The position numbers and the translations under genes are program-made. This document shows positions 1-64,000 of a DNA stretch of 64,000 bases, piece by piece; the stretch's first letter is position 1; each line of letters starts with the position of its first letter. Under the pieces are notes generated by a model that worked only from the letters and a program-made list of their open reading frames with translations, was not told where the DNA came from and searched no databases. Origin of the DNA: Polychytrium aggregatum (Eukaryota; Chytridiomycota; Chytridiomycetes; Polychytriales); assembly GCF_025602895.1 (NCBI RefSeq), contig NW_026516298.1, forward strand, positions 1-64,000. Direction: 5' to 3'.

Positions 1-1062
1 TCTCTCTCCTCTGCTCTGTTCCTATATTGTTAGTTCTGGAAGTGTTTCCCGATCAAGCCCGGCCAAAAGCTCCTTGAGCCACCGGGCAAGTTGGTGACCG
101 CCGATGACCCATTAACCAACTCGCTCCGCTAGCACGGGATCGTCTATGGCTACTTAATCATGTCTATGTATTGGCGCTGCGGGGACCAAAGGAGAGTACC
201 GATCGAGCGGAAAAGGCAGCACATCGCTCGTCTTGGCCAGCCCAAGGGGATATGTACAAAATGATGTAACTTCAAAATATACAGTATCCGCAGCATCGAA
301 CGAGGATCTCGAAAGCAGTCGTGGTCATTCGCATTGGGGAAACCGGGACCAGGGAGACGCACCAAAAGCTTGACAAGTATACCTGCGAAGCCCTGTTGCC
401 CGTGCCTTGGCCATGTTCTCGCCTCTTCCTGTCCCGACTGGATGATGCTGAGCTCAAAGGAGCAGTGAACTCTCTCTCCCCTCACCCTCTCCGTTTCCTT
501 GGCCCTGTGCTTCCACTTCCACTTTCTTTTGGATAGATTGTACATTTCCAATTGGAATGGAGATCTCCTCCCGGAAAGCCCAAAATAGAATGATCAAAGA
601 TTACAAATAAACAGAGGAGGGGGGGGAAGGGAGCCGTGAAGCCTTCCTCATCCATGGGCGTAATCGCTCCAAATCGAATCTATACATGGAAATACAAAGA
701 GAGGAAGATGAACGGAGAGAAAGATGGGGGGGGGGCAACAAGAGGTACAAAATATGAAAGAAACGAGAACATACGATAACAATACGGAACGAACGAACAG
801 CGAAACGAAATGAATGAGTGAACGAACGACGAAATGAATGAAAGAGAGCAAGAAAGGACGGCCATACGCTGCGCCGACAAATAAACACAGCACAGACACA
901 AAATGTGCGGGATGATAAGCTACGGCGGCTTCGTCGGCATCGGCAATAAAAGGGGGGGACACAAGTCCGAAAGAAACGAGCCATGTAACCATATATGAAA
1001 TAAACTGATGTGTGTGACAGCCAAAGAGGACAAGTGCAGCGACCGATCGAGTCAGCATGTGA
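1..1062. other. 3' flank of the Crz1-like gene, no supported gene
   Basis: I see no supported gene here. Open frames exist on the minus strand, but they read through simple sequence (poly-G, GAACGAAC-type repeats around 780-850) and begin at non-ATG codons. The stretch may hold the 3' UTR of the minus-strand gene ending at 1063. Confidence 0.5.
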
Positions 1063-3338
1063 CTACTGCTGGAGGTAGTCGGTGGGATGGTTGACCAGAT
1101 GGTCGATAGACTGATCGTCGTCCTGCGCCGGCGCATCGGCACGGTGTTCTTTGAGGCGTGGGCAGTTTTTTCTCTTGTGGCGTGGGACAGCGTCCTGTGC
1201 AAAAACAAGGCCACGACAGCATGGGTGTCAGAGGAAGATCGCAGAGCCGCAGACACCCAAAAGCAACCATCCGAAGGACCTCGACATCAGGACATGCCTC
1301 TCCAAGGAGACTGACCATTGCCATCTATATCTCATGCAGGCGCTAGGGACACTGAAGCGTCGAGCCACCACATGCGACCGTCGCGCATCACCAGACCGGC
1401 TTTCGTACCTGTCGACAAAACCTGCGGCCGCAGTCCTCGCACACATAGCGCGCTATTGGCGACGATCCTCCGGCAGCAGCAGCAGCAACCGTGCTGGACT
1501 GGCGGAGCTGCCGGCAGTTTTGCTTCCGGTGTCGCGCCATGTCCTGTTGGCGAACAAAGGATGTGTTGCATCCAGGGCACGTATACTTGCGGACATCTGT
1601 GGCAGATCAAGATTGGCGCAGTGGATTCGACGAGTCGACGAAAGAATCGAGGACGACGCGGCAGAAAGGCGTTAAATCATGAGGCAGTGAGACAGCAACG
1701 CAGGAGTGGCGACGGTGCAAGTCCATGGCCATGGCGCTCAGCGGGCTATGCTGATAGACAGATCGCATCAGGAGGGGGGGGGGCAGAGCAAATGCATAGG
1801 CAGAATCGCTGAGCAGCAGTCCCTTACGTTCGTGAGCACCGTCGATGTGGCTCTTCAGGTTGTTCATCCTGGTGAAGGATTTGTTACAGCCGGGATAGGT
1901 GCATGCGTGTCGCTTGGCCTTTGTTGTGGTTGCAGACGCAGCGCCATCTTCAAGCAAAGGCGAATCGAGTTCCTCATCACCCAGCTCCGTTGAATCAAAG
2001 CCGGCATCGAGCTCTTCAGAGACCAGCAGGGACGGTGAGGCGCTGGAGCCCGCATACGACCATTCTAGCAGGGAAACACGGTCGATGGATGCCGAAGCCG
2101 AGTCGAGCGGAGAGATTAGATTCACAAAGCACCTTCCTATTCATGCATGCTCGACCAGACATTGCAGATGCATACACGACCGGAGACGCAGCTAGAGCAA
2201 CGGCGTCTGATCGTTATAGTAAAAGTCACAGATTCTCACCAGAGTCGATGGGAGAGGGCTGGATCGGCGTATGGATGACGGAAAGCAGGGCAGGCGACAG
2301 CACACTCAGCGGCGTCTGCGACGTAATAGTGAGCGGGAGCTGTTGGTTCATCATCGAAATGTGCGGGCTGATTGCAGACAGGTCCGGTGACAGCACGCTG
2401 ATTCGTGGAGTGAACATGATCGCAGAATTGGCATCGTCGGGCATGGTGGCGATGATCTGAGGCAGCGACTGGAGGGTGCCGACGCCATAGAATTGCGACT
2501 GTGGGAAGTGGAGCTGCTCTTGAATGTGGAACTGCTGCTGCTGCTGCTGGAACTGCTGTTGTTGTGGTTGTTGGAGCTGCAGTGGCTGCTGTTGAAAGGC
2601 CTGCAAGTCGAGGTCGTCCTGAGGCTGGCTGACAAATTGGGCTGGCCCTGGCATGAGCAGCGGGTCGTCAAGGGCGTCGAAAAAGTTGGACTGGGCAAAA
2701 CTCGGGTCCTGTGGCAGGGTAAAGGTCGAGGCCAGAGTCTCTGGGGCCGACAAGGTCGCAGCCGCAGCTGCAGCTGGCTGCAGATATGGGCTCGGCTGCA
2801 AATACGAGGTGCCGGCCGAGGGACTGAGCAGGATATGGGGGCTGTGGAGCAGCGATGCTTGCAGGTCGGTCGAGGGGTTGAGGAGCGAGTGATCGGCGGG
2901 CGGCAGTGCCGGCGAGAAGTGAGGAAACGGGACATTCATAGTCGAATATGGAGTGCCTATGGGCGGCGCTTGCACGACAGCGGGGCTCTGCACGAAGGGG
3001 TATAGCGGCGACTCCAACGCAGCCATCGAGCTGAAGGCCGATGGATGCCCAACGAACTGGGAGTTGAACGAGCCGGGAAGACCGAGAGCGGCCATGGTGG
3101 AGCTGGCCTGGTCGCGCGGATCAAAGGTCTCCTCGAGGTTCACAGTGGGTGGCAGAGCCGGGCTGTTGAAGTTGAGGCGCTCGAGCTCGTAGGCGAGCAT
3201 GGGGGTTGGGCGTGAGGCCATGTTTGGGGTGTAAGCCGGCGAGAGAGTCGAGGACATGGGATTGATGGCAGGGGTGAAGGCCACGGCTGGAGAGCCCACA
3301 GGTTGTTTGTCTCGTGGATTAACGGCGGGGGTGATCAT
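1063..3338 (-). CDS. CRZ1: Crz1-like C2H2 zinc-finger transcription factor
   Basis: Four exons: 3338-2240, 2136-1828, 1596-1409 and 1194-1063, joined in phase to give about 575 aa. The N-terminal two thirds are Pro/Ser/Gln-rich with a polyQ tract (around 2530-2600). Three C-terminal fingers follow. Finger 1 (HACTYPGCNKSFTRMNNLKS) and finger 2 (YTCPGCNTSFVRQQDMARH) are joined across an intron. Finger 3 (YVCEDCGRRFCRQ, then DAVPRHKRKNC) is itself split by an intron and ends in Cys rather than His. The order and the core residues 'NLKSH', 'RQ-D--RH' and 'RYVC..CG..F' match Crz1, the calcineurin-responsive factor that enters the nucleus on calcium stress. A PRISVL segment resembles a calcineurin PxIxIT dock; this is inference. 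The frame stays open 5' of the chosen ATG to beyond 3491 without another ATG, so an extra 5' exon is possible. Crz1 assignment is likely; C2H2 factor is certain. Confidence 0.82.
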
Positions 3339-3885
3339 GTTAGCGGCGACAGGAGTGCAAGACCGATGATGGGGGGTCGGAGAAGACAGGATGGGATCGG
3401 ACGAACAAAGAAGTCGGCCTGGGGAGATCGAGGATGAGAGCGAGTGAGGCCCGAGGACACTGGCTGGGCTAAAATAGGCCGAGGTGGACAACAGAGCCGA
3501 TGCAACGACGGGAGTGGTCTGGAGGGCAGGACGAGAAAGCCTCGGTGGCAGTGGCGGGCAGCGGAGGCGAGGCGAGGCGGGAGAGGCGCGGCAACGGATA
3601 CTGAAGCGCTGTTGCTGCGGTTGCAGCTGCGGTTGTTACGTGGAGCGTTAGTGGTATCAAATAACGATGCAACGACGACCAAGGCGACGGATACAACAGT
3701 TGGCTGAGACGGCGACCAGAGGAGTTCTCTTCGGTCCAAGCGAGCCCGCCTCGGCCTGGCGCGGACGACAACGACGGCGATAGGAGCGCGGACGTGGCGC
3801 ACCCGTGGTTGGCCAGCAAGGCGGCCGGGAAAAGACAAGCGGGCCTGTGTCTGCGCTCCTTGTGTCTGTTGCGTTTTCAGCCCGG

Positions 3886-3976
3886 CTGGCCGAAATGGCT
3901 GACCGAAATGGTTGACCGAAATGGCTGACCGAAATGGTTGACCGAAATGGTTGACCGAAATGGTTGGCCGAAATGT
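3886..3976. repeat. 13-bp tandem repeat, about 7 copies
   Basis: The unit is close to TTGACCGAAATGG, alternating CTGACC, TTGACC and TTGGCC starts. It lies 5' of the Crz1-like gene and is probably non-coding. Confidence 0.85.
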
Positions 3977-4044
3977 AAACGGATGTGCAAATGCGTCTTG
4001 CGAACTCCGCGGGGCTGCTGTGTCTGTTTGCGTCTCCTTGGCCT

Positions 4045-4140
4045 TTGCTGCGCTTCCTTGCATTCCGTTGCACTTCCTTGCACTTCCGTTGCACTTCCTT
4101 GCATCTTGCATCTCCTTGCACTTCCTTGCATCTATTTGCG
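4045..4140. repeat. degenerate TTGCACTTCC-type repeat
   Basis: Imperfect direct copies of TTGCACTTCC, TTGCATCTCC and TTCCGTTGCA run in series just beyond the 13-bp repeat. The rest of 4141-5000 shows no supported gene, although a last exon of the BTB gene could lie near 4.6-4.75 kb. Confidence 0.6.
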
Positions 4141-5000
4141 TGTGTCCCGTCGGCTTCGGCACCGTGCGCGCCAAATGTCTTTTTTTCGCCCTCTTCCCCC
4201 GGATCCATCGCTGCACGCGGCCCATACTCGTGGCCATCTGCTCTGTGGGTGACCGGATTTGCCGTTCTGATTTGCCGTTCTGTCATCCTGTGCTGGGCCG
4301 GGCCTTGCACATTTCCGCCTCAGGGCGGCCAGACTCAGCCCCCTGTTCCCACTCCATCCGCTCCATCCATTGCGCAACCCATAGCACTCCACCCACCCCA
4401 CACATATCCATCGCAATCTCTGGCAATCTGTCCTTCGTCACATCGCCCCACATCACTCCTCGTATATCCAGACACTTCGCCACCTTCTCCATCACAACTT
4501 CGCCACATGGCATCAACGGCACGGTTGCTGGCACGCTTTCGGTGACTGCCTACCAGGCTCACCCACCCCATGTATGTGCCCCTGTCTTGGTGGATGAAGC
4601 TGCTCTGGATACCTGGAGGAATCATCGACGGTATCCGCGATGTCGATAGATAGAGGCGGTGCTGCATGGCTCTGTGAACGTGTCTATTCACGATCCAAAG
4701 GGCACCTCCAGGACGATACATCAATGTCCTCGGAGCAGGATTGGCCCATGGTATCCATGAGCCCCCACGGATCTGCGACAGTGCTCAGGCGGAGGCTATT
4801 GCCAGGACGCGAAGTCCCTGCGACGCCGTTTGTTCCGTCGTATTGGTGCCGTCCGGCTCAGACGCTAATCCCAGCCAGAGCACAAGCCTTCGAGTTGCAA
4901 GTCGTCTCGAGCGCGCATCGATTCAGACCTGCCGGCCTTCCGGCATCATTCAACAAACCCAGACCCGCCATCGTCTGTTGCGGTCTATCAGCGGGCGGCA

Positions 5001-6792
5001 TCACAGAGCCTGTGCCTTCCACACCTTGCGCTCGGCGCCGTTGCTGTGGCTCCCGACGCTGCTTCGTCCCGACTCGGCCAGGCGGCTCTTGCTTTGCGCC
5101 TTCCGCACGATCGTAACCTCGCTGCCCCGGGTCTTGCCGCTGCCAAAGGACAACAGCACGTTCTCTTCACCTGCTGCATGTCCGCTTGCGCTTCCCTTGC
5201 GTCGCTGGGACCTCAGACCGATCACGTCCTTGGCAAAAGTGTATCTGCAGCAGATGGAGTTGGCATTGGTACTCGATCCGCGGTTGCCCTAGCACTTTGC
5301 CAATCTCGCAATGTTCGTGCACCAGTCACCCTCCCATTACCCACTCAATCCCGATTCTTCTGAATCTTGGCAAAACTCGAGGATACCACGCCGGGCCACC
5401 CGAGCAATCACTTTGGTCATATGGGCCTCGTTGCCAATGTCCAGCTTCCGCACCGCTCGCCGCCGGGATCATATCGGCCCAGAACACTGCACCAGCGCGA
5501 CGTACCTCTCCATATCGCTGGGGACTTCAAAATGCTCGCTCTCGACCACCTTCTTGAGCCACTCAAAGGGCAGATTGGAGAACATCCGGACAAGCCCCTT
5601 GTAGCCTTCTCCGCCACGGTTGCCCCAGATAGGAGAGTTGAGCTCGTCTACCAGCTCTCGCACGATGCCCTTGGTGAGGAAGCGGTAGACAAAGTCGCGG
5701 ATCTTCTGGTTGGCCAGGCCATATCCAGTGCCATCAGGCAGCTGGCTTACAAACCGACAGTAGTCCAGCACCGTCTCTCGAGACATGTCGTTCTTGATGC
5801 ACTCGCACACCATGTTCTGCAGATCCCACAGTTGGAGCAGCTGTGTGGCCGACAGGAGCGACCGCAGCATGCGAGATGAGTGGCCCATCATTTGGCTCTG
5901 GGCATATCCGGCGTAGAGATGCCCGAGTGCGATCGTGATGCCCTCGACGGTGAGGTTGGGGTCCGACAGCTCAACCGTCATTGTCAGCGGAAGCGAATAT
6001 CTGATCAGAGAAAGAGAATGGAGCCATCAGTCACTGCACCTGGATGCTGCTCCAACGGGGGAGTTTCTAGACTAGCAGCATCTGCTTGCTGCAGCAAGCA
6101 CTGATAGATTGGCCGGATCGGCTGGGAGAATGTGTGTGAATGCCAGAATGGCTGGAATCCGATCCAGTCTACCCTTTGCTCCAACGACCACTCTCCTGAC
6201 AGACAATGCTGGAGCCATGGGCACAGCCAAATCAATGTGGCAAGTCGTGAGCACGGCCCGATCGCAGCCACAAAGATCATAGCAGCCCAATTAACCGACA
6301 CGCGGATCCAGCGCTCGGCAGGCGACATTACCTTTCTTGTTCGCAAGCTTCCAGACGTGCCGAAAGGAAGGGGCTCCTCGAGGCCACAATGCGGTGGAGC
6401 TTGAAGTTTGCAGCCGCCAGGGCCGCACGATCAAGCGCCAGAGTCCGATCGTCGGTGGGGGGACACTCGAAACGCAAAACAAGGTCGTGATAGCGACCCT
6501 GAGAGAAACCATGATGGTATAGATGTGCACAGACAATATCATGGTAGCCATGGTGGTGATGGTGATGCTGCTGCTGCTGCTGCTGCTGGGCGACCGGGAG
6601 CGAGACGCTGCCGTTGACAAGGCCGATTCTTGGGTCGTGTCCCTGGGGAAGCTCGTTGGGCGGGATGTCGATCGATGCCTGAGGCGCGGCGGGCTTTGAG
6701 TCTTTCGGCTGCTCGCCATTGGAGCGAGGCAGAGGAGGGGTAGTAGTTGGGCTCGAGGCGCTGCGGGTGTGCTCTTCCTGGATGTTGATCAT
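5001..6792 (-). CDS. BTB/POZ domain protein (fungal family)
   Basis: Three exons: 6792-6332, 6000-5506 and 5244-5001, giving about 399 aa. The N-terminus is low-complexity with a seven-Gln, seven-His run (CAG/CAC repeat near 6560-6590). The BTB fold starts at 'GRYHDLVLRFECPP' and 'FKLHRIVASRSPFLSARLEA' and crosses intron 1 into 'SDPNLTVEGITIALGHLYAG'. A BACK-like helical part ends 'FEVPSDMERYTFAKDVIGLR', also spanning an intron. This pattern is typical of fungal BTB proteins thought to act as CUL3 adaptors or scaffolds; a specific role cannot be read. The start is the first ATG in good context (CACCATGATC). The 3' end is less sure: the last exon is Ser/Lys-rich and could splice on to a further exon. 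Confidence 0.75.
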
Positions 6793-8909
6793 GGTGGTGA
6801 TGTTTCGAGTGTGTGGAGGCAGTGGGGGGACAATCAAGGGATATTCGGAGCAATTGAAAAGTCGAACGATGGGTTGTGAGGCGACAAAGTCAACAGCGGA
6901 TGGGTCAAAGAATGGAGCAGACAAAAAAAAATTCTCCAAAAGAAGCTTGTGCGCTGGGATCAAAGGCGGAGGCAGCGGCGGCGCAGACGAAGGATATTGT
7001 CGGTGCGATCCAATGTTGAGTCGACTGTGTGCGATGAGAGCAGATCAAGTGACCGAACGGCTAATGAAAACGAGATCGGAGGAGAGCTTTGGATGCTGCT
7101 GGTGCTATCGCCGAGACAGTGCGTGCTGGCTTGGAAGGGAAGAGTGCTCGGCTGCGCGGCCAGATGGGAGATCTTGGCAAACCGACCAGCCGAGATTCGG
7201 CGTGTTGGGGAAGCCAGGCGCGCCAGCCAGCAGAGACCAGGGCCAGACGAGAGCCAGACGAGGGCCCGACGAGGGCGGCGAAATGCAGCCCGCCGCATAT
7301 TCTGTGCTGCAGGCCAGGGCAGGTCCCGAGAGCGTCAGCGCCTGTGAGAATCGACCTGATAGTCTACCCAGCCAAAAAAAAAAAAAACGGAACAGTTCTG
7401 TTCACAGTTGCATGGACAGGCCTTGAAAGCCTGCGTCTCGGGAGGGGCGGCCGCAGTCCATTACGGGAACAATCGTTATGGAAACAACGATTATGGAAAC
7501 CCAGGTGTCCTAGATTTGTTTTGTTGCTCCTTGCAAGGGTTACAGCTAGCAGTCAGATGCCACAGTGCAGCGATCACATCCAGAGAAAGCAAGGTAGTGT
7601 CTGTGCAGTATTCAGAAATACTGACAGCGACAATGACAGAACAGTGACAGTGATATCGATAGGTTGAGCCCACGATGCGAAGGAAGCGGTAGATGGGGCT
7701 TTGGGTGAGTGGATCGGGAGGAAGTGAGGAAGAGGACAGGCCCGAAAGGGAGGCATATTCATCGAATTGGAGCAATCCGGAATACTGAGGAGCGAAATAT
7801 GTAACGAAAGCAAGTGCGAGCCTCGTGAGAGTTGTGAAAGCTGCGAAGGCTGTGGAGGCTATGGAGGCTGTGTGGGAAACAGCCTCGTCAAAAGACAACG
7901 TGTCTGGTGCGGACTCGATCCTCGCTTCGGGCGTTGGTCCAGATGGGTGCATCGTCGCTTTGGAGTGGAGGGGTCTCGGTGGCGAACATCGGCGTTGGGT
8001 ACCCGTGTACTTTGATCAAGCCATTGCCGATTGACGACTGCAGATCGCTGCGAGGACAGTGGGTCAGCGGCATATCAAAGTGCCCCCCCCCCGTCGAGAT
8101 CCTATCCAAGGACATTGGCTCGTCCATAAACAGCGTGACCATACGTTCAGTGCCGCAGCCATACAGCGCTCTTGTAAAAACATGAATCTATATCAGATCT
8201 AGCCTGGTTTGATAACAGCCAGGCGGGCTCTAATCGGGGTGCATTGACTGGCCACCAAGTCGTCACGGCAACTATGAAGCGCATTCTCGGTGATGGGGGG
8301 GGGGACAGATCCAGAGAAGTAGTCAAGGAGAGAAATGAGAAGCAAAGAGCAAGCAGGTGAGAGTGATGGAACCGAACCGAACAAGCAAGTGAGCGTGTAT
8401 GAAGGGAAAGAAAATAGAACGAAATGAACGCATGGCGCATGAGGGTGGAAAGGAGGGAGATTGCAGGCAAACCCAGTGCAACGAGAGAGAGAGAGTTTGA
8501 CAGAATGGTTGAAGGGGGGGGAATGCCATGCATCATGCATGAGCAAAATCAAAGAAGCGAAAGTAAACCACAGTGTTGCATACGAGGCGTCGAGAGCACG
8601 TATGCCGTCGGTCGATACCGTAACAGTGAAGGGAGCAGCCGCAGCGGCAACGAGCGATGGCGATTTGGAAAAGAAAGCAGCGTCCCTATACACAGTCTGC
8701 GTTTTCTTGGTATCGATCCTGAGGCAGGGATCCATGCTTCGAGTACCAGATTCCACAGGCATTGCAAAGGGTTTTCGAGCCGAGAGGTCCCTTGCGGAGG
8801 GTGGGTGTGTAGCGGCCACTGAGCAGGCACCACGAGCATCGCCAAACGAGCCGAAACTCTGCAGAGAGAGGGAGAGCGCGATGTCATCAGCGATTGCGAT
8901 GAAGATGGC
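6793..8909. other. intergenic region between BTB and SNF5 genes
   Basis: No recognisable gene. It holds poly-A and poly-G runs, CT-rich stretches and one ATG-started minus-strand frame listed separately. Part of it should be the 3' UTR of SNF5 and the promoter of the BTB gene. Confidence 0.4.
7491..7952 (-). CDS. hypothetical protein, doubtful
   Basis: ATG-started open frame of 153 aa with one hydrophobic stretch (FAAFTTLTRLALAFVTYFA). No family is recognised. The C-terminal half reads like non-coding sequence, so if this is real it probably contains an intron. It lies in the gap between two minus-strand genes. Confidence 0.2.
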   Translation of the reverse strand: MHPSGPTPEARIESAPDTLSFDEAVSHTASIASTAFAAFTTLTRLALAFVTYFAPQYSGLLQFDEYASLSGLSSSSLPPDPLTQSPIYRFLRIVGSTYRYHCHCSVIVAVSISEYCTDTTLLSLDVIAALWHLTASCNPCKEQQNKSRTPGFP

Positions 8910-9429
8910 CTATGACGTGGACAGACTCTCAAGCAACAGCATTTTGGCGTCAAAGCCGGGGAGTTGGAGAATGAAAGTATAGCGGGACGCAGCCAGACCC
9001 ATGATTGTGAGTCGGCCCTGGCTCCTGCGCAACAGCACCACCCTCGACATACCGCCAACATCGATGCTTCCGTCGGCATTGAACATGTTGGCACTGGCAC
9101 CAAATCCCCTGTGCTTCTTGGGAGGGCTGATGCCTCGAGAATCCGAGAGATCGATGATGTTTCCGTTTGCAGTGTTGATGAGTTCTCCGCCACCGGGATT
9201 GTTCAACAGGTCGGCGCTCTGTTGCATCAACTCGACTTGTTTCGCGACCAGCTCCGTGTCAATGATGGGGGGATCGCGCTGCTTGCGCTTCTCTTTCTTT
9301 TGTGAGGCACTCGACATGTGATTGTGCTGCATATGAGCGCCGATGGTTGAGCCGCTGCCCTGGTTGTCGGTGCTGCAGCTGCTGCCGGGTCCGCTGTTGG
9401 CAAAGTGCATGGAGAGGTGTGCAGGATGC

Positions 9430-9461
<32 letters not shown>

Positions 9462-12080
9462 TGGCACATTTGCCCCGCCAAACTGTGACGAGTAGTGTGT
9501 GGACTGAAACGGAAGCTGCAGTTGGTTCTGGTATGGATTAGGGTGGTGTGACTGCGTTGGTGTCTGCGCCTGTGTCTGCGACTGCGTCGGTGTCTGGGGC
9601 CCGCCCAGATAGACCCCACCGGCGCCGTATGCAAACTGAGAAAAGGTTGCCTGCTCCTCGGCCGTCGGTGTGTAGTTGCGGTATGGAATACGGGAAGGGT
9701 GACTCGGAGGCATCATCGTGCGGGAGTTGGAGCCGCTGCTGCTGTTGCTGGTTCCACCCGCGGGGCCTCCGTGCTGCCAGTGGATACTCGCGGCATTTTG
9801 AGACATCCCCGAGTGGGAAGGGTTGCCGCTCAGGTTGAGACTTTGGGAGCTGTAGGATGCGCCTTGCCGGTTTCGCTTCCTGGTAGACCAAGGAATCAAG
9901 GAATCAATTAGACACCAAGAGTTCGTGTCGGGACAGTTCCCCGCGTGCTAAATCAAAGAACCACGAGCACACTGCGGAATGCGGCCTCATGTGTGTGGGA
10001 AAGTATTCCCCCCCCCATCCATTTCAAACGGAAAGCGCGACACCACGGGCGACTCGCATCAGGCACTGCGACCTGCGAGCGTCCCCAGCTCCGTTCGGCT
10101 GCATACAGCGCACCAGATGGCGCCAAGGGCAGCACCGTGTTGTTGTTGTTTTTCACGCAAGTTTCGCTCAAGCCGATCCTGCACGAGTTCCAGCTACCGG
10201 AGCCGCATTTGCGCGTCCCAGCGCGAAGTACTCGACAGAACCACCGCTCGACGACAAATGGCTGCACGTGTGCGAGATAGGCACTTACCTCTTGGATTTC
10301 TCTCGGCCGCCCTTTTCGCTGGACTCGGACTGGATCCAATCACCTTCTTGAATGTGCTCAGACTGGTAACTTGCATTCAGCGCCGATCCCTGTGGTCCCA
10401 GGACGCTGAGATGGGGTGGAGTGATGCCTGGCACAGGGCCCGTTGCAGCCGGGGCCGCTCCGACCACAGGACCAACGTGTGCAGACTCTTCAAAGTTGAT
10501 TCGGGCCAGGCATAGCTGCTGCCGGATCTCGTGGGCAATCACCGAGATGTATTCTTGAGGGAACCCGAGGTCCAGCGACAGCTGGTGAGCAAACTCTTCG
10601 GGGCTGGGTGCGTTGGGAGCAAAGAGCGGCCATTCAAACTGGTCGTGTAGGTGGAAAGTTCCAACATTGACATCGAGCTACAAAGCATCGCCGAGAGAGC
10701 AACCGTAAAGTTAGCGTCGCCAGCCAGGGTTCTCTCGTGGGCGGCAAGGTCGTCACGGTTGGACCCGCAAAGGCAAATGTGAAGGCCAGTGATTGTTGCA
10801 ACGTACCTTAATGATGATGCGGATGTCCTCCAGGCTCATTGTCGGCCCCTCCGGAAAGGGATGGACGGGGGCAGGCGGATTTTGTCCCATGCCTGGGCTG
10901 CTGTCTTCCTCCAAATACGACTGGCACTGCTGACGGATGGACTGCGAGATGAGCGGCACAAACTGCTGCGAGAGCGGGGAGTCGATATCGTCGGCAAAGA
11001 TCTGCGCAAACTGCTCGGGAGTCACCAGGACCTCTGGTACGGATGCATCAGGGTGTGTTAGAGACTCGGTGCGGTGCTACGGTTCGAGCATGGACCGTTT
11101 CCCAACGCCAGCCAAGCCTGAGAATCGGACATGCGTCTCGAATCCACATCAGGAAGGCAGCGGCGATGCATGCTACGCAGCAGATACATGTTGGACAAGC
11201 ACACAGCCATAGGCCAGGGGGGCACCTATCTGAAAGCACACAGAAGCAGCGCGACCTAATCGTTCAGAAGCATCAGACAGGTAACAACCATGAAGATTCC
11301 AGGTGAACGCGTCACGAAGCTTCACGCCTTCGACTTCGAGATCCAGGCGAATGGCAATGAGCCGCACCGGGGCAGGGACCATCTGGGTGGCTTGGTGTTT
11401 CGGGCTGTCCCGGGTGGGTAGTTAACGGTCGAGCGGAGGGATGAGGCACCCAGAACATGGATGGTGGTAGCCGCAGGTTCACGGTCCGGGTGTGCGATCC
11501 CACATCAGAATCGAGTTTGCCGCAGTCGGTATGTGGCGGTTGCGATCAAGGTGGAAACGAAGTAAAATCAGGCCAAGGACGCGTTAGCGGCAGGTCGCCG
11601 AGCAGCAGACGCTCATCGCCCTGAGTGTACGAATGCGTGACACCCGCCCGCTCGCACTGGATGGCATTTGGCGATCCCTGGCGGTGGCTGACAGATAACG
11701 GGATGCGTGGTACCTGTTGGTCAAGCTCGCGATTCTGCACTTGCTGTTCTTTTGGGCTTCGAACTTGGATTCATGGACCGAGATGCCGAGATCGTCGCCC
11801 AGTTGGGTGGTGTGGGAATGACCGACGTGCTGATCAGGCTCTTGCTCGACCAAGCGAGACTCGGCGTGTACCATGGGCGAATACGAATTGACTGACATTT
11901 GCTGTCTTGGGCTGGGCAGGAAGCGGAGAGATGACCGCAGACTTGATCTTGCTGAGCGCTGGATACACGATAAGAGGCGGTTCTTGCGTGCGCGGATAGA
12001 ATCGTCTTGGAGGTTGAGGGGGTGGTGTATCGTCGCGATTCACCCGGAGCTGATAGTCGTCGGCAGACGGGACGCTTTGC
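8910..12080 (-). CDS. SNF5: SNF5/SFH1 (SMARCB1) subunit of SWI/SNF or RSC
   Basis: Core scaffold of an ATP-dependent nucleosome remodeller. Clear exons are about 11375-11289, 11033-10807, 10677-10289 and 9879-8910. The two SNF5 repeats are evident: repeat 1 'RLDLEVEGVKLRDAFTWNLH' joined to 'EVLVTPEQFAQIFADDIDSP', and repeat 2 'LDVNVGTFHLHDQFEWPLF' to 'EYISVIAHEIRQQLCLARIN'. The intron between the halves of repeat 1 has a GTTGTT donor. The last exon adds a long Gln/Ser-rich tail (polyQ near 9430-9460) with a basic patch (KKEKRKQR) and 'PPKKHRGFG'. 5' exons are unresolved: an open frame entering at 12080 carries 'YPALSKIKSAVISP', resembling the N-terminal region of Snf5/Sfh1, and an ATG-started frame begins at 11898. 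I cannot tell SNF5 from SFH1. Confidence 0.8.
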
Positions 12081-18450
<6,370 letters not shown>

Positions 18451-19130
18451 AGACCCACTCCTCCTCCCCCCTTTCCCCTCGTTAGACATGGTTGCAGCGA
18501 GTATCAGGGCTCGATGAGAAGCGTGGCCGGGAGCGTTTGGCTTTGGCACTGTCCGTCTGGACGCTCTTGCCTGGGTGTAAAGTAGCATGTGGCACTTTCT
18601 GGAGTTGCAGGGACTCGCTGTCATCGCGAGCCGAAATACATATTCTCGACATCTTCCATCCCACCCGAATGCACCAGCCAGGCCGCTGAGGGAGAGCAGC
18701 ATGAGGCGAGTCCAACGAAAAACAGGATACCCGGCTCTCCAGATCAACGACCAAAAGATTTGCTGCCCCCCAAGACACCGCATTGGCCTTGTTGGACGTA
18801 GGCCTCCAAGGCCGCATGCACAATCGAGATGGGTCAGTTGGGTCGAGCTCTTTCAGCGCCGTCAGGTTGCTCCCCCCCATCGATGCGTCTGCATTGCTGC
18901 AATTCATGGCGCCGGCACCACCGAAAAACCGAACCCTGCCAGCGTGACACAGATTGGCCCCAGACCCGCCTGGCGCGCAGCCAGCCGTGCTGAGAAATCT
19001 GCCCTTCCCGCCTTGTGGCCCGTCCGACACTGCCTGTTCTTCGCCTCTTGCCACTCGTTCCCCACTCGTTCCCCACCCGCCCGCCCGCCTCCCGACCCGT
19101 CTCTGCAATCGATCGGCCACTGGAGCAGCG
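18451..19130. other. intergenic region SERCA / Asteroid-type gene
   Basis: 680 bp between two genes in tandem. It should hold the SERCA 3' UTR and the promoter of the next gene. Just before the ATG is a C-rich stretch with a repeated CCCACTCGTTCC unit (19055-19076). No gene seen. Confidence 0.5.
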
Positions 19131-21218
19131 ATGGGAGTCAAGTTGCTGACCTCGTATCTCAGGGACTATGGGGAGAATCACAACATCCTCAATCCCACTC
19201 TGGTCTCTGGGCGGCTCCTCCTCGTCGATGCAGGCTCCCTCAAGCGAATGTTCGCGGTTGTAACGCCAGCACTGCCCTCCGAGTACCGCATCAACCAAAC
19301 CACGATGGGGCAGTACCACGAGCTGCGTGATCGCATTGTGGTGTTTTTCCAGAAGATGCTCGATGCCGGGCTCTCGGTGGTGCTCTTCAGTAACTGCGAG
19401 CTGCGAGCAAAGCATGACGAAGAGTGGGTCTACAAGCCAGCCCAGTTCCCGTGGACCAACAGCAGCGCTCGAGGCGGCAACTATCCTCACCACTACCAGC
19501 AGCAGCAGCAGCAGCAGAATCATCATCATAACCATCACCGGGACCAGCATCCGCAGCATCAGCAGCAGCGATCGGCTCAAGGCGGCCCCGAAGACGAGAA
19601 CCAGTTCCACTCCGTAGTCAACATCCGCACGTTCCTCGAGAGCGTCGCCCTGGAGCATCTCAAGCCACCCACGCCCGACAGCTTCAAACTCCACCGCTGC
19701 AAGACCGATCTCATCAAGGAGATGGCTCGGTACGCCCAAGACGTTGCGCCCAGATCCCAGTTGCTCGGCATCATGAGTTCAAACTCCGAGTTTGGCATCT
19801 ACTGCTCGATCCTGAACACCTCGTGGTACCGCACCCCGGAGGAGTTCCCGCAAGAGTTGCTATCGATGTCCCAGCCGCTCGACCAGCGTCGGCTGACGGC
19901 CATGTGTCTGACCCCGCTCGGCTTCCGCAATGCCTACGGAAGTCTTCACGGCAACGCTCGACTCCTCGCTCTTCTCGCCGTCATGAGCAGCAACGACTAT
20001 GTTGACTATGACAGCGCCAAGGCGATCCGAATGCAGGTGTTTGAAGGGCGAGCCAATTACAAGATCCCCCATACAATCGCCTATCTATCAAGACTCGATC
20101 ACCGCAGCGACCCTGTCGAGGTTGTGTTCAAGTGTCTTCCCGATAAGGACCCCACCAACCGCCGACTGAAACAGCTCATGATCGAGGGCATGATCCCATA
20201 CAATCTCAACAAGCCGGCAACAATCTCGCGCGAGGTGAAGGAGAAGCTGAACGAGAACATCCCTGCCGCCCTTCATCCTGTCTTTATCGAAAGCAAGGTC
20301 GGTCGGACCGTCATGTCGATCGGAGTCTTCCGCCGCCTCTGCATGGATCTCACGGGCGAGATCGACCACAGGGGCGTCAGTAGCTGGGACATTGTCTCGC
20401 CTCTCTTCCAGCGAATCTACTGGGTGGTCGTCGGACAGGGAGCCCTCTTGAACGAGCTCATTCGAGTGGAAGCCCCTGTCCGAAAGGTCGTCAAGATATT
20501 CGATATAGACGACTTGATGACGATGGAGGAGCTGCTCCAGAAGGACAGGGCCGCGCGAATCATGAATGTGTGTCGCATCTGCGACCCCGACGATGCCCCG
20601 TTCCTGTATCAAGCTCTGTTTTCGGACGAGTCTGTCTTTTCGCCCACGCTAACTCAGAAGCAGACCTCGACGCTCCAGCTGGTGACGCTGACCTTGTACG
20701 TGCTCATCAAGGCGACACAGAGCCGAACGCCATTTACAGCGTTCGATATCGACGTTCTCCTCTTGTGTATCCTGGTGGAGCTCTTTGAGGAGGCCCGTGT
20801 GGAACTCCTGGAGGCCCATGGCGATCTCGCCGGCGATCCTCTCACCTGGCGCGGCCTGGGCCCTTGCTACCGGATGCCAAGTCTCGACGAGCTTTGCGGC
20901 GAGCTCAAGTTTGTGTCCACTTTCTGGTTTCGGATGCAGTCAGCCGTGCTGGTTGCGACCGATGCCTGCTTCCGCCCACTCGATGTCACCTCCATCATTG
21001 GCTGCTACGATGGCTACGGGCTCCATCTGCTGTACAGGCGATTCGAGGGCGCCAAGTTGAAGCCGCTGGGCTTGGATGGACCGCAGTCGCATTTTTGCGA
21101 TATGGTGGAGGAGTTGCTCGCGCCTGGTTCTCCGTGCAAGTCAGTCTTGATGGACAGCTACAACTCTGTCATGAGCGTTGTATCGGAAGCCAAGAAGAGG
21201 CTCGAAGCCGCAGAATAG
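19131..21218 (+). CDS. Asteroid-type XPG/FEN1-like PIN-fold protein, degenerate active site
   Basis: Single exon of 695 aa starting MGVKLLTSYLRDYGENHN, the typical N-terminus of the Asteroid/ASTE1 branch of XPG-like nucleases. Further matches are 'LLLVDAGSLKRMF', 'SQLLGIMSSNSEFGIY' and 'LAVMSSNDYVDYD'. In active relatives the last two carry an Asp pair (SSDSDF) and GNDY; here they read SSNSEF and SNDY, and the acidic ExDxD-type helix reads 'CKTDLIKEMARYA'. Several metal ligands are therefore replaced. A Gln/His-rich insertion (about residues 120-150) separates the two halves of the PIN region. The C-terminal 400 residues are helical and unassigned. The ATG has good context (GCAGCGATGGGAG); the open frame runs further 5' but without family similarity. 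Family assignment is fairly sure; catalytic activity is doubtful. Confidence 0.75.
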   Translation: MGVKLLTSYLRDYGENHNILNPTLVSGRLLLVDAGSLKRMFAVVTPALPSEYRINQTTMGQYHELRDRIVVFFQKMLDAGLSVVLFSNCELRAKHDEEWVYKPAQFPWTNSSARGGNYPHHYQQQQQQQNHHHNHHRDQHPQHQQQRSAQGGPEDENQFHSVVNIRTFLESVALEHLKPPTPDSFKLHRCKTDLIKEMARYAQDVAPRSQLLGIMSSNSEFGIYCSILNTSWYRTPEEFPQELLSMSQPLDQRRLTAMCLTPLGFRNAYGSLHGNARLLALLAVMSSNDYVDYDSAKAIRMQVFEGRANYKIPHTIAYLSRLDHRSDPVEVVFKCLPDKDPTNRRLKQLMIEGMIPYNLNKPATISREVKEKLNENIPAALHPVFIESKVGRTVMSIGVFRRLCMDLTGEIDHRGVSSWDIVSPLFQRIYWVVVGQGALLNELIRVEAPVRKVVKIFDIDDLMTMEELLQKDRAARIMNVCRICDPDDAPFLYQALFSDESVFSPTLTQKQTSTLQLVTLTLYVLIKATQSRTPFTAFDIDVLLLCILVELFEEARVELLEAHGDLAGDPLTWRGLGPCYRMPSLDELCGELKFVSTFWFRMQSAVLVATDACFRPLDVTSIIGCYDGYGLHLLYRRFEGAKLKPLGLDGPQSHFCDMVEELLAPGSPCKSVLMDSYNSVMSVVSEAKKRLEAAE

Positions 21219-21401
21219 ATTTATGGCATGTCAAGTCACCTCATCTCATAGGTGCCTCTTGTAGCTCGGTCTGCCAATGCGCTGCAAGTGACAGATCGGC
21301 GGGCCAAGCAACCCCAGAGCCAGACACCGTTTGTCTCGCATTCGTGTCACGTGATTGTTTTTACCGCATTCACATACCGTGACGACATACCAGACACACA
21401 A

Positions 21402-21475
21402 GCTCCTATGGCGCAATTGGCTAGCGCGTTCGGCTGTTAACCGGAAGGTTGGTGGTTCGAGCCCACCTAGGAGCG
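21402..21475 (+). tRNA. tRNA-Asn (GTT)
   Basis: Full cloverleaf. Acceptor GCTCCTA (21402-21408) pairs with TAGGAGC (21468-21474), with discriminator G at 21475. D arm is GCGC/GCGC, anticodon stem TTCGG/CCGGA around loop CTGTTAA with anticodon GTT, variable AGGTT, and T arm GGTGG-TTCGAGC-CCACC. No intron. A run of seven T at 21480-21486 is the Pol III terminator. Confidence 0.97.
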
Positions 21476-21479
21476 ATTC

Positions 21480-21486
21480 TTTTTTT
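21480..21486 (+). terminator. Pol III oligo-T terminator of tRNA-Asn
   Basis: Seven consecutive T four bases after the discriminator base. Confidence 0.9.
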
Positions 21487-21723
21487 CAATTATTCCGCCA
21501 GCTTCAGTGTGGCATTCTCAGGATTTTGCTGAATCAGGCTCGCGACATCAGTACCGCAGATGACCTGGAAGCAGCGAAAGAGTGTATTGGTCTGCAATTT
21601 CAAAAAGGTGGCCAACGAAAGCGAGGCTGAATGTCCCGTTTCACACAATCGATACTCGGATCCCTCGCATCGGTTCGGCCCCGTTGCCCAGCAGCCGCAG
21701 ATGGTCGGGCAGCTCTCGCATGG

Positions 21724-24700
21724 CTATGAGCTCGACGCCGTGCGTCGCCGGGGCCGTGCCGAATAATCGTTGTACGAATCGGACTCGCTGGTCTGTCGGA
21801 AGAAGACTCGATCAGCAACTCGTGGCACACTCACAAGGGTGTGTACCCATCGCATCCACAATGACCTGCTCGATCACCAATTTGCTCATACACGGCTGCC
21901 CAGCATAGCTGCCATCACTCGAACAGCAGCCCCTCACATGTCGATCGGCAAGATCATCCCTGCACTCACCGAATCACCCGCAGGGGCACCGTAAGCAGAG
22001 CCTGGGGTCAGGAGCCCGTACTTTTGAAGATACTCAAGGGTCGCGGCAGAGAAGGGCTCGTGATCGTCGCTGTCATCATCGTCGTCGTCCGACTCGGAGT
22101 ATAGCCGTCGAGTTCGGACAGAGGGCACCGTGGCCATCGGGGCGTCCCCTGCTGAAACCACCGCGTTGGATCCATTTTGGATGGATGCAGTTCTATCCTC
22201 GTTCATGGGCTGAAATCAAGCATCCAGCCGTCCACCAGATGAGTCGACATGATCGATGATCGGTGGTTATCGCGGCAAGGGAGCCGGGCCATGCTTGCGA
22301 TCCCACGCTCATGAGGCCACAAACCACTTGTCCCAATACTCTGCCAGTCGACCCGGTCCACCGAGCACCCGCAGCTCCTCTTCATTTGTGCTTCCCGCCC
22401 AGCGCTGCATCTTGCCATGGCTCACCTTTCCCTGAGCCTGTGCGCCTTCTGGCTTGTCACAGACAAAGATAAAGCTTTCCTCTGGATGGCTTGCTAGTCC
22501 AGCGATGATATCCCTGGCATCCATCGACGGGTCCAGCGCCAGCGACTTCGAATGGAACCGCGTCCCACCGTCGACATCTCGTTCGGAGGCTGCTTCGCGG
22601 GCCAAGTCAGTTTGCTGCTGTTGTCGTGCCCCACGGCCGTTGGTGCCCAGGAGCGGGCTTGGGACGTGTCCCGGAGAAGGTGTCTCCGAGATTGTCTCAA
22701 AGCTCGAGTCAAGTTGCTCAAAGTCGTCCGGCTCGAGATCGGCTTCGGGCACGATGGCCTCGTGGCGGCCCTTGGCTTGCAGGTCAGCAGGCACGGTTCG
22801 GATGATGTGGGAAAGATCCTGGAACTGGTCCTGGGTCTTGTCGATGACAGCAGAGCTGGTGTTGTTGCCAGAAAACCTTGTTTCGGAAAGGTGAAGGTCT
22901 GCTGGAGTGTCCTTGGAGGTGGATGATTTGAGATGGGCCGGCTGGTCATGTATGTCGTCGATCCCCCAAAACGGGCGATAGTTGCTTCCGGTGTCGGGTG
23001 GGAGTGTGAAACCGCCATGCTTGCCTCGTACATGATCAAAGATCTGCAACCTCTCCGTCGGTGCAATCACAAGGCCGGCATCGCCCTCGGTGGTGTAGCC
23101 GAGTCTCTGCTCAGACCCACGATCCTGCGGCGGCTTGTCATCCGTCCGTGCTCCCGGTGGCGGCTGGGCGGGCCCGCTTTGGCCACTCCGGCTGGTCACA
23201 GCATCCTCGGGTAGACGTCCATCGGTTGCTCCGGCTACAGCTGTCGCTTCAAAAACCAGGCTTGTGTTTGTCCCTACTGTGCACCTTGACTCGGCAGGAG
23301 GCGGCCGTGGAGTCGGAGGGACGGAGGCTGGCATCATGCCATACGCCGTGCCGATCGGTGAAACGCTTGGGATCGCGCCTGGCAGTCCAGAGAGCCCAAT
23401 GCCGAAGCCGGGCATCCCAGGCATCCCGGAACCGATGCCGGGGATTCCAGCGCCAAGTCCCGGCATCGTCATCAGGGACAGCTGCGACCGGATAATATCC
23501 ATTTGCTGCTGGAGATAAGCAATGTACATCTGTTGCTGGAGCAGCACGGCTTCATTGGCTGCCGTCGCAGGCGGAGGAAGATCGGTGCGAGCTGCTGCAG
23601 ATGCCGTTCCCTTGGGTGTGATATCGATCGAGTCCAGATGACCAGACGCATCTGTTGCGACGTGGACGGTCCTGTGATCCAGTCTCTGGTCGTCTTGACC
23701 GGCGCTGCGATCCATTGATGATTCTCTGTTATCTCGACGGCCTGGACTGGAGGAGCCGTCCTTCACTTGCGTTGAGCCGTGTGCATCTGGCGTCGCAAAT
23801 GCCGCCGACCTTCCTCGACTTGCAGTTGTTTCAGATGATTGATCGGGTGAGTCTGATGCACCAACCAGTGCATTTGAGGTCAAGACAGGCTCGACGGCGA
23901 CCGGTGATGGCGGTCCAAGATTACTGCAGCGACAGGTAGAGTTTAGTTTGTGCGCGAGCTGATTCACTCTCCCGCTCCAACACACACAAACTGCATTACT
24001 CAGACAAATGCTCGTGCTCACATCTGGAACATGTCTCGGATGGCCTCGACAAAGCCAGGCTCCGAGGCCGGAAGAATCGGATTGACTTCCATCACGCAGT
24101 GCTGGGATTGCTCCTCCATTGAGTCGATTTCGATTTGAATGTCGCCTCCATAGGGGCGGAAAGGCGGCTGGGTGTCGTTGATCTGCAGGTGCACCAAGCG
24201 TTATCGATGTATGCAAGCGCCAAGGCGCCAATCCAGCAAGCAAGCAGCGAGGAGATAGTCAAACAAGCACAACCACACAAGCAACCGAGCAACCAGAGAG
24301 TCTCCGTCGAACCGATTCCGTGTCAACGATCGATACAGCCCGGGCCAAGGATTTTGCGGCCAAAGTCAATCGTCAAAATCAAACCCACCTGGTAGACGCA
24401 CTCATAGAACTTGGGCAAGCAAAACCTTGTGCCACTAGGCCGCTTTTCGAATGACACGATCAACATGATTGGGCGACCGGTCTCCATGAACCTCAAGCTC
24501 GTGTTCTTGATGAAGTGAATACAGTGCTGGTAGATTTGGTGGCTGTCTATCGGGATTTGGTTGATCCAGCTGTATCATGATGATAAACAAAAACATCAGC
24601 TGGAGAGACATGGTACGTGTGCAGATATCCAGCGCATAGCGGCGATGCATCGCGAATGCACCCAGTGGATGGCACGCCGGGTCGAGCCAAGCAATGAAGG

Positions 24701-26484
24701 TATTCGGTCTTACATGCCAACAAGCGGCATGCTGCCGAGTTTCGGATCGCTCATGCTGAGCGGGAGCACTTGGCGGGCCTGGTCGATTGTGACATAGCTG
24801 CACATGCGGGCCGAAGAGCCGGTTAGTGCCAAGACCAGTACATCGCAGCCAAGAGCGCAACAAGTAACTTGGCCGAGATCGAGTCAGTACCCAAACGATA
24901 GTTCGTCCGACTGCTCCCCGGAAGTCAAACGAGATGTCAATGTTGTAGGGACCAGTCGGAGGGCATAGATGGGCATGAGGCGAAAGTTGACGACCGGGAG
25001 CAGCAGACGGACTGTGGTTCGCGAGAACAATTTGTCAAGTCAGCAGGGAGAGAGGACTCAATGACCGCAGCGCCACAGACAGAGTCGATATAAGCAACCG
25101 GGCATTCGGACTGAAAGCATCTGGTGGGTTCGCCAAATGATCGATACGCAATCACAGCAAGGATACTCGCCGGCCGGCCAGCCGGCTGGGACTCGCAAGT
25201 CGCAGAGCTCAGCGATCCACGCACGCTGGTGGCTTACACGACAAGTGAAGTATCTCGTCTCGAACATTGACGCAGTGAATCAGGCTTGGAACTAATCCGC
25301 TCAGGGCTGGGCCAGGTTCGGGCTGGTGGACCGAGGTTTCAAAGAGCTGATCGAGAACACATCCGCATCAGTGCCTGACGATATTGCTGACCGTCGTCCG
25401 ACCTATCGTCCAATGCGGACGTCCGTCTTCTCCATCAAGCGGCGATAACAAGTGGGGTGCATACCTTCAGGAGAAAATAGTATTCATTGGCCCCGACGAC
25501 CCGGAGGTGATCAACTGCCGATCCGGCGCATTCGCCCCGGGTGACCTTGACAACAATATCGTCGCGCAGGACCATGCTGGGCACAATGAAGCTGTCTTGG
25601 CCGTTCCAGATCCTCTTCCCAGCGTCGAAGCGGTCCAGAAGCAGGATCGAGTTTGGGGCATCTTGCAGGTAGTCCGAGACTGTGCGCCCGATCAGAAACC
25701 CGAGCTCCCCTTGGACACCAAAGAAGCGGGCTTTGAGGCTCTGGATCGACGGTGCGTGCACACGAACAGACTCCGGCACCAGCCCGATTCGAGAAAGATC
25801 CAGCGGTGGTCCGATCGGAGTGCTATCCCACAGGAAGTACTTGGGTGCGGCCGGGGGAACAAAGACGTATTCGGGCTGGGGAGGTGACGATCTTGGGTGA
25901 CGATGTCTGCTGCCCAGACTCGACCGAAAATCACTCTCCGGCGGAGCCACCGGTCCCGGTGCCGACCCATACCCCGAGACCAGAGGATCGAATTTGCTTG
26001 TTGTCCGCTGATTCTGGTCCGGGTCGGCCTCGTCGCTGGCTGTTCGCAGTCGAGAGCGGCTTTGTGCTGGCCGGGCGAAGCGCAGGGCCTCGTCCTCGCG
26101 GATATTGTGGACGAGCCGCTCGGCCGGATCGTGCTCGGGACTTTGGCTGCGGGGTTTGTAGTTCATCGGTGATGCGGGACGCACTCGAATCCGGCCATTT
26201 TCGAGGCCCTGCAGCCTCCCTCCGAACTGGTTGGCGTGAATATGCGTCGCCATCTGCGCAAAGGGCGAGTCGCTGGCAGTCGACATTGGCCCAAAGGACT
26301 CGGGTTCGTTTCGAGCTCGAGCGAGGCCGGCACGGACGTGCGATGGCCCAGAACTTGAGGCGGCATTGCGGCTCTCGGGCTCAGAGGGTTGGAGTCTATG
26401 GTTGCCCTTTGGCGAGACCGGGGCACCCCTGAGTCTCGGAATGCGGGAGGAGTAGGCTCGCGGAGCGGCTGCCTGGTCAGCCAT
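21724..26484 (-). CDS. STIL: STIL homologue, centriole-duplication factor
   Basis: STIL (Ana2/SAS-5) links PLK4 to SAS-6 in cartwheel assembly. Nine exons: 26484-25465, 25346-25238, 25011-24891, 24797-24714, 24569-24389, 24182-24022, 23923-22426, 22209-21970 and 21792-21724. All are in phase, giving 1160 aa, similar to animal STIL. The N-terminal STIL domain is recognisable: 'KYFLWDSTPIGPPLDLS', 'ILLLDRFDAGKR', 'GYVTIDQARQVLPLSMSDPK' joined to 'LGSMPLVGIWINQIPIDS', and 'LPKFYECVYQ'. A Gln-rich coiled coil at about residues 680-705 (EAVLLQQQMYIAYLQQQMD) lies where animal STIL has its oligomerising coil. Near the C-terminus, after an acidic run, 'SAATLEYLQKYGLL' matches the conserved C-terminal motif of STIL. 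The central part is disordered and Pro/Ser-rich. The exon 7 donor (GTGAGC at 22425) was chosen over read-through to a stop at 22309. A canonical STAN motif was not identified. Confidence 0.88.
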
Positions 26485-27074
26485 GAGCAGCCTGGATCGT
26501 TCGAGCGAGCAGTGGGGGTTGTTGGAGCTGAGTTGAGCTGAGTTGGGTCGGGGCAGAGAGAAAGAGACAGGTCCCGGCAGTGCGTCTCGAGCCAGCGGTC
26601 CCGAGGGAGGTCTCTTGCCCGGGATAGGCAATGTCGAGCGAGCCGATGGACGGCAGACCAAGATCGGTTTGGGCGGGACTTTCGGCCCAGGCATTGCGCG
26701 GCCCGACAGCATGCGAATTGGCATGCGGCGCTGCCGCCGCCTGCCCGCAGGATCGGCAATGCCTGGATACGACTGAGCATCTACGGCCTCCCCCCTGCCG
26801 TCTATGTGTCGGTGCGATATGCTTGCTCCAAGCGGTCTCGTCGCTGTCTTGGGGCCGAGCCATGCGGTTGTCCAGCCCATGTCCGCCTCACAAGCGCACT
26901 GCTCCACGAATCCGCTGGGTGGCCAACAGCCCGCCAGAGGCCGTCTGCCAGCTGGCTGCATCTTTGCTTGCCATCCATCCGCCTGCGAATCTGCATCCGC
27001 CTCGCCCTTCCGTTCGACATCCCCCGCTCCTCGAAAGCCAGCTTTGAACCGAACCCCCGAGTCAGTCGCTCCAA
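26485..27074. promoter_or_regulatory. divergent promoter STIL / PHAF1
   Basis: 590 bp between two oppositely directed start codons. The STIL frame stays open into it (Pro/Arg-rich), so a longer STIL N-terminus cannot be excluded. No clear TATA element seen. Confidence 0.5.
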
Positions 27075-30178
<3,104 letters not shown>

Positions 30179-30663
30179 TTCAGGGGGAAATGGGACTTGA
30201 CGCATGGCCTTTTTGCCTTGGCGCCATGACACATCGCCAAAGGCGATGACAGCCTCGGTCTCCTCGGACATACTATTTGGCCATGGTTGCAATGAGTCGG
30301 TGGGTGTATTCAGTTCCCAGCAAACAACACCAGTCCCTGCTCAAATCGGAGTGTCCGTTTCATTACGGGAATGCTGTATTCAGGCGTGTTCAGCTCAATG
30401 GAAGTGTGTGTTCAGGGGAGGGCACAGAGGCATACACTGTCGGGAGGCAGGGCCAGCCAAAAGCCAACTGATGACCACCTTCATTCTCGTCCGGTCAGGA
30501 AAGACAGAGCAGAGCGATGCAAAGAGCGATGGAGGGAAGAAGGGAGAGGGAGGGCCAGGCCATTATTGCTCCGCTTGGACCATCTCCCCAACACATGGTG
30601 AAAAATGAGACGAGAGCTCTAAAAAATGCAAATGCAAATGTGATGAGGAAAAACAGTACATGA
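30179..30663. other. convergent intergenic region PHAF1 / UAP1
   Basis: 485 bp between two convergent stop codons. It should contain both 3' UTRs. No gene seen. Confidence 0.6.
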
Positions 30664-32202
30664 TTAAGCAAGCAGACGGGCAATGTCAGCCTCGGAGTTG
30701 ATGATATAGGGGGTGGTGATGGTGACGCCCTTCAGGCGCTCGAGACCCTCGCCAGCGTAGGTGACGAGAGGAGAGATCTCGAGAACGGGGATGTCGTTCT
30801 GGTCCTGCTTCTCGCCCTTGACAACCTTGGCACCGGCAGCGGTAGCGAATCGGACAGTCTGGTTCAGGATGTCGGCACGGGAAGTCTCGGGACTGTCGTC
30901 CTTGGAGCCGGGGGCATTCTTGAGGGGCGAGAACTCCTCCTTGCGGGCAACCTCGAAGACAGCAAAGTGCTGGGTGAAGGGGAAAACATCAAAGATGAAG
31001 AGCTCGAGCTTGACGCCGTTGGGGGTGGTGGGGCTCTGGGACTCGCCAGAAGCCAGGTCGACGTGCTTGATCTTCTTCTTGGCAATGTGGAAGTCGAGCT
31101 CGGCTTCGATGTACTCGACGCGCTTCAGGAACTCGGTGGTGTAGTAGTGGTTGGCGATGTTGCCGGCGTTGTAGACAAGGGTGCCGTCGGGCTTGGTGAG
31201 CTCGGCGTAGGACTTTGGGATCTCGGAGTACTCGACGACGCCGGGCTTGCCGTTTCGCAGCGAGATGACACCGACGGACTCGTGGGCATGGGCCTTGGGA
31301 ACCGACTTGGCGCCGCAATCGGCGTTCTTGGAGGCGCAATAGCCAATGAAGATGGGATCGGCAACCTTGACGAGGCAGTTGTCGACACAGTAGGCGTGGA
31401 CGTGGGGGATGCCGCGGCGCTCGAGATCGGCAATGACGCCCTCGTTGCGGAGGGCGGCGTAGATGCCGCCGTTTCCGTCAGGGGCGACAGCGGGGGTGTA
31501 CTTGTTCTCGAGGAAGATCTTGCCGTCAAAGGTGAAGGCAGGCAGGACACCCTGGTTGAAGAAGAAGACGTTCTCCTTCTTCAGGCCAAAGTAGTTGTTG
31601 CTGACAAAATACTGCTCGGTCGCGGCGCGGGTGGGGCCCGAGGTCATGACGTACCAGGGGACAATGACCTCCTTGCCGTCGGCCTTGGATTTATGGGCGG
31701 CAGCAATCTCCTGGATGCGGAGGATGCGCTGCGCCTGGAGCTCAAAGAGCGACTTTTTGGAGGGCAGGTTGATGTCGTAGCAGCCCTTGGGGGCAGAGGA
31801 GCCCAGACGAGTACCCTGGCCACCCGCCAGCAGGATAACGGCGACCTTGCCGTCGGCAATGAGCTGCAGACCAAGATCTCGCCAGTGATCGAGCTTTTCC
31901 TTGGAGGCCGACAGGGTCGAGTCGACGGCATCGGCGGGGAGGGGGTCGATCTTGGGATGCTGTTCCTCGGGCTTGCCGTAGGTGCGCTTGAAGATGGCAT
32001 TAGCGCGCTCGACGTCGATGACCTTGAGGTTTTCGATCAGCAGAGCCTTCTCGCTGTCGGTCAGCGAGGACCAGTATGTGAAGAGGTGGCCCTGACCGGC
32101 AGCATCGAAGCGGGCCTTGAGGGTCGCGTACTGTTCTTCGAGGGAGGGCATTGCAACGGGCGAAAAGAGTTTCTGGAACGACTGGACGAAGGTAGAGAAC
32201 AT
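30664..32202 (-). CDS. UAP1: UDP-N-acetylglucosamine pyrophosphorylase
   Basis: Makes UDP-GlcNAc from UTP and GlcNAc-1-phosphate in the cytosol, the precursor for chitin, N-glycans and GPI anchors. Single exon of 512 aa. The nucleotide-binding signature 'ILLAGGQGTRLGSSAPKGCY' is near residue 122, followed by 'MTSGPTRAATEQYF', 'FFNQGVLPAF', 'PDGNGGIYAAL' and 'HVHAYCVDNCLVKVADPIFI'. The substrate-loop region reads 'VGVISLRNGKPGVVEYSEIP', and the C-terminus carries 'PLVTYAGEGLE'. Length and motifs are typical of eukaryotic UAP1. A second in-frame ATG at 32151 (MPSLEEQ) would give 495 aa and may be the true start, since the first 17 residues are not conserved. Unlike most neighbours it has no introns. 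Confidence 0.95.
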   Translation of the reverse strand: MFSTFVQSFQKLFSPVAMPSLEEQYATLKARFDAAGQGHLFTYWSSLTDSEKALLIENLKVIDVERANAIFKRTYGKPEEQHPKIDPLPADAVDSTLSASKEKLDHWRDLGLQLIADGKVAVILLAGGQGTRLGSSAPKGCYDINLPSKKSLFELQAQRILRIQEIAAAHKSKADGKEVIVPWYVMTSGPTRAATEQYFVSNNYFGLKKENVFFFNQGVLPAFTFDGKIFLENKYTPAVAPDGNGGIYAALRNEGVIADLERRGIPHVHAYCVDNCLVKVADPIFIGYCASKNADCGAKSVPKAHAHESVGVISLRNGKPGVVEYSEIPKSYAELTKPDGTLVYNAGNIANHYYTTEFLKRVEYIEAELDFHIAKKKIKHVDLASGESQSPTTPNGVKLELFIFDVFPFTQHFAVFEVARKEEFSPLKNAPGSKDDSPETSRADILNQTVRFATAAGAKVVKGEKQDQNDIPVLEISPLVTYAGEGLERLKGVTITTPYIINSEADIARLLA

Positions 32203-32470
32203 GGCAAGGGTATTTAAGCGTCGGGCGCGTCGGGAGAAAAAGGGCGGGCAAAGGCGATGGATGGCCGACGAAGGCGACGGAAATGGGGGGGGGGACGGGA
32301 TGCGACGAGCGGAATGGGGAGGAGGGAGACGGGACCGGGTCGGGACGGCACTTATAGGGGAGGCGGAGGCGGACCGGGGCGGGGGGTGGAGGTGACGGGC
32401 AGACGAGGGCAAACAGCGCCGAGACAGCACAGCACACCGAAAGCACCGACAAGGCCCGTGCGAGACGCAA

Positions 32471-32590
32471 GGCAGCAATCCCACAAGCAATCCCACAGGC
32501 AATCCCACAGGCAAATCGACAAGCAAATCGACAAGCAAGTCCACAAGCAAGTCCACAAGAAGGCAGACAAGCAAGCCCAGGCAAGTCGGG
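32471..32590. repeat. 12-bp degenerate tandem repeat
   Basis: About ten units of the types CAATCCCACAAG, CAAATCGACAAG and CAAGTCCACAAG, 270-390 bp upstream of the UAP1 start codon. Confidence 0.85.
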
Positions 32591-33197
32591 CGGCTGCGCG
32601 GGCGGATACACACCGGTGGAGGAGCGGACGGCGATTGTAAGGCGAGTTTAACGGCGGCGGCGGTGCTGATAGTGTCGATAGTGCTGATGGCGGTGTGGAT
32701 GGTGCTGATGGTGCTGATGGCGGTGCTATCGCTGACGGCGGTGTCGATCGATCGATATCGCTGATGCAGTGCGGATGATGATGATGGACGAATGGATGGG
32801 TGAATGAATGGATGGAGAGGACGAAATGTATCGCCCCGCGTTGGGAACGTGGGAATGGCGAGAGCGCTTCTCGCTGCAGCGAGACGGAGCGAGACGGGGC
32901 GAGACGGGGCGGGCGCTGTCGGCGGCGGTGCGGCGGTCCCAATCGGGAAGGCCGTTGTTGCTGTCCGGCGGGGTGGGGCTGCGCTGGGACTGCTGCGGGG
33001 CGCCACCGGTGTTGTTGGTGTGGAGCCTGTGGAGTGTGGCAGGGCGCTGTGGCGTGCTGCGGGAGTGGCGTGTGCTGCCATCCGCCGCCAATCAGAGCCG
33101 CTGGCTGCCACCAATCAGAGTTGCGGCCCATTCCGAACAGGGGTCTTCTCGGCAAGCCGCCGAGAGCACACCGAGAGTACACCGAGACCGCAGCGAG

Positions 33198-33199
<2 letters not shown>

Positions 33200-33251
<52 letters not shown>
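33200..33251. repeat. (CA)26 dinucleotide microsatellite
   Basis: Uninterrupted CA repeat, 26 units, flanked by AGAG on the left and AGCGCG on the right. Confidence 0.97.
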
Positions 33252-33252
<1 letters not shown>

Positions 33253-33919
33253 GCGCGATCTCCGACCAGGGCCGTTGCGCGTCGCCTTGCCGTCCCTGGT
33301 GCGGCTCTGGTGCGGTCCTGGTCGATCCAGTTGCCAGGGACCAACCGCAGCCCGCCTCGCGCGGTGCCTGTCTCAGCCTCATCCAGGAGTTCCGGCCAAC
33401 AAGGCTCCTCGCCAGCCAAATTTGCATCCTTGTCTGCTGGCGGCACGTCCAGACTCAAGAACCGCTATCTCCCCCTGCCCCGATGTCGCAATTCGATGTG
33501 TTGCGATGCGCGGGCAGTCCCAGCCAGATCGGTCGCTGCCCTGATGACACCGGCCCGCATATCCCGTCGATCAGCCAGTCCAATACACGCTGCTTCCAAT
33601 CGAGAGCAAGAGTCTCTCCCTTCTGCTGAGGCAGCGATTGCTCAGGCGCCGTCCAGCAGCCGATTCGACATATTGCTCCACATATGCTCCACATCCGCCT
33701 CGACATATGTCCTTCCCAATCGCCAGCAATCTGCAGCCACTGGTCGGCGACGACACCTGGGTGGGCAGCACCCGCACCCTGCTGCTCGCTCGCAGGCCGT
33801 TTATCCAGCTACCTTTGGCCTTGGCCCCTTCGTTCCCCACTTGACCATCGATTCATCAAGCCCGTCGGCTCCTCCGCCTCTCTGCTTCACACTGTGCGCT
33901 GTCTTGTCGTCGGCCTGCA

Positions 33920-34939
33920 ATGAACAATTTTGCGGCAAGGGAGTTCTACTCCATCGTCTTTGGCGGCACCTTGCTCGCCATCAATGCCGGCTTCATCAAC
34001 GTCGTCACCCTGGCTGGTGTCTACTCCGTCACGGTTTCGCACTTGACCGGCAACGTCTCGAGAATCGCCATCTCGCTCTATCAGTGGGACATCACCACCC
34101 TGTCCCTCGTCAGCTCCATCATCATGTCGTTCATGTTTGGCTCGTTCCTTAGCGGGTTTCTCGTCGGCGACAACAAGTTCCAGCTCGGCAAGGGCTATGG
34201 GGTGGTGCTGCTCATCGAGTCAGCCGCCATCTTTGGCAGCTTCATGTTCCTCAAGCGGGAGCTCGTCATTGGCGAGTGGTGCGCCGCCTTTGCCTGTGGT
34301 CTCCAGAACGCCTTGGCGACCAGCTACTCGGGGGCCGCCGTCAGAACGACCCACATGACCGGCATCATCACCGATATCGGCAACATCATCGGCCAGGCCT
34401 GCCGCCGAGACAGCCACGCTGAAATCTGGCGGCTCAAGGTGCATGTCCCGCTGCTCTTTGGCTTCCTCGTTGGCGGCGTTTTGGGCCAGATGGCCTACAT
34501 CCACTTCAAGGAGAACTCGCTCTTGGTGCCCTGCTTCTTCATCGGCGGCATGGGCGCCCTCTACCTGAGTCTGCCCTTTATCCGCCAGGCCAAGGTGGCT
34601 CTTGAGGAGGCCGCCCATCTGGTTGCCGGCGACGGCCGGCCCGTTGTCGAGATTCGCTATATCGGCGATCCCTCCAAAGCTGATATGTACGCCAAGACCG
34701 TCAACCACGACGTCGAGCGCGAGATTGGCGACTTTATCCGAACACTGGGTGACGTCGAGGGCCAGGGCGGCAGCGGCGGCAATGGCCCAAGAAGCACCAA
34801 GAGCGCACACCCAAAGACCCCCACCGGCAAAAAGTATGAGCCCCTCGCCGATGTCCGCGAAGACGAGCACGAGGTCCTCTACTCAAGCTCCCCAAAGGAC
34901 TCGCCGCCCGGCTACGAGGCTGATCCTGTCAAGCACTGA
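33920..34939 (+). CDS. DUF1275 (YoaK-like) membrane protein
   Basis: Single exon of 339 aa. The first 225 residues form about six hydrophobic helices with family hallmarks: 'FGGTLLAINAGFINVVTLAG', 'SHLTGNVSRIA', 'CGLQNALATSYSGAAVRTTH', 'MTGIITDIGNIIGQ' and 'FLVGGVLGQMAYIHF'. The tandem 'T-x-H-x-T-G' elements are typical of DUF1275, whose substrate is not established. A 110-residue hydrophilic tail follows, Gly/Ser- and Asp/Glu-rich and presumably cytosolic; bacterial members lack it. The gene is divergent from UAP1. It is intronless, and the family is common in bacteria and scattered in fungi, so transfer is possible but not shown. Confidence 0.88.
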   Translation: MNNFAAREFYSIVFGGTLLAINAGFINVVTLAGVYSVTVSHLTGNVSRIAISLYQWDITTLSLVSSIIMSFMFGSFLSGFLVGDNKFQLGKGYGVVLLIESAAIFGSFMFLKRELVIGEWCAAFACGLQNALATSYSGAAVRTTHMTGIITDIGNIIGQACRRDSHAEIWRLKVHVPLLFGFLVGGVLGQMAYIHFKENSLLVPCFFIGGMGALYLSLPFIRQAKVALEEAAHLVAGDGRPVVEIRYIGDPSKADMYAKTVNHDVEREIGDFIRTLGDVEGQGGSGGNGPRSTKSAHPKTPTGKKYEPLADVREDEHEVLYSSSPKDSPPGYEADPVKH

Positions 34940-35038
34940 TGAGGCTGCGACATGACAGGTTTCTGAATGGCTTGGCCACGTTGTCGCCTTGTTGGGCCAG
35001 GAGCACCCCGCATGTCGCACATTTGCGTCTGCTTAATT

Positions 35039-35117
35039 GCTCGCACTCACCAGCCCAGCAGATCACACTCGCACTCACCAGCCCAGCAGATCACGCTCTC
35101 TCTCTCTCTCTCTCTCT
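35039..35117. repeat. two-copy 29-mer followed by (CT)11
   Basis: The block ACTCACCAGCCCAGCAGATC with its flanks occurs twice in tandem (35039-35097), running into an uninterrupted CT repeat (35096-35117). Confidence 0.85.
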
Positions 35118-35611
35118 ACTTTACTCCACTTATTGCAGTTATCTTGATTTTGTTGTGTCGAAACCTGTGCTTGCCTTGATGATTGTCCGTCCTGATCCAC
35201 TCTCGTCCTCATCGGTTCTACTGAGGCCCTCCTTCCCCGCTCCAATGACTCGATCGTTAGCAGTTTCATCGAGACCGGAGAGCGTATCCCATGAGGTCAC
35301 ACACTTCTGTTGGTCCTTGGTACCGTGAATACACCCTTCTCCCTGGTATCGTGGATACACCCCTCTTGCATCGCAAATTACGGCCTCGCGACGGCGTCCT
35401 CGGCTATTCAAGTAATAATATCCATGATTTGACTCGCTCGGGGACAATCAGCACGGCCAGTGGAGCGGGAAGATTTGGAGTGATATATTTCTGTCAGCCA
35501 TGTACACCGGAGAGTTCTGGAGATTTTTGGAGCTGAGTGGGAGCAGGTTCCTTGTGGCTTTGTATATGTTGGTGTATGAATGTATTTTCTTCTGCCTTAT
35601 CCATTTGTGTT

Positions 35612-35700
35612 CGTCCGTCCGTTCATCCGTCCGTCCGTGAGTTCGTGAGTTCGTGAGTTCGTGAGTTTGTTCGTTCATTCGTTTGGCCGGTCGTTCGCCC
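35612..35700. repeat. TTCGTGAG / GTCC octamer-tetramer repeat
   Basis: Series of GTCCGTCC, GTGAGTTC (four in a row) and TTCGTTCATTCG units; simple sequence. Confidence 0.8.
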
Positions 35701-36253
35701 ATTCGTTTCTTCGTTTATCCAGTTGTTCAAAGAGAATGGAAAGAAAGCAAGGAAAGCATATGCAAGGAGGTGCAAACTTGGTGTCTAAATTACTTTGCTA
35801 GAAGCATACCGATCCAAAAGCGTGAGTACTGCAGGACTAAATGCCTGACAAACAGGTGGGGAGGGGTGGTGATGGGAGAAGGGGGGTGGCGATGGGAGGG
35901 ACGGGGAAGAAAGTACAATGGGTATTGATGTGGAGGGTAAAAGTGTGCCGTGTAAAGCACATTCTCGAGGACAGAGGCGAGAATCAAGCAACCTCGCTAA
36001 GACTCGGGATCTGGAGAGGATTGCAAAGGAACAAAGCGTCCGAGTGCCTTTAGGGACAGGGCTCCTCTGCGAGCGGAGGTGTTACGGAGGACTGATCATC
36101 AAAGGCCAATCCACTCTAGGGTGAAGGAGGCGACACAGCAGCGCCAGCCGAGGCGGGAATACGGGGACCCGATGAAGGTCTCTCCGCTATCACACGCGGC
36201 CAGATCACACTCGCAAGTATACGCCACGAGCGAGGCATTGTTCCGCATCAGTT

Positions 36254-38133
36254 TCACGAAAGCCTACCTTTCCTGTGTTTGATCCTGGGCAGGCCCGGTG
36301 AGACTCTCAGCCGATCCGAGTCAGGTTCCTCTGTCTCTGGTGTCTCCCTCGTTCTCTTGCTGGCGGACAGGACGCCTGGTGGATCCGCGGCGCTGGGTTG
36401 ATATCTTTCGACTGGAACCTGCGGGTCTGCGGCATCGACTGGCGTGATGCGCGATCCTGATAAGGCTGGGCTTGGGTCAACAGAGGCCTGGAGTGTCGCA
36501 GAGGTATCGATGGACATTCTCGGCGTGTTCGCAGGTTGCACCCCGATGCCCGGGACATTTGCTGGGACATTTGCTGGGACATTTGCTGGGACATTTGCCG
36601 GGACACTTGCTGGGACACTTGCCGGGACGGCGGGGACGGCGGGAGCTCTGGGGGCCGCTGAGCCTATTGGGGGCTGCGGATAGGACTGCCTGCCAAGATA
36701 TGCGCTGGCCAGAGGGCCGGCCCTCGAGACACCGCCGTTGAACGGCGGGTTCGGAAGGTGGAGTGTGGGTCGGTCCGAGTCGCCAAAGGCCGTGCTGGGA
36801 GGCATAATGCCCCTGGATGTTGATCCAATCCTACTCGGGCCGGCCACGGCTTCACCCATCTCGCCTGGCGGAACATCGTCGCGGGCCGAGCCTCTGGGCT
36901 TCTTTTCCTTCAAAAAGAAAGGAATGAACTTGCGATGCTTCTGCGTTGGTGGGGTCAGGACCCTGCGGCGGGCGTTGATGAACCAACTAACCAGGCAGCG
37001 TCGAAAGGCGCAATGCGACGACCGAAATGCCAGAAAGCCAGGGCAGTTAGTAGAGCCAGTGGGGTCGGTGGGGTCAGTGTGATCTGTGAGATCGATAGTG
37101 ACTGCTGCCTGAACGATCGGCTGCAATCGTATTGCAAACGAATCAATTGCTACGAGGGGAACTCTGCGCCAAATAAGGACATGCTGTCCAACAGTCGCAG
37201 TTTCATCTGCACATCAGCCGCAGCATGCGAGACTCACTTGTTCAGCCGATGCATGTCGAGTCCCGTCCGCCGCATCAACTCTTCCTTTTCGCTCATGGTC
37301 GGGTAGGGGAACTGGTGGTGCTCCTCGATCCACTGGACCAGAATGTTTTTAATGGGCTTTGCGAAATTGGGTCTCGGCCGGAACCGCTTGTCCGACGATT
37401 TTGAGGCACCAGAGGAGCCCGGTGCGCTTCCAACGTTGTCACTACCTGTCGCCGCATCGGCCGGATGATGCCCGCTGGAGGAGGCGATCGATTCATCTAA
37501 CGAGGGGTTGCCCGGGTCAAACAAATCAGATGGCAGCCGAGAATCCGACGCAATCCGCCCGTGCTGAAAATCCGGGCCACGATGCGACCCAAGCGCGGCT
37601 GGAGGTGGATGTGGAGGCGGGGCCATAGCCAGGGCGGGGCTGTCGAGATAGTGCTTGGAGCTCGGCAGCTGAGAGTGGCTAGTGCTCGCATCAGCATGCG
37701 ATTCCGAAATATCGCCCTGATAATATGGCGATGTTGATGACGACTGCACTGGGAAGGTGCTGGGGGGATGAGCGTGTGCATGAGATTGGAGTTGCGGGTG
37801 GGAGTGAGGATGCGGGAGATGGGGATAAGCGAATGGGTGAGGCCGGGGAGGGTACGCCGGATGAGATAGAGGAGGAGCAAAAGGGCCAGGGAAGGGATGC
37901 GGTTGCTGGTGGGGATAGAGATGGGGGCGAGGCGATGGGAAGGCTGGACGGAGCAGTGACGGATCGGCTGGAGGGAACGGGCTCCGGGGGCGAGGATCTG
38001 CTGGCGGCGACTGATCGAGGCGATGCCTCGGCATCTGCTGCTGGTCCAAGATCGCTTTGGTGAGAACGTGACATCGATCCAAGCGGCCGCACATGCATTC
38101 CCGGCGTCTGGCTGTCTGCACAAGTCGCTGCAT
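36254..38133 (-). CDS. TALE-class homeobox (KN) transcription factor
   Basis: Two sure exons, 3' ends of which join as 37238 to 36986. The upstream exon begins at 38040 (splice) or at an ATG at 38133. The homeodomain spans the intron: 'KPIKNILVQWIEEHHQFPYP' and 'MSEKEELMRRTGLDMHRLN', then 'NWFINARRRVLTPPTQ'. The WFINARRR core of helix 3 and the YP at the loop mark the TALE superclass found in fungal HD1-type factors. A long Pro/His-rich N-terminal region precedes it. A Ser/Pro-rich tail follows with a seven-fold AxVP repeat and possible nuclear signals (RIKHRKGR). More 5' coding is likely: an exon at 38322-38240 (ending 'MPQFAN' before GTAAGC) splices in phase to 38040, and in phase from 39532-40060. 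The full gene may therefore span 36254-40060. Confidence 0.85.
36553..36640. repeat. 12-bp tandem repeat coding for (A/S/N)VPA units
   Basis: GGGACATTTGCT-type units, about seven copies, translated on the minus strand as PASVPANVPANVPG-like repeats in the tail of the homeobox protein. Confidence 0.9.
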
Positions 38134-38695
38134 CCGATACCTCCGTTGCTGCGTGCTTATCGAGTGTGCATGGCAACGAGGATGTGTCTGGGTTTAGGAC
38201 TCGACGAGTCGCCACCGAGAAGGGAATGCCGTCGCTTACATTTGCAAACTGTGGCATGTCTGGTTCATCGGTGTCCAGGCGGCCAAAGTGTGGCCCACGA
38301 TGCCGAGGAACATCGGCGGGTCCTGAGCAGTGAGAATCAACGGACGATTCAGCGAGCGATTCAGCGGTGCATCCGTGCGAGGGGCGGCTGCGAGGATCGA
38401 GAGAGCAGAGTCATGCAGGCCCACGCTGCCACAGGCCGATCCAACAGGAGGCTGATTCGACAACAAACAGATGCAACGGTAGGCTGATCCAGCGGCAAAC
38501 AGATCCAACGGATAAGCGGATGAAACGGCTTGCCTGAGAATGGCGCGGTGAGAGCGCCGCTGCTCTCGGAGGTTGGCGGATGGCCCGCAGCATGCTGTGA
38601 GTCGGAGTGCGGGCGGAAACAGAGTGATCGGGTCAGGGCGGGCTGCACCAACCAACACCACGGGGAGGGGTGGGTTGCAACGGGCTCGCATTGGT

Positions 38696-40060
38696 CTATG
38701 AGGGGACGAGGGTTGATTGGGCTGCTCCTGCCAAAAAGCGAGCCTGTTGTCGATCACCACGCCAAAAAAAGGCGAGGCGCCGCAGACAAGCCCTGCCAAA
38801 CACAGCATCGCCCTGCCAAACTCCCCGCCTCGACTCGTCCGGACCCACAGAGCCTCCGCCTCGAAAGCCCAAATCGCCGACTGCCCTTGCCGGCCTGTCA
38901 AAGCTTCTGTGCAGACTTGCCTCGGACCAGCCGGCTTGCGGGCCAGCGTCTGCGGCGACATCATCTGCGGTTTTCTGGTTAACGGATCCAGTGGTCCTCT
39001 GAGGCGACGGGCTGTCCTCCACCATGCTCTGGCGCGGGACATCGGTGTGGTCTCTGCCGTGGGACGCCGCCGTCGCCGAGTGGTCGTCAGAGAGATCAAA
39101 CGAGCTGCGTCGCTGTTCGAGGGCTCGGGCAGCTCTCGGTGGCAGAGCCACGTCCGGCGGATTGTGCTGGGGATGATCTGTCCGGTCGGGAAGACAGACA
39201 CCCGTGCCAGTTTGATGGTAGGCGGAGGCGGCTCTTGTTGGCGGGTGCCGAGTCATTCGACTGGACTGGTTGGGTGGAGACGGCTGCAGCCGGGCGTTGG
39301 CGTTTGGGGGATATTGCAGGCCGAGCAGACGGGCGGACAGACGGGCGGAAGCAAGAAGCAGATCACAGAGTGTCAGATATGTGTGGCGGTCGCCGGCATG
39401 CTGAGAACAGGAGCTGTCGAGTGGAATGGTGAAATGGTGGGATGGTGTAGTGTGGGGAGTGGAGCGAGACGACCGTGGATGCAGAATGCCAGACGACGTG
39501 CATGCGCAAAGGCAAATGCTCGATAGGGTGACGATACCCACCGACATTGACCCTGCGGCAGCAGGATCGCGAGGCTGGAGCTCATGGTGGTGCACATGTG
39601 GACCGCCCCGGTGCTGGTCCGGCAGATACGACGTGCTTGAGTGAGACTGTCCCGCGGATGATGAGCTGCCAGACGATTCGTCAAGACGGTGCCGGAAGAA
39701 TGTTTGGTTGTCTCGATCGATCGGGTCGGCGTACGAGATATAGCTGTGGAGCGAGGCGACAAAGTCGCTGCACCGGTCGAGCTCGACAGACGACGTTTCG
39801 AGAAGAACGAGAAGCGAGTCGACAACGTAGGACATGACCTGTGTCTGGCCATCATCGAGCGGCTCTGGACCATCGGGGCTGGACGGCCCCATTAATTCGG
39901 AAACAGACTTGCATTTGTCAAAGGACTCTCTCAGAATCTCCCTGAGTCGCTGGATGGCTTCGGGCGTCGGCAGCGAGCTCAGCACAAATCGAATAGAGGC
40001 ATGGATGTCTTGGATCACTCCAAGAACCGTGACATAGGACTGGCCCTCCCAAGGATCCAT
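38696..40060 (-). CDS. hypothetical protein or 5' exon of the homeobox gene
   Basis: ATG-started frame (MDPWEGQSYVTVLGVIQDIH) open for 454 codons. The first 175 residues look like a real helical protein with leucine-spaced segments ('SSLPTPEAIQRLREILRESF', 'YVVDSLLVLLETSSVELDRC'). Beyond about 39530 the translation changes character and looks intronic. A GTATCG donor at about 39531 (phase 1) can splice to 38322-38240 and then 38040, making this the N-terminal exon of the TALE homeobox gene; fungal HD1 factors do carry an N-terminal helical dimerisation region. That joining needs a 1.2-kb intron, unusually long here. No family was recognised for the region alone. Confidence 0.45.
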   Translation of the reverse strand: MDPWEGQSYVTVLGVIQDIHASIRFVLSSLPTPEAIQRLREILRESFDKCKSVSELMGPSSPDGPEPLDDGQTQVMSYVVDSLLVLLETSSVELDRCSDFVASLHSYISYADPIDRDNQTFFRHRLDESSGSSSSAGQSHSSTSYLPDQHRGGPHVHHHELQPRDPAAAGSMSVGIVTLSSICLCACTSSGILHPRSSRSTPHTTPSHHFTIPLDSSCSQHAGDRHTYLTLCDLLLASARLSARLLGLQYPPNANARLQPSPPNQSSRMTRHPPTRAASAYHQTGTGVCLPDRTDHPQHNPPDVALPPRAARALEQRRSSFDLSDDHSATAASHGRDHTDVPRQSMVEDSPSPQRTTGSVNQKTADDVAADAGPQAGWSEASLHRSFDRPARAVGDLGFRGGGSVGPDESRRGVWQGDAVFGRACLRRLAFFWRGDRQQARFLAGAAQSTLVPS

Positions 40061-41897
40061 GGCCCCTCTGGTTGCGAGGAGGAAGAGGTGACGGAATGGG
40101 GAGCGGCTGGGCAGGCGGGTGGGTGGGTGGATGGATGCGACGGAGAGCGATGGAGGGGGGGGCGATGAGGCACACGAGGGGTCTGCGTCGAGGAACAGGA
40201 GGGGTGCGCTTTTGCTCTGATCTGGATAGAAGACAGGGCTGATGGGGGACCGAAGGCAGGCACCAAGCGGATGGCAGCGCCGACGGCGTCTCCGTGGATC
40301 GGCCGTCCTCTATTTAAGCCGGCAGTCGGCGGTACAATCACATCGGGCGTTGACCCCCCGTGCCACACTATCGGTCGGTTTGAGCCCCAAGAGCTTTGCT
40401 GAATTTGTAATAGCAGCGACCGAGAGTCGCCTGGAGTCTCGGAGAATAGGTTTGGCTCGAACAATGCCCTTTCGCTGCTGCAGGCACAGGACCGGGGGCA
40501 TGTGGGCTGGAGTCTGGTGGAGTGTTGTTTTGGGCAGTACAGCCACTTCAAGGGCCAGCCGGTAATGGACGGTGATTTTTGTGCACAATGTGCCTCGTGC
40601 GGCCGCCAAGTCCCAGACCGCTATTGACCGACATGCAGAAGGCGCTCGCAACGATCGCCAACCTTCGATCGTCCCGCTGCCAGAGCAGACTATGCCCATC
40701 CTGCCATCCTGCCATCTTCTACCGCTTACGGCGGCAGTGTTGGCAACAAAGCTAACCGTAATGGTGCCCCTCCGGACCAAGCGAAATCTTCATGAGCCGA
40801 CAACCCAATTCCGTCCCGTCAACAGATGTCACATTGCCAAACCGAGGGCACCGGACAGGCACAGAGGGCTTGCAAGGCCGCATCGGCTTCGCTCCCGTGG
40901 CCATCTCGATGCGTCGAGAGCAACCTTGCGGGGCTATTCGCGATCAACAATGTCCTTGATCAGGCGAGTTTGCCAAGACAGTAATTGCTGGCGGGGCACT
41001 CGCTGCCCTCTCGAGCGCCGGAGTATCTGGGGCTTGATGTTTGGCTTGAGCGGACTTGTCGCCCAGAGCGGATTGGCCGGCAACGGACCCCTGTCGTGGG
41101 GCCTGCAATCGCACGAGGCCGATCACCCTGATCGACCCGGGCTGCCAGCCGCACATGGTCCAATGGAGCCGCCCCCGTCTGCTGTCGCTGCAGACACACC
41201 CGACAGCGCTGCCCACCGGCGTCGCCTGCCCTGGGCGGCTGCATCTGTCCACGGCTGGCCTCGACTGACCTCGGCTGACCTTTGGCTGTCTGTCGTCCGT
41301 CGCGCAGCCCTTGGCGGGCTGTCCTGTGTGCTGCGCAGCGAGCAAAACTCCGCCTGTCGCTGCGGCCAACGCCATGCCCGACCGGGCGGCTTTTTACCGC
41401 CAGGATGACCCCAGCGGCCTTGGGCGGGCCCTGTCTGGCCGAGACGACCCTGGGCCTCCAACCGCCTGCACCGATCTTTGACTACCGAGCAAGGGGGCAG
41501 CTCTCCGGCGATCACACCGACCGACCATCGGGCTTCAGCAATCAAACGGACTGGCCATCGGTTTCCGGCGATCAACCAGCAGAGTCCGCAGCAGCCGCCA
41601 CCAATCTGCCTCCCTCTTCCGTAAATCGTAGAATGACTAGCCGACGATCAACCGAGCCCGCAGGTGGTGTGTCCGGCCGAGCTTGCCTGGTGTCCCAGCG
41701 GTGCTCGTATTTCAGTCCGCTTTGCAGCGTTGTTGGTCCCATGGCCCGCTGCGTGCACGCCAGATTCGCAGAGGCGAGGACGCTGCACAAACCCGTTTCG
41801 CATGCGGCAATCACTGCAAGGTGCTTCCGAAAATCTGCACACACTCAGCTTTCGCTGACCGTTTAATGCGTTAACGCCCCACTGATCGTCGCCAGGG
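40061..41897. promoter_or_regulatory. intergenic region upstream of E2F
   Basis: 1.8 kb between divergent genes. Several long plus-strand frames exist, but none resembles a known family. No supported gene. Confidence 0.5.
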
Positions 41898-43308
41898 ATG
41901 AGCAGCTCGGCAAAGGTGAGCGCGACGCATCATGCAGGAGATCGATCAGCCGGGCCGAGGCAGCTTGCACATAGCGGTGCAGATCGCTGCCATTGAACAC
42001 CCATGCATCGCTGCGAACCTTTGATCTACAGAAACGCAAGAACCCTCCCCGCAACCCATCTGTGTCAGATAACAACGATGATGATGATGACGACGACGGT
42101 CAGGATATGGCATGTGGGTATCGCACACGCAGCATCGAAGTCTCTCTGGTTTCCAATCGCCAGCCCTTTAGCGGCAGCTAACATTCGAATCGATCCGCCC
42201 TGTCCAGTCGAGGAACGTGGTCGAAAACACCCCCTTTCTTCCGGTAGGTCCGCTCGCCGATGCTTCTCATGCCTGGACCGATGTCATGGCGTGCGGCAGA
42301 GTAACTGAGCCTGGCGCTTTCCCACGCTTGCAGGCGACAAGCGAGTAGACTCGTCGTTGACGCTCCTCACCAAGCGCTTCGTCGAGTGCCTCCGGCGTTC
42401 TGAAGACGGAGTCCTGGACCTCAACAAGGCAGCAGGGTTTCTGGGAGTGCAAAAGCGCAGAATCTACGACATCACCAATGTGCTCGAAGGCATCTCGCTT
42501 GTCGAGAAGAATCTCAAGAATCAGGTCAAGTGGAGGTGAGTCGGGGCCTCTAGATTGCGCTACTGCTCGAAGCGACCCGGAGAAAGTCGCATGGGGGTTT
42601 GATCCACGATTCTCTGTCGCTGCTGCTGCTGCTGTGGAGAGCTGAGCTTCACATTGCGGAGTGGCTGCTGCTGGCTTTCGCCGAGTGCAAACGCTGATGG
42701 TTTGTTTGATTGCCCGCGCTCCAAAGGGATCCGCCCGCCAGCCCTTCTGATCTCGACGATGGGCCAGAAATTGAGGCTTATCGCCAGCTCAAGATAGAGG
42801 AGGAGGAACTGACAAAGCACCTGGCCCAAATCGAAGTCACGAGACAGGAGTCGGAGCAGGAGCTGCAGGATCTGTTCTCGACCCTCAACTCGCCCTTCCT
42901 CTACGTCACACCCTCCGACCTCAACAGCCTTGAGTACCTGCGCGGCAGCATCATGATAGCAGTCAAAGCCCCCCCTGGAACCCGTCTCGAGGTCCCAGAT
43001 CCCGAAGAGGTATGCCACGCATGTCGACACCATCCTCGGTACTCGTTGGCAGCGAGGGGCGATGGTGTGAGAGTGGCCGTTGCGGATGCGGATAGTCCTT
43101 TCATACGCCGAGCAGCCACGTCAAATACCACCCGAGGAGGGTGTGGTATCTATGGCCGTGCCAGTCGTGTCCATCACCATTCATCTAAACAACAATGCCA
43201 CAGGCCGTCGACCCCGCGCACAAGTATCAGGTCTACCTCAAGAGCGAAGGCGGCCCGATCGACATCATCCCTGTATACGACCAGCATTTTTCGTCGGAGG
43301 AGTGGTAG
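41898..43308 (+). CDS. E2F: E2F family transcription factor
   Basis: Cell-cycle regulator that pairs with DP on TTTSSCGC sites. Six exons: 41898-41915, 41975-42113, 42178-42243, 42334-42535, 42727-43009 and 43204-43308, in phase, giving 270 aa. An acidic Asp run precedes the winged helix: '[20 protein letters not shown]', '[20 protein letters not shown]', '[20 protein letters not shown]', 'KWR'. The [12 protein letters not shown] core is diagnostic. The dimerisation coiled coil ('[20 protein letters not shown]') and marked box ('[17 protein letters not shown]', '[18 protein letters not shown]') follow, then '[20 protein letters not shown]' and a very short tail HFSSEEW. The first exon is only 18 nt and less certain than the rest. 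Whether the tail binds a retinoblastoma-like pocket is unknown. Confidence 0.93.
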
Positions 43309-43825
43309 GAGCGTGGGCCCTCGATAACCGCACAGCGAGGGTGCCATCCTGCCATTGCCCAGTTTCGCCGCCAGCGGCAGTTCTGTCATGACTCAAGCCT
43401 ACCCAGCAGAGCGACCCTGGTAGCGACGCCGCTTCTATCGATTGCGACTCCACGATCCAGCCGCATTTCTTTGTATTTAATTATCTCGCTTTACCGAATA
43501 CATTTCTGATCCGTTTTGTATGTACTGCTTCGAGCCGCCGCAGTGCTTGTGAGGTTCTGGGACACCATTTTGGGTCGGTCCTGGATACACCCCCATCCAT
43601 CCAACAGGCCAGCATAATGTTACGAGGCCGCAACCATTGGCTATTGATCAAAGAGCTCGGTGCTCCGTTTCATTTCATTGCTTCTGAAGCACGGCATTCG
43701 CCAGCGACAAAGGCGGGCCAAGCAGCCACGCCGAATTGAAAGCCCCGATACGGGTCAAGCGTGCGGTTTTGCGGAATCAACCCAAATCGCTTCTTCGGTC
43801 GGGATCTGCCCAGGCACCCAGCAAG
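43309..43825. other. intergenic region E2F / TRM44
   Basis: 517 bp between two plus-strand genes; 3' UTR of E2F and promoter of TRM44. No gene seen. Confidence 0.55.
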
Positions 43826-46421
43826 ATGGACATCTGCACCCCAGAGTACCCCGTCGACTCGGTCCGGGTGCGGGACGGCATCTCCTGGGTCACCTCGGTG
43901 ACATGCGAATGCCCCTTTGCACCCGAGCACTTTTGGACTGTGATCGTAAGCAACAGCACCAGCAATCCAGCCAGAATTCGATGCAGATTGGCGAGAGAGA
44001 ATGTGTGCAAAGGGAAGGGCCACTCCCCGTCCAAACCTGATGCAAGCGGCTTGCAAGTCCCACCCTCTATCATATATCGTGTTGCTGCTCGCAATCCATT
44101 CTTGACGGCAACACATCCGTACTGCCCCTACATCTGCATTGACGACCCGGCCTCAATCTTGGCCTCTCCAGGATTTGTGGACTGCCGAGCCGCAATATGT
44201 CATCGTCCACATCCTGCGTGCCGAGATCTTGAGTGAACAGATCGAATCCGAGCACCCAGTCCTCAAACGGATCCGCCGCAGGCTGATGCCCAAACGGGCC
44301 AAGATCGACATCCCGATGGTCCAGGACGTTGTCTCGCTTGAGGACCCCGAGGGAGGTGAGTGAGCCCGTGCCGCAGATAGACCAAGCCGACTGCCAGAGT
44401 CTATGGCAGTGGTTATGCGGTGCGATGCAGTGCGATCCGATGCAGCACACTGCCGTTTGATCATCTGCTCTGGGCTCCGGAGACGACTGAGCGGTTGGCA
44501 CGAGCGCCATCGATCTGCGCTGACGCAGCCGGTTGCCATGACGCAGTTTGCTGGGCCGAGCACATCCCGGTATTCGACGGGCCTTGGGAAGAACAGGATC
44601 TGCCGTACTTTTGCCCAAAGGTATGCAGTTGCGACGGAGCTGGCTCTGGCATCCTGGGTCAAGCGACTCTGACTTTGGTCTGCGGTCGATGGGCGACCAT
44701 TTCCAGGTCCGCAAGTTTGCATATGTCTTGGAACCCGGCTCCGAGGACGACGGCCGCTCTGGACGGCTGAGCGTCTGCATCGTTCCCTTTGAGCACGACG
44801 ACGCTCCTCTTGCCAACGTTAAGATGGTAAGCACAAATCCTCCCAGCGCCGCAGCAAGCAATCCATGCCGACGATGCCGACATGCAAATGTGATCCATTT
44901 TGTCAACAGGGTTCCTTCCACCACGCTTTTTCGTCCTCTCTCTTTCTCTTCCTGCTGCCTCCGCTCCCTGTCCTTGGCCGTCGTCGCAGCAACGGGTGTG
45001 GACAGTGCTGCTCAAGGCACTTTTCAAGTTCATGCGGGGGACTGCTGCCGGATACGAGAAGCGAGTCCACCACGATGTCATTGCACCCAAGATTGCATTC
45101 CAGGACAAGTACCAGTGTCTCAAGGACAAATACATCGGATGGGTCGACAAGTGGCCCGAGGAAACGGATCCTCGCAAGCATGTGTTCGAGGACGTTGCCA
45201 TAGCGGCGTGGCTGATTGTCATCTGGGAGAACGAGCAGCAGGAGCTGGGTCTCCAAAGGTACGGTCTTGTTGTGGGAAGGGGTGCATCGTTGGGATGGCT
45301 GAGATGGCTCGTTGATGATGAGGAGGTGCTGATTCGGGCTACCGCCACTACAAACTACAGGAAGCAAACCTTTGTGGATGTCGGGTGCGGCAACGGGCTC
45401 TTGGTCCACATCCTGACCGAGGAAGGATATTCTGGGCACGGCATCGATATGGCTTCCCGCAAGCTCTGGAAGATGTTTGATGCCAAGACGAAGCTGACGG
45501 CCCAGGTCATCCACCCGAAAGAAACGACCTATCCAGGCGTCGACTGGATCATCGGAAATCACCCAGGTACGAGCGGGCGCCGGCATAGGCGAGCTCGTTG
45601 TGGGAGCTCTCAGGAGTACTTGCTGTGGCTCCGGATGCTGCCGGCAGTGGCTCGGCTTCTGTCTATATTCCACACACATCAGTGCTGCTGTTCTAATCCA
45701 TCTCTGGATCACCACCGCCACTAATGTAATGGCATCCGCCGGTGCTGGTCGATGCACGAAGATGAGCTGACGCTCTGGATTCCCATCTTTGCTGCACGGT
45801 CGGGATATGACACAAGGTAAGCGCTGCTCCCACTCAGCGATGACCTTATTGCATGAGCCTCTCGTCCCCGGACTTGGAGGCATCATGAACTGAACCAACC
45901 ACCACGTCCCATCCCATCCCCGCGCTCCGTCATTACCTCCCGTTCCATTACCACTCCCTGGACGGGGGATTAGATTCGTGATCATTCCATGCTGCTTCCA
46001 CGAGCTCTCGGGCATCCGCTTCACCCACACCGACATCTCCAAAGGCCGCTACCATAGCTATCTCGAGCATGTCGTCGACTTTTGCGAGCGGGTGTGCGGG
46101 TACATCCCCGAGAAGGAGCACTTGCGTATCCCCAGCACCAAGAACGTGGCGATCATCGGGCGCAAGCGCACCTTTGGCATCGACGAGAGCGCCCCAGAAT
46201 GCCAGTCGCCCGACGACTATCATCGTCTGATCCTGGAGCGCATCGACGCCGAGGTGTCCGCCGTTGCTTTGGTACTGCGGAAGACGGATCAAGAAAAGGA
46301 ACAGCTGCGCCGAGAGCGCGAGGCGGCCAAGCGAGCGCAAGCCGGGAGCATCCAGGCTCCGTCGGACGACGGCGAGTCGGCCGAGATGCTGATGGAGGAG
46401 TTTGGGGGGATGAGTCTTTAA
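43826..46421 (+). CDS. TRM44: tRNA (uracil-2'-O-)-methyltransferase Trm44
   Basis: Methylates the ribose of U44 in the variable loop of tRNA-Ser, using S-adenosylmethionine. Eight exons: 43826-43945, 44172-44355, 44547-44620, 44707-44826, 44990-45258, 45361-45566, 45762-45816 and 45974-46421, in phase, giving 491 aa. The SAM site 'FVDVGCGNGLLVHILTEEGY' lies near residue 259, followed by 'GHGID'. Other family blocks are 'RKHVFEDVAIAAWLIVIWEN' (alpha segment), 'VDWIIGNHPDELTLWIPIFA' (joined across an intron), 'RFVIIPCCFHELSGIRF', 'RYHSYLEHV' and 'LRIPSTKNVAIIGRKRTFG'. The Glu/Arg-rich C-terminal coil ends MSL. N-terminal exons are less conserved but keep frame and carry 'VHILRAEIL'. Confidence 0.93.
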
Positions 46422-46988
46422 GATTCACCGACCTGTCCGGATGGTCGAATGCGTCCACTACACTTCCACACCGCGATGATAGGGGATCGACTAAGATGTA
46501 TTCTCAAACCAACGGAGACCGGAGCACATTCCCACGGTCTGCCCGCACTGGGTCCTGCGGAAGCTCAGCAAGCTTCAGGCCTCCCGTGTCAGAGAAAGAG
46601 GGACACTGCCCCGTTTATCTCTGGAATGACTGTATACATATATAGGCACTGGATAAATACTGCATCGTAATATCCCTCACTCTTGCTCCTGTACTCGCGC
46701 AGCCATTTGGCTCCATCGTGGTGCTGCTTGTCCTGCACTCCTCCCGCTCTGCACAAGCAAGTCGGACCAGCTTGGGACTACTGGAGCACGCAGTTGTTGT
46801 TGGAAGTGGGCTCTTGGTAGTGGCTGAGGACCCTCTCGAGGCTGTCGAAGGAGTTCCTTTGCTTCCCTGGAACATGTCGGGTTACGGCGTCAGGCGACAT
46901 AATGGGGGGACGACAGAGTCAGTACTGGCACAGAGTTTGCATGCAGCCCAGATTTGGGCGAGCTACGCCGCAAGTCTACGACTGGTAT
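46422..46988. other. convergent intergenic region TRM44 / NTH1
   Basis: 567 bp between convergent stop codons. No gene seen. An additional short last exon of NTH1 could lie here, since a GTACGT lies just before its stop. Confidence 0.5.
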
Positions 46989-49900
46989 TCACAGGAGATT
47001 ACGGCTCTTGCACCGCAGGGCATACGTACAGACGCTGGGATGAGACTTGACTGCCTCTCCGGAGCGGTCAAACAGCTCCTGAGGTGGTATCAGTGCTCCG
47101 AGGGCACGCCTCATGTTCTTGGTGAGGTACGTTTGCCCAACCTGATTGTCAGTTGATCAGAGGAGGCAATGATCATTGCCGGTTCGGTGATTAGTGCACA
47201 TCCATATCACAACCGCGCTCTATCGTGTGCTTTGGCAGAGTTGAGATCGAGTGCTTACCTGGTAGCTGGCATTCATCCACCCAAATCCCTCACGAACCAC
47301 AAACTTGAAGTCCGCGCCGACGTTGCCGTATTCGACGTTGACTTTGTGGGTCATGTTGACAATGTCAAACTTCTCCGGGACAACGCCGTTAAAGTCGACA
47401 AAACTCTTGGTGATCGTATACAGCCAGCGGTAGGCAATCCGTCGTGCCTCCGGCATGAAGCCATAGTTCTTGAGGCCCTCCCAGGCGATCATCTGGTGGG
47501 GAGCCCAGCCAAAGGGAAAGTCCCACTGGCGGTTTGGTCGGGACAGTCCAATCGCACCCCGCGATAGTTCCGTGCCCGACACTAGGCCACCGGTCACTTC
47601 AAAGTGGCTCAGGGCCACAGGAACCATCTGCTTGGCCTGCTGGGCGGTGGCCAGACCCGACCACAGAGCCCAGAGGGTCGTGCATGTCTCGTAGGTGGAC
47701 TGCTCGCCGCGCTTGCAGTCCCAGTCAAAGAACATCTTCTCTTTTGGGTTCCAAAGGTACTTGTGCACCTGGTGCTGCGTTCGCTGGGCAAGCTGTCGGA
47801 AGAGCTGCGCCGGGATCGTCAATTCGACATAGTCGGCCCCCTTGATCGTCTTGATCTTTGGGGTGAATGAATTGATCTCGGTGAATCTGTCGCCAAATGA
47901 GGGCTTGTGCTTGACGCCGGCCGAACGGCTCCCGTTCGTCGTAGACGTGGGTGTGGACGTGGGTGTGGACGAGGAGGACTCATCATTGTCATAGACCATG
48001 ATGCCCTTGGCCCACCGTGTGTTCCAGACATTGCCCTCGTCGCCACCGAGCATGCTGTCGATTCCCTCAGTCTTGAGGAGCATGACCCAGACCTTGAGCC
48101 CGTTCAAGTAAGCATCCTCGGGCCCGCGACGGACCTTCACCGTGAAGCTAAGACCGGGATGCGTGTGTTTGCAATGGTTGAAACGCCAGAGTCCGCAATC
48201 GTGGGGATTGGGGATTGGGGACATGGGACATATGCAGCGTGGGAACAAGGCAAACATTGCCGTTTGGTAAGTACACTGAGGTGATCTTTGACCGTTGTAG
48301 CGGGCAGCATAAGGCGAGTGAGCGACATTGGCAGTCCACAACGAACCTTCCACCACAATGCTTGGCGATCAGGTCGTAGAGATCTGTCTCGTATTTGTAC
48401 AACAAGCTGTTCAAGTCGATGGTTGCCAGACTTGCACACCGGCCTTCGAAGCGGTACGTGGTATCATGGCCGCTTTCTCGAACTGTATTCATGGGCGGCC
48501 CAGAGAAGCTGTTGGTCAATACTATGAACGCACTTTGTCGTCGAGATTTGATGATGATCGCGGCAGCCGCCCGTGATCCAAGCCCAACGACCTGCGGGCA
48601 AACACTTGCCTGCGCGATCATGGATAAAGTACTCGTCCAGTTCGGGCTCCTTGATGTGGCCCGAAGAGTACATTCGCTTGATGTGCTCCATGTCTTCGGG
48701 AACGTCTGGATCCAGTCCGTGCTTCTTGCAGTACGGCGCAAGGATGTGATCAAAGTGCGAGCTCTCTGTCTCGGGGGGCATGCCGATACCCTCGGGGTGG
48801 TACTTGACCAGACCGGTAGCTTCGTCCAGACGCGGAGGAGCCAGCCACACACTGAAGAGCTCCTTGATACTGGCGCGGATACCGTTGTGCATCCAAGACT
48901 GCCGGCGAGCGGGGCCCCACTCGGGTTTGTTGCTGAGGGCGGCATAGACCTGGATGATCATGTCCGTCAAGAACGGTGGCTGTGATCTCGTCAGATAGTA
49001 GGAGCGGTTGGCGTTGAGGATCTTGCCGTAGTGCTCGATCTCGTAGCAAAAGTTCTCGACCATGCCGCGGGCCAGCTCAGTACGGCCGTCGACGAGTAGG
49101 CCCAGGGCCTCAAAGTAGCTGTCCCAGCCGTACATCTCGTTGAAGCGGCCACCGGGCACGACAAAAGGGGTTCCACGGATGGTCTTCTTATGTGTGGCGT
49201 GGTCGGTTGTTTCGCGCAGACCAAGCGAGAGAATACCGGGGTGGTGGTTGAGGGTCTTGACGTATTGAGGTGTGATGATCTCAGGGAGACGAACCACATC
49301 CAAGCGCAAGTGGGGGCGGTCCTTGGCAACCTGAGCGTAGTACTCCAAGGCAAGTTGGTCGTGATACGGGACAAAGACACGGTTGCGTTGGTCAGGTCCG
49401 CGGTTCTTGGAGTCGGCACAGATTGCCTCTAGACCTTTGAATAGAGCATGGCACATCGACCCGTGGTTATTCAGGAGGTCGCATGTTGGCCATGACTCGC
49501 GACACATGAGTCTGTGCGCTGAAATTGGCACGGGTTATATGGGTCATGATGGCAACTGGTGTTGCGCAGCCCAAAGACCAAAAGGGCCGGAAAGCAAACT
49601 AGTCGAGATACTATACCATCGGCATCGATGCGGCGGGTCAAACTGTCCCAAAAATGGTACTTGATAAGGCGGCTAAGTCGATCGACAGGGTTCTCGCTCA
49701 GGCGGTCCTCGTTGATGACGATGAGTCTGCGGCCGTAATCGGCGGCAATGGCAAGCTCCTGGAGCAGATTCGACAGCATATAGGTGCCGCGGATCTCGTA
49801 TTTCTTGAAGCCATTCGAGTTGGCTGTTCCGACCGGGAAGCTCTTGGGACCCTTGTCGAAGACGGTGATCTGGAAATCTCCATCGGTGTCTTCCTGGTGG

Positions 49901-50711
49901 AGGATCAGTCCTAGAATACGTGGTTTGTCGAGGAGACGAGGTGAGTAAACGAATCGATCCCGTTGCGCAGGACCGGTGGTGGACGGTCGATGTGACCGAG
50001 AGACGGGTGAATGAGCGAGCGAATGGATGGGTGTGAAGAGGCGAAAGAGAGCGAGGCGGGACAGAGTAGTGTGCGGAGAGTATACTGCGGGAGCACCGCA
50101 AGGGCACGCACTTTGGGTCTCCTCGACATCAACGAGAAGCTTGCGGGGCTTTCCAGGGGTTCTGTCGTCGAGGGATCCGCGGCGTCGGCGCATGATGGTG
50201 TCCTCGGGCGGCAGATTGGTTGCAGTCTTGGCACCTGATGTCAGCAAACAGGACTGACAGCAGGAACAGCGGCGATAACAGAGCGATATGGCTGCGTCAG
50301 TTTACCCAATACGACTCGCTTGAGAGCGATTGGTAATAATCGGTGGCCCGACCACCAGGGGCGGCTCCGAGGCAAAATCAGGATAGCGGAGCCCCCAGCC
50401 AGATCGCACCCAGACGGACGGCCCATCCGAACCAGCACGATGAAAAAGGATGAAAAGCGAGACTGTACCGTTGAGCGACTGCGTCTCAGCGATCTCCTGT
50501 GGACGCCATGGGCGACAGTGTGATCTTCATCGAGATACTCGAGTTCCAGCTCTTTCTGGATATTTTTATGGGACGGATGCCTCTCTCTGTTCTGCTGCTT
50601 CAAGAAGAGTTCCTTGAGGCTGCGTGGCTTGGGGTTGATGGTGACGACGGTTTGGGTTTCGGAGTAGCGCCGCAGATTTGCGGGCTGGACAACGGGGGGG
50701 TTGATATCCAT
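46989..50711 (-). CDS. NTH1: neutral (cytosolic) trehalase, GH37
   Basis: Splits trehalose to two glucose during spore germination and stress recovery. Seven exons: 50711-50469, 50253-50112, 49910-49617, 49518-48610, 48482-48347, 48147-47259 and 47141-46989, in phase, giving about 921 aa, longer than yeast Nth1 (about 750). The N-terminus has PKA-type sites ('LRRYSET', 'RRRRGSLDD') as in regulated fungal trehalases. The calcium-binding motif '[19 protein letters not shown]' precedes '[20 protein letters not shown]'. GH37 signature 1 is '[19 protein letters not shown]' (about residue 348) and signature 2 '[17 protein letters not shown]' (about 780). An unusual Ser/Thr-rich insertion of about 100 residues ('[20 protein letters not shown]') lies between them at the start of exon 6. 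Intron 4 has a GC donor. The start is ATG at 50711, giving the family N-terminus '[14 protein letters not shown]'. The C-terminus is slightly uncertain. Confidence 0.94.
48483..48609 (-). other. GC-AG intron in NTH1
   Basis: The donor reads CGCGCAG|GCAAGT and the acceptor ATACAG. Only this junction keeps frame and restores the conserved trehalase segment '[18 protein letters not shown]'. No GT donor is available nearby. Confidence 0.9.
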
Positions 50712-51411
50712 GAGGATGAGGAGGCTACTCAGCGGCAGACAGCGGTATTTATTGGGCAGGGAAGTGGGGGATACTAATGCCGGCACGGTCGGGCTGCAGG
50801 GGATGCAGATCGCGAAAGGCTGTTCGGGAGAGATGCAGGCGAACAGCAAGGGGGGTCGGCTTGCGGGTTTTATAGCGCTGGGGGGTGGGCGGAGCTGCGG
50901 CGAGCCAGCGGGGTGGGGCTGGCAGTGCATGTCTCGGCGATAAGAGCGGCCATGGGCTGCGCTTGCGTCGGTGATGGGGAGGGTCGCGTGAGCCAGAGTC
51001 CGCCGCAGGGCTTGGCTGCCGACGGCCGGTTCTGCTGGCCAACGACACGCACACAGCCAATGGGGAGGCACGGCGGGCTGTTGGGGGCAGGCCTGTGGGT
51101 GGAAGGCGAGAGTCGTTGGGGAGACCATGGATGATTTGGATGGTTTGAGCGGTCGCAGATACGGGCTGGCCAAGGGCGACAACGGACCAGGCAAGACGAA
51201 AGATTCCTGCGGCGGCGGAGGAGGAGCAGTGCAAGCATGGACGCACGCACGCAGGGTGGGTTCATCTTCGAACCGGGGGGGTGGATGAAGACGGACGTGG
51301 GGGCGGAAGCTGAGACGGACGAGAGGTGCATCAAGCAGAGGGCGGTGCTCGATGCTCCCGAAGCGCCATCAGCTCAGTGGGTGCTGGTGGACGGATGGAT
51401 AGAAAGATGTG

Positions 51412-51460
51412 CATCGAAAGGGGAGTATGCATCGAAAGGGGAGTATACATCGAAAGGGAA
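51412..51460. repeat. 18-bp direct repeat, 2.6 copies
   Basis: Units of CATCGAAAGGGGAGTATG in tandem, continuing into a GAAGAAGAATATGAGTCTGA duplication to about 51530. Confidence 0.8.
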
Positions 51461-52174
51461 GAAGAATATGAGTCTGATGAAGAAGATGAGGCTGAAGAAG
51501 AATATGAGTCTGAAGAGAAATATGTATCCATCCAGGATGCACATCGGTTGATGGATACGCATGGCCGATGCACTTGTTCTGCCGATCGCAGAGGGCCGCA
51601 GCGGCCAAGACCAGGTCCCGACGGCTCCGCCCGCACGACCATGGATCCCAGTGGGTGCTGGTGCATGCCTGCCCAATGCCTGCCCGATGCCTGCTCATGC
51701 ACGTCGACAATCGCCGATCTCATCGAGGGGGCCGACTGGCTCGGCGAGCAGCCAACCTAAAACGAAACGGGACACCCTATTCCCAGCCAGAGTTGTCACT
51801 TTCTGGATCCCATGCACCCCATCGATGCTGGCCGATTGTCGCCACAGGAGACTGACTGGGTGTATTCAGGACCGTGCTCCCCGAAACCAACAGGCAACGA
51901 CTGATGGAAGTGACAACCCAGGCACATGCTGTCCCTTTCGTTCTGTCGCCAGCCGAGAATTCCGCGGCCAAACGGCCTGTCCCTCTCGGGAATGTCGTTG
52001 CCACAGGGCCCACCCAGCCGCCGCTCGCCCAATCCGGCCAGACCGTGACCCCGCCCTTTCCGCTTTTCCTTGCAGGCGCCTTCCGCAAACGGCAGCCCGT
52101 GTGGCGCGCAATTTGGCTGCTGCGCACGCTCTTTTGGGCGATACCGGCCTTGCCAAGCTGCACAGCAACCCGTT

Positions 52175-52425
52175 GCCTGTGGTTGCTTGTGGTTGCTTGT
52201 CGTTGCTTGTCGTTGCTTGTGGTTGCTTGTCATTGCATGCTTTTGTTTGCTCGGGGTGGACAAGACCCGTCCATTCCAGCCGGAACATGTCCATCGATTG
52301 CACTCCCTCTGGATGTTTCGCATCCAATCCCTCGCATCGCATCCCTCGCATCGCATCACATCGCATCCCTCACATCGCATCCCTCACATCGCATCCCTCG
52401 CATTTCATCCCTCGCATCGATCCCG
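52175..52425. repeat. two blocks of short tandem repeats
   Basis: Block 1 (52175-52245) is six decamers of GGTTGCTTGT/CGTTGCTTGT. Block 2 (52319-52425) is a degenerate series of TCGCATCCC and CACATCGCATCC units. They lie 400-650 bp upstream of the LicD-family start codon. Confidence 0.85.
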
Positions 52426-52830
52426 CAGCATTCGCCCAGCCACACGCCCTCAAACAACACGCGGCCGTGTGCGCACATACACGCCCCCGGCCGTCGTGGC
52501 TCCTCCCTTGGCCCTTGGCCAATCCCTGCATCCACAGGCACAAGGGTGCAACCCAGTCTTGCTCTGGTCCTTGCCCTGCTTGCTCGGTACACCCAGGGCA
52601 CTATCCGTCGTCCCTGGCTGCTTGCTTCCAGCTCCCTCCCAGCCGAACGCTTCGCTGCTTCCACCGTTCGCTCCCTGATCGGCTTGCCACCCCCATATAT
52701 TCCCTCGGTCCCCCGCCGACCTGCCGATTCCTTCGCTTTTTCAGGGCTGCACGTTTATCCGCTCGATCATGGAAGAGTGCCCGTGCTGAACACACCACCT
52801 CGCCTCGTCACCCAATAGCATCTGTGGTCC

Positions 52831-53874
52831 ATGGTCTTCCCCCGTGCCCGGTCCAGGCTCGTTTTCCTGGCCTGTGTGCTTGTCCCGGCCACGCTGCTCC
52901 TCTTCGTTGCGCTGCGGTCGCTGCGGGGTCGCTTCGTCGGGGATGCTCTCCCGCTCGATTCGTCTCTGCTGCGGCCGGCGCCCCCCATCCCAGAGCCCAA
53001 GTATTTCCACGAATCCAGCGATCGGTTTCATGCCGATCGGCGCTATGCCCAGGACGTCGAAGAGTCCTTCAACGGAAGCGAGGAGCTGATCCGCCGCCAC
53101 TGCCTCTCCAGCCTCCACGCCGTCTTCGAGGCCTGGTCCCGCTTTGCCCAGCAGCACCAGATCGAGCACTGGGTTGCCCACGGCTCTCTGCTCGGCTGGT
53201 TTTGGGGCCAGAAAATCATGCCCTTTGACGACGACATCGACATCCAGATGAAGGCCTCCGAGCTGGTGCGCCTGGTGCCCTTCAACATGACCATGATCGC
53301 CCCCTTCATCCTGCTCGACGTCAATCCGCACTTCCACGACCGAACCACATACCCTGGCAACCCCAATGTCATCGACGCCCGCGTTATCGACACCCGTACC
53401 GGCTATTTCATGGACATCACTGGGCTGGCCCCCGTCCATCCCTCACCGCAAGGACCCTTTGGATCATCGGCCGTCGTCTGGCAGTGCAAGTCTCCGTGGC
53501 AGTACCGAGCCGCCGATCTCTTCCCGCTGGTTCCCACTCACTTTGAGGGCTTTGCGACCTTCCGGCCCCGCAACTACCACGGTGCTCTCGTCCAAGAGTA
53601 TCCGGCCTACCGGGTGCCGAGTTTCCGTTCCTATGTGTTTGATTTCGCCGAGCGAGCCTGGGTGCTCGCCAGCAGCAGCAATCTGTCTCAGTTGAATCGG
53701 ATCCCACCGCTGTCGTTCCTCCTGTGGTCCTTCTGGGTCGAAGCCTCGGCCTTGTCGATGCTGCTGAAGCTCTCAATCGGGTTTCTTCTGATACTGCTTC
53801 TGGCAATGCTGGCGTTGCTCGTGGCCCTGTCCAGGACCAGCACCCGCATCGCCAAGGCCGCTCGCAATAAATGA
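52831..53874 (+). CDS. LicD-family (fukutin/Mnn4-like) membrane protein
   Basis: Single exon of 347 aa. It begins with a short basic stretch and one hydrophobic helix (LVFLACVLVPATLLLFVAL), as in Golgi type II proteins. The LicD domain follows: 'HWVAHGSLLGWFWGQKIMPF' then 'DDDIDIQM' carries the GSLLG...DxDxD metal and nucleotide motif, and 'VIDARVIDTRTGYFMDITGL' the next conserved block. The family transfers phosphorylated groups (phosphocholine, mannosylphosphate, ribitol-phosphate) to glycans, so a role in modifying secretory glycans is inferred; substrate unknown. A second strong hydrophobic helix (FLLILLLAMLALLVAL) lies near the C-terminus, followed by a basic tail (RIAKAARNK), giving two membrane anchors, which is unusual. 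No introns. Confidence 0.88.
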   Translation: MVFPRARSRLVFLACVLVPATLLLFVALRSLRGRFVGDALPLDSSLLRPAPPIPEPKYFHESSDRFHADRRYAQDVEESFNGSEELIRRHCLSSLHAVFEAWSRFAQQHQIEHWVAHGSLLGWFWGQKIMPFDDDIDIQMKASELVRLVPFNMTMIAPFILLDVNPHFHDRTTYPGNPNVIDARVIDTRTGYFMDITGLAPVHPSPQGPFGSSAVVWQCKSPWQYRAADLFPLVPTHFEGFATFRPRNYHGALVQEYPAYRVPSFRSYVFDFAERAWVLASSSNLSQLNRIPPLSFLLWSFWVEASALSMLLKLSIGFLLILLLAMLALLVALSRTSTRIAKAARNK

Positions 53875-54566
53875 TCTGCCTCGGCTGCTGTCCCTCTCTC
53901 TTTCTCTCCCTCAACACACATCTGTTTCCTCTCCATCGCGGTCCCGAGTGCCTCATCGCCTTCGCACAAGCACGTCGTGAGAAGCGACCACATCTGTCGG
54001 GACAGTCTCCCGTGTCGCAACTGTCTCCCCCCATCGATGTCGCTATCACTGTCATGTCTGCCGCTGCTACCGTCGCAGTCGCGATCGACGACTTTCTTTC
54101 ACATTCTTTGTTACTCTGTCCATGTTTCTTTCAAGCTCCATACAATCGATCGCATCCACGCCTGCTCTTCTGTCATCCGCAAGTCTACCTCATCGAATAA
54201 AATCTAGGTCACACCTTCGAAATGCCTTGTCGGCCTGTCCTTACACCGCTCCAAATCCTCACCCCGAGAATCGCAGCGTCATCGTTCGCGGAAATCGACC
54301 ACGTGTATTCAAGACCCGTGCTTCCCAAGACAGATATTACCACCGACGATAGGTGGCAGCAGCGGGGTGGTCTTGTAATGATTACTGCTGAATTGTCGCT
54401 GCGATGGCTCCAGACACCAGGGTGTCTTGTGGTTCGCGCAAGGGCCATGCAAGGCTGGCATTTGCCTCTTTGAGGATCAATCGCACCGACAATAAGCCGA
54501 CGACGGCACAAGCACATGAAGAGGAAAGGGGAAGAGAGGGAGAAACGATAGAAGGAGCTGCACCGA
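53875..54566. other. convergent intergenic region LicD gene / CCC2
   Basis: 692 bp of C/T-rich sequence with an AATAAA at 54197-54202 suitable for the LicD-family transcript. No gene seen. Confidence 0.55.
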
Positions 54567-57500
54567 TTATTGCTCCACATTTGCAAGCTTGCCATATCTG
54601 TTGCCCTGCAGCCAGCCCCTTGCGCGGCTGATCCAGCTCAGGTTCCTCCATCCGCCTTGGTGCTGGTTGCTGCGGCCCGAGGGCTTGGTGCGGCGTCGAG
54701 CCGGCATGTCGTCTTGAGGCACCAGGACGGGCTTGGTTGGCACCATGGGAATGCCTCCTGGAATCAGCTGGTTCTCGTCGTCGTCGTCGTCATCGTCGAG
54801 GCCATCTTCCTCACCGTCACCAAAGGCGCTGTTCAGGGTCATGATTTCTTCATCCTCTTCCTCGATGGGCTCGTCGTGCGAGACAACGTTGCCCTCGCGG
54901 TCGAATCGTGGTCGGCGGTATCGCTTCAGCAGCAGCGACGAGATCACGACGCTCACCGACGACAGCGACATGGCCATGCCCGCGACCATCGGGTGCAGCG
55001 GGGGCCCGTCTGCGAATCAAAAGTAGCAAGCGAAGCGAGAAGGCGAGTCAGCAGCCAGCCACGATTTGCTCCGTTATGCGATCCAGCTGGGCCTCCAGCC
55101 GTAATTCAAGCTACCATCCTTGAGTATCGGACAGAGAAACCAGGGGCGACAGCTGCAGCTGAGCTACTTACGGAAGGGGAGGGTTACGCCCATAGCCCAG
55201 GGGATCATCAGGATGTTGCTAGAAGCAATAGCGCTGCAGTTAGAACGGTTGCGTACGGCGCCTCGCACTGCTAGAGATACTCCTGGGCGCACCCACCAGC
55301 ATCGGCGTATTTCTGTGCTGGGCTGATACTCACTAGATCGTTGCCCACAAAAAGTTAACCTTGATGCGCTTGAAGATGACCCGGCCCAGGTCCAGGGCCG
55401 TCACAACATCTGTCAGGTCCGGGCGCATCAGCACAATGCTGGCGGCCTCCAGAGCCACATCTGTTCCGCCATAGACGGCAATGCCGAGGTCGGCCTGGGC
55501 CAAACTTGCAGAGTCATTCACACCGTCGCCAACCATGGCGACGACAAACCCGTCCTGTGTCTGGAACTTCTCGACAATGTTCTTCTTGCCAGCTGGGGAG
55601 ATGCCCGCGTGGACCTCGGTGATGCCGCATTCGCGCGCAATGACGTTGGCCGTCAAGGCCTGGTCGCCCGTTACCATGGCCACCTGGATCCCCATCTTCT
55701 GCAGCGCCTTGACCGCCGTGATGGCCTCGGGGCGGACTGCATCCGAGAGCGCCACGAGACCCGTCAGCCGGTCGTCGAACGACACAAAGACGACCGTCCG
55801 GCCCATGCCTTCGTGGTACTCCATGCTCTCAATGCTCTCCGGAACCATGGTGATTCCGGATTGGCGCATGAAGGCCTCGTTGCCGATCCGGACGCGGACA
55901 CGCTCCTCGACCGTGCCCTTGACCTTGACAGTGCACTGGATGCCGAGGCCAGGCACGGCCTCCACGTCTTCGATTTCGTGGCTGTTTTGATAGTTGGTGA
56001 TGTGCAGATACTCCTTGCCATGCTGAGCGATCGACTTGCCCACGGGGTGCTCGCTGCCGGACTCGGCTGCTCCAATGATGCCAAAGAACCGCGGATCGCC
56101 CATGAACTTGGACTTGTCGTCCTGGGTCGACATGAAGATACGGTGGGCCACAACACAGAGCTTGCCCCAGGTCAGTGTGCCCGTCTTGTCGAAGATGATC
56201 TTGGTCACTCGGTGAGTGACTTCCAGAGGCCCGCCGCCCTTGATCAGGATGCCGTGGTGCGCACCCACGCCCGTTCCGACCATGACGGCCGTAGGGGTGG
56301 CCAATCCCAGGGCACACGGGCAGGCCACTACGATCACCGAAATCGACAGGTTCAAGGCAATCACCATCGGTGACGAGTTCAGCGGGAAGGCTCCGGGGAC
56401 CCAGTGCATCATGCTCATGCACATGTACCAGAACACGAGCGTCACCACGCCGAGGCCGATGACGACAGGCACAAAGTAGCCCGCCACCTGGTCGGCAATG
56501 TTTTGGATCGGGGCCTTGGAGGTCTGGGCCTGGTTGACCAGCTTGATGATCTGCGACAGAGCCGTGTCGGACCCAACACGGGTTGCTCGGATGTGAAGCA
56601 GGCCCATTCCATTGACCGTGCCGCCGATGACACTGTCGCCGATCTTCTTTCGGATCGGAACGGGCTCGCCCGTAATCAGCGACTCGTCGACGCTCGACTG
56701 TCCAAACTCGATCGTGCCGTCGGTGGGGATGCGCTCGCCCGGGAGGACCTTGAGCGTGTCGCCGACTTGGATGTACTCGTTTGGAATCTCTCGCTCAGAC
56801 CAAACGCCGGTCTTGCTATCCTGGGCGAGGAGGAGAGCATTGCGCGGCGTGAGCGACATGAGCTTGCTGAGGGCGCTGGAGGTCCGGCCTTTGGCCAGAT
56901 TTTCGAGGTACCGGCCCAGCAAAATAAAGGTGATCAGGGTCGTCGACGTTTCGAAAAACACGGGCTCGTCAGGCGTGTTCCGCAGTGCCCCAAAGAACAT
57001 GGACAGCGCGGAATACGCAAAGGCGATCGAGGTGCCCAGGGTAATGAGCACATCCATGGTGTAGGTATTGTGGGAGACGGCCTTGTAGGCCGCCCGGTAG
57101 AATCGCTGGCCAATGCCAAACTGCACCGGGATGGTGAGGATCAGCATCACCAGGTTGCCTGCGCTGCAGCCGAGGATGGGATACTTGATAATCTCCGGCG
57201 TGACCCTGGGCAGCACCATCGAGATGATGGAGACCGGGAGGGCAAAGGCACAGGACCGCCAGAAGGCTCTCCGCCATTCTTGGATTTCCTGGGTGCGCTC
57301 CAGGGACTCGATCTGCGCATTGGTCTCAAAGTCCGCCGTGAGGACGCTGAAACCGAGCTCCTCGATCTTCTCGGCAATGGTGCGCACGCCAACGACACTC
57401 TTGTCAAACTCGACGTGGCCGCTCTGGCCCAGGAGATTGACTGCTATAGACTTGATGCCCGGCAGCTTTGAGATTTCCCGCTCAATCTTTCCGGAGCAGC

Positions 57501-59307
57501 TGGCGCATGTCATTCCAAGGATGCGCAGGTCCACGCTTCCGGCCGCGTTTTGGACAATGATCGTCGCCTCGAAGCCGATTTCATTGATCGCGTCCTCGAC
57601 CACCGATGCAGTGGCAAGACTGGTGTCGAATTTCACCTGTGCGCGCTCCGAGAGCAGCGCAACTCGGCACTCGATGATGCCGGGGAGTAGCTTGAGGTGG
57701 TCCTCGATGCGCATGACGCAGCTGGCGCAGGTCATGCCGCGCACCTGGAGGTTGACCAGCTCCTCGTTGGCCTTGGCATTGGACATGTCGATGACAAAGG
57801 ATTCGTGGAGAGTCGAGGAGCTCGGTGCATGCCGGACGGCAGGGGCTGGCTTTGGGGTCGTCTGTGTTGGTGCCCCAGTCTCCTTGGGCTTGGCCTCAAA
57901 GCCACAGTCCTCGATCGCATCGATGACGGCCTGGGCACTAGTCAAGGAAGAGTCAAGTGTCACCGAGGCGAGGTTGTTCTCGAGCGAGACGATGACTGTC
58001 TGCACGCCCGGGATCTGGGACACCACTGCGGTGATGGTTTGGACGCACGACTACAAATCGAGGTCAACCAACAACGGTAAGGACCCGGCACATCACGCAG
58101 AGAGCGAGATCGGAGCAGCGCCAAGGACGTGGATAGGCAAAGAGGTAGGATGCTGTCAGCACTGGGCCACTATATGTGCATCAGTCGCACTATGCGCACC
58201 AGTCCCACTATATGCGCACCAGTCCGATTATTACGGGCACTGGGCGCAATCGGCCCTCGCAAAATGGGTCGGCGCTGTCTCGGATGTCGATACTGTACCT
58301 GGCATGTCATTCCCTCAACCGATATCTCGGCTGCGATGGTTGCCTGCGAGGCCGCTGCAGGGGTGTGACCTGAGTCGTTGACCAGGCGGGCGTCAAACCC
58401 ACACGACTCGATAGCATCGACAATGTCTTCGGGCGAGCATACATCCGGCATATACTTGATGCGGCCGCGCTCGGATGCCAGGTCAATATCGGCGCTTTGG
58501 ATTTCGGGCTTTGCGAGCAGAATGGATGTGATCGTTTTGACGCACGACTGCGTTGTGGCGGGAGTGAGATTTGGCAAACAGATAGGTCAGGGGAGTATAG
58601 TCGCAACAGGAGCCCGTGCTGCTTTCCAGAAAGGCTGCGAACCGCCGATGCCGCCGACGTTGGCGAGGGCCTGGAGTTGGGCTCTGTTGATGCAGCCGAC
58701 CCAGATAGACTCTTCCGACGTCCAAACGCCTGCCATCAGGCCAACATGGCTCTCGGGGAGGCCGCAGCCACTCTCCACTGCCCCAGGATCGCAAAACGCA
58801 CCTGGCAGGTCATGCCCTCGATGGCGACCACCACCTCGGCGGTCTGAGGGTCGAGTGGCTGCCCTGACTGCGGACGGGAGGCTATAAATCCGCTGTCGTT
58901 GACGGCATCGATGAGCTGGTTGGTGAATGCGTTGGAATCTTGGACCTTGCTACCGTCGAGGGTGACGGTTGCCGAGTGCGAGTCGAGGTCGACCTTGGCC
59001 GCAGCCACGCCGTCGATGGCCAGCAGCGTCCCGGTCACGGACTTGACGCAGGACTGAGACACCGGTCGTCGCACGGCGCCGTGGTCAGCACAGCCCAGTA
59101 ATATGCAGAGGTTAGCCGATCGCATGGTGCCTATGCAGTAGGCGGTCCATGATGTCCAAGCTGGCTGTGTAGCCACGAGCAAGTGCCTGGGTTGGGGAGC
59201 GGAGAGGCGCTCCTCTGTCTCTCTCGCCCGCCTGGCTCTCTGGGCCGAGCAGCACCCACCTGGCAGGTCATGCCCTCGACACTGAGTTTCACCGTTGAGG
59301 CCGACAT
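54567..59307 (-). CDS. CCC2: copper-transporting P1B-type ATPase (Ccc2/ATP7)
   Basis: Moves Cu(I) into the late Golgi for cuproenzymes. Six exons: 59307-59260, 59053-58802, 58547-58299, 58050-55334, 55218-55172 and 55009-54567, in phase, giving 1251 aa. Five N-terminal metal-binding domains are seen. Domains 1-3 have GMTCQSC, each with its CxxC split by an intron; domains 4 and 5 have 'GMTCASC' inside exon 4. Pump motifs: 'LITGEPVPI', the membrane site CPC at about residues 760-762 ('[13 protein letters not shown]'), '[11 protein letters not shown]' with the phosphorylated Asp near 804, '[11 protein letters not shown]' (the HP motif), and '[17 protein letters not shown]'. TM7-8 read '[18 protein letters not shown]' and '[17 protein letters not shown]', restored across two introns. 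The tail has an acidic seven-Asp run. Yeast Ccc2 has two metal domains, human ATP7 six; five is intermediate. Confidence 0.96.
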
Positions 59308-59976
59308 TGCGGCCAGTAGATGGAGATGCAGAGGGGGCACGGAGGCGGCTTTGGGATGGGACGGGGTGCGGAAAGTGGTGGGGCGGCACCGGCTGGGAAA
59401 CGACGGTGTTGGAGCGAGCCAAGAAGCGCTCGGGCAGCCCCCGCAAAAAGCGCTCGGCTGGGACGGCGCGGCCAGCCACGGTCTGGCTGTGGCAGCTCTG
59501 TGTTCCGGAAGGCGGTCACGAGCGCGCACGCGATTGGCCAGGCGTGACGGGCTGTGAGTCGAGCCGGCGCGCCCAGCCAATCGCAGCAGCGGCCCGTGAC
59601 GTCCCCAGCCGCCCTGGTTGGGGCTGCGATTCGTCGCGGGATGTGCTGGGGAGCAACCTTGGACATGGAAGGCCAAGGCTGCAGAGCAGCAGGGACATGC
59701 GGGCAACCAGAGACGGCCGTGGCTGGTGGATCTGCAGGCCTGCGCTGAGCCGGTGTGTTCCTTGGCCGGCAGGATCCCGCAGGAGCCCGCAGGAGCCAGC
59801 CGGCAGCCAGAGCGATGTCCGCGGCCCCGAGCCGCCCCGGTTTGGGCACCGAGCTCCGATGCTGCGCATTTTTCTTTTTGGCTCTGGCGATTTCGCCGAT
59901 CCAGCGCCATCCTGTGCTGATCGATCTGCTCCAGCCCCAGCCCCAGCACACATCGGTCTCCGGCCACCGACTCACA
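59308..59976. promoter_or_regulatory. divergent promoter CCC2 / CMS1
   Basis: 669 bp between two start codons facing away from each other. No clear TATA element. Confidence 0.55.
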
Positions 59977-61653
59977 ATGAGCGCAGACGCCCTGGACGAC
60001 TTTGAAATCGCCAACGACTTTGACGTCGATGACGCCGAGCCCTCCGACGCTGACGTCGAGTTCGAGCAAGTCGACACCAGCCAGATCGACCAAAGTGGTG
60101 TCGACGACGAGCTGCCACGGAAGACCCCCGCTACCGCTGCAGCCGCAACATCGGCCGCAGCAGTCGCTCTGCCTGCTGGCTCGCGGCCCATCAAAGAGCC
60201 CAAGAAAAGGTCGAGCAAGTCCGCGGCGACTGCAACCGCAGAGACCCCGCGGCACAGCGCCGACGCTCTCGATGACTTTGAGGTTGCAAGCGACGGCGAG
60301 TCCAGTTCGCTGAAGCGGGAGGCCAAAAAGAAGAAGCTCGACAAGCTGAAGGAGAAGAAGGTTTGTGCTGTCACATCGGCCCAGGAACGTCCCGAAAGCA
60401 TCGCATCGAGCGTCGTTGGTGCTCACCTACTGACTCTCTCGGCTCCAGAAATCCAAGCGACCGGCACCCGAAGAGAAACAGGCCCAGTTCCTTTCCGACA
60501 ACGGTGCGTGTGCAGCACAGACAGCATGTGTCGCATGGCTAGATACCCGGCCCTCCACATCTGATGGGTGACCGCTAATGCGTTGACGATTTGACTCTGC
60601 CTTGGCTCAGATGTGAATGTGACCTCGGTTGAGTTTGAGAAGCCGCGCGACGACTCGAATCTGTGTGATTTCCTGAAGCTATGTAGGTAGTTCCTCGGTC
60701 GATTGGATCGAGTCGCTTGGTCACGAAACCTGCAGTGGAAGACAGGCGAATGGACGGCAGACAAAGAGCGGATGGGCATCAGCATGCCAGATGTGGGCAA
60801 CACTCCATTTCTGACTTTACGGCTTTACATACTCCATCGACGCCGACATCGACATCGACATCAACACCAAAATCCACACCGACACCGACGTGGCTCGCTG
60901 CAGTGTTTAATGACTCTTGGCACGTCACCTTCAACGAGAAGTTCAGAGGGTCCAAGGGTTCACCGCGAGTTCTGTTCCTGTGTCCCAGTGCCGACCGATG
61001 TGTCGTTGTGCTGAAGCATCTCAAAGGTGGGTTCCCAAGCTGCAAGCTCGGCAAGTTCTTCTCGCGCCACATGAAACTGGCAGAGCAGATCAAGTTTTCC
61101 AAGGACGAGCGCTTCCCCGTCGCCGTGGGCACTCCAAACCGGTTCCTGAAGCTCCTGGGACCCGAGGGCGAAGGTGAGCGACAATGCACTGGTTGCTTGC
61201 TATACTTGTCACGATGATGGTGGCCCGTTGTTGTGCTTCAGTCCTGCCATGTCAGAGGCAGGGGTGTGTTTGCACGGCGGGTCGCTTGGACTCCTAATCG
61301 CAGCCCGAAGGGCCGTCCGTTGGTGATGTACAGACTGGGCCGGCACCAAAGCTGCTGGACACCTGTGCCTCGCTCGGTTGCTCTCCTGTGCGGTCCTCGC
61401 CGCCATGTGCTGTTCTCACCATCGTGTACTGTTCTCGCCATTCTGTCTCCACTCCGTTTGGCACTGCGATGCTGCCTACGACATAGACTCGTTCAAGCTT
61501 GAGAAGACCGATTATGTCGTTCTCGATTCCTCCTACGTCGACAAGAAACAGCGGAACATCTTCGATATCCCCGAGCTGACCTCCGACCTGAAGAGCGTCC
61601 TGGCACTGATGTCGCAGGAGCAGCACCCCAAGCTCAAGATTGTCTGCTATTGA
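59977..61653 (+). CDS. CMS1: Cms1-like ribosome-biogenesis protein
   Basis: Cms1/CMSS1 is a nucleolar protein of the small-subunit processome, with a helicase-like fold lacking full motifs. Five exons: 59977-60360, 60449-60503, 60611-60682, 60904-61173 and 61487-61653, in phase, giving 315 aa. The N-terminus is acidic with a duplicated 'SADALDDFE' element (residues 2-10 and about 90-98), then a Lys-rich stretch (KREAKKKKLDKLKEKK). The conserved core includes 'GSPRVLFLCPSADRCVVVLK', 'KLGKFFSRHMKLAEQIKF', 'FPVAVGTPNRFLKLL' (the GTPxR element) and 'TDYVVLDSSYVDKKQRNIFD' (replacing a DEAD box). The C-terminus ends KLKIVCY. An AATAAA follows at 61691-61696. It is divergent from CCC2. Confidence 0.92.
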
Positions 61654-61957
61654 TCTTTACTGGTGCCACAATCGTGCATCAAATCCACCAATAAATCCCA
61701 ATCAATAGACCCGCATGCTCTCCCTCCCTCCCATATGGCACTGGAGTTAAGCGGTGCTTGTATCATGTAACGCAGCGCTCGGCGGTAATCGCTGCGTTGT
61801 TCGCGGCTGTTTTATTCCGCCGTCGTCGGCGATTATCCCAATCCAGGACGTGCCGGCCAATTGTTTCCAAGATCAAGAGCCGAGCCCGGGTCAACGGCAG
61901 ACCAATCCTCGGATATGCAGTTGGCCATGGCTTGAGAATTCGAGGGGCGTCTCTGAT
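61654..61957. other. convergent intergenic region CMS1 / ZMYND10
   Basis: 304 bp with an AATAAA for CMS1. No gene seen. Confidence 0.6.
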
Positions 61958-64000
61958 TCAAAGCGCCGTGTACCCGACAACCATGTCGCATGCTCCCTTA
62001 TGGGTCTTCCACGCCTTTACTTGGCATGCACGACTGCATTGAATTTGGACGTGAGTGTTCTGTGCTAACCAGCTGCGATCGATTGGACTCACAGTGCCAC
62101 CTACCTGCAGTACCATTCGGTCTTGCATCTTGAACAGCGCTGGGATGCATCCTTTCCGCACTTGCCGCACTTTGGCGGATCAAGCAGCTCCGAGTACTCC
62201 GAAAGGTCGTATGTAGCCGCGAGTCTGTCGGTGGATCGGTGGCCGGCATAAGGATTCACGACTGAACCTAAACTGTTGCCACACTCGAGGCTTGGTATGC
62301 CTAATCCCTCAGGCGATAGTCTCGGGCAACAATGCTGCCGACACCTATGCGCTTGCTGCGATGCGCACGGACTTGCCTCCTGGCCATTTCGCGCTTGTCT
62401 TCCTCTGTTTGGCGAAAGACGGTGGTTTTCTGGTACTCGGCGACTTCATCCCAATCGATGTCTTTGGTGATCTCGTCCAGGATCTCGGGCACCTTCAACG
62501 CGCGGTATGTGTTGCGGCGACATAGGAGAGGCAAATCAAGGCGTTTGGTAACTGGTTGTACGCAGCAGAATGTCGACACAGCCGGCACAATAGCAAGCCC
62601 AAAGCCCAAAGACAAGTAATGGATAAACAACAGGGGTTCCGGTGATGGCACTCACCAGCTCCACGAGAATCGAGCGGTTTGGACGATGTTTAGGCTCGGG
62701 TGGCTGCAGGATCGTCAGCTCCTCGAGATATCGTTGAAGATGGACCAGCACGGGCAGCTGATCCACCATGATTTCGGTGATGAACGATTTGAGCTGTGGA
62801 GCATGTCGGTCAGCCAGTCGATCGCATCTCGGGCATTGCACGTTGCATCAAGCAGCGCAGACGCACCCTGAGGATGATGTCTTGGTTTTGGGTTGTGTAC
62901 TCGTAGCTTTCGCGGCACTTGGGCTCGAGGCAGAGATTGTAGACCGTGAGCCAAGCCTGCAGCAGGACGATGAGTTACTCGAGATATGAACTATTGGTCC
63001 TGCTCTGTCCTGTGCCGTTTGTCGGCAATCCGTAGCGATATCATCGCATGCAAGCATATGCATATCCAGATCGTCGCACCAGCGGCGACCTCGGACCGTC
63101 GGTGTACCTGGGCCTCGACCTTGCCGAGCCTGGGCAGTTCGTCGCGCGGAATGTCTCGCCAGGCACCATCTTCGTATCGACGGAACTTGTTTTTGTCTGT
63201 GCGCTCGAACCAAGGGGCCCGTTCGATGAGATAAACGCTCGCACTGATCATATGTATCCATCAGGTGAGCCGAGTCAAGGGCCAATACGTGAATGTTCAA
63301 AGTCCCCCGATCCGACACTCAGCCGTGCGCTCGATCCAGGGTAAGCATAGCAAAGCCAGCCAACACCCTCCTTGAGCTACGCAAGCCTGCGACGGATTCG
63401 CGAATCTCTCGCTGAAGCCAACGCCGTGAATCTCATGGAAAAGGATATCGTGTGTGTTGAGCATCCGAGTGACCACCGACAGGTCCAGCTCGGCAGCGTG
63501 CTCGCTCATATATCGCATGATACCGATGGCGCCGATGCAGATGGCAAACTCCATTTCGTCAAACTTGTCCCTCATCAGCTGCATGCAATGACGGTGGTGG
63601 CATGTGCAGGAGTCAGTAGCGCTCTCAACAGAAGCATGGCTCCAAACCAGAATGCCGCCGATCCCATGGACGCCGGGTTGACCATTGTTGCTGTGGATGT
63701 GCCCACCTCCTCATCGGACATTTCGAGAATCCGCTTGCCCGAGAGAGCCTGCGGATCGCTTGGAGCCTCCCAGGCAGTGACTTTGGCAACTTTTCGAGCA
63801 CAGTAGTCCACCAAATCCAGCAAGGCATCGCCGGCGGAAAGACACGCCGATCTGGAGAACAGCACGATCTCGAGGAGGTTGACGATAGTTGCCTCGTGGT
63901 AGAGCTGAATGATAAAGCCAGTGGCAGGAAGAAGCTCGCCCGTTGGCAAAGGAACAGGTGCTACAATAGCTCTACAATAGCTCTGGCTGTATGCTGGCTC
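61958..64000 (-). CDS. ZMYND10: ZMYND10 homologue (dynein-arm assembly factor), 5' end outside window
   Basis: In animals this cytoplasmic factor helps assemble axonemal dynein arms. Exons in view: 63960-63707, 63578-63394, 63243-63108, 62956-62867, 62793-62656, 62492-62377, 62224-62105 and 62033-61958. The N-terminal exons lie beyond 64000; about 370 aa are visible. Matches cover the whole visible length: 'LYHEATIVNLLEIVLF', 'DALLDLVDYCARKVAK', 'MEFAICIGAIGIMRYM', 'LDLSVVTRMLNTHDI', 'ERAPWFERTDKNKFRRYEDG', 'AWLTVYNLCLEPKCRESY', and 'VDQLPVLVHLQRYLEELTI'. A C-terminal MYND zinc finger reads 'KCGKCGKDASQRCSRCKTEW' then 'YCSRACQVKAWKTHKGAC', all eight ligands present. The 63394 donor (GTCGCA) is weak, so that junction is uncertain. 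Intron 62376-62225 has a GC donor. Confidence 0.93.
62225..62376 (-). other. GC-AG intron in ZMYND10
   Basis: The donor reads GCCAGGAG|GCAAGT and the acceptor CCGACAG. The alternative GT three bases further would leave the MYND exon out of frame, whereas this join gives 'MARRLAATYDLSEY', matching the family. Confidence 0.88.

What the first reader, a model, noticed from the sequence alone, without database searches (positions are those of the whole stretch)
21724..26484. Full-length STIL (Ana2/SAS-5) homologue in a fungal genome
STIL is a core centriole-duplication factor studied mainly in animals, where sequence divergence hides distant relatives. Here nine exons rebuild a 1160-residue protein with the N-terminal STIL domain, a Gln-rich central coiled coil and the C-terminal YLQKYGLL-type motif in the same order. 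A flagellated fungus needs centrioles, so a working copy is plausible. It could show which STIL parts predate the split of animals and fungi.
Basis: partly seen in the sequence, partly recalled or inferred. Interest (0 to 1): 0.82.

Follow-up and report, generated by a model that had tools for sequence, protein, structure and literature searches.

The report
STIL centriole gene in a fungus
This fungus carries an apparently intact copy of STIL, the protein that starts the building of new centrioles in animal cells, along with its main partners; surveys already pointed to STIL in swimming fungi, but this copy helps to show which of its parts are shared with animals.

Summary
The finding is real. 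Nine minus-strand exons (26484-21724) join into a 1152-residue frame. The spliced protein matches Pfam STIL_N at E 6e-21, 75.3 bits, cut-off 27, and the Trichoplax STIL domain 5OI9 at E 3.9e-13. The C-terminal stretch FSAATLEYLQKYGLL matches the core of the animal STAN (SAS-6-binding) motif; 0 of 5000 shuffles reach its score (human letters recalled). The coiled coil sits in the right order but is weak by sequence. The CPAP-binding motif PRxxPxP and the TIM motif were not found. The genome also holds SAS-6, CPAP and PLK4 with polo boxes 1-3. STIL, SAS-6, CPAP and PLK4 matches each lie on two contigs; for STIL the second is 99.72% identical over 30 kb, so probably the other haplotype. Published surveys already imply STIL in chytrids (PMC6559791, PMC13358043). 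It is a new member of a known family. Its added value is as an outgroup: the PLK4 groove that binds STIL in humans, reported not conserved in flies, looks kept here, so it may be ancestral.

The parts
21724..26484 (-). STIL homologue, whole coding region, nine exons, 1152 residues
25465..26484 (-). Exon 1, residues 1-340: about 205 residues before the region handed to the PDB search as the N-terminal domain, then the start of that domain; start codon unproven
25238..25322 (-). Exon 2, N-terminal domain
24891..25011 (-). Exon 3, N-terminal domain
24714..24797 (-). Exon 4, N-terminal domain (GYVTID...SDPKLGSMPLVG)
24389..24569 (-). Exon 5, N-terminal domain; its splice with exon 4 restores PLVGIW, also printed in the Trichoplax sequence
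24022..24182 (-). Exon 6, end of the N-terminal domain (Pfam match ends at residue 524)
22426..23923 (-). Exon 7, long middle region with the coiled coil
23467..23562 (-). Short Gln-rich stretch, residues 672-703, best ungapped match to the human STIL coiled coil of 4YYP (weak)
21970..22209 (-). Exon 8 with an acidic run and the STAN core
22009..22050 (-). STAN core SAATLEYLQKYGLL, residues 1104-1117; S1104 and T1107 stand where human S1116 and T1119 stand
21724..21792 (-). Exon 9, C-terminal tail (least certain exon)

Best explanation
The gene is a STIL/Ana2 orthologue of a flagellated fungus. Most likely it works as in animals: active PLK4 binds the coiled coil through polo box 3 and phosphorylates the C-terminal STAN motif; the phosphorylated STAN motif brings SAS-6 to the mother centriole, so that a cartwheel forms there; CPAP joins through its TCP domain. 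Shown here by sequence: homology of the N-terminal domain and the STAN core, matches for SAS-6, CPAP and PLK4 polo boxes in the same genome, and an open reading frame. Inferred: every binding step, phosphorylation, and the role in centriole duplication.
For: STIL_N E 6e-21, residues 263-524. The spliced domain against all PDB chains: 1 hit at E <= 10, 5OI9, E 3.9e-13, which PMC5928214 describes as Trichoplax STIL NTD. STAN core against recalled human letters: score 42, next best place 14, 0 of 5000 whole-protein and 0 of 5000 local shuffles, 0 of 2000 with gaps; it covers S1116 and T1119, which PMC4220463 found critical for SAS-6 binding. PLK4 PB1 29.6 bits, cut-off 26.4; PB2 50.8 bits, cut-off 26.9. 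PB3, spliced by me from one copy, hits 4 PDB sequences at E <= 10: 3 named PLK4 and 1 named only serine/threonine kinase (1MBY, recalled as mouse Sak/PLK4), E 0.0069-0.0096. The 10 hydrophobic STIL-contact positions named in PMC4530586 are hydrophobic in 10 of 10 cases in the fungal PB3. On the STIL side 4 of 5 hydrophobic contacts stay hydrophobic (L733 I, L736 L, I740 M, L743 I; L744 is R) and Q739 is kept. CPAP TCP domain: E 1.3e-25 to zebrafish CPAP, with 5 of the 17 PDB sequences hit at E <= 1 being CPAP/Sas-4, ranked 1-5; 6 of 8 STIL-contact residues identical. SAS-6_N 100.4 bits with neighbours, cut-off 25. Between the two copies there are 14 differences in 6201 window bases; in the nine-exon model 1 is coding and it is synonymous, P of 1 or fewer of 14 under an even spread 2e-4.
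Against: The coiled-coil match is weak: 762 of 5000 whole-protein and 52 of 5000 local shuffles do as well, 374 of 2000 with gaps, and phmmer with that stretch found 0 PDB sequences at E <= 10. PRxxPxP has 0 matches; the human CR2 stretch aligns no better than to shuffles, 677 of 2000. No TIM motif found. The N-half of STAN around S1061 is not convincing. The groove comparisons had no chance control. In PB3, G922 is K; in CPAP, H1003 is K and Y996 is F. In the eight-exon model 2 of 14 differences would be coding, one of them a frameshift near the end. The PLK4 kinase domain was seen only by eye in the frames, not tested with a profile. No transcript evidence.
Confidence: 0.9

Rival explanations
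1. A protein with a STIL-like N-terminal domain but another job, such as a ciliary or trafficking adaptor that does not load SAS-6.
For: CPAP-binding and TIM motifs not found; coiled coil weak; PMC5928214 notes that the STIL NTD resembles the N-terminal domain of ATG7 (passages).
Against: The STAN core keeps both residues S1116 and T1119. The genome search with the domain listed matches only at this locus and its near-identical copy on C46 (12 matching pieces; such counts are lower bounds).
Confidence: 0.06
2. Contaminating animal DNA in a fungal assembly.
For: STIL is best known from animals.
Against: The gene lies on a 184-kb contig and a near-identical copy on a 965-kb contig, colinear over the 30 kb compared; similarity to animal STIL is distant; the genome has 13 matching pieces of chitin synthase family PF08407, fungal by recall. 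No species tree of genes on this contig was made.
Confidence: 0.01
3. A decaying pseudogene.
For: No transcript data; in the eight-exon model the copies differ by one frameshift near the end.
Against: Open frame over nine exons; in that model no difference between the two copies changes the protein.
Confidence: 0.02

Closest known systems
STIL N-terminal domain of Trichoplax adhaerens (PDB 5OI9)
   Same: Sequence match at E 3.9e-13 over positions 78-296 of the 360 residues searched, including SDPKL and PLVGIW
   Different: The fungal protein has about 205 more residues ahead of the domain if the chosen start codon is right; the first 77 residues searched did not align
Human STIL
   Same: Order of N-terminal domain, short Gln-rich stretch and C-terminal STAN core; positions of S1116 and T1119 kept
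   Different: PRxxPxP and TIM motif not found; coiled coil similar only weakly
STIL of other flagellated fungi
   Same: Surveys imply STIL in chytrids (PMC6559791, part of Results and passages; PMC13358043, passages)
   Different: No such sequence was seen or aligned here; the listings and passages I saw gave no account of their domains

Membership tests
STIL/Ana2 family | STIL_N domain (PF15253) | tested here: met
   E 6e-21, 75.3 bits, cut-off 27
STIL/Ana2 family | C-terminal STAN motif, core with S1116, T1119 and YGLL | tested here: met
   0 of 5000 shuffles. Human letters recalled and not checked in a database; numbered by setting one serine to 1116, they then put S at 1061 and T at 1119 as in PMC4220463
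STIL/Ana2 family | N-half of STAN around S1061 | tested here: inconclusive
   Short query: best at 1013 (ALDPSMDARDIIAGLA), 2811 of 5000 shuffles as good; a second short query 4720 of 5000; the longer query matches best elsewhere, at 768, 123 of 5000
STIL/Ana2 family | Short central coiled coil between N-terminal domain and STAN | tested here: inconclusive
   Best window is in the right place, but 762 of 5000 shuffles do as well, 52 of 5000 local
Metazoan STIL with CPAP-binding CR2 (a metazoan feature, not taken as defining the family) | PRxxPxP | tested here: not met
   0 matches; CR2 alignment 677 of 2000 shuffles
Animal STIL with TIM motif (not taken as defining the family) | C-terminal TIM motif | tested here: not met
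   Best match lies near residue 224, not at the C-terminus, 244 of 2000 shuffles; best scores 11, 6 and -3 in the three downstream minus-strand frames, without a chance control; human letters recalled
STIL/Ana2 family | Role in centriole duplication | not testable with these tools
   Needs an experiment

The most novel reading that the evidence does not exclude
The helix-in-groove contact between PLK4 polo box 3 and the STIL coiled coil, known from humans and reported as apparently not conserved in flies (PMC5374404), is ancestral to animals and fungi: the fungal PB3 has a hydrophobic residue at 10 of 10 groove positions and the fungal coiled coil at 4 of 5. By contrast the STIL groove of CPAP is kept (6 of 8 residues) while its known STIL ligand motif is not found, so the fungal STIL-CPAP link would use another proline-rich site or differ.
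Probability: 0.55. Interest if true: 0.55.

Novelty: new member of a known kind. Interest (0 to 1): 0.45.

Why it matters
Human, fly and worm STIL coiled coils cannot be aligned without ambiguity (PMC5374404, passages), so it has been unclear which STIL contacts are ancient. A fungal copy with its partners is an outgroup: the N-terminal domain and STAN core, and perhaps the PLK4 contact, predate the animal-fungus split, while the CPAP-binding and TIM motifs as known from animals were not found here. Transgenic lines exist for the chytrid Spizellomyces punctatus (PMC7213984, abstract start in the listing), so this can be tested.

Tried and rejected
The unspliced STIL_N search of the genome gave nothing; the domain is spread over exons 1-6. 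Structure prediction of residues 205-340 from a single sequence failed, mean pLDDT 30.6, so no fold search was run. Looser proline motifs at 197, 754-756 and 968 were seen and not claimed. An eight-exon model was built first and replaced after the haplotype comparison. CEP85, an animal partner of the STIL N-terminal domain, was sought through PF24555: best 17.1 bits, cut-off 27.3, and the same search rings, below the cut-off, in 4 of 14 control genomes, so there is no evidence for it. The Tcp10_C search also rings, below the cut-off, in 1 of 14 controls. Not searched: CEP135, CEP152, CEP192, axonemal genes, and the viral, phage, plasmid, E. coli and prokaryote collections. The species was not identified.

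Papers. Listings (capped: 20 of 53, 20 of 44, 20 of 200, 20 of 68, 3 of 3, 15 of 47, 0 of 0, 10 of 61 shown). Passages seen in PMC6070874, PMC6559791 (also part 1 of 4 of Results), PMC12659703, PMC13358043, PMC3776556 (also one section), PMC4530586, PMC5928214, PMC5374404, PMC5746551, PMC4220463, PMC10425847, PMC4113102. Figures are not held, so I did not see the STIL row of Figure 1B in PMC6559791. PMC12659703 has no whole-word STIL in its main text.

Full report
What is there. On the minus strand, nine exons from 26484 to 21724 join into one open frame of 1152 residues. The sites were picked by hand so that each intron runs from GT to AG. In the eight-exon version, the frame used scores best of three by codon usage in 8 of 8 exons; exon 1 was part of the training set. 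The version scanned against Pfam has 1141 residues and is the same up to residue 1130; it matches STIL_N at E 6e-21, 75.3 bits against a cut-off of 27. The spliced domain has one match at E <= 10 among PDB chains, 5OI9, E 3.9e-13, the STIL N-terminal domain of Trichoplax adhaerens according to PMC5928214 (passages). The splice of exons 4 and 5 restores PLVGIW, also printed in the Trichoplax sequence. Without splicing the genome search finds nothing.

The C-terminal motif. FSAATLEYLQKYGLL at 1103-1117 matches the core of the STAN motif. Against the human stretch, which I recalled, the 16-residue window scores 42; the next best place scores 14, and 0 of 5000 shuffles reach it. With one serine of the recalled stretch set to 1116, a serine falls on 1061 and a threonine on 1119, the three sites that PMC4220463 found critical for SAS-6 binding (passages). 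S1116 and T1119 correspond to S1104 and T1107. The other half of STAN, around S1061, is not convincing.

The coiled coil. The best ungapped match to the human coiled coil of 4YYP lies at 672-703, between the two conserved ends as in animals. It is weak: 762 of 5000 whole-protein and 52 of 5000 local shuffles do as well, 374 of 2000 with gaps, and phmmer with that stretch found no PDB sequence. Of the five hydrophobic residues that touch PLK4 in the human complex (PMC4530586, passages), four are hydrophobic here and one is arginine; Q739 is kept.

The partners. The same genome has matches to SAS-6_N, to Tcp10_C, over the cut-off only when neighbouring pieces are added, and to PLK4 polo boxes 1 and 2. 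The kinase part was seen only by eye. From L026, one of the two copies, I joined two exons into polo box 3; at E <= 10 it hits four PDB sequences, three named PLK4 and one named serine/threonine kinase (1MBY, recalled as mouse Sak/PLK4), E 0.0069 to 0.0096. The ten hydrophobic groove positions named in PMC4530586 carry hydrophobic residues in 10 of 10 cases and K943 is kept; G922 is not. No chance control was run for this. In flies the contact appears not to be conserved (PMC5374404, title and passages). The fungal pair suggests, but does not prove, that the human type is the old one.

CPAP. The joined TCP pieces match zebrafish CPAP at E 1.3e-25; of 17 PDB sequences hit at E <= 1 the first five are CPAP or Sas-4, the other twelve include designed proteins and a ribosomal protein. 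Of eight residues that PMC3776556 names at the STIL interface, six are identical, one is Y to F and one H to K (no chance control). Yet the STIL side has no PRxxPxP, and the CR2 stretch aligns no better than chance, 677 of 2000. The groove is kept while the known ligand is not found; another proline-rich site may serve.

Copy number. Matches for STIL, SAS-6, CPAP and PLK4 each lie on two contigs. For STIL, window 6802-36816 is colinear with 30 kb of C46 at 99.72% identity, which reads as the other haplotype; the other pairs were not compared at length. Between 21000 and 27200 the copies differ at 14 places. In the nine-exon model one is coding and it is synonymous; an even spread would give one or none with P 2e-4. 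In the eight-exon model two would be coding, one of them a frameshift near the end. This supports a working gene and, through that indel at 21964, the nine-exon ending; the two points are not independent.

The organism. It is unnamed: 64.7 Mb in 418 contigs. Thirteen matching pieces of chitin synthase family PF08407 (fungal by recall) together with centriole genes point to a flagellated fungus. Axonemal genes were not searched, and the species was not identified.

What is known. PMC6559791 searched for STIL orthologues and states that proteins for centriole biogenesis were not found in fungal genomes except chytrids (Results, part 1). PMC13358043 lists STIL among centriolar proteins lost in Neocallimastigomycota (passages). 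So fungal STIL is already in surveys. Eight library searches showed, in their capped listings, no paper on the domains of a fungal STIL; the library lacks most subscription journals.

Verdict. It is a new member of a known family, of interest as an outgroup that helps to sort ancient STIL contacts from animal ones.

Noticed in passing
6802-36816, against G000:C46: The assembly seems to hold both haplotypes as separate contigs: 30 kb of C46 is 99.72% identical to the window, and matches for four of four centriole genes lie on two contigs each.
   Followed up: partly
18948-21218 +: A single open frame of up to 756 residues beside STIL has no Pfam match and no PDB match at E <= 1; MGVKLLTSYLRDYG recalls XPG-like or Asteroid-type proteins, from memory.
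   Followed up: partly
21402-21475 +: A tRNA-Asn (GTT) gene lies between the 3' end of STIL and the neighbouring open frame.
   Followed up: no
55336-58050 -: P-type ATPase with three heavy-metal-associated domains, probably a copper pump.
   Followed up: no
47223-49534 -: Trehalase, in at least two open stretches.
   Followed up: no
30667-33114 -: UTP-glucose-1-phosphate uridylyltransferase domain in an 816-residue open frame.
   Followed up: no
L026:7241-7416: The PLK4 intron that splits polo box 3 holds a short tandem repeat of nine-base units, about GGTGATGTT.
   Followed up: no
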